Source: Cupriavidus pauculus (GTDB taxonomy: Bacteria; Pseudomonadota; Gammaproteobacteria; Burkholderiales; Burkholderiaceae). Taken from it: 64,000 nt of DNA. This document shows, piece by piece, positions 1 to 64,000 of this stretch. The notes under the pieces are model-generated. The model saw nothing but the letters and a program-made list of their open reading frames with translations. It was not told the DNA's origin and searched no databases. Every line of letters starts with the position of its first letter. The first letter of the stretch is position 1. The translations under genes were made by a program, and so were the position numbers. Location: positions 434,001 to 498,000 of the forward strand of contig NZ_CP044067.1 in assembly GCF_008693385.1 (NCBI RefSeq), in the 5' to 3' direction.

Positions 1-140
1 AACATCTGCACTTCGAGACCGAGCGCGACCCGCAACAGGTTGATCTTTTCGGGCATGCGGCCGCTCGGTTCGCTGAAGAACACCCCCAGCGCCGCAATCG
101 CGCATGCCGCGCCGATCAGCCAGACTCCGATTCTGTACAT
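1..140 (-). CDS. hypothetical membrane-anchored or exported protein, N-terminal fragment
   Basis: The reading frame starts with ATG at 140 on the minus strand and runs off the left edge of the window, so only about 46 residues are visible. An AGGAGGGG Shine-Dalgarno sequence lies about 10 bases upstream of the start. Residues 4-22 (IGVWLIGAACAIAALGVFF) form one hydrophobic segment that could be an uncleaved signal anchor or a signal peptide; the sequence then becomes polar. Nothing visible identifies a family. It is divergent from the patatin-like gene. Confidence 0.55.
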   Translation of the reverse strand, partial: MYRIGVWLIGAACAIAALGVFFSEPSGRMPEKINLLRVALGLEVQM

Positions 141-193
141 GGTGCCTGCTCCCCTCCTGAGCACAGATTCAGCCATGTCTCCGGGCAAAGCAA

Positions 194-227
194 TTGGTCC
201 TTGGGCCTAGCATTGGACCAAAGGCCC
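194..227 (+). promoter_or_regulatory. putative operator upstream of the patatin-like gene (site B of four)
   Basis: TTGGTCCTTGGGCC at 194-207 is nearly identical to the site in front of the RND operon (TTGGTCCTTGGTCC), and a second half-site-like stretch, TTGGACCAAAGGCCC, follows at 213-227. It points towards the patatin gene and ends 50 bases before the ATG at 258. Binding by the FixJ/LuxR-type regulator at 10895-11536 is inference from the shared motif. Confidence 0.5.
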
Positions 228-257
228 TTGTCAATGTGCATGCGGACATCCAGATTG

Positions 258-2573
258 ATGGGTGAGGCTAGCAAGCGGCCATCGCGCCGCGTTCACGCGA
301 AGTTTCGACCCCATATCCATGTGTCAAGCCATCGCCTTGCCTGGTCCATTGCGTTCGCGCTGCTGACGAGCCTGCCGCACGCGCCAGTGCGCGCCCAGTC
401 GGGCAGCGGCAACGACACGAACGACCGCGCGGCGTCCGTGGCGACCGTGGCGCGCCCGCGCGTCTGCCTGGTGCTGTCCGGCGGCGGCGCGCGTGGCGCC
501 GCGCATATCGGCGTGCTGAAAGTCCTGGAATCGCTGCGGGTGCCCGTGGACTGCATCGCGGGCACGAGCATGGGCGCGCTCGTCGGTGCCGCGTATGCCA
601 CGGGCACGAGCCCCGAAGCCATGGAAAAAATGGTCGGCACGATCTCCGCGCGCGCGTTGTTCAACGAGCGCCCGCCCCGCCAGAACCTGACGATGCGGCG
701 CAAGGAGGAAGACCGTTCCAACCTCATCACCCCGGAGATCGGCGTTCAGGAAGGCGAACTGGTACTGCCCAAGGGCGCGGTCACGGGCGTCCAGCTGGAG
801 AAGGTGCTGCGCGAGATGGCGCCCGCGCCCGGCTATCGGGACTTCGATACGCTGCCGATTCCGTACCGCGCCGTGGCGACGGACCTCGTGACCGGTACCG
901 CGGTCGTTTTCCGCGAAGGCGAACTGTCGCGCGCGATGCGCGCGAGCATGTCGGTGCCCGGTGCGATCGCCCCCGTCGAGTACGAGGGCAAGCTCCTCGT
1001 GGATGGCGGCCTGGTGGACAACCTGCCCATCGACGTGGCCCGCGCGATGGGCGCGGACATCATCATCGCGGTCAATCTCGGCACGCCGCTGATGACGCGC
1101 CAGCAGTTGCGCTCCGCGCTGAGCGTGACCATGCAGATGCTCAATATCCTGACCGAGCAAAACGTACGGTCCTCGCTCGCCGCGATCGGGCCGAACGATA
1201 TCCTGATCGAGCCCCTGCTCGGCGATTTCTCGGCCGCCGATTTCGATCACCTCACGCGCACCATCCCCATCGGCGAGGCCGCGGCGCGCAAGGAGGCGGC
1301 GAAGCTCGAGGCGCTGTCGCTGCCGCCGGAGATGTACGCGGCGCTGCGCGCGCGCCAGCAGGCCGTGCCGCCGCCCGACCGGCGCGAAATCGACGAGATC
1401 CGCATCGCGCCGATGCAACGCGTGAACCCGGACTACATCGCCTCCAGCATCCAGACCAGGCCGGGCGCGCCGCTCGACGAGGCACGCCTCAACGAGGACC
1501 TGAACCGCGTCTTCGGCACCAGCGACTTCGAGCACGTCGATTACCGGGTGCTCGAGGAGCCCGGCAAGCGCATCCTCTCGGTGGATGCGGTCGAGAAATC
1601 GTACGGCCCCAACTATGTGCGCTTCGGCCTGGGCCTGAGCACCGATTTCCGCGGCGATTCGTTCTTCAGCGTGCTGGGCAGCTACCGGCGCACCTGGATC
1701 AACTCGCTGGGGGCGGAGTGGCGTACCGACGCGCAGGCCGGCCAGACCAGCCGGCTCACCAGCGAGTTCTATCAGCCGGTCAATCTGTCGCAGACGCTGT
1801 TCGTGGCACCGCGCATCCAGCTGGAACGGCGCCCGCTCTACGTCTTTCAGGACACGAACCGCATTGCCACCTACGACTTGCGCAGCTACGACGCGGGATT
1901 CGATGTCGGCGCCCAGTTCACGCGCTATGCGGAGGCGCGGGCCGGCGTGCTGTTCGGCGAGCAGAAGATCTCGCTCAGCACGGGGCCCCAGGCGTTTGCG
2001 CCGCCGGTCACCAGCGCGCGCCGCGGGGCGTTCACCGCGCGGCTGCTCGTGGATCAGATCGACAGCACGGCGTTCCCGCGCAGCGGCTATGCCGGCACCC
2101 TGAATCTGTTCGCCTCGCGGCCCGAACTGGGCGCGGACCAGTCGTATACGAAGGGCGAGGCAACGGGCCTCTATGCGATGTCCACCGGTCCCCATACCGT
2201 GAATCTCGGGTTCCGTGCCGGCAGCAATCTCGGCGGCAACACACTGCCGACCTACGATCTCTTCCAGTGGGGCGGCTTCCTGCAGCAATCGGGCTACAGC
2301 ACCGGCCAGTTGCTGGGCAGCAACCTGCAGTTCGTGCGCGCCGTCTACTACAACCGGCTGGCGCGCCAGTCGCTGCTGGAGGGCGTGTATGGCGGCTTCT
2401 CGCTGGAGCTGGGCCGCGTGGGCGCCCCGCTCGTCCCGGGCAACCCCACGGGCTGGCTCAAGTCCGGCTCGGTCTTCGTGGCGCTGGACACGCCGATCGG
2501 TCCGTTCTATCTGGCATATGGCCGGGCCTCCGCGGGCCATTACAGCTTCTACCTGTTCCTGGGCAAGCCGTGA
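258..2573 (+). CDS. patatin-like phospholipase with C-terminal BamA-type beta-barrel
   Basis: Predicted exported lipid acyl hydrolase whose C-terminal half resembles the Omp85/BamA surface-antigen barrel, as in the PlpD type Va secretion family. With the ATG at 258 it has 771 residues. A hydrophobic signal segment lies near residues 27-44, ending PVRAQ. The patatin core shows the oxyanion motif GGGARG (about 75-80), the nucleophile motif GTSMG with Ser104, and the catalytic DGG with Asp249. A POTRA-like linker and a barrel ending in FYLFLGKP follow. The frame is open from 201; 258 was chosen because it places the upstream operator 50 bases before the start, as at the other sites. A GTG at 321 would give a more ordinary signal peptide, so the start is uncertain. 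Confidence 0.85.
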   Translation: MGEASKRPSRRVHAKFRPHIHVSSHRLAWSIAFALLTSLPHAPVRAQSGSGNDTNDRAASVATVARPRVCLVLSGGGARGAAHIGVLKVLESLRVPVDCIAGTSMGALVGAAYATGTSPEAMEKMVGTISARALFNERPPRQNLTMRRKEEDRSNLITPEIGVQEGELVLPKGAVTGVQLEKVLREMAPAPGYRDFDTLPIPYRAVATDLVTGTAVVFREGELSRAMRASMSVPGAIAPVEYEGKLLVDGGLVDNLPIDVARAMGADIIIAVNLGTPLMTRQQLRSALSVTMQMLNILTEQNVRSSLAAIGPNDILIEPLLGDFSAADFDHLTRTIPIGEAAARKEAAKLEALSLPPEMYAALRARQQAVPPPDRREIDEIRIAPMQRVNPDYIASSIQTRPGAPLDEARLNEDLNRVFGTSDFEHVDYRVLEEPGKRILSVDAVEKSYGPNYVRFGLGLSTDFRGDSFFSVLGSYRRTWINSLGAEWRTDAQAGQTSRLTSEFYQPVNLSQTLFVAPRIQLERRPLYVFQDTNRIATYDLRSYDAGFDVGAQFTRYAEARAGVLFGEQKISLSTGPQAFAPPVTSARRGAFTARLLVDQIDSTAFPRSGYAGTLNLFASRPELGADQSYTKGEATGLYAMSTGPHTVNLGFRAGSNLGGNTLPTYDLFQWGGFLQQSGYSTGQLLGSNLQFVRAVYYNRLARQSLLEGVYGGFSLELGRVGAPLVPGNPTGWLKSGSVFVALDTPIGPFYLAYGRASAGHYSFYLFLGKP

Positions 2574-2589
2574 CCGCGGCGCGGCGGCA

Positions 2590-3078
2590 TCAATCCTTGA
2601 GCATCGCCTTCTTCCAGCTGCCATCCGCCTGCTGGCAATACCAGCCCTTCCACCGTTCCGGCTGCCGTCCGCTCTGCCGGAATTCCGTGCGCACCTGGCG
2701 GCAGCGCTGGCCGCCCTCGGTACGGGTCTGGAGCGGGGTGATCGACCCTTCCGTGACCTTGCCGGCATTGTTGGGCGGCAGCTTGATCGGCTCGGTGGTA
2801 CCGTCCGCCGACTCGCTCATGACGCGATTGAAGGTAGTGGTCAGCTGCTCGGTGCCTGCCTTGCCGAGCGTGCCGACGATGGTGGCGTTCAGGAAATGAT
2901 CGAAATATGCATGGACGGGTGCTGGGATCGCCATCGCTATCGCCATCGCCATCGCCACCGTGGTGGCGGCCACGGCCCGTCCGTTCAGGGACGGCCTCAT
3001 GTCGGACCTCATGTCGCACCTCATGTCGCACCTCATGTCGCACCTCACGTCGCACTCCTCGTTCATCTGGCCCGTCAT
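2590..3078 (-). CDS. small exported protein, surface-antigen-like, with repeat-encoded N-terminus
   Basis: Last gene of the RND operon. The ATG at 3078 overlaps the TGA of the upstream gene (ATGA), which suggests coupled translation and gives 162 residues. The N-terminus contains a repeated CDMR tetrapeptide encoded by a 12-bp tandem array, then a signal-peptide-like stretch rich in Met-Ala-Ile ending PAPVHA. The mature part is about 115 residues with two Cys; the C-terminal pattern (RCRQVRTEF, WKGWYCQQ, W) resembles small 17-kDa/RT0821-type surface proteins, but that match is weak. True initiation may be at one of the in-frame starts inside the array (GTG 3048, ATG 3036, 3024, 3012 or 3000). 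Confidence 0.65.
   Translation of the reverse strand: MTGQMNEECDVRCDMRCDMRCDMRSDMRPSLNGRAVAATTVAMAMAIAMAIPAPVHAYFDHFLNATIVGTLGKAGTEQLTTTFNRVMSESADGTTEPIKLPPNNAGKVTEGSITPLQTRTEGGQRCRQVRTEFRQSGRQPERWKGWYCQQADGSWKKAMLKD
2995..3054 (-). repeat. 12-bp tandem repeat, five units, each with a Shine-Dalgarno-like GAGG and a start codon
   Basis: Five consecutive 12-bp units, read on the minus strand as ATGAGGTGCGAC with small variants. Each unit holds GAGG followed six bases later by the ATG of the next unit, all in the same frame as the gene at 2590-3078. Start-type codons lie at 3048 (GTG), 3036, 3024, 3012 and 3000. A separate hexanucleotide (GCCATC) run lies in the signal-peptide coding region near 2932-2956. 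Confidence 0.9.
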
Positions 3079-3683
3079 TTCGCTGCGCCCGGTTCCACGG
3101 AGATGGCGATCGCCTCCGTATACACGGCCTGCACCCGGTCGCCGCGCTTGACGTCCTGCATCTGCGCGGGGTCGGACACATGCAGGTCCATGACCTGCCC
3201 GCGCGGGCCCTTCACCGTCACGATCTGCGCATCCTTGTTGACGGCCACCACCTGCGCCACCACTGTGACCTCGCGGCCCATGGTCCCGCCCGGCTTGGCG
3301 CCCGGCTGCGACCGCTCGGCGATCTCGCGCTCCTGCACGGTCGCTTCGCCCGCCCCCTTCTTCAGGCTGACGGTCAGCGCTTCCTGATAGGACACGGTCA
3401 CCTTGTCGCCCACGCGCAGTTGCTCGAAGTTGCGGGCTTCGGGTCCGACGGTCATGTCCATGACACGCCCCTGCGGCGTCTTCAGCGTGATCCTCCGGTT
3501 CGGCGCATCGATCGCCGTGATGGTGGCCACGGCCGTCGCCGTCGCCGAGGCGGTCGCCTGTCCGGGCGTGCGCGTGACGCTGCTCTTGATATCGGGCTGC
3601 GCCACGGCCGCGGACCAGACCGCAGCCGCCAGCAACGGCACCATGAAGCGCAAGACGCGTCCGGATTCATGTTGTGTCGGCAT
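3075..3683 (-). CDS. periplasmic protein with two tandem homologous domains, unknown function
   Basis: 202 residues, starting at ATG 3683 with AAGGAGG six bases upstream. Residues 11-28 are a signal peptide (FMVPLLAAAVWSAAVAQ). Two copies of a roughly 55-residue unit follow: the first contains ITLKTPQGRVMDMTVG and VGDKVTVSYQEALTVSL, the second IVTVKGPRGQVMDLHVS and RGDRVQAVYTEAIAISV, so the protein arose by internal duplication. The fold is probably a small beta barrel. It lies 53 bases after the glycine-zipper gene and overlaps the next gene by four bases. No catalytic motif was seen. Confidence 0.75.
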   Translation of the reverse strand: MPTQHESGRVLRFMVPLLAAAVWSAAVAQPDIKSSVTRTPGQATASATATAVATITAIDAPNRRITLKTPQGRVMDMTVGPEARNFEQLRVGDKVTVSYQEALTVSLKKGAGEATVQEREIAERSQPGAKPGGTMGREVTVVAQVVAVNKDAQIVTVKGPRGQVMDLHVSDPAQMQDVKRGDRVQAVYTEAIAISVEPGAAK

Positions 3684-3736
3684 GGGAACCTCCTTCTCGA
3701 AGACCTCAGACATCGCGGGCCGGCTGCCGTCGCCGG

Positions 3737-4210
3737 TCAGCGTATGGAATACCCGCGCCCTTCCATGCACGCGGAATAGGCCCGGTAATACGTATCCAGC
3801 GCCCCGGTGGACTGCGCCTGCGCGTTCGCCTCGGCATTGCGCTTGTTCTGGCGCGCCCGCGCGCCGCCCGCCATGGTGCCGACGGCCGCGCCGGCCGCCG
3901 CGCCCTTGCCCGCATCGCCAGCAATGCCGCCGATCACGGCGCCGCCCAGCGCACCGCGCGCCGCGCCCCCGACGCGCTCGCCCCCGCCCACCGCCGGCCC
4001 CCCTTGCGGCGGCGGCGCGGTGTTGACCGCCGCGGGATCGATCCCCGTGTTCGACTTGGCCCACGCGTAGCACGCCCCGTCGTCCTTCTGTTGCTGCTGC
4101 GCACTCTGGCCCTTGGCCGGATACGCGATGGGACGCGACTGCGCCATGGCGGCGCCCCAGATGCCGGCCGTCACGCAAACGGCCAGCGCTCCTGCCATCG
4201 ATCTGTCCAT
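3737..4210 (-). CDS. glycine-zipper exported protein
   Basis: 157 residues, starting at ATG 4210 with AAGGAG eight bases upstream. The signal peptide ends near residue 23 (WGAAMAQ). Residues about 85-120 form a glycine zipper (GALGGAVIGGIAGDAGKGAAAGAAVGTMAGG) typical of YMGG/Gly-zipper outer-membrane-associated proteins; the N-terminal mature part contains a QQQQ run and one Cys, and a second Cys lies near the end (YSACMEGRGYS). It follows the efflux outer-membrane gene by three bases. A role in the envelope is inferred from the family and the operon. Confidence 0.75.
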   Translation of the reverse strand: MDRSMAGALAVCVTAGIWGAAMAQSRPIAYPAKGQSAQQQQKDDGACYAWAKSNTGIDPAAVNTAPPPQGGPAVGGGERVGGAARGALGGAVIGGIAGDAGKGAAAGAAVGTMAGGARARQNKRNAEANAQAQSTGALDTYYRAYSACMEGRGYSIR

Positions 4211-4213
4211 GAT

Positions 4214-5671
4214 TCACTCCTTGACGGATACCGTGGTGGCCTCGAGTCCGGTCTGCGCGCCCGTGCCGGCAGGCCAGCCACCGCCGAGCGCCTTGTATAG
4301 CTGGATCAGTTGCCCGAACTTCGCGCCGCGCAGGCTCGACTGGTCGAGTTGCGCGGCAAACAGCGCGCGCTCGGAATCGAGCACCTCCAGATAGCTGGTG
4401 TAGCCGCCTTCATACCGATCGCGCGCCAGCAACGCGTAGCGGGACAACGCGTCCACCTGCTCGGTCTTCGCATCGAGTTGCCCCTGCGTGCGCTGCACGC
4501 TGACCAGCGCGTCGGCCACCTCGCGGAACGCGATCTGGATGGCCTGCCGATACCCGTGCAGCGCCTGCGCCTGCCTGGCCTCCGCCTGCTTTACGTCGCC
4601 CGCGATGGCGCCGCCTGTGAAGATTGGCACGCTGATCAGCCCGCCGTACGACCACATCTGCGCGGAACCGAGCCAGAGCCCCGACAGCGCGGTGCTCGCG
4701 GCACCGAACAGACCGGTCAGCGAGATGCTGGGGAAATACTGCGCGCGCGCCGCGCCGATGCGCGCATTGGCGGCCACGAGGTTCTGCTCGGCCTGCACGA
4801 GGTCGGGCCGCTGCGTGAGCAATGTCGAGGGCAGGCCCATCGGCACCGTCGGCAACTGCAACTCGCCGATCTCCTTGCCGCGCGGGATATCGCGCGGATT
4901 GTCGCCGAGCAGCAAGGCCAGCAGGTTCTCCTGCAGCGATACCTGCTGCCGGAACTGTTCCACCGAGACCAGCGCGGACGCGTATTCCGAGCGCGATTGC
5001 GAGAACTCGACCTCCGACACCACGCCACCCTGAAAGCGGTCGCGAAACACGTTGAGCGCGCCTTCGCGGCTGACCACCGTCTCCCGCGCGATGCGCAGCC
5101 GGTTGTCGAGATCGCGCAGCGTGATATACGCGCTGGCCACGGCGGCCACGACGCTGACCTCGGTCGCGCGCCGCCCCTGCTCGCTGGCCGCCCATTCCGC
5201 GCGGGCCGCTTCCGTCTGCCGGCGAATGCGCCCGAACAGATCGATCTCCCATGACGCGAACACGTCCGCCCGCACCTGATTGAACGGATTGTCGATGGGC
5301 ACCACATTGCCGCCGCTGTTGCTGATGCGCTGCCGGCCGCCGCCGAACTCGGCCCCCACCTGCGGAAACAGCCCGGCACGCGCGGCCATCACGCGACCGT
5401 AGTATTCCTCCACCCGCGCCGTGGCGATCAGCAGGTCCTGATTGCGGGCCAACGCGACGAGGATCAGCTCATCGAGCGTCGGATCGCCGATCTGCGACCA
5501 CCAGTACTCGTCCGAGGCAACCGTCACGGGCGCCGCCGCCGGCGCGTCGGCAAAGCGGTAGGCCGCCGGCACGTCCACGGGCGGGCGTTCGTAATCGGGC
5601 CCGACCGCGCATCCACCGAGGGCGATCACCGCGCCACAGCCCCATGCGATACCGTGCGGACGCGTGTTCAT
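4214..5671 (-). CDS. RND efflux outer-membrane lipoprotein, NodT/OprM family
   Basis: 485 residues, normal length for the family. It forms the outer-membrane channel of the tripartite pump encoded with it. The ATG at 5671 overlaps the stop of the RND transporter gene (ATGA). The signal sequence ends in a lipobox (ALGGC), followed by AVGPDYERPPV, a hallmark of NodT-family factors. Two outer-membrane efflux repeats follow; each contains the long helical coiled-coil stretch and the conserved PDL motif appears as TQRPDLVQAEQNL. The C-terminal helices end at GGGW. Confidence 0.92.
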   Translation of the reverse strand: MNTRPHGIAWGCGAVIALGGCAVGPDYERPPVDVPAAYRFADAPAAAPVTVASDEYWWSQIGDPTLDELILVALARNQDLLIATARVEEYYGRVMAARAGLFPQVGAEFGGGRQRISNSGGNVVPIDNPFNQVRADVFASWEIDLFGRIRRQTEAARAEWAASEQGRRATEVSVVAAVASAYITLRDLDNRLRIARETVVSREGALNVFRDRFQGGVVSEVEFSQSRSEYASALVSVEQFRQQVSLQENLLALLLGDNPRDIPRGKEIGELQLPTVPMGLPSTLLTQRPDLVQAEQNLVAANARIGAARAQYFPSISLTGLFGAASTALSGLWLGSAQMWSYGGLISVPIFTGGAIAGDVKQAEARQAQALHGYRQAIQIAFREVADALVSVQRTQGQLDAKTEQVDALSRYALLARDRYEGGYTSYLEVLDSERALFAAQLDQSSLRGAKFGQLIQLYKALGGGWPAGTGAQTGLEATTVSVKE

Positions 5672-8600
5672 GCATTGCCTCCCGTGGGCGCCGCGGAATC
5701 GGTGCCCGCGGCTTCGGGCGGCCGTGCCGCCATCTTCTTGGCGGACGCCCGCTCGAGCCCCCAGAAGAACATCGGGATAAAGAACACGGCGATCACCGTG
5801 GCACCGAGCATGCCGCCAATCACGCCCGTCCCGAGCGACTGCCGGCTCGCCGCCGACGCCCCGCTTGCTATCGCGAGCGGAATACAGCCGAGAATGAATG
5901 CGAGCGAGGTCATGATGATCGGGCGCAGCCGCAGCTTGGCGGCCTTGACCGCGGCGTCGTACGGGCTCAATCCCTCCTTGACGCGCATCTCGACCGCGAA
6001 CTCGAAGATCAGGATGGCGTTCTTCGCCGCGAGCGCGATCAGCACCGTCAGCCCGATCTGGAAGTAAACGTCGTTTTCCATGCCGCGCATCAGAATACCC
6101 AGCAGCGCGCCGAACAGCGCGAACGGCACGGCCATCAGCACGCCGAACGGCAACGACCACTTTTCGTACTGCGCGGCAAGAATCAGGAACACCATCAGCA
6201 ACGCGAAGGCAAACACCAGCGCCGCCGTGGAACCGGCCTTCTTCTCCTCGTACGCTTGCCCGCTCCATGCATACGCATAGCCGGGCCCCAGCACCTGCGC
6301 CGCCACCTCCTCCATGGCCTGCAGCGCCTGCCCGGAGCTGTAGCCCTGCGCCGCATCCCCCGTGATCTTGGCCGCGGGAAAGTTGTTGAACCGCGTCACA
6401 AGGTCTGCGCCCGCGACGTAGCGCGCATTGGTCACTGCCTTGATCGGCACCATCTCGCCGCGCGCATTGCGCACGTAGACGCGGTCGAGGTCTTCGGGCC
6501 GCGAGCGGTACTCGGGTTCCGCCTGCAGGATGACCTGGAACAGCCGGCTGTTCTTCGGGAACTGGCTGACGTACAGCGAGCCGAACATCGTTTGCAATGC
6601 CGAGTACACCTGCTCCACGGGCACGCCCTGCGTCTCCGCGCGCTCGCGGTCGAGGTCCACGAGCAGCTGCCGCGATTTCGTGTTGATGGTGGTGCTGATG
6701 CCGCGCAGTTCGGGCCGCTGCCGCGCCGCCGCGATGAATGCCCGCGTGCGTTCCTCCAGCTGCTGATAGGTGCCGTCGCCCGTGCTCTGCAGCCAGAACT
6801 CGAACCCGCCCGTGGTGCCCAGGCCCGGAATCGACGGCGGATTGACCGGTATCACGAGTCCTTCGCGGTAGGTGGAGAACTCCCGATTGGCGCGCGCGAT
6901 CAGGTTGGCCGCGCTTTCTTCGGGCCCGCGTTCATGAAAGCCCTTGAGCGTGACGAACAGCGTGCCGGCATTGGCCTTGTTCTGCGAATCGATGAGGCTG
7001 TAGCCGTCGGGCGAGGCGACGGACTTCACGCCGGGCTGCTTCGCGAACCACTCTTCCGCGCGCTTCGACAGATCGCCCGTCCGGTCGAGACTGGCCGCGT
7101 CGGGCAGGATCACCGCGCCAAGCAGATAGCCCTGGTCCTCCACGGGCAGGAACGAAGACGGAATGCGCGCGAACATCAGCACGCTCACCGCGACGAGCGC
7201 CGCCACGAGCGCCAGCGAGATGACCGCGCGCCGGATCAGCAGCTGCACCGCGCTGCCATAGCCTTCCACGATGCGGTCGAAGCTGCGGTTGAACCAGCGG
7301 AAGAAGCGATTCTTCTCGTGGCTGCCGGGCTTGAGGAGAATGGCCGCGAGCGCCGGCGACAGCGTCAGCGCCACCACGCCGGAGAGCAGGACCGACACCG
7401 CAAGCGTGATGGCGAACTGCTTGTAGAGCTGCCCGGTGATGCCGGACAGGAACGCCACGGGGATAAACACCGCCAGCAGCACCAGCACGATGGCGATCAC
7501 GGGCCCGCCCACTTCGTCCATGGCCGCCTTGGCCGCCTCGCGCGGCGGCATATGGAACTCCATCATGTTGCGTTCGACGTTCTCGATCACGACGATGGCA
7601 TCGTCCACGACGATCCCGATCGCCAGCACCATGCCGAACAACGTCAGCATATTCACCGAGAAGCCGAACGCCGACATCGCCATGAACGTGCCGATGATCG
7701 AGACCGGCACGGCAAGAATCGGCACGAGCGTGGCGCGGAAGCTCTGGAGGAACAGATACACCACGAGAATCACAAGGATGACCGCGTCGCGCAGCGTGTG
7801 CACCACCTCGTTGATCGACTCGTGCACGAACTCGGTCGTGTCGAGCGCGACCTCGTATTCCATGCCCGGCGGGAAGCTCTTGCGCGCCTCCGCCAGCGTG
7901 TTCCGCACCTGCTCGGCCACGGCCAGCGCGTTGGCGCCGGGTTGCTGGTACACGGCCAGCAGCGTGGCGGTCTTGCCCTTGAAGCGGCTGCGCAGCGAAT
8001 AGTCCTTCGAGCCCAGTTCCGCGCGGCCGATGTCCTTGAGCCGGACCAGCGCGGCGTCGCCGGAAGCGGCGCGCAGGATGATGTTCTCGAACTCCTTGGG
8101 CTCCGTCATGCGGCCCTTGGTCGTGACCGGAAACGTCTGCTTGACCGGGCCCGCGGTCGGCGACTGCCCGATGCGCCCGGCGGAGAACTGCTCGTTCTGG
8201 TTCGAGACCGCGTTCTTGACGTCCTCGGCCGTGATACCGAGTTGTGCCATGCGGTCGGGCCGCAGCCAGAGGCGCATCGCATAGTCGGGCGTGCCGAAGA
8301 TCGCCGACTGGTTCGCGCCCGGAATGCGCTTGAGCGCATCGAGGATGTAGATGCTCGTGTAGTTGTCGACGAACGTCTGCGGATAGCTGTTATCGGGCGA
8401 ATAGACGGCAATGACCATCATGAACGCCTGCGACCGCTTCTCCACGGTCACCCCCTGCCGCGTCACCGCGTCGGGCAATGTCGGCAGCGCGAGGTTGACG
8501 CGGTTCTGCACATCGACCTGCGCCAGCGACGGGTCCGTCCCGATCTCGAAGTACACCGTCAGCGTCATGTTGCCGGTGGAGGAACTCGTGGAGGACATAT

Positions 8601-8835
8601 ACAGCATGTTGTCCGCGCCATTGACTTCCTGCTCGATCGGCGCGGCCACGTTCTGCGCGACCACTTCGGAGCTCGCGCCCGGATAGGTCGTCGAGACCGT
8701 GATGCTCGGCGGCGTGATATCGGGGAACTGCGCGATGGGCAGGTTGAAGACCGCCACGAGGCCGCCCACCACGATGATGATCGACAGCACCGACGCAAAG
8801 ATCGGCCGGTCGATAAAGAAGTGCGACAGCTTCAT
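5668..8835 (-). CDS. RND multidrug efflux inner-membrane transporter, HAE1 (AcrB-like) family
   Basis: 1055 residues, the usual size of the hydrophobe/amphiphile efflux-1 family. It is a proton-driven exporter that picks up drugs, solvents or other amphiphiles from the periplasm. The N-terminus MKLSHFFIDRPIFASVLS is typical. The proton-relay Asp pair lies in TM4 (GIVVDDAIVVIENVER, about residue 408). Two large periplasmic loops and twelve predicted membrane segments are present, with the second-half GSAAL-to-GASAASRQSLG region intact. The gene overlaps its neighbours by four bases on both sides, so the pump is translationally coupled. Substrate cannot be told from sequence. Confidence 0.95.
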   Translation of the reverse strand: MKLSHFFIDRPIFASVLSIIIVVGGLVAVFNLPIAQFPDITPPSITVSTTYPGASSEVVAQNVAAPIEQEVNGADNMLYMSSTSSSTGNMTLTVYFEIGTDPSLAQVDVQNRVNLALPTLPDAVTRQGVTVEKRSQAFMMVIAVYSPDNSYPQTFVDNYTSIYILDALKRIPGANQSAIFGTPDYAMRLWLRPDRMAQLGITAEDVKNAVSNQNEQFSAGRIGQSPTAGPVKQTFPVTTKGRMTEPKEFENIILRAASGDAALVRLKDIGRAELGSKDYSLRSRFKGKTATLLAVYQQPGANALAVAEQVRNTLAEARKSFPPGMEYEVALDTTEFVHESINEVVHTLRDAVILVILVVYLFLQSFRATLVPILAVPVSIIGTFMAMSAFGFSVNMLTLFGMVLAIGIVVDDAIVVIENVERNMMEFHMPPREAAKAAMDEVGGPVIAIVLVLLAVFIPVAFLSGITGQLYKQFAITLAVSVLLSGVVALTLSPALAAILLKPGSHEKNRFFRWFNRSFDRIVEGYGSAVQLLIRRAVISLALVAALVAVSVLMFARIPSSFLPVEDQGYLLGAVILPDAASLDRTGDLSKRAEEWFAKQPGVKSVASPDGYSLIDSQNKANAGTLFVTLKGFHERGPEESAANLIARANREFSTYREGLVIPVNPPSIPGLGTTGGFEFWLQSTGDGTYQQLEERTRAFIAAARQRPELRGISTTINTKSRQLLVDLDRERAETQGVPVEQVYSALQTMFGSLYVSQFPKNSRLFQVILQAEPEYRSRPEDLDRVYVRNARGEMVPIKAVTNARYVAGADLVTRFNNFPAAKITGDAAQGYSSGQALQAMEEVAAQVLGPGYAYAWSGQAYEEKKAGSTAALVFAFALLMVFLILAAQYEKWSLPFGVLMAVPFALFGALLGILMRGMENDVYFQIGLTVLIALAAKNAILIFEFAVEMRVKEGLSPYDAAVKAAKLRLRPIIMTSLAFILGCIPLAIASGASAASRQSLGTGVIGGMLGATVIAVFFIPMFFWGLERASAKKMAARPPEAAGTDSAAPTGGNA

Positions 8836-10070
8836 GATGGTGGCCCTTTCCCGGCCACCGCGGCGGGAGCGGATGCGGGCGTCCCCGCGCCGTCGGCCGC
8901 GGTTGCGGCAGCGCGCGCATCCACGGGCTTGACCTTTGCGCCCGGTGCCAGCCGCACCGAACCGTCGACCACCACGGTGTCCCCCTCGCGCAGTCCGGCC
9001 CGCACGACCCAGTTGCCCTGTGTCCATTCCCCGACGTCGATGACGCGCGACTCGACCTTGTCGTCCTTGCCCACCGTCCACACGGACTGCCCGCGCGCGC
9101 CCTGCACCACGGCCTCCTGCGGCACCGTGATGGCGCGTGTGCGCGTGGCACCGAACACGTAGACGCGCACGAACTGCCCCGGCCGCAGCGTGCCCTCGGG
9201 GTTCGGCAGTTCGGCGCGAATCAGATAGGTGCCCGTTTCGGAACTGAACGAGGCATCGGCGAACGCGATATGGCCGCGCCGCTTGTACTTGGTGCCATCG
9301 GCCAGCACGATCTCCACCTCCATGCTGCCGCGATCGGGCATCTTCAGTTCGCCGGAAGCCTGCTGCGCCTGGTTCTTCAGCACCTCGTTCTCCGACAGGC
9401 TGAAGTTGACCCAGATCGGATCCAGCCTGGCCACGTACGTGAGCAGGCTGTTGCTCGCGTCGATATACGACCCGACCTGCTTCTTGGCATAGCTCGACAG
9501 CCCCGCCACGGGCGAGGCTATGGTCGTATAGCCGAGGTTCAGCTTCGCGTTCGTGACGTTCGCCCTGGCCTGCTCGACGGCCGCGGCGGCGGCCTGCTCG
9601 TTGCCGGTCGCGTCGTCGAGGTCCTTCTGGCTCAGGGCGTTGCGTGCCGCCAGTGGCCGCACCCGGGCGAGGTTGGCGCGCGCCGTGGTCAGCCGCGCCT
9701 GCTGCTGCGCGAGCTCGGCCTGCGCGGCATCCAGCGCGGCCTTGAACGGCTTCTGGTCCATCCGGAACAGCACCTGCCCGGCCTTGACCAGCGCCCCTTC
9801 GGTGTAGAGCCGCTCTTCGAGGAAGCCATTGACCCGCGCCCGGATCTCTACCTGCTGCGAACTCTGCGTTTCGCCTACGAATTCGTAGGTCAATGGCACG
9901 TCTTTCAGCGCGACACGGATCACGCCGACCTCGGTGACCGGCGCGGCCGGCGGCGCCTTGGCCTCCTGCTTCTGGCATGCCGCCAGCAGCATGGCGGCGC
10001 ACACCATGACGGCCCACCCCATGCCGATGCGCGCACGGCCCGCCAGTCGGGAACCCGGTCGATTGTCCAT
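8832..10070 (-). CDS. RND efflux periplasmic adaptor lipoprotein (membrane fusion protein)
   Basis: 412 residues. It links the inner-membrane pump to the outer-membrane channel. The signal peptide ends in a lipobox (MLLAAC, Cys about residue 31). The barrel-sandwich hybrid half-motif VEIRARVNGFLEERLYTEGALVKAGQVLF is followed by an alpha-helical hairpin (QAELAQQQARLTTARANLARV) and the second lipoyl half (NLGYTTIASPVAGLSSYAK), then beta-barrel and membrane-proximal domains. The C-terminal 30 residues are Ala/Pro-rich and low complexity. The start has an AAGGG Shine-Dalgarno, and the stop overlaps the transporter start. Confidence 0.94.
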   Translation of the reverse strand: MDNRPGSRLAGRARIGMGWAVMVCAAMLLAACQKQEAKAPPAAPVTEVGVIRVALKDVPLTYEFVGETQSSQQVEIRARVNGFLEERLYTEGALVKAGQVLFRMDQKPFKAALDAAQAELAQQQARLTTARANLARVRPLAARNALSQKDLDDATGNEQAAAAAVEQARANVTNAKLNLGYTTIASPVAGLSSYAKKQVGSYIDASNSLLTYVARLDPIWVNFSLSENEVLKNQAQQASGELKMPDRGSMEVEIVLADGTKYKRRGHIAFADASFSSETGTYLIRAELPNPEGTLRPGQFVRVYVFGATRTRAITVPQEAVVQGARGQSVWTVGKDDKVESRVIDVGEWTQGNWVVRAGLREGDTVVVDGSVRLAPGAKVKPVDARAAATAADGAGTPASAPAAVAGKGPPS

Positions 10071-10083
10071 CGTCTGCCCTTCG

Positions 10084-10338
10084 TTACTGGAACCGCTCCC
10101 GCAGGATCAGCGCGTTGATCTTGTGTCCATTCCAGAACACGCCGTGGATGCGCGGCTGCAGTTGATGCAAGGTGGCCAGCCGCATCGAAGCGTACGTCAG
10201 CATGACGGCCGGCCGGGTGCCGTCGCCCTCGTGCCGCTCGATCTCGTCATACGCGGGAAAGCCATAGCGCTGCAGGAACGCAAGCACGTCTTCGTCCGTG
10301 GTATCGGGATGAAGATTCGAAAGCATCATCAGCGGCAT
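10084..10338 (-). CDS. small RRM-like putative RNA-binding protein, first gene of the efflux operon
   Basis: 84 residues, start ATG 10338 with GGAAGGAG seven bases upstream. The sequence MPLMMLSNLHPDTTDEDVLAFLQRYGFP followed by a MLTYASMRLATLHQLQPRIHGVFWNGHKI segment has the beta-alpha-beta-beta-alpha-beta spacing of an RNA-recognition motif; the first strand resembles RNP2 but aromatic RNP1 residues are not convincing. It lies 13 bases upstream of the adaptor gene and 55 bases downstream of the operator at 10394-10407. Why an RRM-like protein leads an efflux operon is unknown. It could also be a non-RNA-binding ferredoxin-like fold. Confidence 0.7.
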   Translation of the reverse strand: MPLMMLSNLHPDTTDEDVLAFLQRYGFPAYDEIERHEGDGTRPAVMLTYASMRLATLHQLQPRIHGVFWNGHKINALILRERFQ

Positions 10339-10391
10339 GGTCTGCTCCTTCCGTGCTGATATGAGTGTGCGCCCTGCCATCCATTTCGCAA

Positions 10392-10407
10392 TTGGACCAA
10401 GGACCAA
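10392..10407 (-). promoter_or_regulatory. putative operator of the RND operon (site A of four)
   Basis: Minus strand TTGGTCCTTGGTCCAA, a direct repeat of TTGGTCC with 7-bp period that also contains dyad elements. It ends 53-55 bases before the ATG at 10338. A CATATC element that could serve as a -10 lies about 35 bases downstream, so the operator would abut the -35 region, the usual place for an activator. Confidence 0.55.
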
Positions 10408-10423
10408 ACCATGACGGCACGCG

Positions 10424-10810
10424 CTAGGCCAGCGCCTCGCGGACGAGTTCGATCAGCTGGCGGCCGTCGAACGGTTTGCGCAGGTAGCCGATGGCGCCCG
10501 AGGAGAGCGCCTTGTCGCGTGCTTCCGGCAGATCGTGGGCAGTGATGAAGATGACCGCGGGTGCGCGGTCCGAGAGGCGCTGCTGCACCTCCAGCCCGTC
10601 CATCTCGGGCATGCAGACGTCCAGGATCACGCACGCAGGCCGGTAGGCGGGCTGCGCCGCCATGCGTGCCAGCAGCGCGGTACCCGTCGTGAAGATGTCG
10701 ACAGTGATGCTTGCGGAACGCAACAGGCGCGCGGTGGCCCGCGCGACCGATGCGTCATCGTCCACCACTACCGCGAAGCGACCGATTGGCCGACCGTCTG
10801 GCCCTAACAT
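10424..10810 (-). CDS. stand-alone receiver-domain response regulator
   Basis: 128 residues consisting only of a CheY-like receiver. Acidic pocket DDD lies at residues 17-19, the phospho-acceptor is Asp64 in VILDVCMPEMDG, the switch Thr/Ser region is FITAHD, and the conserved Lys is in YLRKPFDG. No output domain is present. It lies just downstream of the LuxR-type regulator on the same strand but has its own upstream site (10878-10891). It may act as a phosphate sink or accessory receiver for the adjacent kinase; that role is inferred from location only. ATG 10810 was taken as the start; no strong Shine-Dalgarno is visible. Confidence 0.85.
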   Translation of the reverse strand: MLGPDGRPIGRFAVVVDDDASVARATARLLRSASITVDIFTTGTALLARMAAQPAYRPACVILDVCMPEMDGLEVQQRLSDRAPAVIFITAHDLPEARDKALSSGAIGYLRKPFDGRQLIELVREALA

Positions 10811-10877
10811 TCACAGGACGCCCATTAATCCAGTCAGATAACCTACAGGCTAAGTAACCGTGGCGCGCTGCGATATT

Positions 10878-10891
10878 GGCCCATGGTCCAT
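10878..10891 (-). promoter_or_regulatory. putative operator upstream of the lone receiver gene (site D of four)
   Basis: Minus strand ATGGACCATGGGCC, followed by AATATCG. It fits the WTGGWCCWWGGKYC pattern seen at the other three sites, lies between the stop of the LuxR-type gene (10895) and the lone receiver (start 10810), and ends 67 bases before that start. It is the least perfect copy. Confidence 0.4.
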
Positions 10892-10894
10892 CGA

Positions 10895-11536
10895 TCAGCC
10901 GGAGCGCGATCGCTCCGTCTCCCGGTGCGACGCGCACAACCCCATCCTGTCCGCGATGCGCACCAGCGCCGGCAACGAGTCGACTTCGAGCTTCTGCATG
11001 ACGTGCGCGCGATGGACCTTGATGGTCTTCTCCACTGTGCCCAGCTCGCTGGCGACCTGCTTGTTGCGGATGCCCGTCACGACCCACGTCAGCACCTCGC
11101 GCTCGCGGGGCGTAAGGCGCTGGATCTTCTGGCGCAGCGACTGCAACTCGCGCTGCAGCGCAAAGTGCTCGGCCGCACATGCGCAGCCCTTCTCCACGGC
11201 CGCCAGCAGATCGGTGTCCGACACGGGCTTCTCCAGAAACTCGATGGCGCCGGCCTGCATGGCCTGGACCGCGCGGGTCACATCGCCGTGGCCACTCAGG
11301 AAGATGACGGGTACCCTGCCCTGAAGGCCCTGCTGGAGCATCAGGCCATCCATGTCGGGCATCAGCAGGTCCAGCAATACGCAGGCCGGGCCGGCATCGA
11401 GATCGGCTTCATCGAGAAAGGCCTCCGCCGAAGGGAACATCGCCACGGCGTAGCCATGCGCGGTCAGTACGCGCCCCAACGCACGCCGCACGCTGTCGTC
11501 GTCATCCACGATATGAACTGTAGCCCTCGCATGCAT
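10895..11536 (-). CDS. FixJ/LuxR-type DNA-binding response regulator
   Basis: 213 residues. The ATG at 11536 has an excellent GGAGGTGA five bases upstream; an earlier in-frame start would overlap the kinase gene. The receiver has the acidic residues near 11-14, phospho-acceptor Asp56 (VLLDLLMPDMDG) and Lys in EFLEKPVSD. The C-terminal LuxR-type helix-turn-helix runs from LTPREREVLTWV to KTIKVHRAHVMQKLEV. It follows the sensor kinase by four bases and is presumably its partner. It is the best candidate for the protein that binds the four WTGGWCC sites in the surrounding 16 kb. Confidence 0.93.
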   Translation of the reverse strand: MHARATVHIVDDDDSVRRALGRVLTAHGYAVAMFPSAEAFLDEADLDAGPACVLLDLLMPDMDGLMLQQGLQGRVPVIFLSGHGDVTRAVQAMQAGAIEFLEKPVSDTDLLAAVEKGCACAAEHFALQRELQSLRQKIQRLTPREREVLTWVVTGIRNKQVASELGTVEKTIKVHRAHVMQKLEVDSLPALVRIADRMGLCASHRETERSRSG

Positions 11537-11540
11537 ACTG

Positions 11541-12419
11541 TCACCTCCAGCGAAACACCGCGGCGCCGGTCGAACCCTGGCGAAGCGCCTCCGCTTCCCG
11601 CGGCAGGACACATTCGAACGTCATGCCGCCACCGCTGTTGCGAATAGCCTCGATATGGCCGCCGTTGCGCTCCATGAGCGCGCGGCTGAGCGACAGGCCG
11701 AGACCCATGCCCTTAGGCTTCGAGGAATAGAAAGGTCGAAAGATCTTTTCGAGGTCGTCGGCCGCGACGCCGGCGCCATTGTCCTGCACGGCAATACGGA
11801 GCGCGCGATCCGCCGCGCGCACCCGGACCGTGATGAAGCGGTCGTGGCTCGACCGCCCCGATGCCACGGCATCCAGCGCGTTGACCAGCAGGTTCAGCAG
11901 CACGAGGCGGATCTCCACCGGATCGCCCACCGCGCGCGGGAGCCCGTCCTCGATATCTCGCTTGACGACCACGCTGCGCGCGCTCGCATTGGCCCGCGCC
12001 AGGTCCAACGCCTGATCGACCACGTCCGCAACGCTGAATGGCACCATGCGCGGCGCTTCTCCCAGTATCAGCGCGCGCACGCCACGTACGATGTCGCTCG
12101 CGCGCGAGGCATCATCGACCATGTCGTCGACGATCTCCTTCAGCATTTCCTTGTTAAATGTGCTGGAAGCGAGAAACTCGCGCGCGGCATGCGCGTTGCT
12201 CGTGATTGCCGTCAGCGGCTGGTTGAGTTCGTGCGCGAGGGAGCCGGCAAGCTCCGCGATGCCGGATTGCGGCAAGGCGTGCGCCAGCGGGCCCCTCAGC
12301 GTCAGCCGCATGGGCTCCCGCGCGCCGCGAGGCGCGGTGCGCAGCCGTTGCATTGCGACCGCACAGCCGACACCCATGGCCGCCGCGATGCAGAGCACCC
12401 ACGCCAGTGACCGTCGCAT
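11541..12419 (-). CDS. short membrane-anchored sensor histidine kinase without a periplasmic domain
   Basis: 292 residues. One N-terminal membrane segment (residues 4-22) is followed by about 30 linker residues, then HisKA with the phospho-acceptor His63 (SLAHELNQPLTA), the N box (LVLLNLLVNALDA), the G1 box (VQDNGAGV) and the G2 box (MGLGLSLSRALM). There is no PAS, HAMP or extracellular sensing domain, so the signal must be sensed in the membrane or supplied by a partner. The gene lies 13 bases after the SYLF lipoprotein gene and four bases before the regulator gene, so lipoprotein, kinase and regulator form one operon. Confidence 0.9.
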   Translation of the reverse strand: MRRSLAWVLCIAAAMGVGCAVAMQRLRTAPRGAREPMRLTLRGPLAHALPQSGIAELAGSLAHELNQPLTAITSNAHAAREFLASSTFNKEMLKEIVDDMVDDASRASDIVRGVRALILGEAPRMVPFSVADVVDQALDLARANASARSVVVKRDIEDGLPRAVGDPVEIRLVLLNLLVNALDAVASGRSSHDRFITVRVRAADRALRIAVQDNGAGVAADDLEKIFRPFYSSKPKGMGLGLSLSRALMERNGGHIEAIRNSGGGMTFECVLPREAEALRQGSTGAAVFRWR

Positions 12420-12432
12420 GGCCGAGTCCGGG

Positions 12433-13002
12433 TCAGATGTCCAGCTTCCCGATCTTGGTACCCTCTAGCGACAGGTTTGCCATCAGACCGGCGTTGGTGA
12501 GGACGAAGGCGATGATGGGCGCCTTTGCCGTATTCGTATCGAGTTGCCCGTTGGCGCCGATACCGATGACGGCGACCGAGCCGTCCACGCCGGCCGTCCA
12601 CCCCTTGCTTTGCTGGAAGCTACGCAGGGAGTCTTCCGTCATGAACATCATGATGAGCGCCTTGGACTGCGCACCTGCAAGGAAGCCGAAGGAGGCCGTG
12701 GTCGTACGGTAGTACGCGGTGGTCGCATTGGCGACCCGCAAGGCGCCCTCGCCGTACTCGGCGCCGACGACGAAGCCGCCGGCAAGGATGCGCGGGAATA
12801 CGAGTACGCCCCGGGCGTCGTTCGCCAGCGATCTGGATGCGGCCGCGGTGTTGAAGAGCCTGGTCAGCGTGCCATCCACCGCCGCGTCGATCTCCCGGCG
12901 CTTCGCGGTCGCGTCACTCGGCGTGGCCGGCGTGCCAGTGCATGCCGTCAGCGTGGGGCCGAGTGCCAGGGAAGAAGAGAGCAAGAACAGCCGTCGATCC
13001 AT
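12433..13002 (-). CDS. SYLF-domain (YSC84-like) lipid-binding lipoprotein
   Basis: 189 residues from ATG 13002, which has GGGAGG five bases upstream. The signal peptide ends in a lipobox (PTLTAC, Cys about 21). The remainder is the SYLF/YSC84 domain: LFNTAAASRSLANDARGVLVFPRILAGGFVVGAEYGEGAL and later FGFLAGAQSKALIMMFMTEDSLRSF. SYLF domains bind phosphoinositides in eukaryotes; bacterial members are envelope proteins of unclear role. As first gene of the operon with the kinase and regulator it may modulate signal sensing; this is inference. Confidence 0.88.
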   Translation of the reverse strand: MDRRLFLLSSSLALGPTLTACTGTPATPSDATAKRREIDAAVDGTLTRLFNTAAASRSLANDARGVLVFPRILAGGFVVGAEYGEGALRVANATTAYYRTTTASFGFLAGAQSKALIMMFMTEDSLRSFQQSKGWTAGVDGSVAVIGIGANGQLDTNTAKAPIIAFVLTNAGLMANLSLEGTKIGKLDI

Positions 13003-13326
13003 GATGCCTCCCGTGTGCAGTGATACTGCCTTTTTCGACAATAGCGGGGCTCATCCGCACGGGGGCGTCGACGACATCGGTACGGCACTACCCCTGAATG
13101 GCGACCAAGCCTACCTTCGTCTGTTTTCAATTGTTCTGATGTTTGTGACATACAAACTAGGTCGACCATTTAATCATTGCAATCTTTACTTTTTCTGACG
13201 CGCATTGCATTTCACGACGCTCATAAAAATTGCAATGCGCGCGATTCAGTACTTATTTTTTGTATTGAATCATTTAAACCGAGGCTTAAAAATAATCCTC
13301 AATCATTTTTTCGTAATCCTGAAAGA
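13003..13326 (-). other. AT-rich intergenic region between the DUF2950 and SYLF genes
   Basis: 324 bases with no convincing gene. The left part must hold the promoter of the SYLF-kinase-regulator operon. The part from about 13125 to 13325 is much richer in A+T than the surroundings. It contains a perfect 10-bp inverted repeat, GCGCATTGCA near 13201 and TGCAATGCGC near 13230, separated by about 20 bases. No typical intrinsic terminator for the DUF2950 gene was found on the minus strand, and no copy of the WTGGWCC motif was seen. Confidence 0.6.
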
Positions 13327-15045
13327 CTATGGCCGGGGGGCCGATGCCTGGGCGGATACCTCGCTCCATCGGCTATCGGGATCGAACGAATCGATCGCCG
13401 CGGCGCGTGCAGCCGTCTCTGGCCCCAGATCGCGCTCGTAGACCGTGCCGGCATGGCTGATCATGAAACTCTTGATGCCGGTTTCCCCATAACGCGCGGG
13501 CCACGCGAGGACGGCAAAGCCGCCGAAGAGCTGGCCATTGACGAGGTATGTGTACGCGCCGCCGGGCGCGGCCGACCCTTGCGAGGTCAACAGTTTGTAG
13601 CGGTAGCCGTGATAGCCGTCGTTACCCTTGTTTTGCGTCACGGCGTCGATAAAGGCGGGGCCGAGGGGGCTTTCCGCCTCGCCGGGGCGCGTCGGCCAGT
13701 AAAGGCCGTCCATCTTTCCGGGCGAGCTTACGAGCTTGCGCGCGTACACCGACATCCCGTTGGTGCCGTGGTTGGCATCGGCATACTCGCGCTGGGCGTC
13801 GCCGATCGCGAGCATCGTCTGTATCGTGTTCAGCTCGTTGCGGCCGATTCGCCTGAGGCGCATTTCCTCGAGGCCTGCACGGGTGTCGAAGTGCCATTTG
13901 CCGTGGGATTGCACGAGGGGGATCGGGAGGGTCCAGCCGTCATTGCCCACGGATATGCGTGCGCGGCCGGTGTTGTCCCTGACGATGCCATGCGCCTGGT
14001 TCCATGCGGCAAGAAATCGATATCGTAAATCCGCGCCTAGCGGTGGAATAACGTCGCGAGATATCGGACCTAGCAGACTCTGCACGGCAGAATCGTCGCT
14101 GGTAGCGATCGCATCGCCGAACGCGGTCATCGCGGATTCGGGTGTGTCGAAATTGCGTTGCGCATGGGCCGGTGAAACCGCCATGCATAGCATCGCGAAT
14201 GCGAACCATGCGCAGGCAGCCCACCGCGTCGCGATGGGCTTGAGCGCGGTCAGTGCTGTCACCGGATGTTTTGGATGGTCCATGTCCGCGAACCATGCGC
14301 GGGCGGCCCACCGCGTCGCGGTGGTCTTGAGCGCGGTCATTGCTGTCATCGGGTCTGTTGGATGGTCCATGGTGGCGAGCCATGCACGGGCAGCCCGCCG
14401 CGTCGCAATGGTCTTGAGCGCGGTCATTGCTGTCACCGGATGTCTTGGATGGTCCATGGCGAGCCATGCACGGGCGGCCCGCCGTGTGGCGATAGCCTTG
14501 AGCGCGGTCATTGCTGTCACCGGATGTTTTGGATGGTCCATGGTGAGCCATGCGCGGGCGGTCCGCCGCGTGGCGATAGCCTTGAGCGCGGTCATTGCTG
14601 TCACCGGATGTTTCAGATGGTCCATGGCGAGCCATGCGCGGGCGGCCCACCGCGTCGCGATAGCCTTGAGCGCGGTCATTGCTGTCACCGGATGTTTTGG
14701 ATGGTCCATGGTGAGCCATGCGCGGGCGGCCCGCCGCGTCGCGATGGGCTTGAGCGCGGTCATTGCTGTCACCGGATGATTTGGATGGTCCATGGTGAGC
14801 CATGCGCGGGCGGCCCGCCGCGTCGCGATGGGCTTGAGCGCGGTCATTGCTGTCGTCGGGTGTTTGGGATGGTCCATGGCGAGCCATGCGCAGGCAGCCC
14901 GCCGCGTCGCGATGGGCTTGAGCGCGGTCATTGGTGTTGTCGGATGATTTGGATGGTCCATGGCGAGCCATGCTCGGGCGGTCCGCCGCGTGGCGATGGG
15001 CTTGGGCGCGGTCATTGGTGTTGTCGGGTGATTTGGATGGTCCAT
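13327..15045 (-). CDS. DUF2950 family exported protein with an N-terminal tandem-repeat extension
   Basis: The C-terminal 270 residues are a complete DUF2950 domain (from FDTPESAMTAFGDAI to DSFDPDSRWSEV), preceded by a signal-peptide-like stretch (AWFAFAMLCMAVSPAHAQ). Upstream, the frame stays open through ten copies of a 28-29-residue unit beginning MDHP. Starting at the outermost ATG (15045, 20 bases after the DUF3300 stop) gives 572 residues; starting at the innermost ATG (14283) gives 318, the normal size and a usable signal peptide. No strong Shine-Dalgarno precedes any of these ATGs, although GGTGA lies shortly before an internal ATG in several copies. The domain call is firm; the start is open. 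Confidence 0.8.
   Translation of the reverse strand: MDHPNHPTTPMTAPKPIATRRTARAWLAMDHPNHPTTPMTALKPIATRRAACAWLAMDHPKHPTTAMTALKPIATRRAARAWLTMDHPNHPVTAMTALKPIATRRAARAWLTMDHPKHPVTAMTALKAIATRWAARAWLAMDHLKHPVTAMTALKAIATRRTARAWLTMDHPKHPVTAMTALKAIATRRAARAWLAMDHPRHPVTAMTALKTIATRRAARAWLATMDHPTDPMTAMTALKTTATRWAARAWFADMDHPKHPVTALTALKPIATRWAACAWFAFAMLCMAVSPAHAQRNFDTPESAMTAFGDAIATSDDSAVQSLLGPISRDVIPPLGADLRYRFLAAWNQAHGIVRDNTGRARISVGNDGWTLPIPLVQSHGKWHFDTRAGLEEMRLRRIGRNELNTIQTMLAIGDAQREYADANHGTNGMSVYARKLVSSPGKMDGLYWPTRPGEAESPLGPAFIDAVTQNKGNDGYHGYRYKLLTSQGSAAPGGAYTYLVNGQLFGGFAVLAWPARYGETGIKSFMISHAGTVYERDLGPETAARAAAIDSFDPDSRWSEVSAQASAPRP
14200..15045 (-). repeat. ten tandem copies of an 84-87 bp in-frame repeat
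   Basis: ATG codons opening each copy lie at 15045, 14961, 14877, 14793, 14709, 14625, 14541, 14457, 14370 and 14283, so seven intervals are 84 bp and two are 87 bp. All lengths are multiples of three and no stop interrupts the frame. The encoded unit is MDHPKHPVTAMTALKAIATR plus RAARAWLA, with substitutions between copies. The last copy continues directly into the signal peptide of the DUF2950 protein, so the array looks like repeated duplication of that gene's first 28 codons. Confidence 0.95.
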
Positions 15046-15064
15046 GGTGGTCGGGGGCTTGCGG

Positions 15065-16642
15065 TCAACGGCGACCGCCTCTTCCGCCACCGCCTCCGCC
15101 GCGGCCGCCTGCAAAGCCGCCGCCACCGCCACCGCGGCCGCCGGAGAAATTGCCGCCTCCGCCTCCGCCTCCGCCCGCGAAGCCGCCGCCTCCTCCGCCG
15201 CCGGCGCGCTGCGAGGCGTGCGCGCTGCCGCCCGCGTTGCGCGTCGACGCCGTCGAGCTCGCCCTGCCGCGATCGAAATCTCGTTGCGCCGCATTGCCGC
15301 CGCCGACACCCTGAAACGCGTTGTTGCCGCGGTCGGCCTGACGATTGCCGGCGCGATCCGCACCGGCTGCCGTGCCGTCCCGTGCGTTGCGGCCATCGCG
15401 TGCGTCGCGACTAGCCTGGTCATCACGGCCACTCCGTGCGTCGCGACTGCCCTGGCCATCACGGCCACTCCGTGCGTCGCGACTGTCCTGGCCATCACGG
15501 CCACTGCGTGCGTCGCGACTGTCCTGGCCATCACGGCCATTCCGTGCGTCGCGACTGTCCTGGCCATCACGGCCACTCCGTGCGTCGCGACTGTCGCGGC
15601 CGTCACGAGCGGCGTCACGGCTGTCGCGGCCATCACGCGCGGCGTCGCGACTGTCACGTCCGTCACGTCCGTCCCGCCCCCGAAACTCGCTCCTCCTGTC
15701 CGCCCCGCTGGCATTGCCGCCAAACTTCTCCCGCGTGGCCCCGTCGCGATACGCGACCCCCTTCCTGTGACTCGCATCATGCTTCCATCGATTGCCCCCC
15801 TCGACCTTGGTCCTGTCGAAGTTACGATCGATATTGGTCGCGCGATTCACGTCGATATTCACGTCGCCGCCACCCCAGTTGCAGTCCGAAAATATGGCCC
15901 CGGCCGCCGCAAGCCCGACGCCCCAGGCAAAGCCCGTCATCAGCGCGCCGCCAGGGTAATAGGCGGGATATGGCGGCCAGTAGTACGGCGGATACGCGGG
16001 CGCGCTCCATCCCCCGTAGACGACCGTCGGGTTGTACGCGGGCACATAGATGACCTGCGGATTCGTCGGTTCGACCTTGATGATGGTCTGCGTCGCCGCG
16101 GCTTGCGTGCCACTGGCGGGCGGCGCGCTCTCGACGGTCACCTTCTGCTGCTCGTTCGACTTGAGGTTGCCGGCATCCTTCGCCTTCGCGCGCAGGCGCT
16201 GCACAGCCGCCAGTACATCCTTCTCTTGCGCGAGGAACGCGTCGCCGAGCTTCTGCGTCCAGTCCAGCTTGTCGTTCATCGGCTCCAGGACCTGCGGAAA
16301 CGCGACCAGCGACTTGACGCTGACGTCCCACGGCTGATCCTGCACCGCCTTCACGGCGGCATCGCCCTTCACGTTGGGATTGGCCTTGAGCCAGCGGGCC
16401 GCCTGCACCACCTCGAGCGGATAGGTCGATGCCATCAGCGCCTGCGACAGAACGGAGTCCGGGTACAGGGCAATCGGCGCGACCAGCGCCTCCAGCTCCT
16501 CGGGCTTGAACGGGCGCGACGTGGTGTCGGCGCCCTGCGCATGCACGGTGCCGATGGCGGCGAGAAAACAGCCCAGCAGCCACTTCCCGAGCCACCGCAC
16601 CACGCACGATGACCGAGTCGGCCGCGCGATGTGGAGCGTCAT
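15065..16642 (-). CDS. DUF3300 family exported protein with Arg/Asp repeats and Gly-rich tail
   Basis: 525 residues. A signal peptide ends near residue 36 (LGCFLAAIGTVHAQ). The DUF3300 domain spans about 45-260 (FKPEELEALVAPIALYPDSVLSQALMA, and the Tyr/Pro-rich VVYGGWSAPAYPPYYWPPYPAYYPGG section followed by a Gly/Ala hydrophobic stretch). The region about 320-425 is built from RDGRDSRDA-type repeats, and the last 60 residues are almost only Gly with Phe, Ala and Arg. The start at 16642 has GGAGG 11 bases upstream. It lies just before the DUF2950 gene in one operon, a pairing typical of these families. The function of DUF3300 is not established. Confidence 0.9.
   Translation of the reverse strand: MTLHIARPTRSSCVVRWLGKWLLGCFLAAIGTVHAQGADTTSRPFKPEELEALVAPIALYPDSVLSQALMASTYPLEVVQAARWLKANPNVKGDAAVKAVQDQPWDVSVKSLVAFPQVLEPMNDKLDWTQKLGDAFLAQEKDVLAAVQRLRAKAKDAGNLKSNEQQKVTVESAPPASGTQAAATQTIIKVEPTNPQVIYVPAYNPTVVYGGWSAPAYPPYYWPPYPAYYPGGALMTGFAWGVGLAAAGAIFSDCNWGGGDVNIDVNRATNIDRNFDRTKVEGGNRWKHDASHRKGVAYRDGATREKFGGNASGADRRSEFRGRDGRDGRDSRDAARDGRDSRDAARDGRDSRDARSGRDGQDSRDARNGRDGQDSRDARSGRDGQDSRDARSGRDGQGSRDARSGRDDQASRDARDGRNARDGTAAGADRAGNRQADRGNNAFQGVGGGNAAQRDFDRGRASSTASTRNAGGSAHASQRAGGGGGGGFAGGGGGGGGNFSGGRGGGGGGFAGGRGGGGGGRGGRR
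15375..15676 (-). repeat. 30-bp and 36-bp in-frame repeats encoding RDGRDSRDA units
   Basis: Within the DUF3300 gene: three RDGRDSRDAA-type units of about 30 bp, then five 36-bp units encoding RSGRDGQDSRDA with single substitutions, then degenerate ends. The resulting segment alternates Arg and Asp, is highly charged and probably disordered. The high identity of the 36-bp units at the DNA level suggests recent expansion. Confidence 0.9.
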
Positions 16643-16695
16643 GGCGCCCGTTCCTCCGGAATATTGTTGAAGTTACATATAGGTGGCCCGCGCGC

Positions 16696-16721
16696 ATTGG
16701 ACAATGGAACCTTGGTCCAAT
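16696..16721 (-). promoter_or_regulatory. putative operator of the DUF3300-DUF2950 operon (site C of four)
   Basis: A 26-bp imperfect palindrome: plus-strand arm ATTGGACAATGG and minus-strand arm ATTGGACCAAGG around an AA centre. Read towards DUF3300 it starts TTGGACCAAGGTTCC and this core ends about 64 bases before the ATG at 16642. A TATATG element near 16676 could be the -10. It also lies about 100 bases before the divergent cupin gene. Confidence 0.6.
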
Positions 16722-16818
16722 GCGGCAACGTCGCGCGTTTGTCTGCTTCCGCACAGAGGCATGGACGGCATGCCACTAACCTGACTCGCCAACGATTCCT
16801 GCCTTGGGGGCAACGCCG

Positions 16819-17334
16819 ATGCGCGACAAGCCACGCCGAATCACGCGTGATGAAGGAGTGTTCAACCGGCCGGAGGCGATGCCCATGCATCCGTGCCCCA
16901 TCGAACCGGGTTGGATCCACAGCGGGACACCCGTGACCCGCAGCGGCGACCACTCGAGCGCGCGCGACAACTTCGCGTGGACCTCCGTATGGGACTGCAC
17001 GCGCGGCACGTTCGAGTGGCACTTCGACATGGACGAAACCGTCTATATCCTCGAAGGCCAGGTCAGGGTCACCGACGCCAACGGCGACACCCATCTGCTG
17101 ACCGCGGGGTCGATCGGCTATTTCCCCGCACACTCCACGTGGCGATGGGAAGTCGATCGCTACGTCCGCAAGATCGCGTTCCTGCGCCGGGAAGTCCCGC
17201 TCGGCCTGCGCCTGGCGACGCGCGTCCTGTCCAGACTCAACCTCGACGCGCGCCTGCGCGCGCCCCGGGATCCCGACGCCCCACGCATGCGCCGTTCGAC
17301 GGCGGCACTGGTGCTGATGTCGCTTGCGCTGTAA
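16819..17334 (+). CDS. cupin domain protein (cupin_3 type)
   Basis: 171 residues from ATG 16819, with GGGGG nine bases upstream. The single cupin domain runs from about residue 45 to 115; the motif region reads TRGTFEWHFDMDETVYILEGQ and later LLTAGSIGYFPAHSTWRWEV, as in the DUF861/ureidoglycine-aminohydrolase-like cupins. His, Asp and Glu residues could bind a metal. The C-terminus adds a basic stretch and a short hydrophobic tail (TAALVLMSLAL), perhaps a membrane anchor. It is divergent from DUF3300 across the operator at 16696-16721. Enzymatic activity cannot be assigned. Confidence 0.8.
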   Translation: MRDKPRRITRDEGVFNRPEAMPMHPCPIEPGWIHSGTPVTRSGDHSSARDNFAWTSVWDCTRGTFEWHFDMDETVYILEGQVRVTDANGDTHLLTAGSIGYFPAHSTWRWEVDRYVRKIAFLRREVPLGLRLATRVLSRLNLDARLRAPRDPDAPRMRRSTAALVLMSLAL

Positions 17335-17355
17335 CTGGCCGGCCCCCGACGCGTA

Positions 17356-18102
17356 TCAGAGTTTCGAGCCGCCATCCACGTGCAGCGTTTCGCCCGTGAC
17401 CCATCGCGCGCGGTCGGATGCCAGGAATTCGATCGCGGCGGCGATATCGTCGGGCTCCGCCAGGCGCTTGAGCGCCTGCATGCCGAGCGTGTAGGCCCTG
17501 CCCTCCTCGCTCTTCGCAAAGCTGGACATCTCGGTCGGCACGACGCCCGGGGCTACCGCATTGACGCGGATGCCGCGCTCGCCCAGTGCCGACGCGAAGT
17601 GCTTCACCAGCGTGTCGATGGCGCCCTTGGTGGCCGAGTATGCCGACAGCGTTCCAACGGCCGCCCGCGCGGCGAGCGAAGACAGCAGAATCACGCTGCT
17701 GCCCTTGCACATGACCGGCATCAGCTGCTGGACGAGAAAGAACGGCGCACGCACGTTCACCGCGAACAGATCGTCGAATTCCTCGACCGTGGTGTCCTCG
17801 ATGTTTGCCGCCCGCGCGATCCCGGCGTTGGCCACGAGGATATCGAGCCGCCCGCCGATAATGGCGCGCGCCTGCCTTGCCAGCGCGTGCGGGCCATCGG
17901 CCGTGCGCAGATCGGCGGCGATTTTCTCCGCCTTGCCGCCGAGCGCGTGGATCTCCGCGACAACGGCGTCCGCGTCGCGCGCGCTGCTCCCGTAGTGGAC
18001 GAGTACCTGTGCGCCCGCGCGTGCCAGTGCCAGCGCACTTGCACGCCCGATGCCCCGCGATGCACCCGTTACGAGCGCGGTCTTGCCGGTGAGTAGGGTC
18101 AT
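17356..18102 (-). CDS. SDR family oxidoreductase
   Basis: 248 residues, start ATG 18102 with AGGGAG ten bases upstream. Classical short-chain dehydrogenase: Rossmann motif TGASRGIG near residues 11-18, NAG motif in LVANAGIA, catalytic Ser in LLSSLAAR and the YSATK active site, followed by NAVAPG. Near the C-terminus VTGETLHVDGG is typical. It lies 20 bases downstream of a second SDR gene and is probably cotranscribed with it. Cofactor preference and substrate cannot be read from the sequence. Confidence 0.9.
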   Translation of the reverse strand: MTLLTGKTALVTGASRGIGRASALALARAGAQVLVHYGSSARDADAVVAEIHALGGKAEKIAADLRTADGPHALARQARAIIGGRLDILVANAGIARAANIEDTTVEEFDDLFAVNVRAPFFLVQQLMPVMCKGSSVILLSSLAARAAVGTLSAYSATKGAIDTLVKHFASALGERGIRVNAVAPGVVPTEMSSFAKSEEGRAYTLGMQALKRLAEPDDIAAAIEFLASDRARWVTGETLHVDGGSKL

Positions 18103-18121
18103 GATCGTTGACTCCCTGATA

Positions 18122-18868
18122 TCAGCCCGCGGTCTTTCCGCCATCGACGGTAAGAATCTGGCCCGTCACGAACGTCGCGCCGGCCGACGCGAGATAGACG
18201 ACGGCCGCGGCGATGTCTTCGGGATTGCCGAGCCGCGCGAGCGGTACGCCGCTCGCCAGTGCCGCCTTCCGCTCCGGCGTGCCCGTAAAGCGATCGAGCA
18301 TGCCGGTCTGCGTCGGCCCGGGTGCGACCGCATTGACACGAACGCCGAGCCCGGCCACCTCGAGCGCCGCGGATTTCGTGATGCCCTCCACCGCATGCTT
18401 GCTGCCCGCATAGACCGTGGCATACGCAGCGCCCTCGTGGCCGTAGGTCGATGAGATATTGATGACCACGCCGGCGCGCTGGGCCGTCATGACGCGAAGC
18501 TCGTGCTTGAGGCTCAACAGCGTGCCCAGCACGTTGGTGTCGAACGTCGCCGCGTAGCTCTCGGGCGTCTGCTCCGTGATCGGACCCGGCTGGCCCTCCG
18601 TCCCCGCATTGTTGACGGCAACGTCGACCCTGCCGAAGCGGGACACCGTGCGCTCCACGAGCTCGCCGACCTCGCGGTCGCGGCGCACATCGGCCTGTAC
18701 GAAGATGGCCTCGGCACCGAGGCCGCGCAGTTCGGCCTCGAGGGCCGTCCCTTCCGTGGCGCGGCGGCCGGAGACGACGAGCCTTGCGCCGGTGCGCGCA
18801 AAAGCGATGGCGGTGGCGCGGCCGATGCCGGTCAGCGCGCCAGTGATCAGAACGACGGGACTAGACAT
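18122..18868 (-). CDS. SDR family oxidoreductase
   Basis: 248 residues, start ATG 18868 with AGGAG seven bases upstream. It has TGALTGIG at residues 9-16, VNNAGTEG, catalytic Ser in NISSTYG and the YAGSK active site, then VRVNAVAPGPTQT. It has the same length and family as the adjacent gene at 17356-18102; together they look like a two-gene operon. The divergent LysR gene at 19064 is the likely regulator. Substrate unknown. Confidence 0.9.
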   Translation of the reverse strand: MSSPVVLITGALTGIGRATAIAFARTGARLVVSGRRATEGTALEAELRGLGAEAIFVQADVRRDREVGELVERTVSRFGRVDVAVNNAGTEGQPGPITEQTPESYAATFDTNVLGTLLSLKHELRVMTAQRAGVVINISSTYGHEGAAYATVYAGSKHAVEGITKSAALEVAGLGVRVNAVAPGPTQTGMLDRFTGTPERKAALASGVPLARLGNPEDIAAAVVYLASAGATFVTGQILTVDGGKTAG

Positions 18869-19015
18869 GGAAAACTCCTGTAAGGTATCGCTGTCACGCA
18901 TGGGTCTCGATCTGAGACTTGGCGGACGCGGTGGGTACAGGACGTAATCTAGGGGGCCTGGAAGCCGTTGAAAAAGACTTTGTAAGCCTGTGGGCATGCC
19001 TCGCAGGCATGAGGT

Positions 19016-19063
19016 GGGCAGAGAGCGGGCAGAGAACGGGCAGAGAATGGGCAGAAAATGGGC
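19016..19063 (+). repeat. 11-bp tandem repeat directly before the LysR start
   Basis: Four consecutive units GGGCAGAGAGC, GGGCAGAGAAC, GGGCAGAGAAT and GGGCAGAAAAT, then a partial GGGCATG that includes the likely start codon. It occupies the ribosome-binding region of the LysR gene, in the intergenic region shared with the divergent SDR pair. Just upstream (about 18994-19011) is the palindrome CATGCC-TCGCA-GGCATG, a possible regulator site. Confidence 0.85.
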
Positions 19064-19966
19064 ATGGAACTCAGACACCTCCGGTACTTCATCGCCGTGG
19101 CGGAAGCCGGCAGCCTCACGGACGCCGCCGCGAACCGGCTTCATACCTCCCAGCCGTCGCTGAGCCGGCAGATCCGCGACCTCGAGGAACGCGTGGGCGT
19201 GGCGCTTCTGACGCGCGGTGCGCACGGCGTGGCGTTGACGGATGCGGGCCGCGCCTTCCTCGACCATGCGCGCCTGGCCATGGCGCAGGTAGACGCCGGC
19301 GTGGAAGCCGCCCGCCGCGCGGCGCAGCCGTTGAAGCCGCGCTTCGCGCTGGGGTTTCTCACCGGCCAGGAGATCACCTGGCTGACGGACGCCATGCGCC
19401 TGCTGCGCGCGGAGTTGCCGAATATCGAGGTCAGCGTGTCGAGCGACTACTCAACGGAACTGGCCGCGGCAGTGGCGCACGGCAAGCTCGATGTCGCCTT
19501 TATGCGCGCCGAGCCCGGATACGGCCTCGAGTACCGCGTGGTGGCGCAGGAGCCCCTCGTGGTCCTGATGCCCAGCGATCACCCTCTGACCTCGCGCGAC
19601 ACGGTCAGCGCCGAGGACTTGCGTCATGCGCCGTTTATCGCCATGGGCGAGAAGGCCCGGGTGCTGCGGCAGGTCGTCGATGGCTATCTCGCGAGTGCGG
19701 GCATCGAGGTAGACATTGCGCAAAGCGTCGACAACCCGGCCATGGTGATGTCGCTGATCGCCTCGACGCGCGGCATGACGCTGATCCCCGCATATGTCGA
19801 GAACCTGATGCCGTGGTCCGTGGTCAGCCGCCCGCTCGCGGGCCAGGCGCCGACAATCGATCTCGCCGTCGGCTATCGCCCCGACAATACGGCGCCGACG
19901 CTTCAGCTGTTTCTGTCGCGCATCGAGGCACTGCGGTCGAGCATCGACGGCCCCACCGTCCGCTAA
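19064..19966 (+). CDS. LysR family transcriptional regulator
   Basis: 300 residues from ATG 19064; an in-frame ATG two codons earlier (19058) is also possible. MELRHLRYFIAVAEAGSLTDAAANRLHTSQPSLSRQIRDLEERVG is a canonical LysR winged helix-turn-helix, followed by an effector-binding domain. Divergent from the SDR pair, which it probably controls. No standard Shine-Dalgarno is present; the upstream bases are the 11-bp repeats, so initiation may be weak or depend on repeat number. Confidence 0.92.
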   Translation: MELRHLRYFIAVAEAGSLTDAAANRLHTSQPSLSRQIRDLEERVGVALLTRGAHGVALTDAGRAFLDHARLAMAQVDAGVEAARRAAQPLKPRFALGFLTGQEITWLTDAMRLLRAELPNIEVSVSSDYSTELAAAVAHGKLDVAFMRAEPGYGLEYRVVAQEPLVVLMPSDHPLTSRDTVSAEDLRHAPFIAMGEKARVLRQVVDGYLASAGIEVDIAQSVDNPAMVMSLIASTRGMTLIPAYVENLMPWSVVSRPLAGQAPTIDLAVGYRPDNTAPTLQLFLSRIEALRSSIDGPTVR

Positions 19967-19970
19967 TCGC

Positions 19971-20600
19971 TCAGCGGCGCTTGCCCGCCGCGGGCTTCCC
20001 CAGCCCGAGCTTCTCCATCGACTCGTGCGCGTCGAGCACCATCATCGCCACTTCGGCCACGGTGATACGCAACTGCGTCGCGCGTTCGCGCATATATTCA
20101 TAGGCCTGCGTCTCCGCCATCTGCTGGTGGTCGCCCAGGATGCGGATGGCCTTCTCGATCTGACGGCGCGAGCGGATCGTGGATTCGAGCTTGTCGATCT
20201 TGCCCTGCAAGCGGTGATAGAAGCTCTGGGACGAGCGCGCCAGCACCAGCGTGCTCAGAATGCCGGCGGAGCGGAACGGTTTCGTGATGACGCCGTGCGC
20301 GCGCGTGTCCAGCAGCAGCTTCAGCGTCGTGGGACTCTCGTAGTCGGACAACGCGACCAGCGCCGCGTCCACCGCGCCCGCATTCCATTCCGGGTTGCCT
20401 TCGAGGTCCTGCGAGACCTGGAAGAAGATCACATCCGAACCCGTGGGCGGGTCCGCCGGGTGCGGCCAGACGATCTTCAGCCGACAGCCGATCCGCTGGA
20501 TCTGCTGGACGATGATGTCGCGATCTTCGCCCGGCGGGTACACGATCGTCACGCAGATGCTGCGCAGATCCTCATAGAGGCGACGAAGACTCGTACTCAT
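19971..20600 (-). CDS. ANTAR-domain transcription antiterminator, AmiR-like
   Basis: 209 residues, with GAGGTGA five bases before ATG 20600. The N-terminal 125 residues are a degenerate receiver-like domain without a clear phospho-acceptor context (VIFFQVSQDLEGN). A coiled coil (LQGKIDKLESTIRSRRQIEKAIRIL) leads into the C-terminal ANTAR helices (AETQAYEYMRERATQLRITVAEVAMMVL). AmiR of Pseudomonas aeruginosa has this layout, binds leader RNA and is held inactive by AmiC. Here the gene follows the AmiC-like gene by four bases, the same order as amiC-amiR, and ends the operon. The likely target is the leader terminator at 28276-28325. Confidence 0.9.
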   Translation of the reverse strand: MSTSLRRLYEDLRSICVTIVYPPGEDRDIIVQQIQRIGCRLKIVWPHPADPPTGSDVIFFQVSQDLEGNPEWNAGAVDAALVALSDYESPTTLKLLLDTRAHGVITKPFRSAGILSTLVLARSSQSFYHRLQGKIDKLESTIRSRRQIEKAIRILGDHQQMAETQAYEYMRERATQLRITVAEVAMMVLDAHESMEKLGLGKPAAGKRR

Positions 20601-20604
20601 GGGT

Positions 20605-21747
20605 TCACCTCAACCAGAATTCGGAGAACCCGAACGTAGACAGATAGGGGTCGGGACGGATCGGTTCCTTTGCCTCCCAGACGATATCGAACTGCCCGTC
20701 GCTGCGGCACACGCCGATGCGCGGCGTGAGGCAGCAGTGGTTGTTGTCCGCATCGAGCACGACGCGCCCTTCCGGCGAGTCGAACTCCACCGCATGCGCG
20801 GCCTCCACGAGCTTGCGCCGGTCCATGCTGCCGCAGCGCTGCAACGCGCGCGCGAACAGATGCACCTGCGTATAGGCCATCTCCGACCACGTGCTCGTCG
20901 GCCGGTCTCCGAACCGCCGGCGCCACAGGTCGATAAAGCGCTGGTTGCTCGCGTTTGGCAGCGACCCGAAGTACGTCGCGGACGTGATATGCCCCGCGCA
21001 GAGTTCGGGCCCGATCAGCCGGATCTCCTCTTCGGCCATCGAGAGGCTCGCAATCGGAATACGCTTCGGATCGAGCCCAAAATCGCGATAACGCTGATAG
21101 AACTGCCGCGCGGACTCGCCGACGAGCGTGGAGAACACGACGTCCGGCTGCAACGCCTTGATATCCGCGAGCACCTCGTCGAGGTCGCCCTGTTCCGCCT
21201 CGATCGGCAGGTAAACCTCGTCGAGCACCTCGCCGCCCTGCTGCTCCACCATATCGCGCATGATCCGGTTGGACTCGCGCGGATAGATATAGTCGGCACC
21301 GACCAGAAAGAACCGCGTGGCCTTGTTCTGCATCAGGTACGCGGCAAGCTGGACGCTGTTCTGATTCGGCACGGCACCGGTGTAGATGACGTTCGGCGAG
21401 TATTCGAAGCCTTCGTAGAACGAGCAGTACCAGAGCAGCGCGTTGTTGCGCTCGATCACGGGCAGCACGGCCTTGCGGCTCGACGACCGCGAGCAGCCGA
21501 AGATCACGGTGACCTCGTCCTCGACGAGCAGCCGCGTGGCGAGCTTGCGGTACTCGGTGGCGTCGCCCTTCGGGTCGTAGGCCACGGGAATCAGCGGACG
21601 ATCGAGGACGCCGCCGATCCCGTTGATCTCCTCGATGGCCAGCGCGGTGCCGTAGAAGTGCTCGGACTCCGTGACGCCCGTCGCCCCGGAGCGCGAGAAC
21701 AATACGCCAACGCGCCAGCCGTCGTCCTGCGCGGTGTCATCAGCCAT
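20605..21747 (-). CDS. AmiC-like cytoplasmic amide-sensing regulator (periplasmic-binding-protein fold)
   Basis: 380 residues, close to AmiC (385). There is no signal peptide: the protein begins MADDTAQDDGWRVGVLFSRSGATGVTESEHF, the start of a type I binding-protein fold of the AmiC/UrtA group, and continues with CSRSSSRKAVLPVIERNNALLWYCSFYEGFE. A cytoplasmic binding-protein fold paired with an ANTAR gene is the AmiC-AmiR arrangement, where ligand binding releases the antiterminator. AAGG-type Shine-Dalgarno precedes ATG 21747. The ligand is probably a short amide or similar compound, inferred from the operon. Confidence 0.88.
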   Translation of the reverse strand: MADDTAQDDGWRVGVLFSRSGATGVTESEHFYGTALAIEEINGIGGVLDRPLIPVAYDPKGDATEYRKLATRLLVEDEVTVIFGCSRSSSRKAVLPVIERNNALLWYCSFYEGFEYSPNVIYTGAVPNQNSVQLAAYLMQNKATRFFLVGADYIYPRESNRIMRDMVEQQGGEVLDEVYLPIEAEQGDLDEVLADIKALQPDVVFSTLVGESARQFYQRYRDFGLDPKRIPIASLSMAEEEIRLIGPELCAGHITSATYFGSLPNASNQRFIDLWRRRFGDRPTSTWSEMAYTQVHLFARALQRCGSMDRRKLVEAAHAVEFDSPEGRVVLDADNNHCCLTPRIGVCRSDGQFDIVWEAKEPIRPDPYLSTFGFSEFWLR

Positions 21748-21756
21748 GGTGCCTTC

Positions 21757-22755
21757 CTATCGGTCAAAGATCGCCTGCAATGCCGCCGCGTCGCGGGTTT
21801 CCTGCAGGGCGAGCATCAGCAGGATCCGCGCCTTCTGCGGGCTGAGGTTGTCCGCGAACACGGCGCCCGCGGCCTTCAGCGTCTGCCCGCCGCCCACGAA
21901 CCCATAGGACGGCTGCACGCGCCCGTTGGGCACGCGCGTGGAGATCACCACGGGCACGCCGCCGGCAATCGCCTCGCGAATCGCTTCGTACATGGGTTCG
22001 TTCACATTGCCGAAGCCGAGCGCCTGAATGACGAGCCCCTTCGCACCGAGCCCCACGGCGGCACGGATCAGGTCGCCCGTGGCCCCGCCGAACATCGGCA
22101 GGATCTCGACGCGCGGCAGCGGCAGGGAGCCGATCGCCAGCGTCTGCCGCCGCGTCGTTGCCCGCGAGATCACGATGCGGTCCGGGTCGATCACGCCAAG
22201 CAGGCCGAAATCCCCGGACTTGAATGTCTCGACGTCGGCCGTATGCGTCTTGGTGACTTCCCGCGCGGCATTGATCTGATTGTTCATCGCAATGACCGCG
22301 CCCAGCCCCCGCGTATTCGGCGCCGCGCAGATCCGCGCCGCGTTGAGCAGGTTGCGCGGCCCGTCGAAATCGGGCGAGGACGCATTGCGCTGGGCGCCGA
22401 TCAGCACCAGCGGCTTGTCGCCGCGAATCGTCAGGTCGAGGAACCAGGCCGTCTCCTCGAGCGTATCGGTGCCATGCGATACGATCACGCCGGCCACTTC
22501 CGGCCGCGCGAGAGCGGCCTCGACGGCGCGTTGCAGCGACACCCAGCGTTCCGCATCCATATAGTCGGACGGCACGTTCGAGAGGTTGTTCACCTCGAGC
22601 CGCACGATCTCCGAGATGCCGGGCACGATCGCCACCAGATCGTCGCCCGACAGCGCCGGCACCGGCGCGTTCCGGACGGGATCGATCTTCATGGCGATAG
22701 TGCCGCCGGTGGAGATCAGTTGGCACAGCGGCAGGCTTGCGGAAGCTGGGGTCAT
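21757..22755 (-). CDS. asparaginase (asparaginase/glutaminase family)
   Basis: 332 residues from ATG 22755. Both Thr active-site signatures are present: ISTGGTIA (Thr16/Thr19) and VSHGTDTLEETAWFL (Thr96, Asp97). No signal peptide is seen, so it is likely cytoplasmic. Asparaginases hydrolyse L-asparagine to aspartate and ammonia. Its place between the ABC transporter genes and the AmiC-like gene suggests it deamidates a substrate taken up by the transporter, which may not be asparagine itself. Confidence 0.9.
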   Translation of the reverse strand: MTPASASLPLCQLISTGGTIAMKIDPVRNAPVPALSGDDLVAIVPGISEIVRLEVNNLSNVPSDYMDAERWVSLQRAVEAALARPEVAGVIVSHGTDTLEETAWFLDLTIRGDKPLVLIGAQRNASSPDFDGPRNLLNAARICAAPNTRGLGAVIAMNNQINAAREVTKTHTADVETFKSGDFGLLGVIDPDRIVISRATTRRQTLAIGSLPLPRVEILPMFGGATGDLIRAAVGLGAKGLVIQALGFGNVNEPMYEAIREAIAGGVPVVISTRVPNGRVQPSYGFVGGGQTLKAAGAVFADNLSPQKARILLMLALQETRDAAALQAIFDR

Positions 22756-22802
22756 GACGAATACCGGTAAGAAAGAGTGGAGGTCCGCCGCTATTCTGAC
22801 GG

Positions 22803-23510
22803 TCAGACGCGCAGATGTGCAAATACCGCATCGACGGCACCGGCCGCCCGCGCTTCGCCCTGATCGACCACTTCCCCTTGCTTGAGAATCACGTACCGGT
22901 CCGCGACCCTGAGCGCAAACGGCACGTTCTGCTCGACGATCAGCAGCGTCGTCCCACGTTGCGCGCGCTCCTGGATCAGCGCATTGGCCAGCCGGTCGAT
23001 CACCGATGGCTGCAGCCCTTCGGTAATCTCGTCCAGCACGATGACCGAGGGCCGCATCATCAGTGCGCGGGCCAGCAGCAGCATCTTCTGTTCGCCGCCC
23101 GAGAGCGTGCCCGCCGGCTGCGGCAGCCGGGTCTTGAACACCGGAAACAGCGGCTCGATTGCCTCGAACCGCTCCTGGAACAGCGACTCCCTCGGCAGCC
23201 CCAGCCGCAGGTTGTCGCGGATGCTCAGGTCGGCGAACAGCGCATGCTCCTGCGCCGCGTAGGCAATGCCCTGCCGCGCGATGCGATGCGGCGGCATGCG
23301 CGTGATGTCTTCGCCGTGCAGGTAGACGGCGCCGGCCTTCTTGGGCAGAAAGCCCATGATCGACTTGAGCAGCGTGCTCTTTCCCATGCCGTTCTTGCCC
23401 AGCAGGGCCACCGCTTCCCCGGGGTTCACGTGCAGCGACAGATCGCGGAGGATCACCGCGCTGCGGTACCCGCTCGTGACACCTTCCAGCTTCAATGCGG
23501 CGGCACTCAT
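22803..23510 (-). CDS. branched-chain/amide-type ABC transporter ATPase, LivF/UrtE-like
   Basis: 235 residues. Walker A GKNGMGKST near residues 38-46, signature LSGGEQKMLLLARAL, Walker B VIVLDEITEGL, and a switch His region replaced by VEQN, as is usual in LivF. The ATG at 23510 overlaps the stop of the fused permease-ATPase gene by four bases. It supplies the second ATPase for the HAAT-family transporter encoded upstream. Confidence 0.93.
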   Translation of the reverse strand: MSAAALKLEGVTSGYRSAVILRDLSLHVNPGEAVALLGKNGMGKSTLLKSIMGFLPKKAGAVYLHGEDITRMPPHRIARQGIAYAAQEHALFADLSIRDNLRLGLPRESLFQERFEAIEPLFPVFKTRLPQPAGTLSGGEQKMLLLARALMMRPSVIVLDEITEGLQPSVIDRLANALIQERAQRGTTLLIVEQNVPFALRVADRYVILKQGEVVDQGEARAAGAVDAVFAHLRV

Positions 23511-25342
23511 GTCGTCTCCTTCTGCACGGCGGCGCTACCCGAATAGATGGTCCTGACCAGCGGGGAATTGACCACCTCCTGAAAGCTCCCCTCCATCGCG
23601 ATGGTGCCCTGATGCAACACGACGATGCGTGTCGCGATCTGCTCGACGAAGTCGAGATCGTGCTCGACCAGCAGGCAGCACAGCCCGTAACGATGGGCCA
23701 GCGACGACAGCACCTCGCCGATATGCGTGCGCTCCGTCTTCGTGAGGCCGGCCGTCGGCTCGTCCAGCAGCACCACGCGCGGTGCCAGCGCGAGGACCAT
23801 CGCCAGTTCGAGCGCCTGCTGCTCGCCATGCGACAGATCGCGCGCCACACTGCCCAGCTTCTGGTCGAGCCCCGTCACGCGGACCACATGCAGTGCATAG
23901 GCGGGCAACCGCAGCGAACGATCCTGCCCCGTGAGCGACGGCCGCTCCAGCCGCGTGCCCGCGATGCGCAGGCATTCGGCCACCGTCAGCGACTCGAAGA
24001 TATTGGCGTTCTGAAACTTGCGGCCAAGCCCGAAGTGGACGCAGGTTTCGGGCGGGAACTGCCGGATATCGTGCCCGCACAGCTCGACCGTGCCGCCGCT
24101 GCGCGCGGCGCCATCGCTCATGCAGCGCATGAGCGTGGTCTTGCCCGCGCCGTTGGGGCCGATCAACCCGACGAGCTCGCCCGGCCGCGCTTCGAAGTCG
24201 ATACCCTGCAGCACCTTGAGCGCCCCAAAATGCTTCTCCACGCCCGTCATGCGGATCGCGGGGCCGGCGCCCACCTCGGCTGCCTCGGTCGCTTCGGTCG
24301 CCACCCCGGCGGTTCGCTCCTCGAGCACGGGCAGGCTCGCCGTCGGCCGGCCCAGCCCGAACGGCTTCAGCAACAGCGGCATCAGCCCCTGCGGCATCAG
24401 CACGATGACCACCACGAATGCGGCGCCCAGAATCAGCTGCCACGCAAACGGCATGCTCCCGCTGAGATAGGCGGTGGCGACGTTGATCAGCACCGCGCCC
24501 GTCAACGGGCCCCAGAGCGTGCCGCGCCCGCCGAGCGCCGCCCAGATGATGAACTCGGTGCCGAGCGCAAACCCCGCGAGTTCAGGCGCCACGACCCCGC
24601 TGAACGATCCGTACCCAAACCCGGCGATGCCGGCGACGGCACCCATGGCGACGAGCAGCACGATCTTCACCAGCGACGTATCGATGCCCAGATAGGTGCA
24701 GCGGGACTCGTTGTCGCGAATGGCAGCCAGAATGCGCCCCGCATCGCTGCGCACGAGCATCCAGCCCAGCAGGCCCGCCAGCAGCAGCGCGCCGCCCGCG
24801 ATCCAGTACCAGGTCTCGATCGAGAAATCGAAGGTCTCGTAACCCGTGAGTCCGGAACTCGATCCGGTCCAGTCGCCGCCCGAGAGCAGCAACTGCGTGA
24901 GGACGATCGGCAGCACCAGCGAGATCACGGTCGCAAAGAATGGCGAGGCGCCGCGGTAGAACGAGAGCCAGCCCACCAGCGCCGCCACGGCCGCGCTCAC
25001 GGCGATGGTCAATCCCACACCGAGCAATACCATGCCCATGCTGAAACCGCCGTGCGTGAACACGAGCCCCGAGACATACGCTCCGATGCCGAAGAACGCG
25101 GACTGCCCGAACGTCAGGTAACCGGTGTAGCCCCAGAGGATATCCACCGTGATCACGACGATCGCAAAGAAGAACGCCTTGATCAGGATGTTCTGCAGGT
25201 ACGTATCGAAGAGCCACGGGCCCGCCGCGAGCACGATCAATGCTATCGCGCCCAAGCCCGCCAGCCGCGACGCCGAGGGCCGCGACCGCGCCGCGCCCGC
25301 TTCCCGCCCCGAACCGGGCAACGTCATATCTCGGTCAGCCAT
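23507..25342 (-). CDS. fused ABC permease-ATPase (LivM-LivG fusion), HAAT family
   Basis: 611 residues. The first 335 are a LivM-type permease with about ten membrane segments, including the conserved WGYTGYLTFGQSAFFGIGAY. A short Ala/Glu-rich linker (about 340-360) leads to a LivG-type ATPase: Walker A GPNGAGKTT, signature LSHGEQQALELAMVLAL, Walker B VVLLDEPTAGL and VEHDLDFV. Permease and ATPase are separate genes in most systems; both halves look intact here. The start overlaps the LivH stop by eight bases, and AGGGG lies upstream. Confidence 0.92.
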   Translation of the reverse strand: MADRDMTLPGSGREAGAARSRPSASRLAGLGAIALIVLAAGPWLFDTYLQNILIKAFFFAIVVITVDILWGYTGYLTFGQSAFFGIGAYVSGLVFTHGGFSMGMVLLGVGLTIAVSAAVAALVGWLSFYRGASPFFATVISLVLPIVLTQLLLSGGDWTGSSSGLTGYETFDFSIETWYWIAGGALLLAGLLGWMLVRSDAGRILAAIRDNESRCTYLGIDTSLVKIVLLVAMGAVAGIAGFGYGSFSGVVAPELAGFALGTEFIIWAALGGRGTLWGPLTGAVLINVATAYLSGSMPFAWQLILGAAFVVVIVLMPQGLMPLLLKPFGLGRPTASLPVLEERTAGVATEATEAAEVGAGPAIRMTGVEKHFGALKVLQGIDFEARPGELVGLIGPNGAGKTTLMRCMSDGAARSGGTVELCGHDIRQFPPETCVHFGLGRKFQNANIFESLTVAECLRIAGTRLERPSLTGQDRSLRLPAYALHVVRVTGLDQKLGSVARDLSHGEQQALELAMVLALAPRVVLLDEPTAGLTKTERTHIGEVLSSLAHRYGLCCLLVEHDLDFVEQIATRIVVLHQGTIAMEGSFQEVVNSPLVRTIYSGSAAVQKETT

Positions 25343-26168
25343 GAGAGAACCCCTTCGGACGAATCCGCAACGTCACCGCGGCCAGCACCGCGATGGTCAG
25401 CCCGCCGAGCACGGGGTTGGCATAGGTGCTGACCAGTACCTGCGCGGCGCCGAAGACCACGCAGGTCAGCAGCAGGCTCGCCATGGAATGGCCGGACACC
25501 ATCACCAGCATGAACGCGCTGATCAGCCACGGCAGGCCCATGTTCGGATCGACGCTCGAGAGCGGCGTGATCATGGCCCCGGCCAGCGTCCCCAACCCCG
25601 CACCCAGACAGAACGTGACAAAGCGCACGCGTCCCGAGTGGATGCCCAGGCTGCTGGCCAGGTCCTCGTTCATGATCACGGCGCGTGTGTTGACGCCGAA
25701 CCGGGTGCCCGTCAGCAGCGCCGTCAGCAACAGGCACAGCACCACGGCCACGGGCACCAGCACGAGCCGGTACGCGGAGTACTCGACGCCGAAGACCGAC
25801 CACGTCCCCGCGAGCGGCGCATCCGCGAACTGGACCTCGCGGCCGAATGCCATCACGATGAGCTGCCCGATGACGATGCTGAGCCCCCACGTCGCGAGGA
25901 TGGCATCCAGCGGGCGCTTGTAGAGGGGCCGGACGATCAGCCATTCCACGAGCATGCCCACCAGCACCCCCGCGACCATCGCGAGCGGCCAGCCGAGCCA
26001 CGGGTCGATATGGAGGCGCGTCACCACGTAGCTGGCGTAGCCGCCCAGCGTCAGCAGCGCCCCATGCGCGAAGTTCACGATCTTCATGACCCCGAAGATC
26101 ATCATGAGGCCTGCCGTCACGACGAACAGCATGCTCGCCGTGGTCAGCAGATCCAGCAATAGCACCAT
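25335..26168 (-). CDS. ABC transporter permease, LivH/UrtB-like
   Basis: 277 residues, start ATG 26168 with AAGGAGG upstream. Around eight hydrophobic segments; the N-terminal MIFGVMKIVNFAHGALLTLGGY is the hallmark of LivH permeases, and NEDLASSLGIHSGRVRFVTF is the cytoplasmic coupling loop. It pairs with the fused LivM-LivG gene that overlaps it and with the binding protein ten bases upstream. Confidence 0.93.
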   Translation of the reverse strand: MVLLLDLLTTASMLFVVTAGLMMIFGVMKIVNFAHGALLTLGGYASYVVTRLHIDPWLGWPLAMVAGVLVGMLVEWLIVRPLYKRPLDAILATWGLSIVIGQLIVMAFGREVQFADAPLAGTWSVFGVEYSAYRLVLVPVAVVLCLLLTALLTGTRFGVNTRAVIMNEDLASSLGIHSGRVRFVTFCLGAGLGTLAGAMITPLSSVDPNMGLPWLISAFMLVMVSGHSMASLLLTCVVFGAAQVLVSTYANPVLGGLTIAVLAAVTLRIRPKGFSHG

Positions 26169-26177
26169 GGTGCCTCC

Positions 26178-27341
26178 TTACTTGATGTTCGGGCATTGCG
26201 CGCCCGGATCCACGTTCGCAAAGGTCTCGAGGATCTTGATCGTACCGTTCGCCTGCACCTGGCCCAGCCGCATCGAGAGCGGCGTATGCCGGCTCTTGTT
26301 CATCTGCACCGTGCCGCGCGGCCCCGTATACGACACCTCGCCGAGCGCCTTCGTGACCTTGGCCGGATCGATCGAACCCGCCTTCTCCGCCGCGGCCTTG
26401 TACAGATAGAACGCCTCGTACTGCGGTTCGGACAACTCGTTCGGCGTCTTCAGGTCCGCGCCGAACTTCTTCTGCATCGCGGCCATGAACTTCTTGTTCT
26501 CCGGCGTATCGATGCTCGTCAGGTACGACGCCGACATATACAGGCCGTCCGCCACATCGCCCATCGTCTTCGCCGTGCCCTCGTCGATCGCCAGGTTGCC
26601 ATACGGCAGCGTCAGGCCCGCGCCCTTGATCTGCTTGGCCAGCGACACGTTCGGCGCGCCTCCCGCCGTGGCGCTGATCAGCGCGTCGGGCTTGGCCGCG
26701 CGGATCTTGGAGACGACGGTCGTCCAGTCGCTGCCGTCGATCGGAAGGTACTCCTCGCCGATCACCTTGCCACCCTGGCGCTCGATGTATTTCTTCGTGA
26801 AATCGAGCATGCCGCGGCCGAACGCATAGTCATTGCCGACCAGGAAGAACGTCTTGGCGTTCTTGTTCTTGCTGAAGTAGTCCACCACCGGCGCGACCTG
26901 CTGCTCGGGCACCCAGCCGTTCACGTACATCCAGTTGTTGCACGATCGCCCCTCGTAGAAGGACGTATAGATATAGGGCACCTTGCCCTTGCTGATCACC
27001 GGGAGTGCCGCATTGCGGGCCGCGCTTGTCTCCATGGCGATGACCGCATTGACCTTCTTCTGGAACACCAGCGTGTCGAACGCTTTCTGCGCGCCGACGG
27101 CGCCCGAGGCGTCGTCCACGATCTCCAGTTCGATCTTGCGGCCCAGAATGCCGCCGGCGGCGTTGATCTCCTCGACCGCCAGTTGCGACGACTGCACGAC
27201 GGCGGGCGCCACCACGCTATTGGCGCCCGACAGGCCGACGGCGACCCCGATCCGGATGGGATCGGCCGCGTAAACGTGGGAGGCCACCAGTGCGGCAGCG
27301 GCGACGATGCCAGCGCGAACGGTAAACGGAAAGGCTTTCAT
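26178..27341 (-). CDS. ABC transporter substrate-binding protein (HAAT family)
   Basis: 387 residues, start ATG 27341 with AGGAGC five bases upstream. The signal peptide ends at HVYAA (about residue 25). The mature type I binding protein begins DPIRIGVAVGLSGANSVVAPAV and includes AVEEINAAGGILGRKIELEIVDD and EGRSCNNWMYVNGW. It resembles the AmiC/UrtA branch, like the regulator at 20605-21747, so transporter and regulator probably recognise related ligands. Ligand class (amide, urea-like or branched) is inferred from neighbours. Confidence 0.92.
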   Translation of the reverse strand: MKAFPFTVRAGIVAAAALVASHVYAADPIRIGVAVGLSGANSVVAPAVVQSSQLAVEEINAAGGILGRKIELEIVDDASGAVGAQKAFDTLVFQKKVNAVIAMETSAARNAALPVISKGKVPYIYTSFYEGRSCNNWMYVNGWVPEQQVAPVVDYFSKNKNAKTFFLVGNDYAFGRGMLDFTKKYIERQGGKVIGEEYLPIDGSDWTTVVSKIRAAKPDALISATAGGAPNVSLAKQIKGAGLTLPYGNLAIDEGTAKTMGDVADGLYMSASYLTSIDTPENKKFMAAMQKKFGADLKTPNELSEPQYEAFYLYKAAAEKAGSIDPAKVTKALGEVSYTGPRGTVQMNKSRHTPLSMRLGQVQANGTIKILETFANVDPGAQCPNIK

Positions 27342-27379
27342 AAGAGCTCCTGTGTCGATGGGGGGAACGGAAGGTCGGG

Positions 27380-28267
27380 TCAGTAAGGCGGCAACGGCGC
27401 GCCCGTACCTAGCATGGCGTCGTAAAGGTCCCGGCGCCGGTCGCGCAGGACATGATTGAAGGCGCTGATCTGCCGCGCGCGGCGCGCGACGTTCAGGTCC
27501 ACGCGCGCATAAAGGATTTCTTCGCGATCGCGCGAGGCCGGGCCCGCCATGGGCCACCCATCGGCGCCCACGATCAGGCTCTGCCCGATAAACGGCTGGC
27601 CGCGCTCGACGCCCACCCGGTTCGCGCAGACGATGGTGAGCCCGTTGCTGTGCGCGCCGGCCATGGCCAGCGTATTGGCCATCGCGGGACGGTCCGCGGG
27701 CTGGTTGGGCATCGGCACCCAGTTCGTGGGCATGGCCACGATATCGGCGCCCTGCATCGCCAGCAGCCGGAACGTCTCCGGAAACCAGCCGTCGTAGCAC
27801 ACCACGATGCCGAGCCGTCCGAACTCGGTATGGAACACGGGCAGGCCCTTGTCGCCGGGCTCGAAGAACAGGTTTTCCTCGCCCCAGAGATGGAGCTTGC
27901 GATAGGTGCCGAGATGCCCCTCCGGGCTGACCAGCACCGCCGAGTTGTAGAGCCGGCCGCCCTCGCGTTCGGCAATGCCGGCGGCGATATGGATGCCGTG
28001 CCGGCGCGCGGCGTCGATCCACGCCTGCGTGGTGGGGCCGTCCGGCACCGGTTCGGCCAGCGCGAACGCTTCCGCGCGGCTGCTGAAGACGTAGCCCGAG
28101 TTGGCAAGTTCGGGCAGCACCACGAGCGTGGCCCCATGGGCGGCCGCTTCGCCGATCAACGCCAGGGACCGCGCCACGTTCTCTTCCTTGCTCCCCACGT
28201 GCGGCGCCATCTGGATGCTGGCGACGGTGATGCACGGAAATGGGGACGATTCGTTCTGCTCGGACAT
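27380..28267 (-). CDS. nitrilase/amidase superfamily carbon-nitrogen hydrolase
   Basis: 295 residues. ATG 28267 has GGAG about five bases upstream and lies just after the U-tract of a terminator hairpin. The Glu-Lys-Cys triad is present: Glu53 (VVLPELANSGY), Lys124 (YRKLHLWGEE) and Cys157 (IVVCYDGWFPE). It hydrolyses a nitrile or amide C-N bond; the exact substrate is unknown. As first gene of the operon it likely makes or consumes the compound imported by the ABC system and sensed by the AmiC-like protein, with release of ammonia. Confidence 0.9.
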   Translation of the reverse strand: MSEQNESSPFPCITVASIQMAPHVGSKEENVARSLALIGEAAAHGATLVVLPELANSGYVFSSRAEAFALAEPVPDGPTTQAWIDAARRHGIHIAAGIAEREGGRLYNSAVLVSPEGHLGTYRKLHLWGEENLFFEPGDKGLPVFHTEFGRLGIVVCYDGWFPETFRLLAMQGADIVAMPTNWVPMPNQPADRPAMANTLAMAGAHSNGLTIVCANRVGVERGQPFIGQSLIVGADGWPMAGPASRDREEILYARVDLNVARRARQISAFNHVLRDRRRDLYDAMLGTGAPLPPY

Positions 28268-28275
28268 GCACGCTC

Positions 28276-28325
28276 CAAAAAGCAAAAAGCCCCTGACTGC
28301 GCACGACGCGCATGTCAGGGGCTTT
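28276..28325 (-). terminator. intrinsic terminator in the leader of the nitrilase operon
   Basis: Perfect 12-bp stem, AAAGCCCCTGAC (28286-28297 on the plus strand) with GTCAGGGGCTTT (28314-28325); the loop itself contains a 5-bp stem (TGCGC/GCGCA). On the minus strand the hairpin is followed by TTTTTGCTTTTT and directly by the GGAG and ATG of the nitrilase gene. Only about ten bases separate the U-tract from the start, so no promoter fits in between. Upstream GGCTATGAAAGCC could pair with the 5' arm as an alternative hairpin. Confidence 0.8.
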
Positions 28326-28393
28326 CATAGCCGGTATGTGGTCAGCAATGTTGCTGAGGGTTGCCGAAGGGGCCTTGCCCGATCGACCGTCGC

Positions 28394-28440
28394 ATTCTCG
28401 GCGCTCGGGAAATCGACCGTCAACTAGGTAGATACCCTAG
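28394..28440 (-). promoter_or_regulatory. candidate promoter of the nitrilase operon
   Basis: Minus strand TTGACG (28423-28418), 18-base spacer, GAGAAT (28399-28394): a reasonable sigma-70 -35 and a weak -10. A palindrome CTAGG-GTATCTA-CCTAG sits immediately upstream (28440-28424), and GACGGTCGAT is directly repeated at 28421-28412 and 28391-28382. Transcription from here would give a leader of about 120 bases ending in the terminator hairpin. Confidence 0.45.
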
Positions 28441-28456
28441 CTCGCACCGCATTGCC

Positions 28457-30217
28457 CTAGAGCTCGATCTGCACATCGCCCTCGGGTGTCGCGCAGCACA
28501 GCAGCACGGTGCCATCGGGCGGTGGCGAGAGCGGCTGCGGGGAATACCGGACCTTGCCGTCGAGCAGGTTGGCCCGGCAGTTATGGCACACGCCCGTCCG
28601 GCACGACCATCTGACCGGTACCGCGCAGGCTTCGGCCAGGTCCAGCAGGCCCTTGTAGCGGTCGCTCCAGTTGACCCGGAGGCCGCTGCGGACGAAGGCG
28701 ACGACCGGGCCGTCCCCGGCGGGCCCGTCGGGCAGATGCGGTGCGATGGCGGGAGTGCCGGACCCGGTGCCGAGCTCGACGCCGAAGACCTCTTCGTGGA
28801 TCTGGCTGCCGGCCACGCCCCACGCGGTCAGCTGCGCGCGCATCTCGCGCAGGAACGGCTGCGGGCCGCACAGGTAGAAATCGGCGGTCGCCGGCACGCC
28901 GTCGGCCTGCATATGCGCGACCGACAGATGGCCTTCCAGATCGAACGCGCGCGCGGTCCGGTCCGCATCGCTCGGCCGGCTATAGGCGACGTGCATCGTC
29001 GTGCGGGGGCTGCGGGCGGCCAGCGCCTGCAACTCGTCGCGAAAGGCATGGTGCCGGCCATCGCGCGCGCCGTGGAACCACCAGACGTCGCGCGGAGCGT
29101 CCTTCTCTTCCGCGAGCGCGTACAGCATCGCGAGCATGGGCGTCACGCCGATGCCTGCGCTGACGAGCACGACGGGCGCGTCGCCGGGGGTCAGCCGGAA
29201 CGTCCCGCGCGGGGCGCTCGCCTCGATCGTCGTGCCCGCTTCCGCATGGGCATGCAGATAGCGGCTGACCACGCCGTGGTCCTCCTGCTTGACGCTGATG
29301 CGGAACACGCCGAGCGACGGGTCGCCCGACAGCGAATACATGCGAATCTCGTCGGCGCCGCCTTCCATGCCAACTGCGCCCGCCCCGATCTTGACCGCGA
29401 TATGCTGCCCGGCCAGCGAACGCGGCAGCGTTGCGCCATCCGCAGCCTCGAGCCAGAACGACTTCACGCCCTCGCATTCGGGTACCACGCGCGCGATGCG
29501 CATGTCGCGAAACCCCGCCCACGCCAGCGCGGGCTCGCTCGGATCGAGCCCCGCATTGCCGCCGGCACCCGTGCCCTGCGCGGCCAGCATGGACTCGAAC
29601 GATTGCCGCCAGCCGGGGCTCAGCGCGCCGATCCGCAGCACCTTGCGCAGCGCGTCCTCGGGATGCCGCTCCGTATAGAGCAACTGATCGACCTCCGTCA
29701 CGGACATCTGCCCGGGCCCCTTCGACAGGAGCACGATCTCGTCGCCCGCGCCGATCTCGCCCTCCTGGATCACGCGCATATAGAAACCGGGCCGTCCATG
29801 CGTGACCACGAGCGCGGGCAATTCGGGATGCGCCATGCGGATCCCGAGCCGATAGCAGGTCACGCGCGGCTGCGAGACCTCGAACTCGGCCGTGCCGATG
29901 CGATAGCGATCGCCGATGCAGACGTCGGCGTCTTCGAGCCCGTCCACCGTGAGGTTCTCGCCAAACTGCCCGTACTCGTACCGGTCACGCCCCAGAAACG
30001 CGTTCCAGAACCGGTACGACGACATCTGGTAGACCATGACCGCGCGCTGCTCCCCGCCGTGGCCCTGCAGATCCGTCTGCGCATCGCCATCGATATTCAG
30101 CCGTCGCACCATCACGCGTCCGGCGACCGGCGATTTCCAGATCGACGAACGAACGGTCCGGCCCTGCCATGCGACCTCGCGGGTCTTGCCGACATTCACG
30201 GATAACAGCATGGCCAT
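28457..30217 (-). CDS. MOSC domain fused to ferredoxin:NAD(P)H reductase and 2Fe-2S ferredoxin
   Basis: 586 residues from ATG 30217, with GGAG five bases upstream. The N-terminal 220 residues are a YiiM-like MOSC domain (LQGHGGEQRAVMVYQMSSY; GQFGENLTVDGL; the conserved Cys in RVTCYRLGIRM). The middle is a FAD/NAD reductase (RMYSLSG, GIGVTPMLAML, FYLCGPQPFL). The C-terminal ferredoxin carries the plant-type cluster Cys (CRTGVCHNC and a final Cys in LLCCATPEG). The enzyme probably moves electrons from NAD(P)H through flavin and 2Fe-2S to a molybdenum- or other sulfur-bound centre. It is the last gene of the UbiD operon. Confidence 0.9.
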   Translation of the reverse strand: MAMLLSVNVGKTREVAWQGRTVRSSIWKSPVAGRVMVRRLNIDGDAQTDLQGHGGEQRAVMVYQMSSYRFWNAFLGRDRYEYGQFGENLTVDGLEDADVCIGDRYRIGTAEFEVSQPRVTCYRLGIRMAHPELPALVVTHGRPGFYMRVIQEGEIGAGDEIVLLSKGPGQMSVTEVDQLLYTERHPEDALRKVLRIGALSPGWRQSFESMLAAQGTGAGGNAGLDPSEPALAWAGFRDMRIARVVPECEGVKSFWLEAADGATLPRSLAGQHIAVKIGAGAVGMEGGADEIRMYSLSGDPSLGVFRISVKQEDHGVVSRYLHAHAEAGTTIEASAPRGTFRLTPGDAPVVLVSAGIGVTPMLAMLYALAEEKDAPRDVWWFHGARDGRHHAFRDELQALAARSPRTTMHVAYSRPSDADRTARAFDLEGHLSVAHMQADGVPATADFYLCGPQPFLREMRAQLTAWGVAGSQIHEEVFGVELGTGSGTPAIAPHLPDGPAGDGPVVAFVRSGLRVNWSDRYKGLLDLAEACAVPVRWSCRTGVCHNCRANLLDGKVRYSPQPLSPPPDGTVLLCCATPEGDVQIEL

Positions 30218-30232
30218 GGTGGACTCCGAAGA

Positions 30233-30481
30233 TCAATCCTTGTGCCGCAGGGGCGGAATGGCAGGCACCACCGGCATATGCGGAATGTCCTGCGCGGACA
30301 GCCTGAACACGGCCGGATAGCGGTCGCGGTCGGTATTCTCCGCGGGCTCCGTCGAGCGCCATGTATACCGGCATGTGTTGCACCCGAATATCGTCCAGAC
30401 GTCCGCCACCGCCGACTTGGCATGGGTCTCGATCGTGGACGCGCCGCAGCGCGGGCAGACTGCCGAGTCATCGTCTTGCAT
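30233..30481 (-). CDS. non-oxidative hydroxyarylic acid decarboxylase subunit D-like protein
   Basis: 82 residues from ATG 30481; GAGG lies six bases upstream, which favours this ATG over the one at 30487. Two CxxC pairs (VCPRCGA and GCNTCRYTW) form a zinc-ribbon, followed by WRSTEPAEN. This matches the small subunit D of VdcD/ShdD-type decarboxylases. It lies eight bases after the UbiD-like gene, as expected for subunit C-D order. Confidence 0.85.
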   Translation of the reverse strand: MQDDDSAVCPRCGASTIETHAKSAVADVWTIFGCNTCRYTWRSTEPAENTDRDRYPAVFRLSAQDIPHMPVVPAIPPLRHKD

Positions 30482-30489
30482 GGCCATCC

Positions 30490-31917
30490 TCACTTGCGCA
30501 GCGCGTGGATCAGGGGCAGCAGCTTCTCGCGCCAGGCGTCGGTCTGCTGGGGCGTATCGAGGACCTCGCCATAGTCGCCGCGCCGGTCGGGCGCCTTCGG
30601 CGTGGTCGCATCGATGATCATCTTGTGCGCCATGCCATTGGGCTCGCCGGCCGGGTCGAGCAGGTTCTCCGCGAGGTTCGGGATGATCACCACATCCCCC
30701 GCCGGATTCGTGCGGACGGACATCGCCCACATGACCTGGTTCAGATTGAACGGATCGATGTCCTCATCGACCACGATCACGATCTTGGCGTAGCCGAGGC
30801 CATGCGGGGTCGTCAGCACGCCCATGCCGACCGACTTGGCAAAGCCGCCGTACCGCACGCGCGTGGAGACGATCACGACCAGACCGTGCGTGTACAGCGC
30901 GTTGACGGCGACCACCTCGGGGAACATGCGGTTGAGCTGGATAAAGATCGGCGCGCTGGTCGTCATCGCCTGCAGAAAATCGATCTCGGTCCAGGGGCGG
31001 CCCACATACACGGATTCGAAGATCGGATCCTTGCGATGCGATACCCGGTCGATCTCGATAACGGGGTAAAGATGCCCGCCCGAGTAGTAGCCGGGAAACT
31101 CGCCGAACGGACCTTCGATCTCGCGCTGCCGCGCCACGATCCGGCCTTCGAGCACGTACTCCGAGCCCCACGGTACATCGAGCCCCTTCTCCGTCCGCAC
31201 GACCTTGTACGGCTCGCCCTGCATCACCGCGGCCATCTTGTACTCGAGCTGGTCGTAGCGCAGCGGCGTGGCGCCCATCAACAGGATGATCGGCTCGTTG
31301 CCGATGCAGATGGCGATCGGCAGATCCTCGCCACGCGCCTCGGCATGCGAGAGATGGATCGCGATATCGTGCTGCGGCACGGGCTGGATGCCGATGCGGT
31401 TGGGGCCCTTCACCATGAGCCGGTAGACGCCCACGTTCTCCACGTCGTCGTTGTCCCAGTCGTCGGGGTCGCGCGACACGATGCAGGCCTTGTCGATATA
31501 GAACCCGCCGTCGCCGCGATTGAGCCGGAACAGTGGCAGCAGGTCGAACAGGTTGATATCGTGCGCGACGCTCACCTCCTGCCACGGCGCGCTATCGACA
31601 CGCTGCATCTCCCCCGGAAACAGCTCGAAGCGGCGCACGAACTCGAAGAACTGCGCCTTCAGCGAGGCCGTCTTGTCCATGCCGAGCGCCAGCGCATGAT
31701 TGGGCCACGAGCCGTGCGTGTTCAGCACGACCTGCGCGCCGGGACTGCCGGCGATATTGTCGAACAGGATGGCCGGCACCTCGTCGCCGATCTGGGCCAG
31801 CGCGCAGGCGGCCGCGGCCAGGTCGGGTTCGAATTGCACCGGATCTTTCATCCGGAGCAGTTGCCCCTGCTGTTCGAGCACGGTGAGAAACGCGCGAAAA
31901 TCGGGATAGGCTTGCAT
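30490..31917 (-). CDS. UbiD family decarboxylase (hydroxyarylic acid decarboxylase subunit C-like)
   Basis: 475 residues, start ATG 31917 with GGGAG seven bases upstream. UbiD-family enzymes use prenylated FMN to (de)carboxylate aromatic or unsaturated acids. Recognisable stretches include MQAYPDFRAFLTVLEQQGQL, the central GEPYKVVRTEKGLDVPWGSEYVLEG, EGPFGEFPGYYSGG, and VVDEDIDPFNLNQVMWAM. The adjacent subunit-D gene suggests a vanillate/4-hydroxybenzoate-type non-oxidative decarboxylase. No UbiX-type prenyltransferase (subunit B) is encoded in the window. Confidence 0.92.
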   Translation of the reverse strand: MQAYPDFRAFLTVLEQQGQLLRMKDPVQFEPDLAAAACALAQIGDEVPAILFDNIAGSPGAQVVLNTHGSWPNHALALGMDKTASLKAQFFEFVRRFELFPGEMQRVDSAPWQEVSVAHDINLFDLLPLFRLNRGDGGFYIDKACIVSRDPDDWDNDDVENVGVYRLMVKGPNRIGIQPVPQHDIAIHLSHAEARGEDLPIAICIGNEPIILLMGATPLRYDQLEYKMAAVMQGEPYKVVRTEKGLDVPWGSEYVLEGRIVARQREIEGPFGEFPGYYSGGHLYPVIEIDRVSHRKDPIFESVYVGRPWTEIDFLQAMTTSAPIFIQLNRMFPEVVAVNALYTHGLVVIVSTRVRYGGFAKSVGMGVLTTPHGLGYAKIVIVVDEDIDPFNLNQVMWAMSVRTNPAGDVVIIPNLAENLLDPAGEPNGMAHKMIIDATTPKAPDRRGDYGEVLDTPQQTDAWREKLLPLIHALRK

Positions 31918-31958
31918 GCGGACACTCCCGGTCACATCGTCAACGCCTGGAAAACGGC

Positions 31959-32459
31959 TCAGAATGCCGCGCGCAGGGCCTCGATCTGCCGCGTCCAGCG
32001 CGCCACGACCGGTTCTTGTTCGTACAGGAAAAAGGTGATGCCGCTGCTCACGCTCGCATACGGTGCGCGATGAAACCGCACGGACACCGGATCGGCCTCG
32101 AACAGCGCAAGCCCGGTCATTGCGGGCATATCGCCGAGCCGCCGGCTCGTCAGCCGGACTTCGCACATGCCACCCTCGCGCGAATACGTGACCGTGACGC
32201 GGGGGTCGCGATGGAGATTGGCGGCGGTGGTGGAGGCGGCGAAGACGGCGAACCGCAGCGCGCCCGCCGGCGTCGCCACCATATCGCCGGCGCTGAGCAG
32301 CGCGGCGTGGGGCCAGCCTTCTTCATCGACGGTCGAGATGCGCAGGGCCTGCATCTTCGACGGCAGGTCGCGCCCATCCAGATACGCGACGAGGTCCGCA
32401 GGCAGCGCGCTCGACGCTTCCGCCCGCGGGGGCGTGTAGGAGTGATCTGTTCTGTTCAC
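31959..32459 (-). CDS. pyridoxamine 5'-phosphate oxidase-like flavin-binding protein
   Basis: 166 residues from GTG 32459 with GGAGG four to five bases upstream. A split-barrel flavin-binding fold is suggested by LRISTVDEEGWPHAALLSAGDMVA, LRFAVFAASTTAANLHRDPRVTVTYSREG and a C-terminal helix. It starts the operon with the UbiD, subunit-D and MOSC genes (gaps 41, 8 and 15 bases). Split-barrel proteins bind FMN or F420; here a role linked to the prenyl-FMN enzyme is possible but unproven. A TATACT -10 candidate lies at 32495-32490. Confidence 0.72.
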   Translation of the reverse strand: MNRTDHSYTPPRAEASSALPADLVAYLDGRDLPSKMQALRISTVDEEGWPHAALLSAGDMVATPAGALRFAVFAASTTAANLHRDPRVTVTYSREGGMCEVRLTSRRLGDMPAMTGLALFEADPVSVRFHRAPYASVSSGITFFLYEQEPVVARWTRQIEALRAAF

Positions 32460-32664
32460 GACGCCTCCGATCGGCCATTGGCGTCGACCAGTATATGTAC
32501 TGCGCCAGCTTCCCGCGCACGCAAAGTTGCGCGCATCGTCGATGCTGCCGGTGATCAGCATCAGCGGCTCGTCTTTACGAAAGATTGACACCCGCCGCCC
32601 GCCTCTTGACGCAGCTTCTACCGCCGCCCGCATAACCTCGAAGCAAACCACTATCGAGACCGCC

Positions 32665-32892
32665 ATGGGCGCCACCGTCCTCTGGTACCGACTCCTGCTG
32701 GCCGGCATCGCCGTCGTCTGGCTGATCGTGCTGTTCCTGCTCCAATACCGCCTGACGGACGCCCTCGGCCGCCGGGAAAACGAAGCCCTCGCCGCCGAGG
32801 GCGCGGATGTACTGTCGCACTGTGCTGACTCTGGCCATCGCGTTGATCGAAGTCATGGGATAGCAACGGCCACATCGCCTTCTGGCGCCTAA
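32665..32892 (+). CDS. possible small single-span membrane protein
   Basis: 75 residues from ATG 32665. Residues about 7-28 (WYRLLLAGIAVVWLIVLFLL) make a clear membrane segment, followed by a Glu-rich stretch and a polar tail with no known motif. TTGACG at 32606-32611 and CATAAC at 32631-32636 could be a promoter with a 19-base spacer. There is no good Shine-Dalgarno. The second half of the sequence does not look strongly coding, so it may be a remnant. The surrounding 32460-32977 holds no other gene. Confidence 0.35.
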   Translation: MGATVLWYRLLLAGIAVVWLIVLFLLQYRLTDALGRRENEALAAEGADVLSHCADSGHRVDRSHGIATATSPSGA

Positions 32893-32977
32893 CATGGAAC
32901 ATGGTGGATGCCCTCTCGCTCGCGCGGGGCGTCCGGATGATCGATGGCCACAGGTGGCGCTAACTCAGGGCAGATGC

Positions 32978-34270
32978 ATGGAACAACAGACTCCCGTAGC
33001 AGATTCGCAAACGCATACCCGGCTCGTTATCGGTGCCGTGACACTCTGGGCCGTGTCCATGGTGCTGGTGGCCACGTTCCTGTTCGATACGTGGCCGCAC
33101 GAGTGGCTCGACGACGAGCAGCGGGAGCCGTGGTTTCATGCGATCGTCGTGGTCGTGCTGACCTTGCTGGCGTTCTTTTGCAGCAATCTGCATCACCATG
33201 TCGTGCACGAGCGTGAGCGGCGCGAGCATGCGCGGGAGGCTGGCGACGGCGGGGAGCCCGACGAGGGGTCGGCCGAGAAGGCAAACCACAGCGAAGGCTT
33301 TCTCTTCAGGATCTTTGGCTCCTGGTGGGGCATCGCCATCGTGTTCGTGATCCCGACCGCCGCCTATTTCGGCGCGCATACCCTGCATTCCCCGCTGCCC
33401 GAGCCCGCGATCTTCGTGATGGCCGTCGTGGCCATCTACGTCGCGGCCGAGCACTATGCCTCGCTGGACAAGCAGCGCGAGGACCTGCGATGGGTGACCG
33501 ACGAGCTCGGCAAGCAGGTCACGAGCATGCAGAACGCGCTCGGCGCGCGCGACGGGCGCACGCGGATCTACGCGGCCTATTGCCAGCCGCCCGCGCCCGG
33601 CGGACATGGCGCCCCCATCCACGCGATCTACCGGTCGTTCGATATCGACGAGGCCTGGCTCGGCACCGGTGACTGGGCCGCCTATATGGCCTCGACGCAG
33701 ACCACATCGCTCGTCGGCGCCCTGCAAAGCGGCGACCGCCGCATGGTGCGGATCGTCACGCCGCCCCCGGCATCGGCCGTCCGCGACGCCATCGAGGCCG
33801 CGGACCGGTTCCACAACCTCATCGGCCTGCTCTGGCACTGGCTGGTTCTTCATCGGTACCAGGCCGGAGGCGCGGGGTTCGACTTCCGCATCGCCATCGC
33901 CGACACCCCGCACTGGGTCCACGAAGTCGATGGCAAGGTCCTGCAGATCGCGGGCGAATATCCGCACGAACTGCGCGTCCGCGACATGACCTTCGACATG
34001 GGCGACATGGCCCCGCGATTCGCCGCATGGGTGCGCGAGGACATCGAGGCGCTGTGCGCGCGGGGCCAGAGCGCCGAATCGTTTCTCGGCGAAGCGCTGC
34101 AGCCGGGAGCATCCGACTCCGCCGCGCTGATGGACCGGCTGGGCTGGCCGCAATGGGCCATGCACGCGGGCACGCGCTACGGCATCCGGCAGCATCCGGA
34201 CGCGCTCCGCCCACGATTCCAGCAACTGATCGAGCAGTTTCGCGCGGCCGGCGCTCAGCCCCGCGTCTGA
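32978..34270 (+). CDS. uncharacterised membrane protein with cytoplasmic or periplasmic C-terminal domain
   Basis: 430 residues from ATG 32978, with AGGG eight bases upstream. Membrane segments lie at about residues 18-36, 53-70, 113-133 and 141-157; a His-rich patch and a charged stretch (HHHVVHERERREHAREAGDGGEPDEGSAEKANHSE, split across the loop) separates the pairs. A short coiled coil (LDKQREDLRWVTDELGKQV) leads to a soluble C-terminal domain of about 250 residues with many Trp and no recognised motif. The last 16 bases overlap the convergent hybrid kinase gene. Family not recognised. Confidence 0.75.
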   Translation: MEQQTPVADSQTHTRLVIGAVTLWAVSMVLVATFLFDTWPHEWLDDEQREPWFHAIVVVVLTLLAFFCSNLHHHVVHERERREHAREAGDGGEPDEGSAEKANHSEGFLFRIFGSWWGIAIVFVIPTAAYFGAHTLHSPLPEPAIFVMAVVAIYVAAEHYASLDKQREDLRWVTDELGKQVTSMQNALGARDGRTRIYAAYCQPPAPGGHGAPIHAIYRSFDIDEAWLGTGDWAAYMASTQTTSLVGALQSGDRRMVRIVTPPPASAVRDAIEAADRFHNLIGLLWHWLVLHRYQAGGAGFDFRIAIADTPHWVHEVDGKVLQIAGEYPHELRVRDMTFDMGDMAPRFAAWVREDIEALCARGQSAESFLGEALQPGASDSAALMDRLGWPQWAMHAGTRYGIRQHPDALRPRFQQLIEQFRAAGAQPRV

Positions 34271-35997
34271 AAGACCTTGCTGATCGTCCGCGCAAGGTCC
34301 TCGATGGAATACGGCTTGCTCAGCAGCACGACGCCTTCGTCGAGCCGCCCGTCATGGAAGATCTCGTCGCGCGTATAGCCCGACGTGAAGATGACGCGCG
34401 CATCATGGGGCGGCCCGGCCGCAATCCGGGCCAGTTCGCTGCTGCGCACCGTTCCCGGCATCACCACGTCGGTAAACAGCAGATCGACCCCATCGGCCTG
34501 CTGCAACAAGGCCAGCGCCGCATCGCCATCCTTGGCGGAGAGCACGCGATGCCCGAGCTGGGACAGCATGTCGATGGCCGAAAGCCTGACATCCGCGTTG
34601 TCCTCGACGACCAGCACCGTGAGTTCGCCCCCGGCATCGCATACGGCTGTGCCCTCGTCGTCCGGCGACAGGTCCTTGTGTGTCCGCGGGAAATAGAGCG
34701 ACACCGTCGTGCCCTCCCCGGGCACGGTATGCAGGTCGATATGCCCCTGGCTCTGCTTCACAAACCCGAACACCATGCTCAGGCCGAGCCCGGTTCCATG
34801 CCCCTCGGGCTTGGTCGAAAAGAACGGCTCGAATGCGCGAGCCCGGATCTCTTCCGACATCCCTGTCCCTTCGTCGATCACCGCCACCCGCACATACTCG
34901 CCAGCCGGAAGATCGGAACCGCCCTCCGGCGGCGCATCATCCGATCTGACGACGTTGCCTACCTCGATGCGAATCGTGCCCGCATCCCCCTGCGCATCGC
35001 GCGCGTTGTTGACGAGGTTCAGCAGCGCGCCCTCGAGCTGGATCGGATCCGCATAAAGATTCCAGGCATCGCCGGGGATCTCGACGACCCGTCGAAAGCG
35101 CTCCGGCACCGCGCGGCGGAGCAGGTCGGAAAGCGCTTCCGCCATCCGCGGCGGACTGACGACCGAAGGACTCAGCGGCTGCCGCCGCGCGAACGCGAGC
35201 AGTTGCTGCGCGAGCCTGGCCCCGCGCGCCACCGCCGCATTGGCCGCCAGGATCCTCGCCTGCAGGCGCTCATCGTCGCCAACCGCAAGCCGCAGCAATT
35301 GCAGATTCGACGAAATCACCTGCAGCACGTTGTTGAAATCGTGCGCCACGCCACCGGTCAACCCGCCCACGGCCTCGAGCTTCTGCACTTGCCGCAGGCG
35401 GTCTTCCGCGGCCGCCCGCGCCTTGACTTCGTGCCCGACGCGCGCCTCCAGGGTCTGGTTGAGCAGAGACAGCGCCTGCTCGGCCTCGCCGTGCGCCTTC
35501 TCGGCAAGCATCCGGGCAGTGGTTTCGAACACGATGGCGATGACGCCGGCGGGCACGCCCGCATCATCGACGACGGGGCTGTAGTGTAGGTCCATCCAGA
35601 CGTCCTCGGGCCTGCCATTGCGATGGAGGACGAGCGACTTGTCGCGATACGACAGCACGGCCCCTGCGAGCACGGTGTCCACCACATGCCGGTTGAACGC
35701 CGCGATCTCGGGCCATCCTTCCTCGACCGGCTTGCCGAGCAGGGACGGATGTCGCCCGCCGGCGAACACCGCATAGGCGTCGTTGTAGATCATCGTGCCG
35801 GCCTGCCCCCAGAGCATGACGAGCGGAACCGGACATGCCAGCAACATCTGGATATTGGCATTGAGACTGCCGGACCAGCCATCCCTTCGGCCCAGTCCGG
35901 TGTCCTGCCAGTCGTACGCGGCAATGCGCCGGGCCATCTCTCCGTCCCAGCCAGGGGACGGATTATGGGATGACGGCCAGGCTGCGGTTACGGTCAT
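34255..35997 (-). CDS. PAS hybrid sensor histidine kinase with C-terminal receiver
   Basis: 580 residues, no membrane segment, so cytoplasmic. A PAS domain (about 45-165; WGQAGTMIYNDAYAVFAGGRHPSLLGKPV) is followed by a coiled coil, HisKA with GGVAHDFNNVLQVI as phospho-acceptor region, an N box (LLNLVNNARDA), G boxes (VIDEGTGM, GTGLGLSMVFGFV) and a receiver with phospho-acceptor Asp in LLFTDVVMPG and Lys in LLSKPYS. HDFNN-type kinases with PAS are common in proteobacteria. No dedicated DNA-binding regulator lies nearby. Confidence 0.92.
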   Translation of the reverse strand: MTVTAAWPSSHNPSPGWDGEMARRIAAYDWQDTGLGRRDGWSGSLNANIQMLLACPVPLVMLWGQAGTMIYNDAYAVFAGGRHPSLLGKPVEEGWPEIAAFNRHVVDTVLAGAVLSYRDKSLVLHRNGRPEDVWMDLHYSPVVDDAGVPAGVIAIVFETTARMLAEKAHGEAEQALSLLNQTLEARVGHEVKARAAAEDRLRQVQKLEAVGGLTGGVAHDFNNVLQVISSNLQLLRLAVGDDERLQARILAANAAVARGARLAQQLLAFARRQPLSPSVVSPPRMAEALSDLLRRAVPERFRRVVEIPGDAWNLYADPIQLEGALLNLVNNARDAQGDAGTIRIEVGNVVRSDDAPPEGGSDLPAGEYVRVAVIDEGTGMSEEIRARAFEPFFSTKPEGHGTGLGLSMVFGFVKQSQGHIDLHTVPGEGTTVSLYFPRTHKDLSPDDEGTAVCDAGGELTVLVVEDNADVRLSAIDMLSQLGHRVLSAKDGDAALALLQQADGVDLLFTDVVMPGTVRSSELARIAAGPPHDARVIFTSGYTRDEIFHDGRLDEGVVLLSKPYSIEDLARTISKVFQTRG

Positions 35998-36086
35998 GGT
36001 TTGGCGTCAGTGCATGGATCGTTGCACTATACCCACTCCACGCCTCGCAGCCTGTAGGCCAACCTCCGACATGGAGGGGGTCTCCG

Positions 36087-36680
36087 TCAACCGTTGCCGA
36101 CCTTCTTGTCGAGATCGCGCGCCATCTGGAGATGCTGTTCCAGGGCCGGCAGTTGCTTGGTGGCGAACGCCTTCACGTCGGCGTCCTTCGCGTTCTGCGA
36201 GGCTTCGCGGAACATCTTGACCGTGTTTTCGTGCGCCGCCACGCCAATCCGGCTGCTGTACATCTTGTCGAACTTGCTCCCGTCGAGCACGCCGAGCGCC
36301 TTCAGTTCGCCCTTTTGCACGAGCGACGGTTCGGTCGGCGGGGTGTAGCCCTTCGACCTGGCCAGCGAGGTCAGCTCGTCGCCCACCTTCGTGTGGTCCT
36401 GAATCATGCGGGACGCAAACGCCTTGACGTCCGCGTTGGCGGACTTCTGATTCGCAAGCTTGCTGCCCTCTATCTCGGCATGGCCGCCCTGCGCGGCATT
36501 TTCAAGGAACGTGCGGTCGCCACGCGCGAGTTCGCTCCCCTGCGTCGCGCCAGCGGTCGGCATGGCGTTGGGGGACGCGGTCTTCGGCGCGGTGGTATTG
36601 GTGCCCTGCGCACCTGCGGCCGCGGCGAACAGGAGGGCACTGGCGGCGACAGCCGCCCTGACGGTGTGGAGCGTTGCCAT
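36087..36680 (-). CDS. DUF4142 family exported protein
   Basis: 197 residues from ATG 36680 with AAGGAGA upstream. The signal peptide ends near residue 24 (LFAAAAGAQG). After a Thr/Pro/Ala-rich linker comes the DUF4142 ferritin-like helical bundle: FLENAAQGGHAEIEGSKLANQKSANADVKAFASRMIQDHTKVGDEL and a second helical pair ending LPALEQHLQMARDL. Members are periplasmic with unknown biochemical role, often stress-linked. Single-gene unit. Confidence 0.88.
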   Translation of the reverse strand: MATLHTVRAAVAASALLFAAAAGAQGTNTTAPKTASPNAMPTAGATQGSELARGDRTFLENAAQGGHAEIEGSKLANQKSANADVKAFASRMIQDHTKVGDELTSLARSKGYTPPTEPSLVQKGELKALGVLDGSKFDKMYSSRIGVAAHENTVKMFREASQNAKDADVKAFATKQLPALEQHLQMARDLDKKVGNG

Positions 36681-36823
36681 GAGGGGTCTCCTTCGGTCGA
36701 TAGGACTTCGATATCCAGTCCTATGCAAAGGCTGTTCCCGCACCGGCGCGCGCCATTTACCGGCGCATCGACGCGACAAGGCGGCCCCGGGGCCAGTAAA
36801 TATTGCACGGGCCCCGATGCGAT

Positions 36824-37267
36824 CTACACGCCGGTGCCCAGCCGGGCGAGCACCTGCCGCACATCGTCGGGAATCGGCACGGACCGGCCCGAGTCCCGAT
36901 CGACGTACACATGCACGAAGTGGCCCGCCGCGCAGACCGCTTCGTCACCCTCCCTGAACACGGCCACCTCGTAGCGCACGCTCGCATTCCCGAGCTTTGC
37001 CACGCGCACGCCGATCTCCAGCCGATCCGGAAACGCGATCGACCGGAAGTACGAGCAGCCCGTATCGACGACCAGGCCGACCACGCGCCCGGCATGGATG
37101 TCCAGCACGCCCTGTTCGATCAGGTATTGATTGACCGCCGTGTCGAAGTAGCTGTAGTAGGTCACGTTGTTCACGTGACCGTATACGTCGTTATCCATCC
37201 AGCGCGTCTGCACGCGGGCCAGATGCGGATAGTCGGCGCGCCGGTCGTCGCCGCGCCCCTCACGCAT
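36824..37267 (-). CDS. acyl-CoA thioesterase, 4-hydroxybenzoyl-CoA thioesterase-like hotdog fold
   Basis: 147 residues from ATG 37267, which overlaps the SDR stop and has GGGAGG eight bases upstream. The motif [23 protein letters not shown] is the 4HBT active-site signature with Asp in [10 protein letters not shown]. It should hydrolyse a short or aromatic acyl-CoA. It is probably translationally coupled to the SDR gene upstream, pointing to a shared acyl-CoA substrate. Confidence 0.9.
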
Positions 37268-38030
37268 ACTGCGCGCCTCCCGCGGCATCGACGACCACGC
37301 CGCTCAGGTACGAAGCCCGTGCAGACGCCAGGTACACCACGAGGTCGGCCATCTCCGACGCCCTGGCCGCCCGTCCGAACGGCAGATGCTCGAGCATTTC
37401 CTGCCAGCGCGACTCGTCGCCGAACTTCTCTTTCGCGCGCGCCTTGTAGAGGGTCAGCAGGCGGTCCGTTTCGGTCGGGCCCGGATGCACGCCCACCACG
37501 CGCACCCCGCGCGTCGTCGAGCGCGCGCCCACGGCCTTCGTAAACGTGGTCAGCGCGGCATTGCCCGTGGCCCCACACAGATAGTCGTAGCGCGGCATTT
37601 CGGCCGCGATGCCGATCACGTTGACGATCACGCCCGAACCGCGGTCCATCATCTTCGGCAGCGCCATGCGCGTCGTCTCGATATAACCGAAGACCTTCAG
37701 CTCCCACGCCTCGCGCCACTGCGCATCGCTCATCGCGGTCAACCCGCCGCCGGGAATCGCGCCCGCATTGTTGACCAGCACGTCGAGCGTGCCGAAGCGC
37801 GCATCGAGCGAATGGCGGACATCGGGGGACGACAGGTCGCCGACGAAGGTATCGACCTTCGCCCCATGCTTGTCCGAGAGTTCACGCTGGGCGCGCGCCG
37901 TGGATTCCGCCGACGTGCCGGCAATCGTGACATCGGCGCCCTCCGCGGCGAACAGCGCCGCGCAGGCAAAGCCGATACCACGGCTGCCACCGGTGATCAG
38001 AACGGACTTTCCTTGCAGTTGCAGATCCAT
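37260..38030 (-). CDS. SDR-fold protein lacking the usual YxxxK active site
   Basis: 256 residues. The Rossmann part is normal (TGGSRGIG near residues 13-20; [11 protein letters not shown]). Where classical SDRs have Ser and YxxxK, this protein reads [22 protein letters not shown]: the usual Lys is replaced and the aligned Tyr position is Cys, though a Tyr lies two residues earlier. The C-terminus [11 protein letters not shown] is standard. It may use a different catalytic arrangement, as in some divergent SDR subgroups, or act as a binding protein. The 4HBT gene overlaps its stop by eight bases. Confidence 0.85.
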
Positions 38031-38114
38031 CGCGACGTCTCCTCATGCCGTGTTGTGAGCCGACATGATGCCTCGATCGTCCTCAAGCTGCTTGGCGCCC
38101 GTTCCGATGGCCGG

Positions 38115-38759
38115 TCAGGCCGGTTCCCGGACCGACGGCCGCGCGTCCACGCGCGCCTTCCACGCCAGCAGATGAACGCAGTCCTCGGGCACGGGAATCT
38201 GCGCGAAGCCCGCGAACAGCAGGCCCGCCCACACCGTGATATCGGCCATCGAGAACGCCTCGCCAGCGACATACGGCTGGCTGCTCAGGACGCCGTCGAA
38301 ATAACGCATGCCGGCCTCCGCCCGCACGCGCTCACGGCGGCCCCATTCCTCGCGATCGGTCCATTCGGGACTCTTGTACGCGCGCAGCGCGTCCCCGAGG
38401 CCCGGCGTAGCGTGGTGGAAATAGATGCCCACGGCATCGATCAGTTGCGACTCCGCGCGCTTCTGCATCATGTGGATCACGCCCTTGTCGCGCGCGGTGC
38501 GGCCGGTCAGCACGGGGTTGCCGTCGAGGTTATCGAGGTATTCGGTGATGGCCGTGCATTCGGAGAGATAGGTGCCATCCTCGAGCTCGAGCACCGGCAC
38601 CGTGCCCGTCGGATTGATGGCAAGGAAGTGCGGCTGCTTGTGTTCCGCGGCCGGCAGATCGACCTTGACGAACTCGACCTGCGCGGCCAGGCCTTTCTCG
38701 GCCAGGACGATACGGATGCGGAGCGGGTTGGGAAAACCGGGGATATCGTAGAGCTTCAT
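38115..38759 (-). CDS. glutathione S-transferase family protein
   Basis: 214 residues. The thioredoxin-like N-terminal domain begins MKLYDIPGFPNPLRIRIVLAEKG and contains the GSH-site cis-Pro region NPTGTVPVLELEDGTYLSECTAITEYLD; the helical C-terminal domain ends MADITVWAGLLFAGFAQ. Divergent from a TetR gene, with two matching palindromes between them. Likely role is detoxification or isomerisation with glutathione; substrate unknown. AAGGCG lies nine bases before the start. Confidence 0.92.
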   Translation of the reverse strand: MKLYDIPGFPNPLRIRIVLAEKGLAAQVEFVKVDLPAAEHKQPHFLAINPTGTVPVLELEDGTYLSECTAITEYLDNLDGNPVLTGRTARDKGVIHMMQKRAESQLIDAVGIYFHHATPGLGDALRAYKSPEWTDREEWGRRERVRAEAGMRYFDGVLSSQPYVAGEAFSMADITVWAGLLFAGFAQIPVPEDCVHLLAWKARVDARPSVREPA

Positions 38760-38799
38760 GCTGTTTTGCGCCTTATTCTTTACTTTCGGTGTGAAACTT

Positions 38800-38869
38800 A
38801 CCTATCGATAAGTCGGTAAACAGCGTAAGAGAGAATTTGGGCGCAAGTCAAGCTTACTTAGCGCTAAGT
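38800..38869. promoter_or_regulatory. two TetR-type palindromes between the GST and TetR genes
   Basis: ACCTATCGATAAGT at 38800-38813 and the perfect palindrome ACTTAGCGCTAAGT at 38856-38869 match as ACYTAKCGMTAAGT, 56 bp apart centre to centre. The first lies about 40 bases before the GST start, the second 19 bases before the TetR start, where they could repress both genes. Confidence 0.7.
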
Positions 38870-38887
38870 CATTCGCTACAATGCCGC

Positions 38888-39466
38888 ATGGCTACTAGCG
38901 ATACGAAGCAACGCATCCTCTCGATCGCCCGCGGCATGGTCCAGGCGCACGGATACAACGCGCTCAGTTTTCGGGACATCGCGCAGGAAATCGGGATCAA
39001 GGGACCGGCGGTCCACCACCATTACCCGACCAAGGGCGACCTCGGCGCGGCGTTGGCACGCGCCTATACCGACGACGCCGTGGTGCTGCTGGAGGAGCTG
39101 CTGCTGACCTCGCATTCGCAGCGCGAGGTATTCGACCGCTATGTCGCGGTATTCCGCGCGGCGCTCGAGAACGACAACCGGATGTGCCTCTGCGGCATCA
39201 TGTCGGCCGAGCTCGCGGACCTGCCCGAGGCGGTGCAGGTGGAGGTGAACCGGTTTACGGACGTCAATATCGCGTGGCTCACGCGACTGCTGGCGCTTGG
39301 CGGGGAACCCGCGCCGGAGAAGGCCCCCGAGGATGCCCGCCGGCGCCGCGCGCTGGCCATCTTCACGGCGATAGAAGGCGCACAGCTCGTGGCGCGCGGA
39401 CACCGGGACGTTGCGATGTTCGACCGTGTGATCGCCGCCTACCGCGAGGCGGGGCTATGCCCGTGA
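38888..39466 (+). CDS. TetR family transcriptional regulator
   Basis: 192 residues from ATG 38888. The N-terminal TetR helix-turn-helix reads LSFRDIAQEIGIKGPAVHHHYPTKGDLGAALARAY; the C-terminal ligand domain includes ENDNRMCLCGIMSAELADLP, typical of the AcrR-like subgroup with the C-terminal TetR_C domain. Likely represses itself and the divergent GST gene through the two palindromes. No strong Shine-Dalgarno is visible. Confidence 0.93.
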   Translation: MATSDTKQRILSIARGMVQAHGYNALSFRDIAQEIGIKGPAVHHHYPTKGDLGAALARAYTDDAVVLLEELLLTSHSQREVFDRYVAVFRAALENDNRMCLCGIMSAELADLPEAVQVEVNRFTDVNIAWLTRLLALGGEPAPEKAPEDARRRRALAIFTAIEGAQLVARGHRDVAMFDRVIAAYREAGLCP

Positions 39467-39478
39467 TGGTCCGAACCG

Positions 39479-40465
39479 TCAGACCGGGAATGCGAGGTCG
39501 GCCAGCGACTCGCTGACGGTCCACCACGCGCGCGCCGTGGCCGGATCGACCGCATGCGGCAGCACGCCGAGCAGCGAGTCCGACGTGGGGGGAATGAGCG
39601 GCGCGACATCGCAATCTTCGCAATACAGCCCGCCCAGCCCGTCGAGCCGCGCGCTGGTCGCACACCAGACCGTGGTGGACGCCCCCTGCTCCACGGTCTT
39701 GTAGAGCGCCGCGAATCTGGGCGTCAGTTCGCCGTCCGGCGTCAGCGCGCCAATCTCGACGAGATCCTGCCGCGTCAGATGCACGCCGAGCCCGGTCTCG
39801 ATCGCCCCGGGATGCACGGAGAACGCCCGCACGCCATGGGGCGCGCCCCGGCGGTCCAGTTCAAGCGCGAACAGCGACGCCGCCGACTTCGACTGCCCGT
39901 ACGCCTGCCACTTGTCGTAGGGGCGCCCGCGGTAGTCCGGATCTTCCAGATCGACGCCGGCGAAGCGGTGCCCGCCGGAGCTCAATGCCACCACACGCGC
40001 GCCGCGCGCGGCCACGAGCGCCGGCCAGAGCCGCGCCGCAAGCCGAAAATGTCCAATGTGGTTCGTCGACAACTGCAATTCGTGCCCGCGCGCATCGCGC
40101 TGCAGCAGCGGCACGGCCATGATCGCGGCGTTGTTGATCAAGCCATGGAGTGGAACATCGCCGGCCAGCACATGCGACGCGAAGCCATCGACCGACGCCG
40201 CGTCGGTCAATTCCAGCGCGGCCACCTGGACGCGCGGCAGGCCGGCCACGGCCCGCGCCGCGCGTTCGGGGTCGCGGGCGCCGACCCATACCGTGGCGCC
40301 CGCGCCCGTCAGCGCGCGCGTGACTTCGAGGCCAAGGCCCGCATGGCCGCCGGTCACGACGTAATGCCTGCCGTGCAAGTCCATGCCGGCGACGGCCTGC
40401 ACGGCCGTGGTGCACCGATCGAACCCGCTGCCGAGCGGTTGCTGGAGATTTTTTTGCATTTGCAT
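39479..40465 (-). CDS. SDR family oxidoreductase, retinol dehydrogenase/WWOX-like
   Basis: 328 residues from ATG 40465 (or ATG 40459). It has TGGHAGLG (near 38-45), NNAAIM, catalytic Ser in VALSSGGHRF and the YGQSK active site, then SVHPGAIETGLG. The long C-terminus with WCATSARLDGLGGLYCEDCDVA is characteristic of the bacterial retinol-dehydrogenase-like SDRs. Divergent from an AraC gene that probably controls it. Stop lies 12 bases from the end of the convergent TetR gene. Confidence 0.9.
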   Translation of the reverse strand: MQMQKNLQQPLGSGFDRCTTAVQAVAGMDLHGRHYVVTGGHAGLGLEVTRALTGAGATVWVGARDPERAARAVAGLPRVQVAALELTDAASVDGFASHVLAGDVPLHGLINNAAIMAVPLLQRDARGHELQLSTNHIGHFRLAARLWPALVAARGARVVALSSGGHRFAGVDLEDPDYRGRPYDKWQAYGQSKSAASLFALELDRRGAPHGVRAFSVHPGAIETGLGVHLTRQDLVEIGALTPDGELTPRFAALYKTVEQGASTTVWCATSARLDGLGGLYCEDCDVAPLIPPTSDSLLGVLPHAVDPATARAWWTVSESLADLAFPV

Positions 40466-40542
40466 GGATGTATCGGCTTGGCGCCTTGACTTGAGTCACG
40501 AGAGGCGCCCAGTCTAGGCAGCATGCGGATCCGCGACCATAA

Positions 40543-40578
40543 TCGCTCGTCCACGAACCTTACTCGATCGTCCACGGA
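40543..40578 (+). promoter_or_regulatory. direct repeat, possible AraC-family binding site
   Basis: TCGCTCGTCCACGAA (40543-40557) and TCGATCGTCCACGGA (40564-40578) differ at two positions and are exactly 21 bp apart, two helical turns, the usual spacing of AraC-family half-sites. The second repeat overlaps the ATG of the AraC gene, so binding should repress it. Confidence 0.5.
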
Positions 40579-41531
40579 TGCTCGCCGACCCGCTCTCCCA
40601 ATGGCTGCTGATGCTGGCCGCCCGCTGCACGCTCAGCGGATCGCTGCACGCGAGCGGCGAATGGGCGGTGGCTTTCGAGACCCATACGACCAAGATCAAC
40701 GTCGTCACCGAGGGCGAGGCGTGGCTCGTCCATGACGCCCTCGAGGCGCCTATTCGCCTGCGCACGGGCGACGGTTTCATGCTCACGCGCGCGGGCACCT
40801 ACGAGACCTGCAGCGATCCGTCATTGACGCCGCTGCCTGCCGCCGAAGTGTTCATCGACCATCGCGGCAGGATCGACGGCGTGAGCGGCACGACGCGCGG
40901 CTCGCAGTGCCATATCGTGGGCTGCGCGCTGATGCTCGATGCGCTCGATATCGAATTCCTGATGTCCACGCTGCCCACCGTGGTCGTCGTGCACGGGGCC
41001 GATCCGAGCGCGGCGTCCATGCGCTGGCTGATCATGCGGCTGCGCGACGAGCTCGCGGCACCGACGCCCGGTGCCGACGCGAGCCAGGCCTTGCTCGCGC
41101 AGATGCTGTGCGTGGAAATCATTCGCTACTGGTGCCGGCATGGCGCGGAGACGGGCCTGCTCGGGGCCTTGCGCGACGATCGCATCGCGGCCGCGCTGCG
41201 GGCCATGCATGGCGATGTCACACGGTCCTGGCGCGTCGAGGAACTCGCCTCGCAGGTGGCGATGTCGCGCTCCGCGTTCGCGGCACGGTTCAAGCAGCTG
41301 ACGGGCGTCGCCCCGCTCGATTACCTGCTGCGCTGGCGCATGCGCGTGGCCGCCCATGCGCTGCACGGCCGCGAGGAGCCGATGCAGCGCATCGCGGCAT
41401 CCGTCGGCTACCAGTCCGACAGTGCGTTCAGCCTGGCCTTCAAGCGCGTCTACGGCGTGCCCCCATCGGCCTACCGCCTTGCCGGCGGCAGTGCCGTTGC
41501 CCCCAACCCCGATCTCTCCCCGGAACTTTGA
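40578..41531 (+). CDS. AraC family transcriptional regulator with N-terminal cupin domain
   Basis: 317 residues from ATG 40578; the DPLSQWLLML opening is typical of the cupin_6 AraC subgroup, which supports this start despite a missing Shine-Dalgarno. The C-terminal two helix-turn-helix motifs are intact: WRVEELASQVAMSRSAFAARFKQLTG and MQRIAASVGYQSDSAFSLAFKRVYGVPPSAYR. Divergent from the SDR gene and followed at 14 bases by the GNAT gene. Confidence 0.92.
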   Translation: MLADPLSQWLLMLAARCTLSGSLHASGEWAVAFETHTTKINVVTEGEAWLVHDALEAPIRLRTGDGFMLTRAGTYETCSDPSLTPLPAAEVFIDHRGRIDGVSGTTRGSQCHIVGCALMLDALDIEFLMSTLPTVVVVHGADPSAASMRWLIMRLRDELAAPTPGADASQALLAQMLCVEIIRYWCRHGAETGLLGALRDDRIAAALRAMHGDVTRSWRVEELASQVAMSRSAFAARFKQLTGVAPLDYLLRWRMRVAAHALHGREEPMQRIAASVGYQSDSAFSLAFKRVYGVPPSAYRLAGGSAVAPNPDLSPEL

Positions 41532-41545
41532 CGGAGCCCCCCTGC

Positions 41546-42076
41546 ATGACCGCATACCAGCTCGACCGCGCCACCCCCGCTGACGCCGACGCCATCGTCC
41601 GCATCGTCAACGGCGCCTATCGCGGACAGGACGGCCAGGCCGGATGGACCTCCGAGGCGGGTCTGATCGCCGGCCAGCGCATCGATGCCGCGCAGGTGGC
41701 ACGGCTCATCGGCGCGGACAACCCGACCGTACTCGTCATGCGAGCGGCCGGCGGCCCCGTGGTGGCGACCGTCTGCGCGGACCGGCTGGACGCCGGGCGG
41801 ACCGAGCTCGGCATGCTGTCCGTGGATGTGGCATTGCAGGGCGGCGGCGCGGGCAAGCGGCTGATCGCGCTGACCGAGGACTGGCTGCGTGCCCGTGGCG
41901 TGGCCGTGGCATGCATGACCGTCGTGCACGCGCGGACCGAGCTGATCGCATGGTACGGGCGGCAAGGGTATCTGCCCAATGGCGAGACCGTGCCGTTTCC
42001 GTACGACGATCCGAGCGTGGGCCTGCCGCTGCGCGACGACCTGCACTTCGTCGTACTGGAAAAGCCGCTGCGCTGA
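41546..42076 (+). CDS. GNAT family N-acetyltransferase
   Basis: 176 residues from ATG 41546 with GGAG ten bases upstream. A GNAT fold is indicated by ATPADADAIVRIVNGAYRG at the N-terminus, the acetyl-CoA loop region VALQGGGAGKRLIALTEDWLRARG and HARTELIAWYGRQGYLPNGE. The canonical Q/RxxGxG/A reads QGGGAGKR. Probably cotranscribed with the AraC gene. Acceptor unknown. Confidence 0.88.
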   Translation: MTAYQLDRATPADADAIVRIVNGAYRGQDGQAGWTSEAGLIAGQRIDAAQVARLIGADNPTVLVMRAAGGPVVATVCADRLDAGRTELGMLSVDVALQGGGAGKRLIALTEDWLRARGVAVACMTVVHARTELIAWYGRQGYLPNGETVPFPYDDPSVGLPLRDDLHFVVLEKPLR

Positions 42077-42092
42077 TCGCCCGCATCCAGCT

Positions 42093-42117
42093 ATTGTTCA
42101 GTTAGCTTAACAATGTG
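42093..42117 (+). promoter_or_regulatory. putative LysR site upstream of mmsA
   Basis: A 25-bp stretch with arms ATTGTT and AACAAT and the tail GTG; it matches the stretch at 43721-43745 in front of the LysR gene (shared TGTTC and AACAATGTG at the same spacing). It lies 75 bases before the mmsA start. Confidence 0.6.
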
Positions 42118-42191
42118 TGAAGCGTTCATGCATTGAATGCCCCCCCGGCGCGCTCATACACTTGGCCCCATCCATAGAGAGGAGCCCAGTC

Positions 42192-43709
42192 ATGAGCGTC
42201 ACCGCCTTCACCGATAACCGCCAGGTCGGCCACTTCATCAACAACGAGCACGTGGCCGCGATGAGCGACCGATCGCAGCCGGTATTCAATCCGGCCACCG
42301 GCGAGGCCGCGCGTACCGTGGCGCTCGGTGGCAGCGCGGAAGTGGAAGCCGCCGTGGCAGCCGCGGCCGCCGCGTTCCCGGCCTGGGCCGATACCCCGCC
42401 GCTGCGCCGCGCCCGCGTGATGCAGCGCTTTCTGCAGCTGATGAACGAGAACCGCGACCAGCTCGCCGCGATCATCACCGCCGAGCATGGCAAGGTGTTC
42501 TCGGACGCGCAGGGCGAAGTCACGCGCGGCATCGAGGTCGTCGAGTTTGCCTGCGGCATTCCGCAATTGCTCAAGGGCGACTACACCGATCAGGTCAGCA
42601 CCGGCATCGACAACTGGACCATGCGCCAGCCGCTGGGCGTGGTGGCCGGCATCACCCCGTTCAATTTCCCCTGCATGGTGCCCTGCTGGATGTTCCCGGT
42701 GGCGATCGCCACGGGCAACACGTTCGTGCTGAAGCCCAGCGAGCGCGACCCGAGCGCCAGCCTCTTCATGGCGGACCTGCTCGCGCAGGCCGGCCTGCCC
42801 AAGGGCGTGTTCAACGTCGTGCAGGGCGACAAGCAGGCCGTCGATGCGCTGATCGATCATGACGACGTGCGCGCGGTGAGCTTCGTCGGTTCGACGCCGA
42901 TCGCGCAGTACATCAGCGAGCGTTCGGCCGCGCGCGGCAAGCGCGTGCAGGCGCTGGGCGGCGCGAAGAACCACCTCGTGGTCATGCCCGATGCCGACGT
43001 CGAGCGGACCGTCGATGCACTGATCGGCGCCGCCTACGGTTCGGCGGGCGAACGCTGCATGGCCGTGTCCGTGGCGGTACTGGTCGGCGATATCGCCGAT
43101 CGCATCATGCCGGTGCTGGCGGAACGCACGCGCGGTCTCGTCATCGGCAACGGCATGGACGACAAGTCCGAGATGGGCCCGGTGGTCACGCAACAGGCGA
43201 AGGAACGCATCGAGGGCTATATCGGGCTGGGCGTGGAGGAAGGCGCGCAGCTGCTCGTCGATGGCCGCAACCTGCAAATTCCCGGCCATGCGGGCGGCTT
43301 CTTCGTGGGCGGCACGCTGTTCGACCACGTCACGCCGTCGATGCGCATCTACAACGAGGAAATCTTCGGGCCGGTGCTGGGCTGCGTCCGCGTGAAGGAC
43401 CTCGGCGCGGCCATCGACCTGATCAACGCGCACGAGTTCGGTAACGGCGTGTCCTGCTACACGAGCGACGGCGGCGTGGCGCGCGAGTTCTCGCGCCGCA
43501 TCCAGGTCGGGATGGTCGGGATCAACGTGCCCATTCCGGTGCCGATGGCATGGCATGGCTTCGGCGGCTGGAAGCGCAGCCTGTTCGGCGACATGCACGC
43601 CTATGGCGAGGAAGGCGTGCGGTTCTACACCAAGCAGAAGTCGATCATGCAGCGGTGGCCGCAGAGCATCGACAAGGGCGCCGAATTCGCGATGCCGACC
43701 TCGAAGTAA
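42192..43709 (+). CDS. mmsA: CoA-acylating methylmalonate-semialdehyde dehydrogenase
   Basis: 505 residues from ATG 42192, with GAGGAG eight bases upstream. Aldehyde-dehydrogenase fold; the MMSDH-specific features include [39 protein letters not shown], the catalytic Cys289 in [17 protein letters not shown] and the C-terminal [24 protein letters not shown]. It converts (methyl)malonate semialdehyde plus CoA and NAD to acetyl- or propionyl-CoA and CO2 in valine, beta-alanine or inositol degradation. It stands alone with its LysR gene; no other mms gene is adjacent. Confidence 0.94.
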
Positions 43710-43720
43710 TGCGTTGACGC

Positions 43721-43745
43721 ACTGTTCGATGAAGCGAACAATGTG
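43721..43745 (+). promoter_or_regulatory. putative LysR autoregulatory site
   Basis: A 25-bp stretch with perfect arms TGTTCG and CGAACA and the tail ATGTG; it is the second copy of the site at 42093-42117. It lies immediately before the LysR start at 43749, between mmsA and the regulator gene. Confidence 0.6.
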
Positions 43746-43748
43746 CGG

Positions 43749-44681
43749 ATGGAAAACGATAACAAAGAGACGCGCTGGTCCAACGTCTATTCGCTGGTGG
43801 TGCTCGGCGAGCTCGGCAGCTATACGGCTGCCGCGGCGCGCCTCGGGCTCAGCAAGAGCGCGCTGAGCCAGCGGATTGCCGAACTCGAACGGGCGGCCGG
43901 TGTGGCGCTCGTCCGGCGGACCACGCGCAGCATGCGATTGACGGAGGCGGGCCAGCAGCTCGCCGACGCCACGCGCGAGTCGTTCGACGAGATCGAGCGG
44001 AGCTTTGCCGGGGTGCGGGATCTCGTCGGCGAGCCGCGGGGGCTGGTGCGGGTGACCGCACCGGTCGCGCTGGGCCGCCAGCAGATCGTGCCGCGCATTC
44101 CGGCATTCCTGAAGACGCATCCAGACGTGCGGATCGAACTGGAGTTGTCGGACCGGCTGTCTTCGCTCGTGCAGGAAGGCTTCGATCTGGCGATTCGTCA
44201 CACCGCGGCGGCGCCGGACACCCACGTGGCCTGGACGCTATGCCGCACGCACGCGGTGCTGGTCGCCTCCCGCGCGTATCTGGACCGCCATGGCACGCCG
44301 GCCACGCCGGAGGCGCTGGCGGATCACGTCTGCCTGCCCTACTTCCGGCGCGGCGAGTCCCCGGCATGGAGCTTCGAGCCCGTGCGCGGCAACGGCGCCC
44401 GGCGCAATGTCGCGATTCGCGGAAGCTTTGCGGCGAACAATAGCGAGGTGTTGCGCGAGGCGGCCCTGCAGGGGCTCGGCATTGCGCTGCTCCCCGATTT
44501 CTCGGCGCAGGACGAACTGCGCGCGGGCAGGCTCGTGCAGGTCCTGCCCAACTGGCGCTCGGCCGGCGCGTTCGGCAACCACCTGTTCGCCATCCGGCCC
44601 TATAGCCCGTATGTGCCGCTCGCGGTACGGGCATTCGTCGAGTATCTGCGGCAGGCGCTCAAGGACGGTTTCAAGACCTGA
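43749..44681 (+). CDS. LysR family transcriptional regulator, next to mmsA
   Basis: 310 residues from ATG 43749; a GTG two codons upstream is possible. The winged helix-turn-helix reads LGELGSYTAAAARLGLSKSALSQRIAELERAAGV, in the subgroup with VRRTTRSMRLTEAG, followed by a periplasmic-binding-like effector domain. The 25-bp site repeated before mmsA and before this gene suggests it controls both. Confidence 0.92.
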   Translation: MENDNKETRWSNVYSLVVLGELGSYTAAAARLGLSKSALSQRIAELERAAGVALVRRTTRSMRLTEAGQQLADATRESFDEIERSFAGVRDLVGEPRGLVRVTAPVALGRQQIVPRIPAFLKTHPDVRIELELSDRLSSLVQEGFDLAIRHTAAAPDTHVAWTLCRTHAVLVASRAYLDRHGTPATPEALADHVCLPYFRRGESPAWSFEPVRGNGARRNVAIRGSFAANNSEVLREAALQGLGIALLPDFSAQDELRAGRLVQVLPNWRSAGAFGNHLFAIRPYSPYVPLAVRAFVEYLRQALKDGFKT

Positions 44682-44783
44682 AAAATTTTTTCCACCGTCG
44701 ATGGAATAGCCGGGAGCCACCGTTCGTCCTACTGGCAGACAGCGCATGACACGACTGTTTGCCCACACTCGAAAGGACTGAAC

Positions 44784-45566
44784 ATGAAACTCCAACGCTC
44801 GCTGGTGGCCGCGGTGGCCGCGATTTCCGCTTTTGGTGTTCTTGGCTTCTCGCAAGCCGCACACGCGCAGGAGAAGCCCGCGCCCGTCAAGAACGTGGTG
44901 CTCGTGCACGGCCTGTACGCCGACGGCTCCAGCTGGGAGAAGGTCATTCCGATCCTGCAGGCAAAGGGCCTGCACGTGACCGCCGTGCAGAACCCGACCA
45001 CCTCGCTCGATGCCGACGTGGACGCCGTCAAGCGCGCCCTCGCGCTGCAGGACGGCCCGACCGTGCTGGTCGCGCATTCCTATGGCGGCATGGTCATCAG
45101 CGAGGCCGGCGTCGATCCCAAGGTGTCGTCGCTCGTCTATATCGCCGCCCGCGCGCCGGACGCCGGCGAAGACTACCCTGCCCTGACGAAGAAATTCCCG
45201 TCCGCCCCGGCCGGCGCCGGCCTGCAATGGTCGGGCGACTACGCCAAGCTGTCCGAACAGGCGTTCGTGAAGGACTTCGCCGGCGACCTGCCCGTCGAGC
45301 AGGCGCGCGCGTATTATGCGGTGCAGCAGCCGATGGGCCGCCCGATCACGATGGCCAGGACCACGGTCGCCGCATGGCGCCAGAAGCCGTCGTACTACGC
45401 CGTGTCCACGGAGGACCGCACGATCAACCCCGATCTGGAGCGCTTTATGGCCAAGCGCATGGGTGCCCATACGATCGAACTGCCGTCGAGCCATGTCTCG
45501 CTGCTCTCGCACCCGCAGGAAGTCGCGAACCTGATCCTCCAGGCCGCCGGCCAGTCGGGAAACTGA
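44784..45566 (+). CDS. exported alpha/beta-fold hydrolase
   Basis: 260 residues from ATG 44784 with AAAGGA seven bases upstream. The signal peptide ends near residue 28 (SQAAHAQ). The core shows the oxyanion HG motif VVLVHGLYADGSSW, the nucleophile elbow VAHSYGGMV, an acidic residue in the C-terminal third and His in ELPSSHVSLLSHPQ. Related to EstC/salicylate-esterase-like hydrolases of the same size. Periplasmic esterase or lipase activity is likely; substrate unknown. Confidence 0.9.
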   Translation: MKLQRSLVAAVAAISAFGVLGFSQAAHAQEKPAPVKNVVLVHGLYADGSSWEKVIPILQAKGLHVTAVQNPTTSLDADVDAVKRALALQDGPTVLVAHSYGGMVISEAGVDPKVSSLVYIAARAPDAGEDYPALTKKFPSAPAGAGLQWSGDYAKLSEQAFVKDFAGDLPVEQARAYYAVQQPMGRPITMARTTVAAWRQKPSYYAVSTEDRTINPDLERFMAKRMGAHTIELPSSHVSLLSHPQEVANLILQAAGQSGN

Positions 45567-45688
45567 TCGCCGATTGTGAAATGCCGTTGCTAAGTCTTTG
45601 AACCGGCTAACCACTTCCCAGCGGCGAAGCAGTCTCGTAGGATGCCGGGGGGCCGATTGTGGCCCCTCCCATCCCTGCACGAGACACG

Positions 45689-46162
45689 ATGACCACCACA
45701 CTAAAAATCAACGGTCAGGTCCATGAGGTGGACCTTTCACCGGATACGCCCCTGCTGTGGACGCTGCGCGATTCGCTCGGCTTCACGGGTACGAAGTTCG
45801 GCTGCGGCATGGCGCTCTGCGGTGCCTGCACCGTCCACGTCGATGGCCAGCCCACGCGTTCGTGCGTGACGCCGATCTCGACGGTCGCCAGCAAGTCGGT
45901 CAATACCATCGAGTCCGTCGAAAACGATCGCGTCGGCAAGGCCGTCCAGGACGCCTGGGTCGAGCTTGGCGTGGCGCAGTGCGGCTACTGCCAGGCCGGT
46001 CAGATCATGACCGCGACCGCGTTTCTGAAGTCCAACCCCCGTCCCACCGATGCCCAGATCGTGTCCGCGATGAGCGGCAATATCTGCCGCTGTGGCACCT
46101 ATACGCGCATCAACGCAGCCGTGAAGCGCGCCGCCGCCACGCTGAATGGGAGGACCGCATGA
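45689..46162 (+). CDS. 2Fe-2S small subunit of a molybdenum hydroxylase (IorA/CoxS-like)
   Basis: 157 residues from ATG 45689. Two 2Fe-2S clusters are coded: plant-type GCGMALCGACTVHVDG and the C-terminal QCGYCQAGQIM with CRCGTY. It passes electrons from the molybdenum subunit encoded next. There is no signal peptide, so it presumably travels across the membrane with the Tat-targeted large subunit. The stop overlaps the next start (ATGA). An 18-bp hairpin lies just upstream. Confidence 0.94.
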   Translation: MTTTLKINGQVHEVDLSPDTPLLWTLRDSLGFTGTKFGCGMALCGACTVHVDGQPTRSCVTPISTVASKSVNTIESVENDRVGKAVQDAWVELGVAQCGYCQAGQIMTATAFLKSNPRPTDAQIVSAMSGNICRCGTYTRINAAVKRAAATLNGRTA

Positions 46163-48483
46163 GCTCCGTCATGACGAACGCTCCCGATACCGGCGCGCCG
46201 GCGCGTCCTTCGCGCCGTACGTTCCTGCAGGCCGGCGCGGCCCTGACGCTCGCGGTGCAGGCCGGCGGCCTCGTGTCGCTGGCCCACGCGGCCGAGCCCA
46301 AGAAGTATGGCGGTGACGCGATGCCGGGCGGCGTGGTCGACAATCCGCTCGTCTTCGTGTCGATCGCCACCGACGGCACCGTGACCATCGTCGCGCACCG
46401 CGTGGAAATGGGCACCGGCGTACGCACCAGCCTCCCGATGGTCGTGGCCGACGAAATGGAAGCCGACTGGACCCGCGTGAAGATCGTGCAGGCCGACGCC
46501 AACGAAGCGCGCTACGGCAGCCAGAACGTCGACGGCTCCCGCAGCATGCGCCATTTCCTCACGCCGATGCGCCGCGTGGGCGCCTCCGCGCGGCAGATGC
46601 TCGAAGCCGCCGCGGCCGCCCAGTGGGGCGTGCCCGTCAGCGAGGTGCAGGCACGCAACCACGAGGTCCTGCACACGGCCAGCGGCCGACGCCTCGGTTT
46701 CGGCGAACTCGCGGAAGCCGCGGCGAAGCAGCCCGTGCCGGCCGCGAACACGCTCGTGCTCAAGAAGCCCGAAGCGTTCCGCTATATCGGCAAGGGCAAG
46801 ATCCTGCCGACCGACAGCCGCGATATCGCGCGCGGCCGGGCCACCTACGGCATCGACGTCCGCCTGCCGGGCATGGTGTACGCCGTGATCGCGCGCCCGC
46901 CGGTCTACGGCGGCAAGGTGAAAAGCTACGATGCCACCGAGGCGCTGAAGGTCCCGGGCGTGCAGCGCGTGGTCGAGATCAAGCCCTATGACGGTCCGCC
47001 GCTGTTCAACCCGGTGGGCGGCATCGCCGTGGTCGCGTCCAATACGTGGGCCGCGATGCAGGGCCGCGCCGCGCTGAAGATCGACTGGGATAACGCGGGG
47101 ACGACGAACGCGGCGTACGATTCCGTCGCGTTCCGCGGCGCGCTGCAGACCGCCTCGAAGCAACCGGGCAAGGCCATGCGCAACGACGGCGACGCACTGT
47201 CGACGTTGTCCGCCGCGCCGGCCGCGCGCAAGATCTCGGCCGAGTACTACATTCCCCACCTCGCGCACGCGTCGATGGAATCGCCGGTGGCCACCGCGCG
47301 CTTCGTCGATGGCAAGTGCGAGATCTGGGCGCCGTCGCAGGCCCCGCAGGGCGCGCTGGAAAGCGTGGCCAAGCACGTCGGGCTCGACCCGAAGGACGTC
47401 ACGGTCCATCTGACGCTGCTCGGCGGCGGCTTTGGCCGCAAGTCCATGGCCGACTTCATCTCCGAGGCCGCGCTGGTTTCCAAGGCCCTCGGGGGCACGC
47501 CGGTCAAGCTCCAGTGGACGCGCGACGACGATATTCGCCACGATTACTACCACACGGTGTCCGTGGAACGGCTCGAGGCCTCGCTCGACAATGGCGGCAA
47601 GCCGACCGCATGGCTGCATCGCTCGGCCGCACCGACCATCGCCTCCACCTTCAAGGTGGGTGCCGAAGGCAAGGCCGACTTCGAAGCCGCGATGACCGCG
47701 ATCAATATCCCTTACGGGATTCCCGCCATCCGGCTCGAGTCGGCGGACGTGCCCGCGCACGTACGCATCGGCTGGTTCCGCTCGGTCTCGAATATTCCGC
47801 ATGCATTCGCGGTGCAGAGCTTCGTCAGCGAACTCGCCCACAAGGCGGGCCGCGACCCGAAGGACTATCTGCTGGACCTGATCGGCCCGCCGCGCCGCAT
47901 CGACCCGACCACGCTGTCGGACAAGTGGAACTACAACGAGTCCCCCGAGGTATATCCGCTCGACACCGGCCGCATGCGCCGCGTCGTCGAAGAAGCCGCG
48001 CGCCGCGCGAACTGGGGCCGCAAGCTGCCGAAGGGCCACGGCCTCGGCATTGCCATGGCATACAGCTTCGTCACGTACGTGGCCACGGTGGTGGAAGTGG
48101 CCGTCGATGCCAAGGGCGAGATCACGATCCCGCGTGTCGATATGGCGATCGACTGCGGCCCGCAGGTCAATCCCGAGCGTATCCGTTCGCAGGTCGAAGG
48201 CGGTTGCGTGATGGGCGTGGGCCTGGCCATGCTCGGCGAGATCACGTTCAAGGATGGCAGCGTGCAGCAGAGCAACTTCCACGACTTCGAGGTGCTGCGC
48301 TCGCATATGGCTCCGCGCGCGATCCATACGTGGCTGGTCGGCGGGGACTTCGACGTGCCCGCCGGCGGTGTCGGCGAACCGCCGGTGCCGCCCGTCGCGC
48401 CCGCGCTGTGCAATGCGATCTTCGCGGCAACGGGCAAGCGTATCCGCTCGCTGCCGATCCGCGATCAGCTCACGCGCACCTGA
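46159..48483 (+). CDS. molybdopterin-binding large subunit of an aldehyde/isoquinoline oxidoreductase (IorB-like)
   Basis: 774 residues from ATG 46159, with GGGAGG five bases upstream. The N-terminus has a Tat signal, SRRTFLQAGAALTLAVQAGG, then a xanthine-dehydrogenase-family molybdenum subunit with LTLLGGGFGRKSMADF, QGALESVAKHVGLDP and VGEPPVPPVAPALCNA near the end. The pair resembles isoquinoline 1-oxidoreductase and periplasmic aldehyde dehydrogenases. A cytochrome c subunit often found with this type is absent. A strong terminator follows at 48504. Confidence 0.93.
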   Translation: MSSVMTNAPDTGAPARPSRRTFLQAGAALTLAVQAGGLVSLAHAAEPKKYGGDAMPGGVVDNPLVFVSIATDGTVTIVAHRVEMGTGVRTSLPMVVADEMEADWTRVKIVQADANEARYGSQNVDGSRSMRHFLTPMRRVGASARQMLEAAAAAQWGVPVSEVQARNHEVLHTASGRRLGFGELAEAAAKQPVPAANTLVLKKPEAFRYIGKGKILPTDSRDIARGRATYGIDVRLPGMVYAVIARPPVYGGKVKSYDATEALKVPGVQRVVEIKPYDGPPLFNPVGGIAVVASNTWAAMQGRAALKIDWDNAGTTNAAYDSVAFRGALQTASKQPGKAMRNDGDALSTLSAAPAARKISAEYYIPHLAHASMESPVATARFVDGKCEIWAPSQAPQGALESVAKHVGLDPKDVTVHLTLLGGGFGRKSMADFISEAALVSKALGGTPVKLQWTRDDDIRHDYYHTVSVERLEASLDNGGKPTAWLHRSAAPTIASTFKVGAEGKADFEAAMTAINIPYGIPAIRLESADVPAHVRIGWFRSVSNIPHAFAVQSFVSELAHKAGRDPKDYLLDLIGPPRRIDPTTLSDKWNYNESPEVYPLDTGRMRRVVEEAARRANWGRKLPKGHGLGIAMAYSFVTYVATVVEVAVDAKGEITIPRVDMAIDCGPQVNPERIRSQVEGGCVMGVGLAMLGEITFKDGSVQQSNFHDFEVLRSHMAPRAIHTWLVGGDFDVPAGGVGEPPVPPVAPALCNAIFAATGKRIRSLPIRDQLTRT

Positions 48484-48503
48484 CGTTCCGCGCTCCGCGA
48501 TCG

Positions 48504-48534
48504 ACGCCGCAGCTCGCGCTGCGGCGTTTTTTTT
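48504..48534 (+). terminator. intrinsic terminator of the molybdenum hydroxylase operon
   Basis: Perfect 10-bp stem ACGCCGCAGC / GCTGCGGCGT with a TCGC loop, followed by eight T. It lies 20 bases after the large-subunit stop. Confidence 0.92.
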
Positions 48535-48645
48535 CGCCTTTTTTGCAAAGTTGCGTGTCGTTCGGCCCGGCAGATACAAAGCGACACAGCCCGTGCGGCA
48601 ACGCTGTCCATAATCGCCTCAACCCTGTCATCCATGAGGCAAACC

Positions 48646-48792
48646 ATGAAGCGAACCCTGATTCTCGCCAGCATGATCCTGTCGGCCTTCACCGGCGAGC
48701 TGCGCGCCACCGCTGCCTGCCGCTGGGTGCCCGCCAAACCGGCAACGGTGCAACCACGCCGCGCAACCGGCAAGGAGTCCCATCATGCGTAA
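48646..48792 (+). CDS. 48-residue putative exported peptide overlapping the thioredoxin-like gene
   Basis: ATG 48646 has GAGG seven bases upstream. Residues 2-22 form a signal-peptide-like sequence (KRTLILASMILSAFTGELRA), followed by a short basic mature part with one Cys. Its stop overlaps the start of the next gene by eight bases (ATGCGTAATG), as for a translationally coupled leader. Too short for homology-based assignment; it might be a leader peptide rather than a functional product. Confidence 0.45.
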   Translation: MKRTLILASMILSAFTGELRATAACRWVPAKPATVQPRRATGKESHHA

Positions 48793-49327
48793 TGCCATCC
48801 GCGTCGCCCTCGCCGCCGCCGGCGTGGCGGCCCTCTATATCGTTGGCGCGGGCGCCAGCATCGGCACGCCCACCGTCGGCGACCAGGGCAAGGCGCCCGA
48901 GTTCGCCGGCATCGACAAGTGGCTCAACTCGCCCCCGCTGAAGATGGAACAGCTGCGCGGCAAGGTCGTGCTCGTCGATTTCTGGACGTACTCGTGCATC
49001 AACTGCGTGAACACGCTGCCCTACGTCAAGCAGTGGTACGAGAAGTACAAGGACAAGGGCCTCGTGGTCGTCGGTGTGCACACGCCCGAGTTTCCGTTCG
49101 AGAAATCGACGTCGAACGTGGAGGCCGCGATCAAGCGTTTCGGCATCACGTATCCGGTGGCGCAGGACAACAACTATGCGACGTGGTCCGCGTACAGCAA
49201 CCAGTACTGGCCCGCGACGTACCTGATCGACGCCGACGGCAAGATCGTCTACAAGCACTATGGCGAAGGCGCCTACGCCGAGACCGAGTCCGTCATCCAG
49301 AAGCTGCTTGCCGAGCGCAAGCCCTGA
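48785..49327 (+). CDS. thioredoxin-like protein, TlpA/DipZ C-terminal domain type
   Basis: 180 residues from ATG 48785 with AAGGAG eight bases upstream. A signal peptide or N-terminal anchor (ALAAAGVAALYIVGAG) is followed by a thioredoxin fold with redox Cys71 and Cys74 (WTYSCINC) and cis-Pro in YWPATYLID. The WTYSCINC motif is typical of the DipZ/redoxin branch. Likely a periplasmic thiol-disulfide reductase. It lies downstream of the molybdenum hydroxylase but after a terminator. Confidence 0.9.
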   Translation: MRNAIRVALAAAGVAALYIVGAGASIGTPTVGDQGKAPEFAGIDKWLNSPPLKMEQLRGKVVLVDFWTYSCINCVNTLPYVKQWYEKYKDKGLVVVGVHTPEFPFEKSTSNVEAAIKRFGITYPVAQDNNYATWSAYSNQYWPATYLIDADGKIVYKHYGEGAYAETESVIQKLLAERKP

Positions 49328-49337
49328 AGGTTGAGGG

Positions 49338-50210
49338 TTACTCCCCGAGCGCGCCACCGGGCCGCATGGTGGCGCTCTCGAGCAGCTTCTCGTGGATAAA
49401 CGCGTGGAGCAGGATGGCCTCGCGTTCGCCGCAGCCGTCGAACGCCACGCCCACGCCGTGGAACGGCGCCTCGACGGTGCCGTCGCCATCGTCGCGCGTA
49501 AAGCCCGTAATCGAGAACTTCGACTTGATGCCAGCCGCGCGCAGCGTGAATTCCAGCCGGACCTCGCGGCCCGGTTCGGACAGCGCATCGCTGGCCGTGT
49601 TGATCGATGCCCCGCCGAGGCTCAGGTCCGTCAGCAAGACCGTCTGGGGCGGCATGCTGCCATCGACGACCGTCAGCTTGGCGACCACGCGCACGGGCAC
49701 GCGCACGCTGCCGCGCATCTCGCGGGTCTCCACGTTCTGGATATCGGCCAGCATCCAATAGGGAAACGGCGTGCGGGACGATGCATGGACGCGCGCGGAG
49801 AAGCTCAGGATGCTGGTGCCGGTAAAGCCGCGGAACAGGACCGTTTCGCCCTCGACGACATCGACCGCCTTGCCGGTCAGGTTCGGCCACGCGATAAAGG
49901 CCGCGCCCTCGGCAAAGCCGATCAGCCGGCTGACGGCCGCGCGACTCGCATCGCCGGGCCGCTTGACGTGCAGCAGCGTGCCCACCGGCAGGCCGTAGCG
50001 GTCGTGCCAGGGCGATCCGGGTTCGTCCGCGCCGAGCGGCGCCATGTCGTCCGCCCAGAAGCAGCGGCCGGCCTGAAGCACCATCCGGCGCTCCTCGTCG
50101 GTCTGGAAGACGGTGCCCTCGTCCGCTACCGGAAACCCGAGCTCGTCGACCAGCGCCGATTTCAGGGGCCTGCCCAGTTCGATGTCGTCCGCCTGAACCT
50201 CTTTTCGCAT
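49338..50210 (-). CDS. PilZ domain protein, YcgR-like flagellar brake type
   Basis: 290 residues from ATG 50210; no good Shine-Dalgarno, so the start is tentative. The N-terminal half resembles the YcgR PilZN beta-barrel (GLPVGTLLHVKRPGDASRAAVSRLIGF). The C-terminal PilZ domain has RGSVRVPVRVVAKL (RxxxR c-di-GMP motif) and LTDLSLGGASINT (D/NxSxxG). It should bind c-di-GMP and may alter motility. It converges on the thioredoxin-like gene. Confidence 0.85.
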   Translation of the reverse strand: MRKEVQADDIELGRPLKSALVDELGFPVADEGTVFQTDEERRMVLQAGRCFWADDMAPLGADEPGSPWHDRYGLPVGTLLHVKRPGDASRAAVSRLIGFAEGAAFIAWPNLTGKAVDVVEGETVLFRGFTGTSILSFSARVHASSRTPFPYWMLADIQNVETREMRGSVRVPVRVVAKLTVVDGSMPPQTVLLTDLSLGGASINTASDALSEPGREVRLEFTLRAAGIKSKFSITGFTRDDGDGTVEAPFHGVGVAFDGCGEREAILLHAFIHEKLLESATMRPGGALGE

Positions 50211-50298
50211 AAAAGGAATCCAATTGCGCCGCGAGCGCCTCATCCATAACTCTAGCAAACTCGGGCGGCAGTTTGGGCGCGTTCGAGTGGGGTGCGAG

Positions 50299-51783
50299 TC
50301 ACCGCGCGGACATGCCGTCGAGCACTTTGGATGCCGCCAGGTGCTGCGGAATCGACAAGCCCTGCCTCGCGTTCTCGGGCGCGATCTGCACGCCCTGCGC
50401 GCTGCCGCGCGCGGCCAGGTCGTTGCCCTTGCCATAGACATCGCGCGTTACGCTGCCCACCTCGGTATCGGACAGGTCGGCACCGGCCAGCAGCACGGCG
50501 GCCGTGGCAACGGTGGGCACCGGCTGGTCCTGCTCCGAGTAGGCGCCCTTGACGATCGTGTACGGGAAGTAGCCGCGCTGCGTGGCCACGAGCGCGTCGA
50601 TTCCGGCCTTGTTCAGCGGCAGCAGCCGGATCTGGTCGTCGGCGAGCATGTCGCGCACGCTGTCCGCCGGCACCCCGATGATCTGCACCACCGCGTCGAC
50701 CTCGTTCGCGCGCAGCGCGACGAGCGCATCGCCGATGGCCAGCTCTTTCGCCACGACGTCCGATAGCGCCAGACCATGCGCCTGCAGGACCCGCACCGCC
50801 GTGGTGCGCGAGGCCGAACCGGGCGTGCCGATCGCCACGCGCCTGCCGCGCAGGTCGGCCATCGACCTGACGGGCCCACGCGCGCTCACCAGCACGTGCA
50901 CGGCCTCCGGATACAGGCTGCCGATCGCGCGCAGCGCGCTATAGGGCCCGCTGTCCGCGAATGCACCCTTGCCTTCGTAGGCATCGAGCGCGGCATCGCC
51001 CTGTGCGAGCGCGAGCGACACGCGGCCATCGCGCAGCAGGCGCAGGTTTTCCTCGCCCCCATGCGTGACGAGCGGGACCGCGCGCACCTTCGAGGTCGCG
51101 GCCATGGCCTGCGCCAGCCGCAGATACTGGCCGTGCTCGGCGCCCGCCGCGATCGCATAGCCCGCGTCGAGACGCGCGCGCCGCGCCTGGATCGTCGCGT
51201 AGGCCGCCTGCAGTTCCTGCTGGACCACGGCCTGTTCCGCCGGAGAGGCCGACTGCTGCGCGGCATCGACGACCTTGCGCATGGCGTCGAGGATCGCGGT
51301 GGGTCCCTGCGTGGCGTTGGTCGCATAGGCCGGTGCCTCGGCGGGCCGGTAGCCGCCCGCGGACACGGCGACCCAGTCGTTGCCTTCGCGGCGATACAGC
51401 GCGGTGCCGTGCGCGCGAATGATGTCGCCGGCCTTGTTGCCGCCCGAGGTAATGCCGCTGATGCCCTTGGGTCCGGCACCGAGCGCCGAGACCAGCCCGG
51501 CCACACCGGGCGCATCCCACGCGCCGAAATCGAAGTCCCGCTTGAGCCGCAGTTCGGTATCGAAATAGACGACGCGCCGCGTCTCGCCGGACGGCGCCTT
51601 GATGTCGGCCTGCGAGCCGCGGCGCGCGAAGTCCGCCACCTCGATCGTGCCGGCGGGCAGTGCCTGCGCAAGACGCGCATCCACGCCATTGCGCAACGCG
51701 GCCACATCGGGGCCGCCGCCACAGGCGGAGAGCCACAGCGCGGCGGTGGCGACGATCAGGCTGCGAAACGCGGGCGCGCCCAT
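50299..51783 (-). CDS. TAXI-family TRAP-type solute-binding lipoprotein
   Basis: 494 residues from ATG 51783. A lipoprotein signal (ATAALWLSACGG) is followed by about 160 residues of unassigned sequence and then a TAXI binding-protein domain (LAQAMAATSKVRAVPLVTHGGEENLRLLRDGRVSLALAQGDAAL; MADLRGRRVAIGTPGSASRTTAVRVL; ANEVDAVVQIIGVPA). TAXI proteins normally serve TRAP permeases, but no TRAP permease is nearby; the gene starts two bases after the gltS stop. The ligand could be glutamate or a similar acid, by context only. Confidence 0.88.
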   Translation of the reverse strand: MGAPAFRSLIVATAALWLSACGGGPDVAALRNGVDARLAQALPAGTIEVADFARRGSQADIKAPSGETRRVVYFDTELRLKRDFDFGAWDAPGVAGLVSALGAGPKGISGITSGGNKAGDIIRAHGTALYRREGNDWVAVSAGGYRPAEAPAYATNATQGPTAILDAMRKVVDAAQQSASPAEQAVVQQELQAAYATIQARRARLDAGYAIAAGAEHGQYLRLAQAMAATSKVRAVPLVTHGGEENLRLLRDGRVSLALAQGDAALDAYEGKGAFADSGPYSALRAIGSLYPEAVHVLVSARGPVRSMADLRGRRVAIGTPGSASRTTAVRVLQAHGLALSDVVAKELAIGDALVALRANEVDAVVQIIGVPADSVRDMLADDQIRLLPLNKAGIDALVATQRGYFPYTIVKGAYSEQDQPVPTVATAAVLLAGADLSDTEVGSVTRDVYGKGNDLAARGSAQGVQIAPENARQGLSIPQHLAASKVLDGMSAR

Positions 51784-51785
51784 GA

Positions 51786-52973
51786 TCAGCCCCCCATGAA
51801 CGGCAACGCGAGCATCACCGTGAGCACGAACGCGTTCATCAGATCGACGAAAAACGCGCCGGCCAGTGGCGCGATCAGGTAGCTGCTCGGCGCCGGCCCG
51901 TGGCGCGCGGTAATCGCGGCCATATTGGCCATGGCGGTCGCCGTCGAGCCCATGTTGAAGCCAATGAATGCGGCCGACGTGACGGCGGCTTCGTAATCGC
52001 GCCCCATGAAGCGGAAGCACACGAAGATCACGTACAGCACGATGAATACCACCTGCATGGCGATGATCAGCAGGAACGGCCCCGCCGAGCGCGCCACGTC
52101 GACGACGTCGAGCGCCATCATCGTCATGACGAGGAACAGCGACAGGCACGTGCTGGAGATCAGGTCGGCCGCGCGGTCGTCCCACTTCACGCCGACGAAC
52201 GGCAGCAGGTTACGCAGCGCAATGCCGGCCATCATGCACCAGAGGAACGACGGTATCGTGATGGCGCCGCCCGAGAGCCGTTCCGCGAGCCAGCGGCTGG
52301 CCACCACGGCCGCGAGAATGCCAGCCAGCGAACCGATGACGGCCACGGTGGAGATGGGCGAGGCGGCCTCGCGCTCGCTGGCCACCGCGGCGTCGTCGGC
52401 CGCAGAGCGCAGGTTGTACTTGCCGATCAGGTACTGCGCCACGGGGCCCGCGATGATGCCGCCGACGATCAGGCCGATGGTCGCCACCGTCATCGACAGT
52501 TCCATCACCTGCTGCAGGTTGTTGATCTCGGCGAAGCGTTCGGCGTAGGCGGCGCCCGTGCCATGCCCGCCGACGAGCGTGATGGAGCCGCCGACGAGCC
52601 CGAAGATCGGATGGAGGTCGAGCACCTTCGCCATCGACACGCCGACGAGGTTCTGCACGAGGATGTACGGGAACAGGATGATCAGGAAGATCATCAGCGC
52701 GCGGCCGCCGCGTCGCAGCATGCGCAGGTCCGCGGTCAGGCCGACGCCGCCGAAGAACATCAGCAGCAGTGTCGGCTTGATGCTCTGCTCCATCGTGACC
52801 TGGAACCCGCTCGTGGCATAGGCCAGCGAGGCGAGCACCGCGAACAGCAGTCCGCCCGTGATCGGGTCGGGGATGTTGTAGCGGGATAGCACACCGACGC
52901 GCCGATTGATCAGCGCGCCGATGAGCAGCATGACAAGCGCAGCCAGCAGACTGGCGACGGGTTCGAGTTTCAT
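51786..52973 (-). CDS. gltS: sodium/glutamate symporter GltS
   Basis: 395 residues from ATG 52973, with AGGGAGA about nine bases upstream. Family-typical features are the two inverted halves with re-entrant loops: GGSITLVGGHGTGAAYAERF in the first half and AAFIGFNMGSTATAMANMAA in the second. About ten membrane segments. It takes up glutamate with sodium. The TAXI lipoprotein gene follows at once, so the two are an operon. Confidence 0.95.
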   Translation of the reverse strand: MKLEPVASLLAALVMLLIGALINRRVGVLSRYNIPDPITGGLLFAVLASLAYATSGFQVTMEQSIKPTLLLMFFGGVGLTADLRMLRRGGRALMIFLIILFPYILVQNLVGVSMAKVLDLHPIFGLVGGSITLVGGHGTGAAYAERFAEINNLQQVMELSMTVATIGLIVGGIIAGPVAQYLIGKYNLRSAADDAAVASEREAASPISTVAVIGSLAGILAAVVASRWLAERLSGGAITIPSFLWCMMAGIALRNLLPFVGVKWDDRAADLISSTCLSLFLVMTMMALDVVDVARSAGPFLLIIAMQVVFIVLYVIFVCFRFMGRDYEAAVTSAAFIGFNMGSTATAMANMAAITARHGPAPSSYLIAPLAGAFFVDLMNAFVLTVMLALPFMGG

Positions 52974-53085
52974 TCGGGAAATCTCCCTTGTTCTTCGCTC
53001 TCGAACGACTCCCTATTGATGACCATAGGGCGCACCCGCCGTCATTGCAACCCGACTTTTCCTGACTGCGTCAGCTATCTCCGGC

Positions 53086-54657
53086 TCAGGCGAGCATCGG
53101 CACGCCGCGGGATACGGGCAACTGGAACGATGCCACGGTGCCGCGCAGCACGTCGGCCTGCTCCTCGAGCGCCTGCGCGGCGGCCGCGGCCTCTTCCACG
53201 AGCGCGGCGTTCTGCTGCGTCACCTGGTCCATCTGGTTGACGGCGTGGCTCACCTGCTCGATACCGGCCGATTGCTCGACGGACGCCGCGCTGATCTCGC
53301 CCATGATGTCCGTCACGCGGCGCACCGCCTGCACTACCTCGCCCATCGTGGTGCCGGCCTGATCGACCTGCCGCGTCCCCGCTTCCACGCGGCTCACGGT
53401 GTCGTGGATCAGCGTGACGATCTCTTTCGCCGCCGTGGCCGAACGCTGCGCGAGCGCGCGCACTTCGCCCGCGACCACCGCGAAGCCGCGGCCCTGCTCG
53501 CCGGCACGCGCGGCTTCCACCGCGGCATTGAGCGCGAGGATATTGGTCTGGAACGCGATGCCCTCGATGACGCTCGTGATGTCGCCGATCTTCTTCGATG
53601 CGGCATCGATCTCGCTCATCGTGTCCACGACGCGGCGTACGGCCTCGCCACCGCGCGCCGCCGTGTCGGACGCATCGACGGCAAGCTGGTTGGCCTGCTT
53701 CGCGTTGTCCGCGTTCTGGCGCACGATCGACGTCAGTTCTTCCATGCTCGACGCGGTCTGCTGCAGCGCGCTGGCCTGCTCCTCGGTGCGTTGCGACAGG
53801 TCCTGGTTGCCCGCCGAGATCTGCCCGGTGGCGCTGGCAATCGCCTCGCTGCCGCCGCGCATGGTCTGGATCGTCGCGATCAACCCCTGCTGCATCTGAT
53901 GCAGGCCGCGCATCAGACGGCCCATTTCGCAGTGCGTGGTCGCCTGGATGGGTTGCGTCAGGTTGCCGCGCGCGATTTCGTCGAAGCTGTCGAGCATGCG
54001 CACGAGCGGGACCGAGATCGCGCGCTGCAGGCCGATGGCGCAGCCGAGCGCGGCCAGCACGCCCACGGCAATGGCGCCGATCACGAGCCACAGGAAATGC
54101 TGGGTCCGATCGGTGGCCTGCGCGTAGAGCGCCTCCGCCTGCTTGCGCTGTTCGCGCTCGAGGTCTTCCATCGCGGCGGAGAGCCCCGCATTGCGCGGCG
54201 GCAGCATGGCCATGATGATGTTGTCGGCCGTGGCGGTGTCGCGCGCGCGCAGCGCCGCGAACAGCGGATCGAGCCCGTCCTTGAAATACGCGGCGCGAAT
54301 GCCCTCGACCTTCTCCGCGAGCGCCTCTTCCTGCGGCGACATCGGCAGCGCGAGGTAAGCCTTCCACGCTTCGTCGGCCTTGGCGCGGTAAGCCTGCGCC
54401 TTGTCCACGGTCGCCATCGCGTCGGGGGCCTCCGGATGCAGCATCACGCGGTCGAGCGTGGTGCGCACCACGGTCAGGTTCAGCTGGGAGCGCGCGACAT
54501 GCGCCATCGCGGCCATTTCCTTGCCGTAGATTTCCTTGATATCGCGGTCGGCGGATTGCATTCCCACCGCGCCGATGACGCCGACCGCCGCGAGCAGCAC
54601 GGCAAGCAGGACCAGTGCCGCATTGAGACGCAGCCGGATGGACAACCTGTTGAACAT
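53086..54657 (-). CDS. methyl-accepting chemotaxis protein
   Basis: 523 residues from ATG 54657, which has AGGTG seven bases upstream. Two membrane segments (about 11-31 and 189-210) bracket a four-helix-bundle periplasmic domain of about 155 residues; HAMP ([21 protein letters not shown]) and the signalling hairpin with [37 protein letters not shown] follow. It lacks a C-terminal CheR-docking pentapeptide. The preceding gltS operon points to an amino-acid signal, but the ligand is unknown. Confidence 0.95.
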
Positions 54658-54802
54658 GATGGGCACCTGTTACGTGGACTTGCCTACGTAACGGCGTAAA
54701 ACGGCAGCACTTTAGACCCAACGTCTGTAATGTATGCTCTCCGAGGCGAAAACATGCGCCTCGGAGTACGATGGCATCCATTTTCAGACCGCCCCCCGGA
54801 TC

Positions 54803-55714
54803 ATGAAGCGCCAATTCGACGATCTCCAGCTCGGCAGCATCGAACTGTTCAACCTCGCCGCGGAGCTCAGCAGCTTCTCCGCGGCGGCCGTCGCCGCCGG
54901 CGTGACGCCCGCCGCGGTCAGCCGCAGCGTGTCGCGGCTCGAGGAGCGGCTCGGCGTCCGGCTGTTCGTGCGGACCACGCGCCAGATCCGGCTGACCGAG
55001 GAAGGCCGCGCCTACTACGAGCAGGCGCGCGTCGCGCTGGCCCAGCTCGTGGATGCCGAGCGCATGGTCAGCGGCCAGCACGCCGCGCCGTCGGGCCGGC
55101 TGCGCATCAGCCTGCCGACGCCGTACGCGCACTACCGCGTGCTGCCGGCACTGCCGGAATTCCGCAAGCGCTATCCCGACGTCGAGATGGACGTCCATAT
55201 CAGCAACCGCAACGTGGACTTTGCCGACGACACGTTCGACCTGTCGGTCCGCGGCCGCGCGCCCGACGACTCGACGCTGATCGCGCGCAAGCTCGAGGAT
55301 GCGGAGATGGTCGTGGTGGGCACCCCCGCCTATCTGAAGCACGCCGCGCCGCTCGAGACGCTCGACGATCTGCACGCCCACGAATGCATCGGCTTCGACA
55401 TGCCCAGCAGCGGGCGCCGCCTGCCGTGGATCTTCCAGGTGGAGGGAGAAACCGTCGAGATCGCCACCACGGGCACCTATCGGACCGCCGAGGATGCGCT
55501 GGGCGGTGCCACGCTCGCGCGCGCCGGTGCCGGCCTGTTCCAGACCTACCGGTTCGTGGTCGAGCAGGACCTGCGCGACGGCACGCTGGTCGAGGTGCTC
55601 AAGGACTTCGGCGGCAGTTCGCGGCCGTTCGTGTTGCTGTATCCCCATGCGCGCCATCTGTCGAGCCGCGTGCGTGCGCTGGTCGATTTCCTCGTCGAGA
55701 AATTCTCGGACTGA
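54803..55714 (+). CDS. LysR family transcriptional regulator
   Basis: 303 residues from ATG 54803. The helix-turn-helix reads LAAELSSFSAAAVAAGVTPAAVSRSVSRLEERLGVRLFVRTTRQIRLTEEG, typical of the large DsdC/CrgA-type subgroup, with a complete effector domain. Divergent from the chemoreceptor gene; target unknown. Confidence 0.92.
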   Translation: MKRQFDDLQLGSIELFNLAAELSSFSAAAVAAGVTPAAVSRSVSRLEERLGVRLFVRTTRQIRLTEEGRAYYEQARVALAQLVDAERMVSGQHAAPSGRLRISLPTPYAHYRVLPALPEFRKRYPDVEMDVHISNRNVDFADDTFDLSVRGRAPDDSTLIARKLEDAEMVVVGTPAYLKHAAPLETLDDLHAHECIGFDMPSSGRRLPWIFQVEGETVEIATTGTYRTAEDALGGATLARAGAGLFQTYRFVVEQDLRDGTLVEVLKDFGGSSRPFVLLYPHARHLSSRVRALVDFLVEKFSD

Positions 55715-55828
55715 ACATCAGTTGATACATCGTGGAACAGGTTTCGGCCCGGTTCCGCCTTGACTTGTTCATCTCAATATACGAACATGATTTCGACATC
55801 GATCTGTTTTTAGGATCATCCGAACATC

Positions 55829-56710
55829 ATGGATCTGGCCGAACTCGAGATATTCCGCACCGTCGCGCAGGAGCAGAGCGTGACGCGGGCCGCCGCGGCG
55901 CTCGACCGCGCGCAGTCCAACGTGACCACGCGCGTCAAGCAACTCGAGGAGTCGCTCGGCGTGTCGCTGTTCCGCCGCGACAGCAAGCGCATGGTGCTCA
56001 CGCCCGAGGGCCAGCGGTTTCTCGGGTACGCCAACCGCCTGCTCGCGCTGGCCGAGGAGGCGCGGCAGTCGATGCAGCAGGCCGTGCCCACGGGGCGCCT
56101 GCGTGTCGGCTCGATGGAGGCGGCGGCCGCCAGCCGGCTCACGCATCCGCTCGCCCGGTTTCATCAGCAGTGGCCCGATGTCGAGCTCGAGCTCCAGACC
56201 GGCACCACGCAGTTCCTGACCGATGCCGTGGCGGGCCATCGGCTCGACTGCGCGCTCGTCGCGCATGCCGCGCCCGATACACGTTCCGACCTGCCGCCTG
56301 ACTTCGGTCCCGGCATCGCGGGCAGCTATCTGTTCACCGAAGACCTCGTCCTCGTGGCACCGGCCAGTCACAAGCGCGTGCGCCGCCCGTCGGACCTCGC
56401 GCTCCGGACGCTGGCCGCCTTCGCGCGCGGCTGCACGTACCGGCAATGCGCGCTCGACTGGCTGGCCAGCGAAGGCGAAGGCGCGCCCGACATCAAGGTG
56501 CTCGAGATGTCCTCCTATCACGCGATGCTGGCCAGCGTCAGCGCCGGCGCCGCGGTAGCGATCGTACCGAAGTCGCTACTCGATCAACATCGGTATACGC
56601 TCGACGTACAGACCATCAGCCTGCGCAAGGTACCGACGTACCTGATTCGCCGCGAGGGCTACGACACGGTTGCGTACACGGCATTCCTCGAGGAGTTGCA
56701 ACGTGTCTAG
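55829..56710 (+). CDS. LysR family transcriptional regulator upstream of an MFS gene
   Basis: 293 residues from ATG 55829. MDLAELEIFRTVAQEQSVTRAAAALDRAQSNVTTRVKQLEESLGVSLFRRDSKRM is a clean LysR winged helix. The effector domain ends ELQRV. It overlaps the MFS gene by eight bases, so it is cotranscribed with the transporter, an arrangement seen for LysR regulators of their own exporters. GTTCATCTCAATATACGAAC near 55768 may be its binding site. Confidence 0.92.
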   Translation: MDLAELEIFRTVAQEQSVTRAAAALDRAQSNVTTRVKQLEESLGVSLFRRDSKRMVLTPEGQRFLGYANRLLALAEEARQSMQQAVPTGRLRVGSMEAAAASRLTHPLARFHQQWPDVELELQTGTTQFLTDAVAGHRLDCALVAHAAPDTRSDLPPDFGPGIAGSYLFTEDLVLVAPASHKRVRRPSDLALRTLAAFARGCTYRQCALDWLASEGEGAPDIKVLEMSSYHAMLASVSAGAAVAIVPKSLLDQHRYTLDVQTISLRKVPTYLIRREGYDTVAYTAFLEELQRV

Positions 56711-57860
56711 CCTCCACTCCACTGCCGCGCGCGCGGCACCGGCCGCCGCATCCCAGCTGGGCGCCACCATCGCGGCCATGCTCGCGTTGTCGGTCGCCAT
56801 GGGCTTCGGGCGCTTTGCGTTCACGGGCATGTATCCGCTGATGGTGCGCGACCATCTGCTCTCCGTCGATGGGGGGTCGTGGGCGGCTTCCGGCAACTAT
56901 GCGGGCTATCTGATCGGCGCGCTGCTGGCTTCGCGCCTGCCCACCGCGCGCGCGGCCGCGATCACGCGCGCGGCCCTCGTCGGGACCGTGCTCGCGCTGC
57001 TGGCGCTGGCCCTGCCCGTACCCGCAGGCGTGGTCATTGCGATCCGCTTCGTGGCGGGGGTGCTCAGCGCGTTCGGCCTCGTTGCCGCGGCGGTCTGGCT
57101 GTTTTCGCATGTTGGCAATCATCGCGGCGCGCCGCTGCTGTTCGCGGGCGTCGGGGTCGGTATCCTCGTTTCGGCAGAGATCATCGCGGGCGGCAACCTC
57201 GCGGGGTGGTCGAGCCCTGCCGTGTGGATAGCGCTGTCGGTCGCGGCCGCGGCATTCGTGCTGGTCGCGTGGCCCGCACTGGGCCGCGAGTATCGCAATA
57301 CCGCGGATGCCGCCGCCCACGGCGCGCTGCCCGGGCTCGTCGGTCCCTGGCCACTGATCGCCGCTTATGGGCTGGCCGGGTATGGCTATATCGTGACCGC
57401 GACCTATCTGCCGCTGTTTATCCACGATGCGCTCGGTCATGTGGATCCGATCCACGTCTGGGCGGCGTTCGGCCTTGGCGCGGCACCGTCGTGCTTCGTC
57501 TGGCATGCCGCGCACGAGCGCTTTGGCACGCGCCGTGCGCTGTCGGTCAACCTGATCCTGCAGGCGATCGGCGTATTGCTGCCCGTGCTCGTGCCGTCGG
57601 CCGCGGGCTATCTCGGCAGCGCGGTGCTGGTCGGCGCGACATTCGTCGGCACCACGACCATCGCGTTGTCCGCGGCGCGGCATGTCGCGCATCGCGTGAA
57701 CTTCAATATCGTCGCGGTCCTGACCGCCGCCTACGGCATTGGCCAGATCGCCGGGCCACTGGCTTCCAGCGCGCTGATGGGCCATTCGCACAGCTTCACG
57801 CTGCCGCTGGTCAGTGCCGCTGGCGCGCTGGTGACCGCCACCGTGTTCTGCTTTCTCTGA
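56703..57860 (+). CDS. MFS transporter, YbfB/YjiJ family
   Basis: 385 residues from GTG 56703, with GAGGAG seven bases upstream. Twelve predicted membrane segments. ALSVAMGFGRFAFTGMYPLMVRDHLLS near the N-terminus is diagnostic for YbfB/YjiJ. The GTG lies within the last codons of the LysR gene. Substrate unknown; the downstream nitronate monooxygenase suggests a link to a nitroalkane or its product only by position. Confidence 0.9.
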   Translation: MSSLHSTAARAAPAAASQLGATIAAMLALSVAMGFGRFAFTGMYPLMVRDHLLSVDGGSWAASGNYAGYLIGALLASRLPTARAAAITRAALVGTVLALLALALPVPAGVVIAIRFVAGVLSAFGLVAAAVWLFSHVGNHRGAPLLFAGVGVGILVSAEIIAGGNLAGWSSPAVWIALSVAAAAFVLVAWPALGREYRNTADAAAHGALPGLVGPWPLIAAYGLAGYGYIVTATYLPLFIHDALGHVDPIHVWAAFGLGAAPSCFVWHAAHERFGTRRALSVNLILQAIGVLLPVLVPSAAGYLGSAVLVGATFVGTTTIALSAARHVAHRVNFNIVAVLTAAYGIGQIAGPLASSALMGHSHSFTLPLVSAAGALVTATVFCFL

Positions 57861-57869
57861 GAGTTCATC

Positions 57870-58946
57870 ATGACTAGTTCCCTGCTCGATCGTCTCGGCA
57901 TCACGCTGCCCATCATCCAGGCGCCCATGGCGGGCGTCAGTACGCCGGCCATGGCGGCGGCGGTTTCCAATGCGGGCGGCCTCGGTTCGCTGGGCGTGGG
58001 CGCGACCAATGCGGCCGGCGCGCGCAAGGTCATTCGCGAGACGCGCGCGCTCACGGACAAGCCGTTCAATATCAATCTGTTCTGCCACCCGCCGGCGGTA
58101 GCGGACGCGGCGGTCGAGCGCGCATGGCTGGACTATCTGGCGCCGGAATTCGCCAAGTGGGGCGCGGAGCCGCCGACGCGGCTGGCCGAGATCTACAAGA
58201 GTTTTGTCGCGGACGAGGAAATGCTCGAGATGCTGCTCGAGGAGAAGCCTGCCGTGGTGAGCCTGCATTTCGGGCTGCCGCGCCGCGAATGGCTCGACCG
58301 CTTGCGCGCGGCGGGCATCTATCTGATGGCGAGCGCGACCAACCTTGCGGAAGCGCGACTGATCGAGGCGGCGGGCGTCGATGCGATCGTGGCGCAGGGG
58401 GTCGAGGCCGGTGGCCATCGCGGGATGTTCGACCTGAACGCGGTCGATGAAGGTCTCGGCACGATGGCGCTCGTGCGTGTGCTCGTGAAGAACACGAAGC
58501 TGCCGGTCGTGGCCGCGGGCGGGATCATGGACGGCGCCGGCATCGCGGCGGCGCTGGCGCTTGGCGCGCAGGCCGCGCAACTGGGTACGGCATTCGTGAC
58601 GACCACCGAGTCGGCCGCGGATGCGGCGTATCGCAATGCGCTGCTATCGGGTGCGCCGTTCCGCACGGCGTTCACGCGCTCGATCTCCGGGCGCGCGGCG
58701 CGTGGCATCCATAACCGCCTGATGGCGCTGGGCGAGGCGCCCGGGCATCCGCGCGTGCCCGATTATCCGATTACCTATGACGCGGGCAAGTCGCTGCATG
58801 CGGCGGCCAAGGCGAAGGGGTCGGCCGACTATGCGGCGCAGTGGTCGGGCCAGGCGGGCTCGCTTGCACGGGCGATGTCGTCGGCCGAACTGGTTGCCAC
58901 GCTGGCGAAGGAGTTGAACGAGACCGTCGCCGCCCTGCGCGGGTGA
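57870..58946 (+). CDS. nitronate monooxygenase (2-nitropropane dioxygenase family)
   Basis: 358 residues. TIM-barrel FMN enzyme: [70 protein letters not shown] and the conserved His in EAGGHRG. It oxidises nitronates to a carbonyl compound and nitrite. It lies nine bases after the MFS gene and is probably in the same operon. Confidence 0.93.
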
Positions 58947-58959
58947 TCTCCCGCACCGC

Positions 58960-59919
58960 TCAGCTACCGTGCATCACGGGCAGCACGTCCCGTGCAAGCT
59001 CCTCCATGACCTCCCGCGGCGGGCGTGGCGAGTCGGTGAGGTTGAAGGCGACATGGTGCGTGCCCGCGTCGCGCATTGCCTCCAGCAGGTCCACCAGCGC
59101 GCGGGCGCCCGTGCGGTAGCCAAGATGGATCGGCACCGGCGGTTCGTCACGCCGGTCGCAGAGTTCGAGCCGCGTCGCCACGCCAAACGCGCGAAACCGC
59201 CCGCCCGACCAGCGTTCGGCCGCATTGCGCCACATGCGATACCGATCGCGCTGCGCATCGGGGTCGCGGTGATACGTCATCCAGCCAATGGCATGCCGCG
59301 CGATCCAGCCCACGCTCTGCCCCCCCGAGCCGACCGCCATCATCGGCACCGGCCCCGGCAGCCGCGGCAACAGATAGAACTCGGGCGCGTCGTCCGCGCG
59401 CACATCGGGCACCACGCGCGACGGATGATCGAGCGCCGCCGCCACGGTTTCCCAATGCGAGCGGAACAGATCGCGCCGCGCCTCCGTGTCCTGCCCGAAC
59501 GCCGCATACTCGGGCGGCCGGTCGCCCGACCCGAGCCCGAGGATAAAACGGCCGCCCGACAGGTCGCTCACCGAGATCGCCCCCTTGGCAATATGCAGCG
59601 GATGCCGCAGCGTCAGCACCACGGCACCGCTGACCAGCGCAATGCGCCGCGTGCGCGCGGCCAGCGCGCCCAGCAGCACCCACGGATCGAGATGGCCGAC
59701 CGGATCCGGATACGCATCGCTGTTCAGCGGCACGTCGCGGACCCACAGCGCACGGAAACCCAGCGCGTCCGCGTGTTCGGCCAGCGCCAGCTGCTGCCCG
59801 AAATCCGCGACGATCTCGCCCTTTCCCAGCAGCGGCAACACGAGCCCGACCGACAATCGGTCCGGCTCGAAGACACGTGCCTCGATGGGTACCGCATCGC
59901 GTTCGGCGTTCGACGACAT
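58960..59919 (-). CDS. LLM class flavin-dependent oxidoreductase
   Basis: 319 residues from ATG 59919, with AGGAG ten bases upstream. Bacterial luciferase-like fold: LSVGLVLPLLGKGE, FRALWVRDVPLNSD, HPLHIAKGAISVSDLSGGRFILGLGSGDRPPEYAAFG. Flavin (FMN or F420) is expected; substrate unknown. It converges on the nitronate monooxygenase gene, with 13 bases between the stops. Confidence 0.9.
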   Translation of the reverse strand: MSSNAERDAVPIEARVFEPDRLSVGLVLPLLGKGEIVADFGQQLALAEHADALGFRALWVRDVPLNSDAYPDPVGHLDPWVLLGALAARTRRIALVSGAVVLTLRHPLHIAKGAISVSDLSGGRFILGLGSGDRPPEYAAFGQDTEARRDLFRSHWETVAAALDHPSRVVPDVRADDAPEFYLLPRLPGPVPMMAVGSGGQSVGWIARHAIGWMTYHRDPDAQRDRYRMWRNAAERWSGGRFRAFGVATRLELCDRRDEPPVPIHLGYRTGARALVDLLEAMRDAGTHHVAFNLTDSPRPPREVMEELARDVLPVMHGS

Positions 59920-59951
59920 GGCGCTTTCTCCTGACGGTGACTCATGGAAGC

Positions 59952-61460
59952 CTATACCACGAGATTGGCGCCGAGGTATTCCCATTCCGCGTTGCTGGCC
60001 GCATCGACGGGCGGCTCCGACAAGGCCCCCAGCACATCGGCCTTCAGCCGGAAGTACTCGATGGAGCCGGCCGTGGGATGCACGCGCACGAAGACCTCGC
60101 CCTTCTTCGCTTCACGCGTGTCGGCCTGCCACGCGCGAATCCGCGCGGTGGCCTCCGCGGCGGTCGGGAGTTCGCTCCCCAGATGCTCCCAGTACGCGTT
60201 GTCCCGCCCGCCGTTGGGGAAGTAGCCATACCGTCCCTGCTTGTCGAGCCCAATCAGCCGGAAGAACTCGACCCTGCGTGTGTATGGGTTCTCGTACACG
60301 TAGATGTCGCCCACCGTCCCCTGCCGGTCGTTGTCGCCCCAGCGCCCGGTACCGAGCACCTGCCGCGCGAGTTGCAACGCTTCCGCCCGCATGCCGTAAC
60401 GCTGCAGCGTCGCATAGAGCCACGGCCAGTATTCGCTCTGGCGCGCGTGCAGCTGCGCGCCCAGCACCGTCCCCACGAGCCACTCGCGCTGCTCGCCATC
60501 CACCGCGAACAGGCCGCCGCCGCGATCGTGGTGACGTAGCGGCGAGGCAATGCCCGCCGCCGCATCGCTCGCCCGCCCCGCGGTCAGCAGGACCATCTCG
60601 TCGAGCTCGCGGTCCCCGCGCTGATGGGAGACGGCATCGCCCGAGCGCCGCTTCCGGTTCGGGTAGAACGCGCGCATGACCAGCGAGCCGAACAGTTGCT
60701 GCGGGCTGCTGCCATCGATGCGCTGCGGCTCGGCCAGCCGGTAGCCGGCCACCGACCGGTAAATCAGCGGGCGGCCCACGGCCGTGCTATCGCCCGCGCG
60801 GGCGTCGCGCAACAGATAGGCTGTCGCGCGGCGAGGCATCCTGAGGCCTTGATACGGCGCCCTTGCCGCCCTTGCCGCCCTCGGCGCCCGCATCGCCGCC
60901 GCGCTGCCATACGCGACAAGCCGTGTGCCGTCGCTCATGTCGGCCGCGCCATCGACGAGCGCTATCCGCTCCTGCGCATAGCTTGGCACGGCGGCCATCC
61001 CTTTGACCGCCTTTCCCGCGAGCGGCTTGTCCAGCAGCATCACGGCAATGTCGCCGATCGGGCCGATGCGTCCCTGGTATCGCACGAGCCGGCCGCGCGC
61101 CGCGCCGCCATCGGTCAGGGCATAGGTGCGGCCGCGCGTCTTCCGGCCCGCGCAACTGCCTGCCGTGAGCATGACGCGCGGCGCGACAAGCGTGCCGGCG
61201 CAGTGCGGATGGTCCAGCGACCAGTGCACCATCTGCGCCGCCAGCCCCTGCCCTTGCGCGGGCCCTTGCCCCGCGCCGGGCGCGAGGCCCGCATCGAGGG
61301 CCTGCGCGAATGCCGTGGTCGATGCGGCGAGGCCTGCCACGGCCATCAGCCATGCCAGGGAGGCGGGAATGGCAGGAAAGGGAATGCTGGGAAAGGCGAT
61401 GCTGGGGAGGGAAACAGGGGAAAAAAAAGCAGAAGCGGAACGGATTCGAGGAACTACCAT
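59952..61460 (-). CDS. S1-protease-like exported protein with degenerate active site and two C-terminal repeats
   Basis: 502 residues from ATG 61460 with GGGAGA upstream. The signal peptide ends TTAFAQ after a Pro/Ile-rich stretch. The trypsin fold is recognisable (CAGTLVAPRVMLTAGSCAG; GDIAVMLLDKPL), but the catalytic His of AAHC is Ser (AGSC) and the GDSGGP motif reads HDRGGG, so both His and Ser are lost while Asp remains. The last 110 residues form two homologous units (VYENPYTRRVEFFRLIGL...YWEHLG and VRVHPTAGSIEYFRLK...EWEYLG). Likely non-proteolytic, perhaps a binding protein. Confidence 0.82.
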   Translation of the reverse strand: MVVPRIRSASAFFSPVSLPSIAFPSIPFPAIPASLAWLMAVAGLAASTTAFAQALDAGLAPGAGQGPAQGQGLAAQMVHWSLDHPHCAGTLVAPRVMLTAGSCAGRKTRGRTYALTDGGAARGRLVRYQGRIGPIGDIAVMLLDKPLAGKAVKGMAAVPSYAQERIALVDGAADMSDGTRLVAYGSAAAMRAPRAARAARAPYQGLRMPRRATAYLLRDARAGDSTAVGRPLIYRSVAGYRLAEPQRIDGSSPQQLFGSLVMRAFYPNRKRRSGDAVSHQRGDRELDEMVLLTAGRASDAAAGIASPLRHHDRGGGLFAVDGEQREWLVGTVLGAQLHARQSEYWPWLYATLQRYGMRAEALQLARQVLGTGRWGDNDRQGTVGDIYVYENPYTRRVEFFRLIGLDKQGRYGYFPNGGRDNAYWEHLGSELPTAAEATARIRAWQADTREAKKGEVFVRVHPTAGSIEYFRLKADVLGALSEPPVDAASNAEWEYLGANLVV

Positions 61461-61734
61461 CGCAATATTCTCCCGGTTGGTTGAAGAAGTCGTTACCGTG
61501 GGGAATTGCGCTGTTCTCGTTCTGCCTGCGGAGCACAGTCTGGCACCTCGACGTTCGCGCGCGGATGACGCCGATCAAATCGGGCCGGTTACGCGCGCCC
61601 GACTTTCGTGGGGTATGCAGCTTATGCATGCAAATTCTGCGACGTGCAATGCGAGTGGTGCCGTGCATCCGCCAAACGGTCCGGTTACCGGGCCACGCTA
61701 CAATACGGGCCCCTCATATCGATTCCCATACGCG

Positions 61735-62856
61735 ATGCCGCTGTCGAATCCGGAGAGCTGGCGCGGCAAGGCGCTGCTCGGGGGCTACCACGATCAGCCA
61801 GAAAAGGAGCAGGCGGCGCTGCGAATCGCGCTCGGCGCGGTTGCGCTCGTGCTCTATATCGGCTACACGCTGATGCACCCGACTGCCGCCAATATCGCCA
61901 CCGTCGCGATGGTCGCGCTCTACGTCCTGTTCGGCGTGCTCAGCTATATCGTGCTGCTGCTCCAGCCGCGGCGTTCCAAATGGCGGCTGGCGGTCACCAC
62001 CTGCGTCGATCAGGGCATGGTCATCGCCGCACTGCTGATCGGCGGGCGCTCGGCGCTGCCGCTGCTGTTCGTGGTGTTCTGGTTCCTCGTCGGCGCCGGC
62101 TGCCGCTATGGCAAGGGTCCGCTGGCCCTCTCCTGCGCGGTCACGGTCTTCGGCATGTCCGCGCTGATGGGCGTGGAGCCGTGGTGGGTCGCCAACCGCC
62201 CCGCCGGCATCGGCCTCGTGCTCGGCGTGGCCGCGACCTCGCTCTATCTTTATGTGCTCGTGGACCGGCTCGAACGGCGCGCCGCAACCGATGCGCTGAC
62301 GGGCCTGCAGAATCGCACCAGCCTCGACCGCGCGATCGAACGCGCGCAGGCCACGCTCAGGATGCAGGGCGGCCATGCGGCGCTGCTGCTGATCGACCTC
62401 GACGGCTTCAAGGAGGTCAACGACTCGTTCGGCCACGCGGTCGGCGACGAACTGCTGCTGCAATTCGCGCGCATGCTCGCGCGGGGCGCGCCGCGCGGCG
62501 ACACCATCGCGCGCCTCGGCGGCGACGAGTTCGTCGTACTCTCGACGACCGCGCAGACCCGCGGCCAGGCACGCGCGCTGGCCGGCACGATCCACGCCAG
62601 CCTCGACGGGATGCGGCAGGTGAGCGGCAATGCGGTGACGATCTCGGCGAGCATCGGTATCTGCATGCTCGACGGCGCCAACACGCGGGACGACAACGAC
62701 GTCCGCAGCGTGATGAAGCAGGCCGATCGCGCGATGTACCTGGCCAAGGAACTCGGCAAGAAGCGCACGGCGTTCGCGGACGAGCTCGCCCAGAACGACG
62801 CGAACATGAACCAGCCCCCGCGCGCGCGCTCCGCCGTGCTCCGGCATCGCGGCTGA
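61735..62856 (+). CDS. membrane-bound diguanylate cyclase (GGDEF)
   Basis: 373 residues from ATG 61735; a TACAAT -10 candidate lies at 61699-61704 and no Shine-Dalgarno is obvious. Six or so membrane segments (about 30-170) form a MASE-like sensor, then a GGDEF domain with intact RLGGDEFVV and DALTGLQNR. It should make c-di-GMP. The gene is followed at three bases by a PAS-GGDEF-EAL gene. Confidence 0.92.
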   Translation: MPLSNPESWRGKALLGGYHDQPEKEQAALRIALGAVALVLYIGYTLMHPTAANIATVAMVALYVLFGVLSYIVLLLQPRRSKWRLAVTTCVDQGMVIAALLIGGRSALPLLFVVFWFLVGAGCRYGKGPLALSCAVTVFGMSALMGVEPWWVANRPAGIGLVLGVAATSLYLYVLVDRLERRAATDALTGLQNRTSLDRAIERAQATLRMQGGHAALLLIDLDGFKEVNDSFGHAVGDELLLQFARMLARGAPRGDTIARLGGDEFVVLSTTAQTRGQARALAGTIHASLDGMRQVSGNAVTISASIGICMLDGANTRDDNDVRSVMKQADRAMYLAKELGKKRTAFADELAQNDANMNQPPRARSAVLRHRG

Positions 62857-62859
62857 CCC

Positions 62860-64000
62860 ATGCCACGGGACGTCGCACCCGACGCCTTCGATGCCTCGCA
62901 CGCCCTGTGCGCCGGGCCTGAAGGCGATATTCGCGAAGAGCGCGACCGCCTGCGCCGCGCGCTGGCCAACCAGTGCCAGCGCATTCGCCAGACGCTGCAG
63001 GCCATCGGCGAAGGCGTGATCGTCATCGATGCCGATGGCCGCATCGAATACCTCAATCCGATCGCCGAGCAGTTGACCGACTGGACGCTCGAGGACGCGC
63101 GCGGCCGCCCGAGCGAGGTCGTCTGCCGCCTCGTGGACGAACACAGCCGGCTCAGCCTGCGCCATGCGGTACGTGGCGCGCTGGCCGCGGGCACCGGCCG
63201 CAGTCCGCTGGGCCGCGCGATCCTGCAGAGCCGCCATTGCCTCGAGCACCGCGTGGAGGCGGCCGCGGCCGCCATCCAGGATATCGACGGCACGCGGGTC
63301 GGGGGCGTCCTGACCCTCCGCGACGTCTCCGAGCAATACCGGCTGGGCCGCGAGATGGAATATCGCGCCACGCACGACACGCTGACGGGCATCATCAACC
63401 GCGACGAGTTCGACCGGCGGCTCAATGCCACGCTCGCGGAGGCCCGCGCCTCGCACCTCCAGCATGCGCTGATGTTCATCGACCTCGACCAGTTCAAGCT
63501 GGTCAACGATGCCGTGGGCCATGCGGCCGGCGACGAACTGCTACGGCAGATCGTGCGCGTGATCAAGCGCTCGGTGCGCGCCACCGACGTGATCGCGCGC
63601 CTCGGGGGCGACGAATTCGGCGTGGTGTTCAGCCAGTGCTCGATCGAATCCGCGCAGGCCATCGCCAACAAGATCTGCCGCGATATCGACCAGTTCCGCT
63701 TCCAGTTCGCGGGCCAGCGCTTCCATGTCGGCGCCAGCGCCGGACTCGTGCCCGTCGACGAGCGCTGGACCACCTCGGCCGCCCTGCTGCAGGCGGCCGA
63801 CAGCGCCTGCTACGCGGCCAAGGCCGAGGGGCGCAACCGCGTCCATACCTACCTGCCGGCCGACGAGGTCATCGAGGCGCACCGCGAGGAGATGCAGTGG
63901 GCGCGCCGGCTCGAGGCCGCGCTCGACCGCAACCAGTTCGTGCTGTACTGGCAGCGCGTCATGCCGCTGCAGATCGACAACTGCCTCGTCCATGCGGAGC
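62860..64000 (+). CDS. PAS-GGDEF-EAL protein, 3' end beyond the window
   Basis: About 380 residues are visible from ATG 62860, and the frame is open to the window edge. A coiled coil leads to a PAS domain (LQAIGEGVIVIDADGRIEYLNPIAEQLTDW), then a GGDEF domain with HDTLTGIINR and RLGGDEFGVVF, and the first strand of an EAL domain (RRLEAALDRNQFVLYWQRVMPL). Both turnover directions of c-di-GMP are possible; whether the EAL residues are intact cannot be seen. Cotranscribed with the preceding cyclase. Confidence 0.9.
   Translation, partial: MPRDVAPDAFDASHALCAGPEGDIREERDRLRRALANQCQRIRQTLQAIGEGVIVIDADGRIEYLNPIAEQLTDWTLEDARGRPSEVVCRLVDEHSRLSLRHAVRGALAAGTGRSPLGRAILQSRHCLEHRVEAAAAAIQDIDGTRVGGVLTLRDVSEQYRLGREMEYRATHDTLTGIINRDEFDRRLNATLAEARASHLQHALMFIDLDQFKLVNDAVGHAAGDELLRQIVRVIKRSVRATDVIARLGGDEFGVVFSQCSIESAQAIANKICRDIDQFRFQFAGQRFHVGASAGLVPVDERWTTSAALLQAADSACYAAKAEGRNRVHTYLPADEVIEAHREEMQWARRLEAALDRNQFVLYWQRVMPLQIDNCLVHAE

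Follow-up and report, generated by a model that had tools for sequence, protein, structure and literature searches.

What has been multiplied in front of a DUF2950 gene, and does it matter to the exported protein that follows? The question is raised by an array of ten in-frame units of 84 or 87 bp on the minus strand (14200-15045) of the 64,000-nucleotide stretch of DNA analysed here (the window), which lies between a DUF3300 gene and the mature part of the DUF2950 gene. The features are listed below.

14200-15045, minus strand: tandem array of ten units, 87 bp long in units 8 and 9 and 84 bp in the others, from repeat finding and unit listing
14794-15045, minus strand: units 1-3, codon-11 ATG without a Shine-Dalgarno (dG -0.6 to -1.3), from 16S-tail pairing
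14371-14793, minus strand: units 4-8, each a full start module with GGTGA-N5-ATG at codon 11 (dG -7.4), from pairing and alignment
14284-14370, minus strand: unit 9, codon-11 ATG, Shine-Dalgarno weakened to GATGA (dG -1.6), from pairing
14200-14283, minus strand: unit 10, gene-proximal, continuing into the hydrophobic core of the signal peptide, from unit listing
14251-14263, minus strand: ancestral start site of unit 10 as read from pairing and alignment, with GGTGA at 14259-14263 and CTG at 14251-14253 (ATG in C. pampae)
14161-14283, minus strand: signal-peptide region from the unit-10 ATG, 41 codons ending in PAHA, cleavage site placed by eye
13327-14283, minus strand: DUF2950 gene from the unit-10 ATG, 318 aa, PF11453 (E 3.3e-110), from Pfam
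15046-15064, minus strand: spacer of 19 nt from the DUF3300 stop to unit 1 (stop codon not counted)
15065-16642, minus strand: DUF3300 gene, the upstream partner, 525 aa, PF11737 (E 1.5e-93), from Pfam

The array and its operon

An earlier note on this DNA had proposed ten in-frame 84-87 bp units free of stop codons, which is borne out by the unit spacings (84 bp seven times and 87 bp twice, with zero stops in frame) and by Tandem Repeats Finder (84 bp x 10.0 copies, 90% matches, score 1241, the highest in the window). Each unit is headed by ATGGACCAT, invariant in all ten, at minus-strand positions 15045, 14961, 14877, 14793, 14709, 14625, 14541, 14457, 14370, and 14283. The same note gave all units an MDHP head, which is found in nine of them while unit 6 reads MDHL, and called them polar, an inexact word for units that are basic, and helical in a low-confidence model.

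The gene behind the array matches the DUF2950 profile (PF11453) well above the curated cut-off (368 bits vs 20.2, E 3.3e-110), and the DUF3300 gene lies directly upstream on the same strand, forming an operon whose gene order recurs in a second operon of the same genome. Sigma-70-like promoter sites were not found in 13000-17000 (0 vs 0.8 expected). Coding minisatellites are common, and the stop-free tandem units of 84 or 87 bp, which keep the frame, would fit that class. Genome-wide dispersal of the MIRU type is absent, the unit having a single match in its own genome (7.06 Mb in three contigs), namely the array itself. Plasmid records searched with the array gave zero matches, and a protein search with the array peptide alone returned only P0001, the product of a same-species allele described below. 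Frames other than the array frame are also open across the array, and the open frame alone is therefore little proof.

Other tandem repeats occur in the window, at 15390-15607 (36 bp x 6.1) and 15084-15201 (33 bp x 3.6) in the 3' half of the DUF3300 gene, and at 19016-19064, where the start of a frame resembling a LysR-type regulator (19058-19966) has an 11-bp unit x 4.5, its length not a multiple of three.

The content of the repeated unit

In none of the ten units does the ATG of the MDHP head, which the earlier note took as the start of the gene, pair more than weakly with the 16S tail (dG -0.3 to -3.8). Codon 11 of each unit offers a further possible start (ATG in nine units, CTG in unit 10), and a Shine-Dalgarno is found only before these codon-11 starts, in units 4-8 and 10. 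GGTGA stands at a suitable distance from codon 11 in units 4-8 (dG -7.4), from which products of 478 to 366 aa would be made if these starts were used; in unit 10, GGTGA is kept and codon 11 is CTG. The start region of C. pampae, where an in-frame stop lies a few codons upstream of the start, aligns with unit 10 without gaps (62.7% of 83 nt, a value reached by 0 of 2000 shuffles), and in this alignment the CTG of unit 10 stands opposite the C. pampae ATG, and the two GGTGA motifs coincide.

Given the weak pairing at the MDHP ATG against -7.4 at codon 11, and the alignment of the C. pampae start with codon 11, the earlier assignment of the start is not supported. By these comparisons the ancestral start is codon 11 of the unit, turned into CTG in the gene-proximal unit. 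The C. pampae alignment, together with the codon-11 Shine-Dalgarno, makes the duplicated piece best read as the gene's start module, consisting of a Shine-Dalgarno, a start codon, and 18 codons of the signal-peptide n-region. The broader proposal of the earlier note, that the start and n-region of a DUF2950 gene have been amplified and now offer many in-frame starts, is thus supported. Of the start sites, the one closest to the gene is less well preserved than others, an odd state of affairs if this site alone were used; its sole use is possible but strained, because the innermost ancestral start here is CTG. CTG can, however, act as a weak start codon. Counting against strong initiation in units 4-8, predicted folding buries their Shine-Dalgarno, which is mostly paired (mean unpaired 0.01-0.19).

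The second operon, relatives, and same-species alleles

The genome contains two DUF2950 genes, the second outside the window (locus L099, G000:C3 about 1107992-1110972) and also preceded by a DUF3300 gene, with a junction (DUF3300 stop to DUF2950 mature part) of 728 nt. This junction holds an array of mainly 9-bp units (L099:8829-9385, G000:C3 about 1108828-1109384), open in the DUF2950 frame and unrelated to the 84-bp unit; the two arrays have no common sequence or charge pattern. The strongest Shine-Dalgarno of the paralogue (dG -17.0) belongs to a start just after the DUF3300 stop and 242 codons ahead of the mature part. The orthologues looked at have this start in the same position, and its frame continues across the array as far as the signal peptide. 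A second good Shine-Dalgarno (dG -13.4) precedes an inner ATG, which is 23 codons away from the mature part. The simplest reading is that the second array would be translated through from the first start. At L099:9484-9495, as in the orthologues, the last DUF3300 codons and stop (CGGAGGTGA) are at the same time the Shine-Dalgarno of DUF2950, an overlap that may explain the conserved RR end of DUF3300 in the second operon type.

The junction of the first operon is 904 nt long, vs 74-185 nt in 103 measured junctions of other genomes, in which the longest tandem stretch is 35 bp. Both junctions of this genome are thus expanded (904 and 728 nt), and none of the 103 others is. These numbers come from a genus search of 60 genomes including the present one, 50 of which have a DUF2950 match, and from further loci, which together gave 131 distinct DUF2950 genes (2 own, 129 others). 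Twenty-six of the 129 were left out for an unusable junction: 24 without a recognisable DUF3300-type end (22 without DUF3300 upstream; L024 and L125 with one), L027 (777, without DUF3300 upstream), and L126 (1212, DUF3300 apparently truncated). The longest near-gene tandem stretch among these 26 is 51 bp (L048), glycine-rich and DUF3300-end-like. The survey also left out about 15 short fragment matches, and a few further loci gave no row.

As a background, 780 kb of the genome sampled regardless of these genes contain one array of at least 400 bp, so that two expanded junctions out of two are unlikely to be a matter of chance, in a comparison made after the first array had been seen. That background array (L097:13305-13778 on G000:C3, outside the window) repeats a 12-bp unit 39.5 times inside a long open frame resembling a membrane protein (TRAD repeats), and its place in an open frame suggests that this genome may be prone to coding arrays generally. 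For both gene kinds, the two longest other-genome junctions are those of the nearest relatives, G060 and G005 (C. pampae), at 185 and 173 nt among 66 A-like junctions (L053, L003) and 165 and 143 nt among 37 B-like junctions (L154, L120). Lengthening of the n-region may therefore be older than the arrays and have begun before this species.

Two further alleles, P0121 and P0001, come from contigs of 1791 and 4531 bases, respectively, and by their mature parts we assign both to the same species. The mature part of P0121 equals that of the second paralogue in 255 of 255 residues and its first residues are nearly the same, while only 64 residues, vs 242, precede the mature part and the array is absent. 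It is predicted from the first start of the paralogue, and the array has not simply collapsed in it, since residues of another kind occupy the array's place. P0001 agrees with the array gene in 276 of 277 mature residues; its last two units are unlike the last two here, and it retains M where the codon here is CTG.

The mature parts differ from those of the two nearest relatives with dN/dS of 0.08 and 0.12 (array gene) and 0.08 and 0.14 (paralogue), dS being near saturation in part (0.66-1.60). With ratios of about 0.1, the mature proteins appear to be under purifying selection. Among the units, pN/pS is lowest of the six frames in the array frame (0.54), and the synonymous excess in that frame is not significant (of 28 changes, 11 synonymous vs 7.8 expected, P 0.13). 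Selection on the repeat peptide was considered and dropped, since this event test was not significant and a comparison of two parts of the unit revealed no difference. A model of the long form predicts, with low confidence, roughly one helix for each unit and is mostly confident in the DUF2950 domain; compared with the PDB it gave zero matches at E 0.001 or better, and a search by sequence found no solved structure (best E 0.15). The single-sequence model of the 318-residue form is unusably poor (mean pLDDT 38.8).

Explanations and implications

We consider it probable that the arrays are recent, strain-variable, in-frame expansions of the stretch ahead of the signal peptide, in the array gene of its start module, that they are probably translated from upstream starts, and that they are tolerated while the mature domain is under selection. 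The minisatellite would have arisen as the DUF2950 start module, made up of some 30 nt of leader including the Shine-Dalgarno, the start codon, and 18 n-region codons, was duplicated in tandem and in frame again and again. Since the unit length is divisible by three and the unit has no stop, a ribosome starting in an upstream unit would continue into the signal peptide, and the product would gain basic segments of 28-29 residues each before the hydrophobic core. Translation would most likely begin in an upstream unit, the nearest complete module being unit 8 (366 aa), or alternatively, and weakly, at the unit-10 MDHP ATG; the CTG of the innermost module suggests that upstream starts are needed. 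In the paralogous operon a change of this kind, with a different repeat, would have taken place behind that operon's own start. The anatomy, the ancestral start, the lack of such arrays in the relatives surveyed, the differing alleles within the species, and the conserved mature part are direct results, and from these we infer translated arrays, used upstream starts, and extensions that most likely have no dedicated function and are tolerated beside a mature domain kept under selection. The inner starts may also be used in both genes, given that CTG is a weak start and that the inner ATG of the paralogue has a dG of -13.4.

Use of the inner starts alone is rather unlikely. Initiation would then take place only innermost (CTG 14253 or ATG 14283, and the inner ATG of the paralogue), the arrays would be non-coding spacers, and their open frame a consequence of unit length. 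Such an untranslated leader would fit the other open frames over both arrays, the lack of significant selection on the repeat peptide, and the good Shine-Dalgarno of the paralogue's inner ATG; moreover, 240-300 residues ahead of a signal peptide are expected to hinder export. Against this, the innermost ancestral start of the array gene is CTG, the strongest start of the paralogue (dG -17.0) precedes its array, at a place kept in the orthologues looked at, and the array-less P0121 is predicted from that same pre-array start.

It is also unlikely that a single common cause led both DUF2950 genes to grow, independently, more than 200 residues ahead of their signal peptides. The cause could be selection, for instance for a pre-signal segment that is long or adjustable or for more than one site of ribosome entry, and the in-frame repeat number would then act as a dial by which a strain sets how the DUF3300-DUF2950 system is exported or expressed. 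Quite unlikely, in our judgement, is the related reading that ribosome loading, the length of the N-terminus, or the export of DUF2950 is tuned by how many start modules there are, with selection acting on the repeat number. The expansion of both paralogues vs 0 of 103 measured others, the two longest other junctions of both paralogues in the two nearest relatives, and the allele differences within the species all speak for this. However, three of the ten units lack a Shine-Dalgarno, a fourth carries a weakened one, and a fifth no longer has its ATG, which amounts to decay rather than upkeep; the two arrays are alike in neither sequence nor charge pattern; in-frame repeats are unable to switch a frame on or off; and the genome has another long array, the 12-bp one, inside another open frame. 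Tuning by copy number is thus possible but unsupported.

Operator titration, in which ATGGACCAT in each unit binds the regulator of the operon, an idea already raised in the earlier note, is highly improbable: ATGGACCAT is invariant in the ten units and has seven bases (TGGACCA) in common with TTGGACCAA upstream of DUF3300, here and in near relatives, but the conserved element is at least 20 bp long, its best match to a two-unit stretch has 10 mismatches, no better than shuffled elements, and no regulator is known for it. The element upstream of DUF3300 is TTGGACCAAGGTTCCATTGTCCAA (16697-16720); C. pampae, G056, G018, and C. pauculus have ATTGGACCAAGGTTCCATTG or a near form upstream of their DUF3300 genes, and among the more distant loci inspected it was not seen. 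A FixJ-like response regulator is encoded nearby (10895-11611). Tandem arrays mis-assemble easily, but an assembly artefact is hardly credible, since the units differ pairwise at 4-15 of 81 positions, which makes the array neither a fresh copy nor an obvious assembly error, and the genome consists of three contigs with 99.94% completeness.

Repeats in comparable positions have been described. The MIRUs in the senX3-regX3 junction of Mycobacterium tuberculosis are tandem units of 77 and 53 bp, which resemble the present case in lying in a two-gene operon junction and varying in make-up between strains (PMC4213456). Unlike the MIRUs, through which the second gene is reported to be expressed separately, the unit here is the gene's own start module, in frame, and a promoter-like site was not found in 13000-17000. 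PARCELs are in-frame units of about 25 residues and variable number, belonging with coding minisatellites or intragenic tandem repeats (PMC2996958); they are palindromic, dispersed, and thought to be horizontally spread, whereas the unit here occurs at one place in the genome, before a signal peptide. In Trypanosoma cruzi GP82, in-frame methionines lie upstream of the signal peptide and the farthest start still gave surface protein, while moving the signal to an internal region abolished its recognition (PMC6513831). GP82 is eukaryotic and without an amplified array, and shares with the array gene several in-frame pre-signal starts. In root-nodule bacteria, DUF3300 and DUF2950 are reported to be co-localised, to carry signal peptides, to be induced in two transcriptome studies, and to be of unknown function (PMC4653623). 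The present operon has the gene order and exported DUF2950 of other proteobacterial DUF3300-DUF2950 operons, and differs in its expanded junction (0 of 103 elsewhere). Of the literature searched, one paper (PMC4653623) names DUF2950, and the titles and abstract openings listed describe no such array.

What sets this case apart is that each repeat would carry the ribosome site, the start codon, and the signal-peptide n-region of the gene itself, and that in one genome both paralogous operons have had the same junction expanded, by repeats unrelated to each other, against none of 103 measured junctions elsewhere. The front ends of these proteins seem to change fast, and the array-less allele of the second gene in the same species provides a natural control. 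The case could directly test what distance from the N-terminus is allowed to a bacterial signal peptide, by what rule ribosomes pick one of several repeated in-frame starts, and whether the number of repeats tunes an exported protein whose function is unknown.
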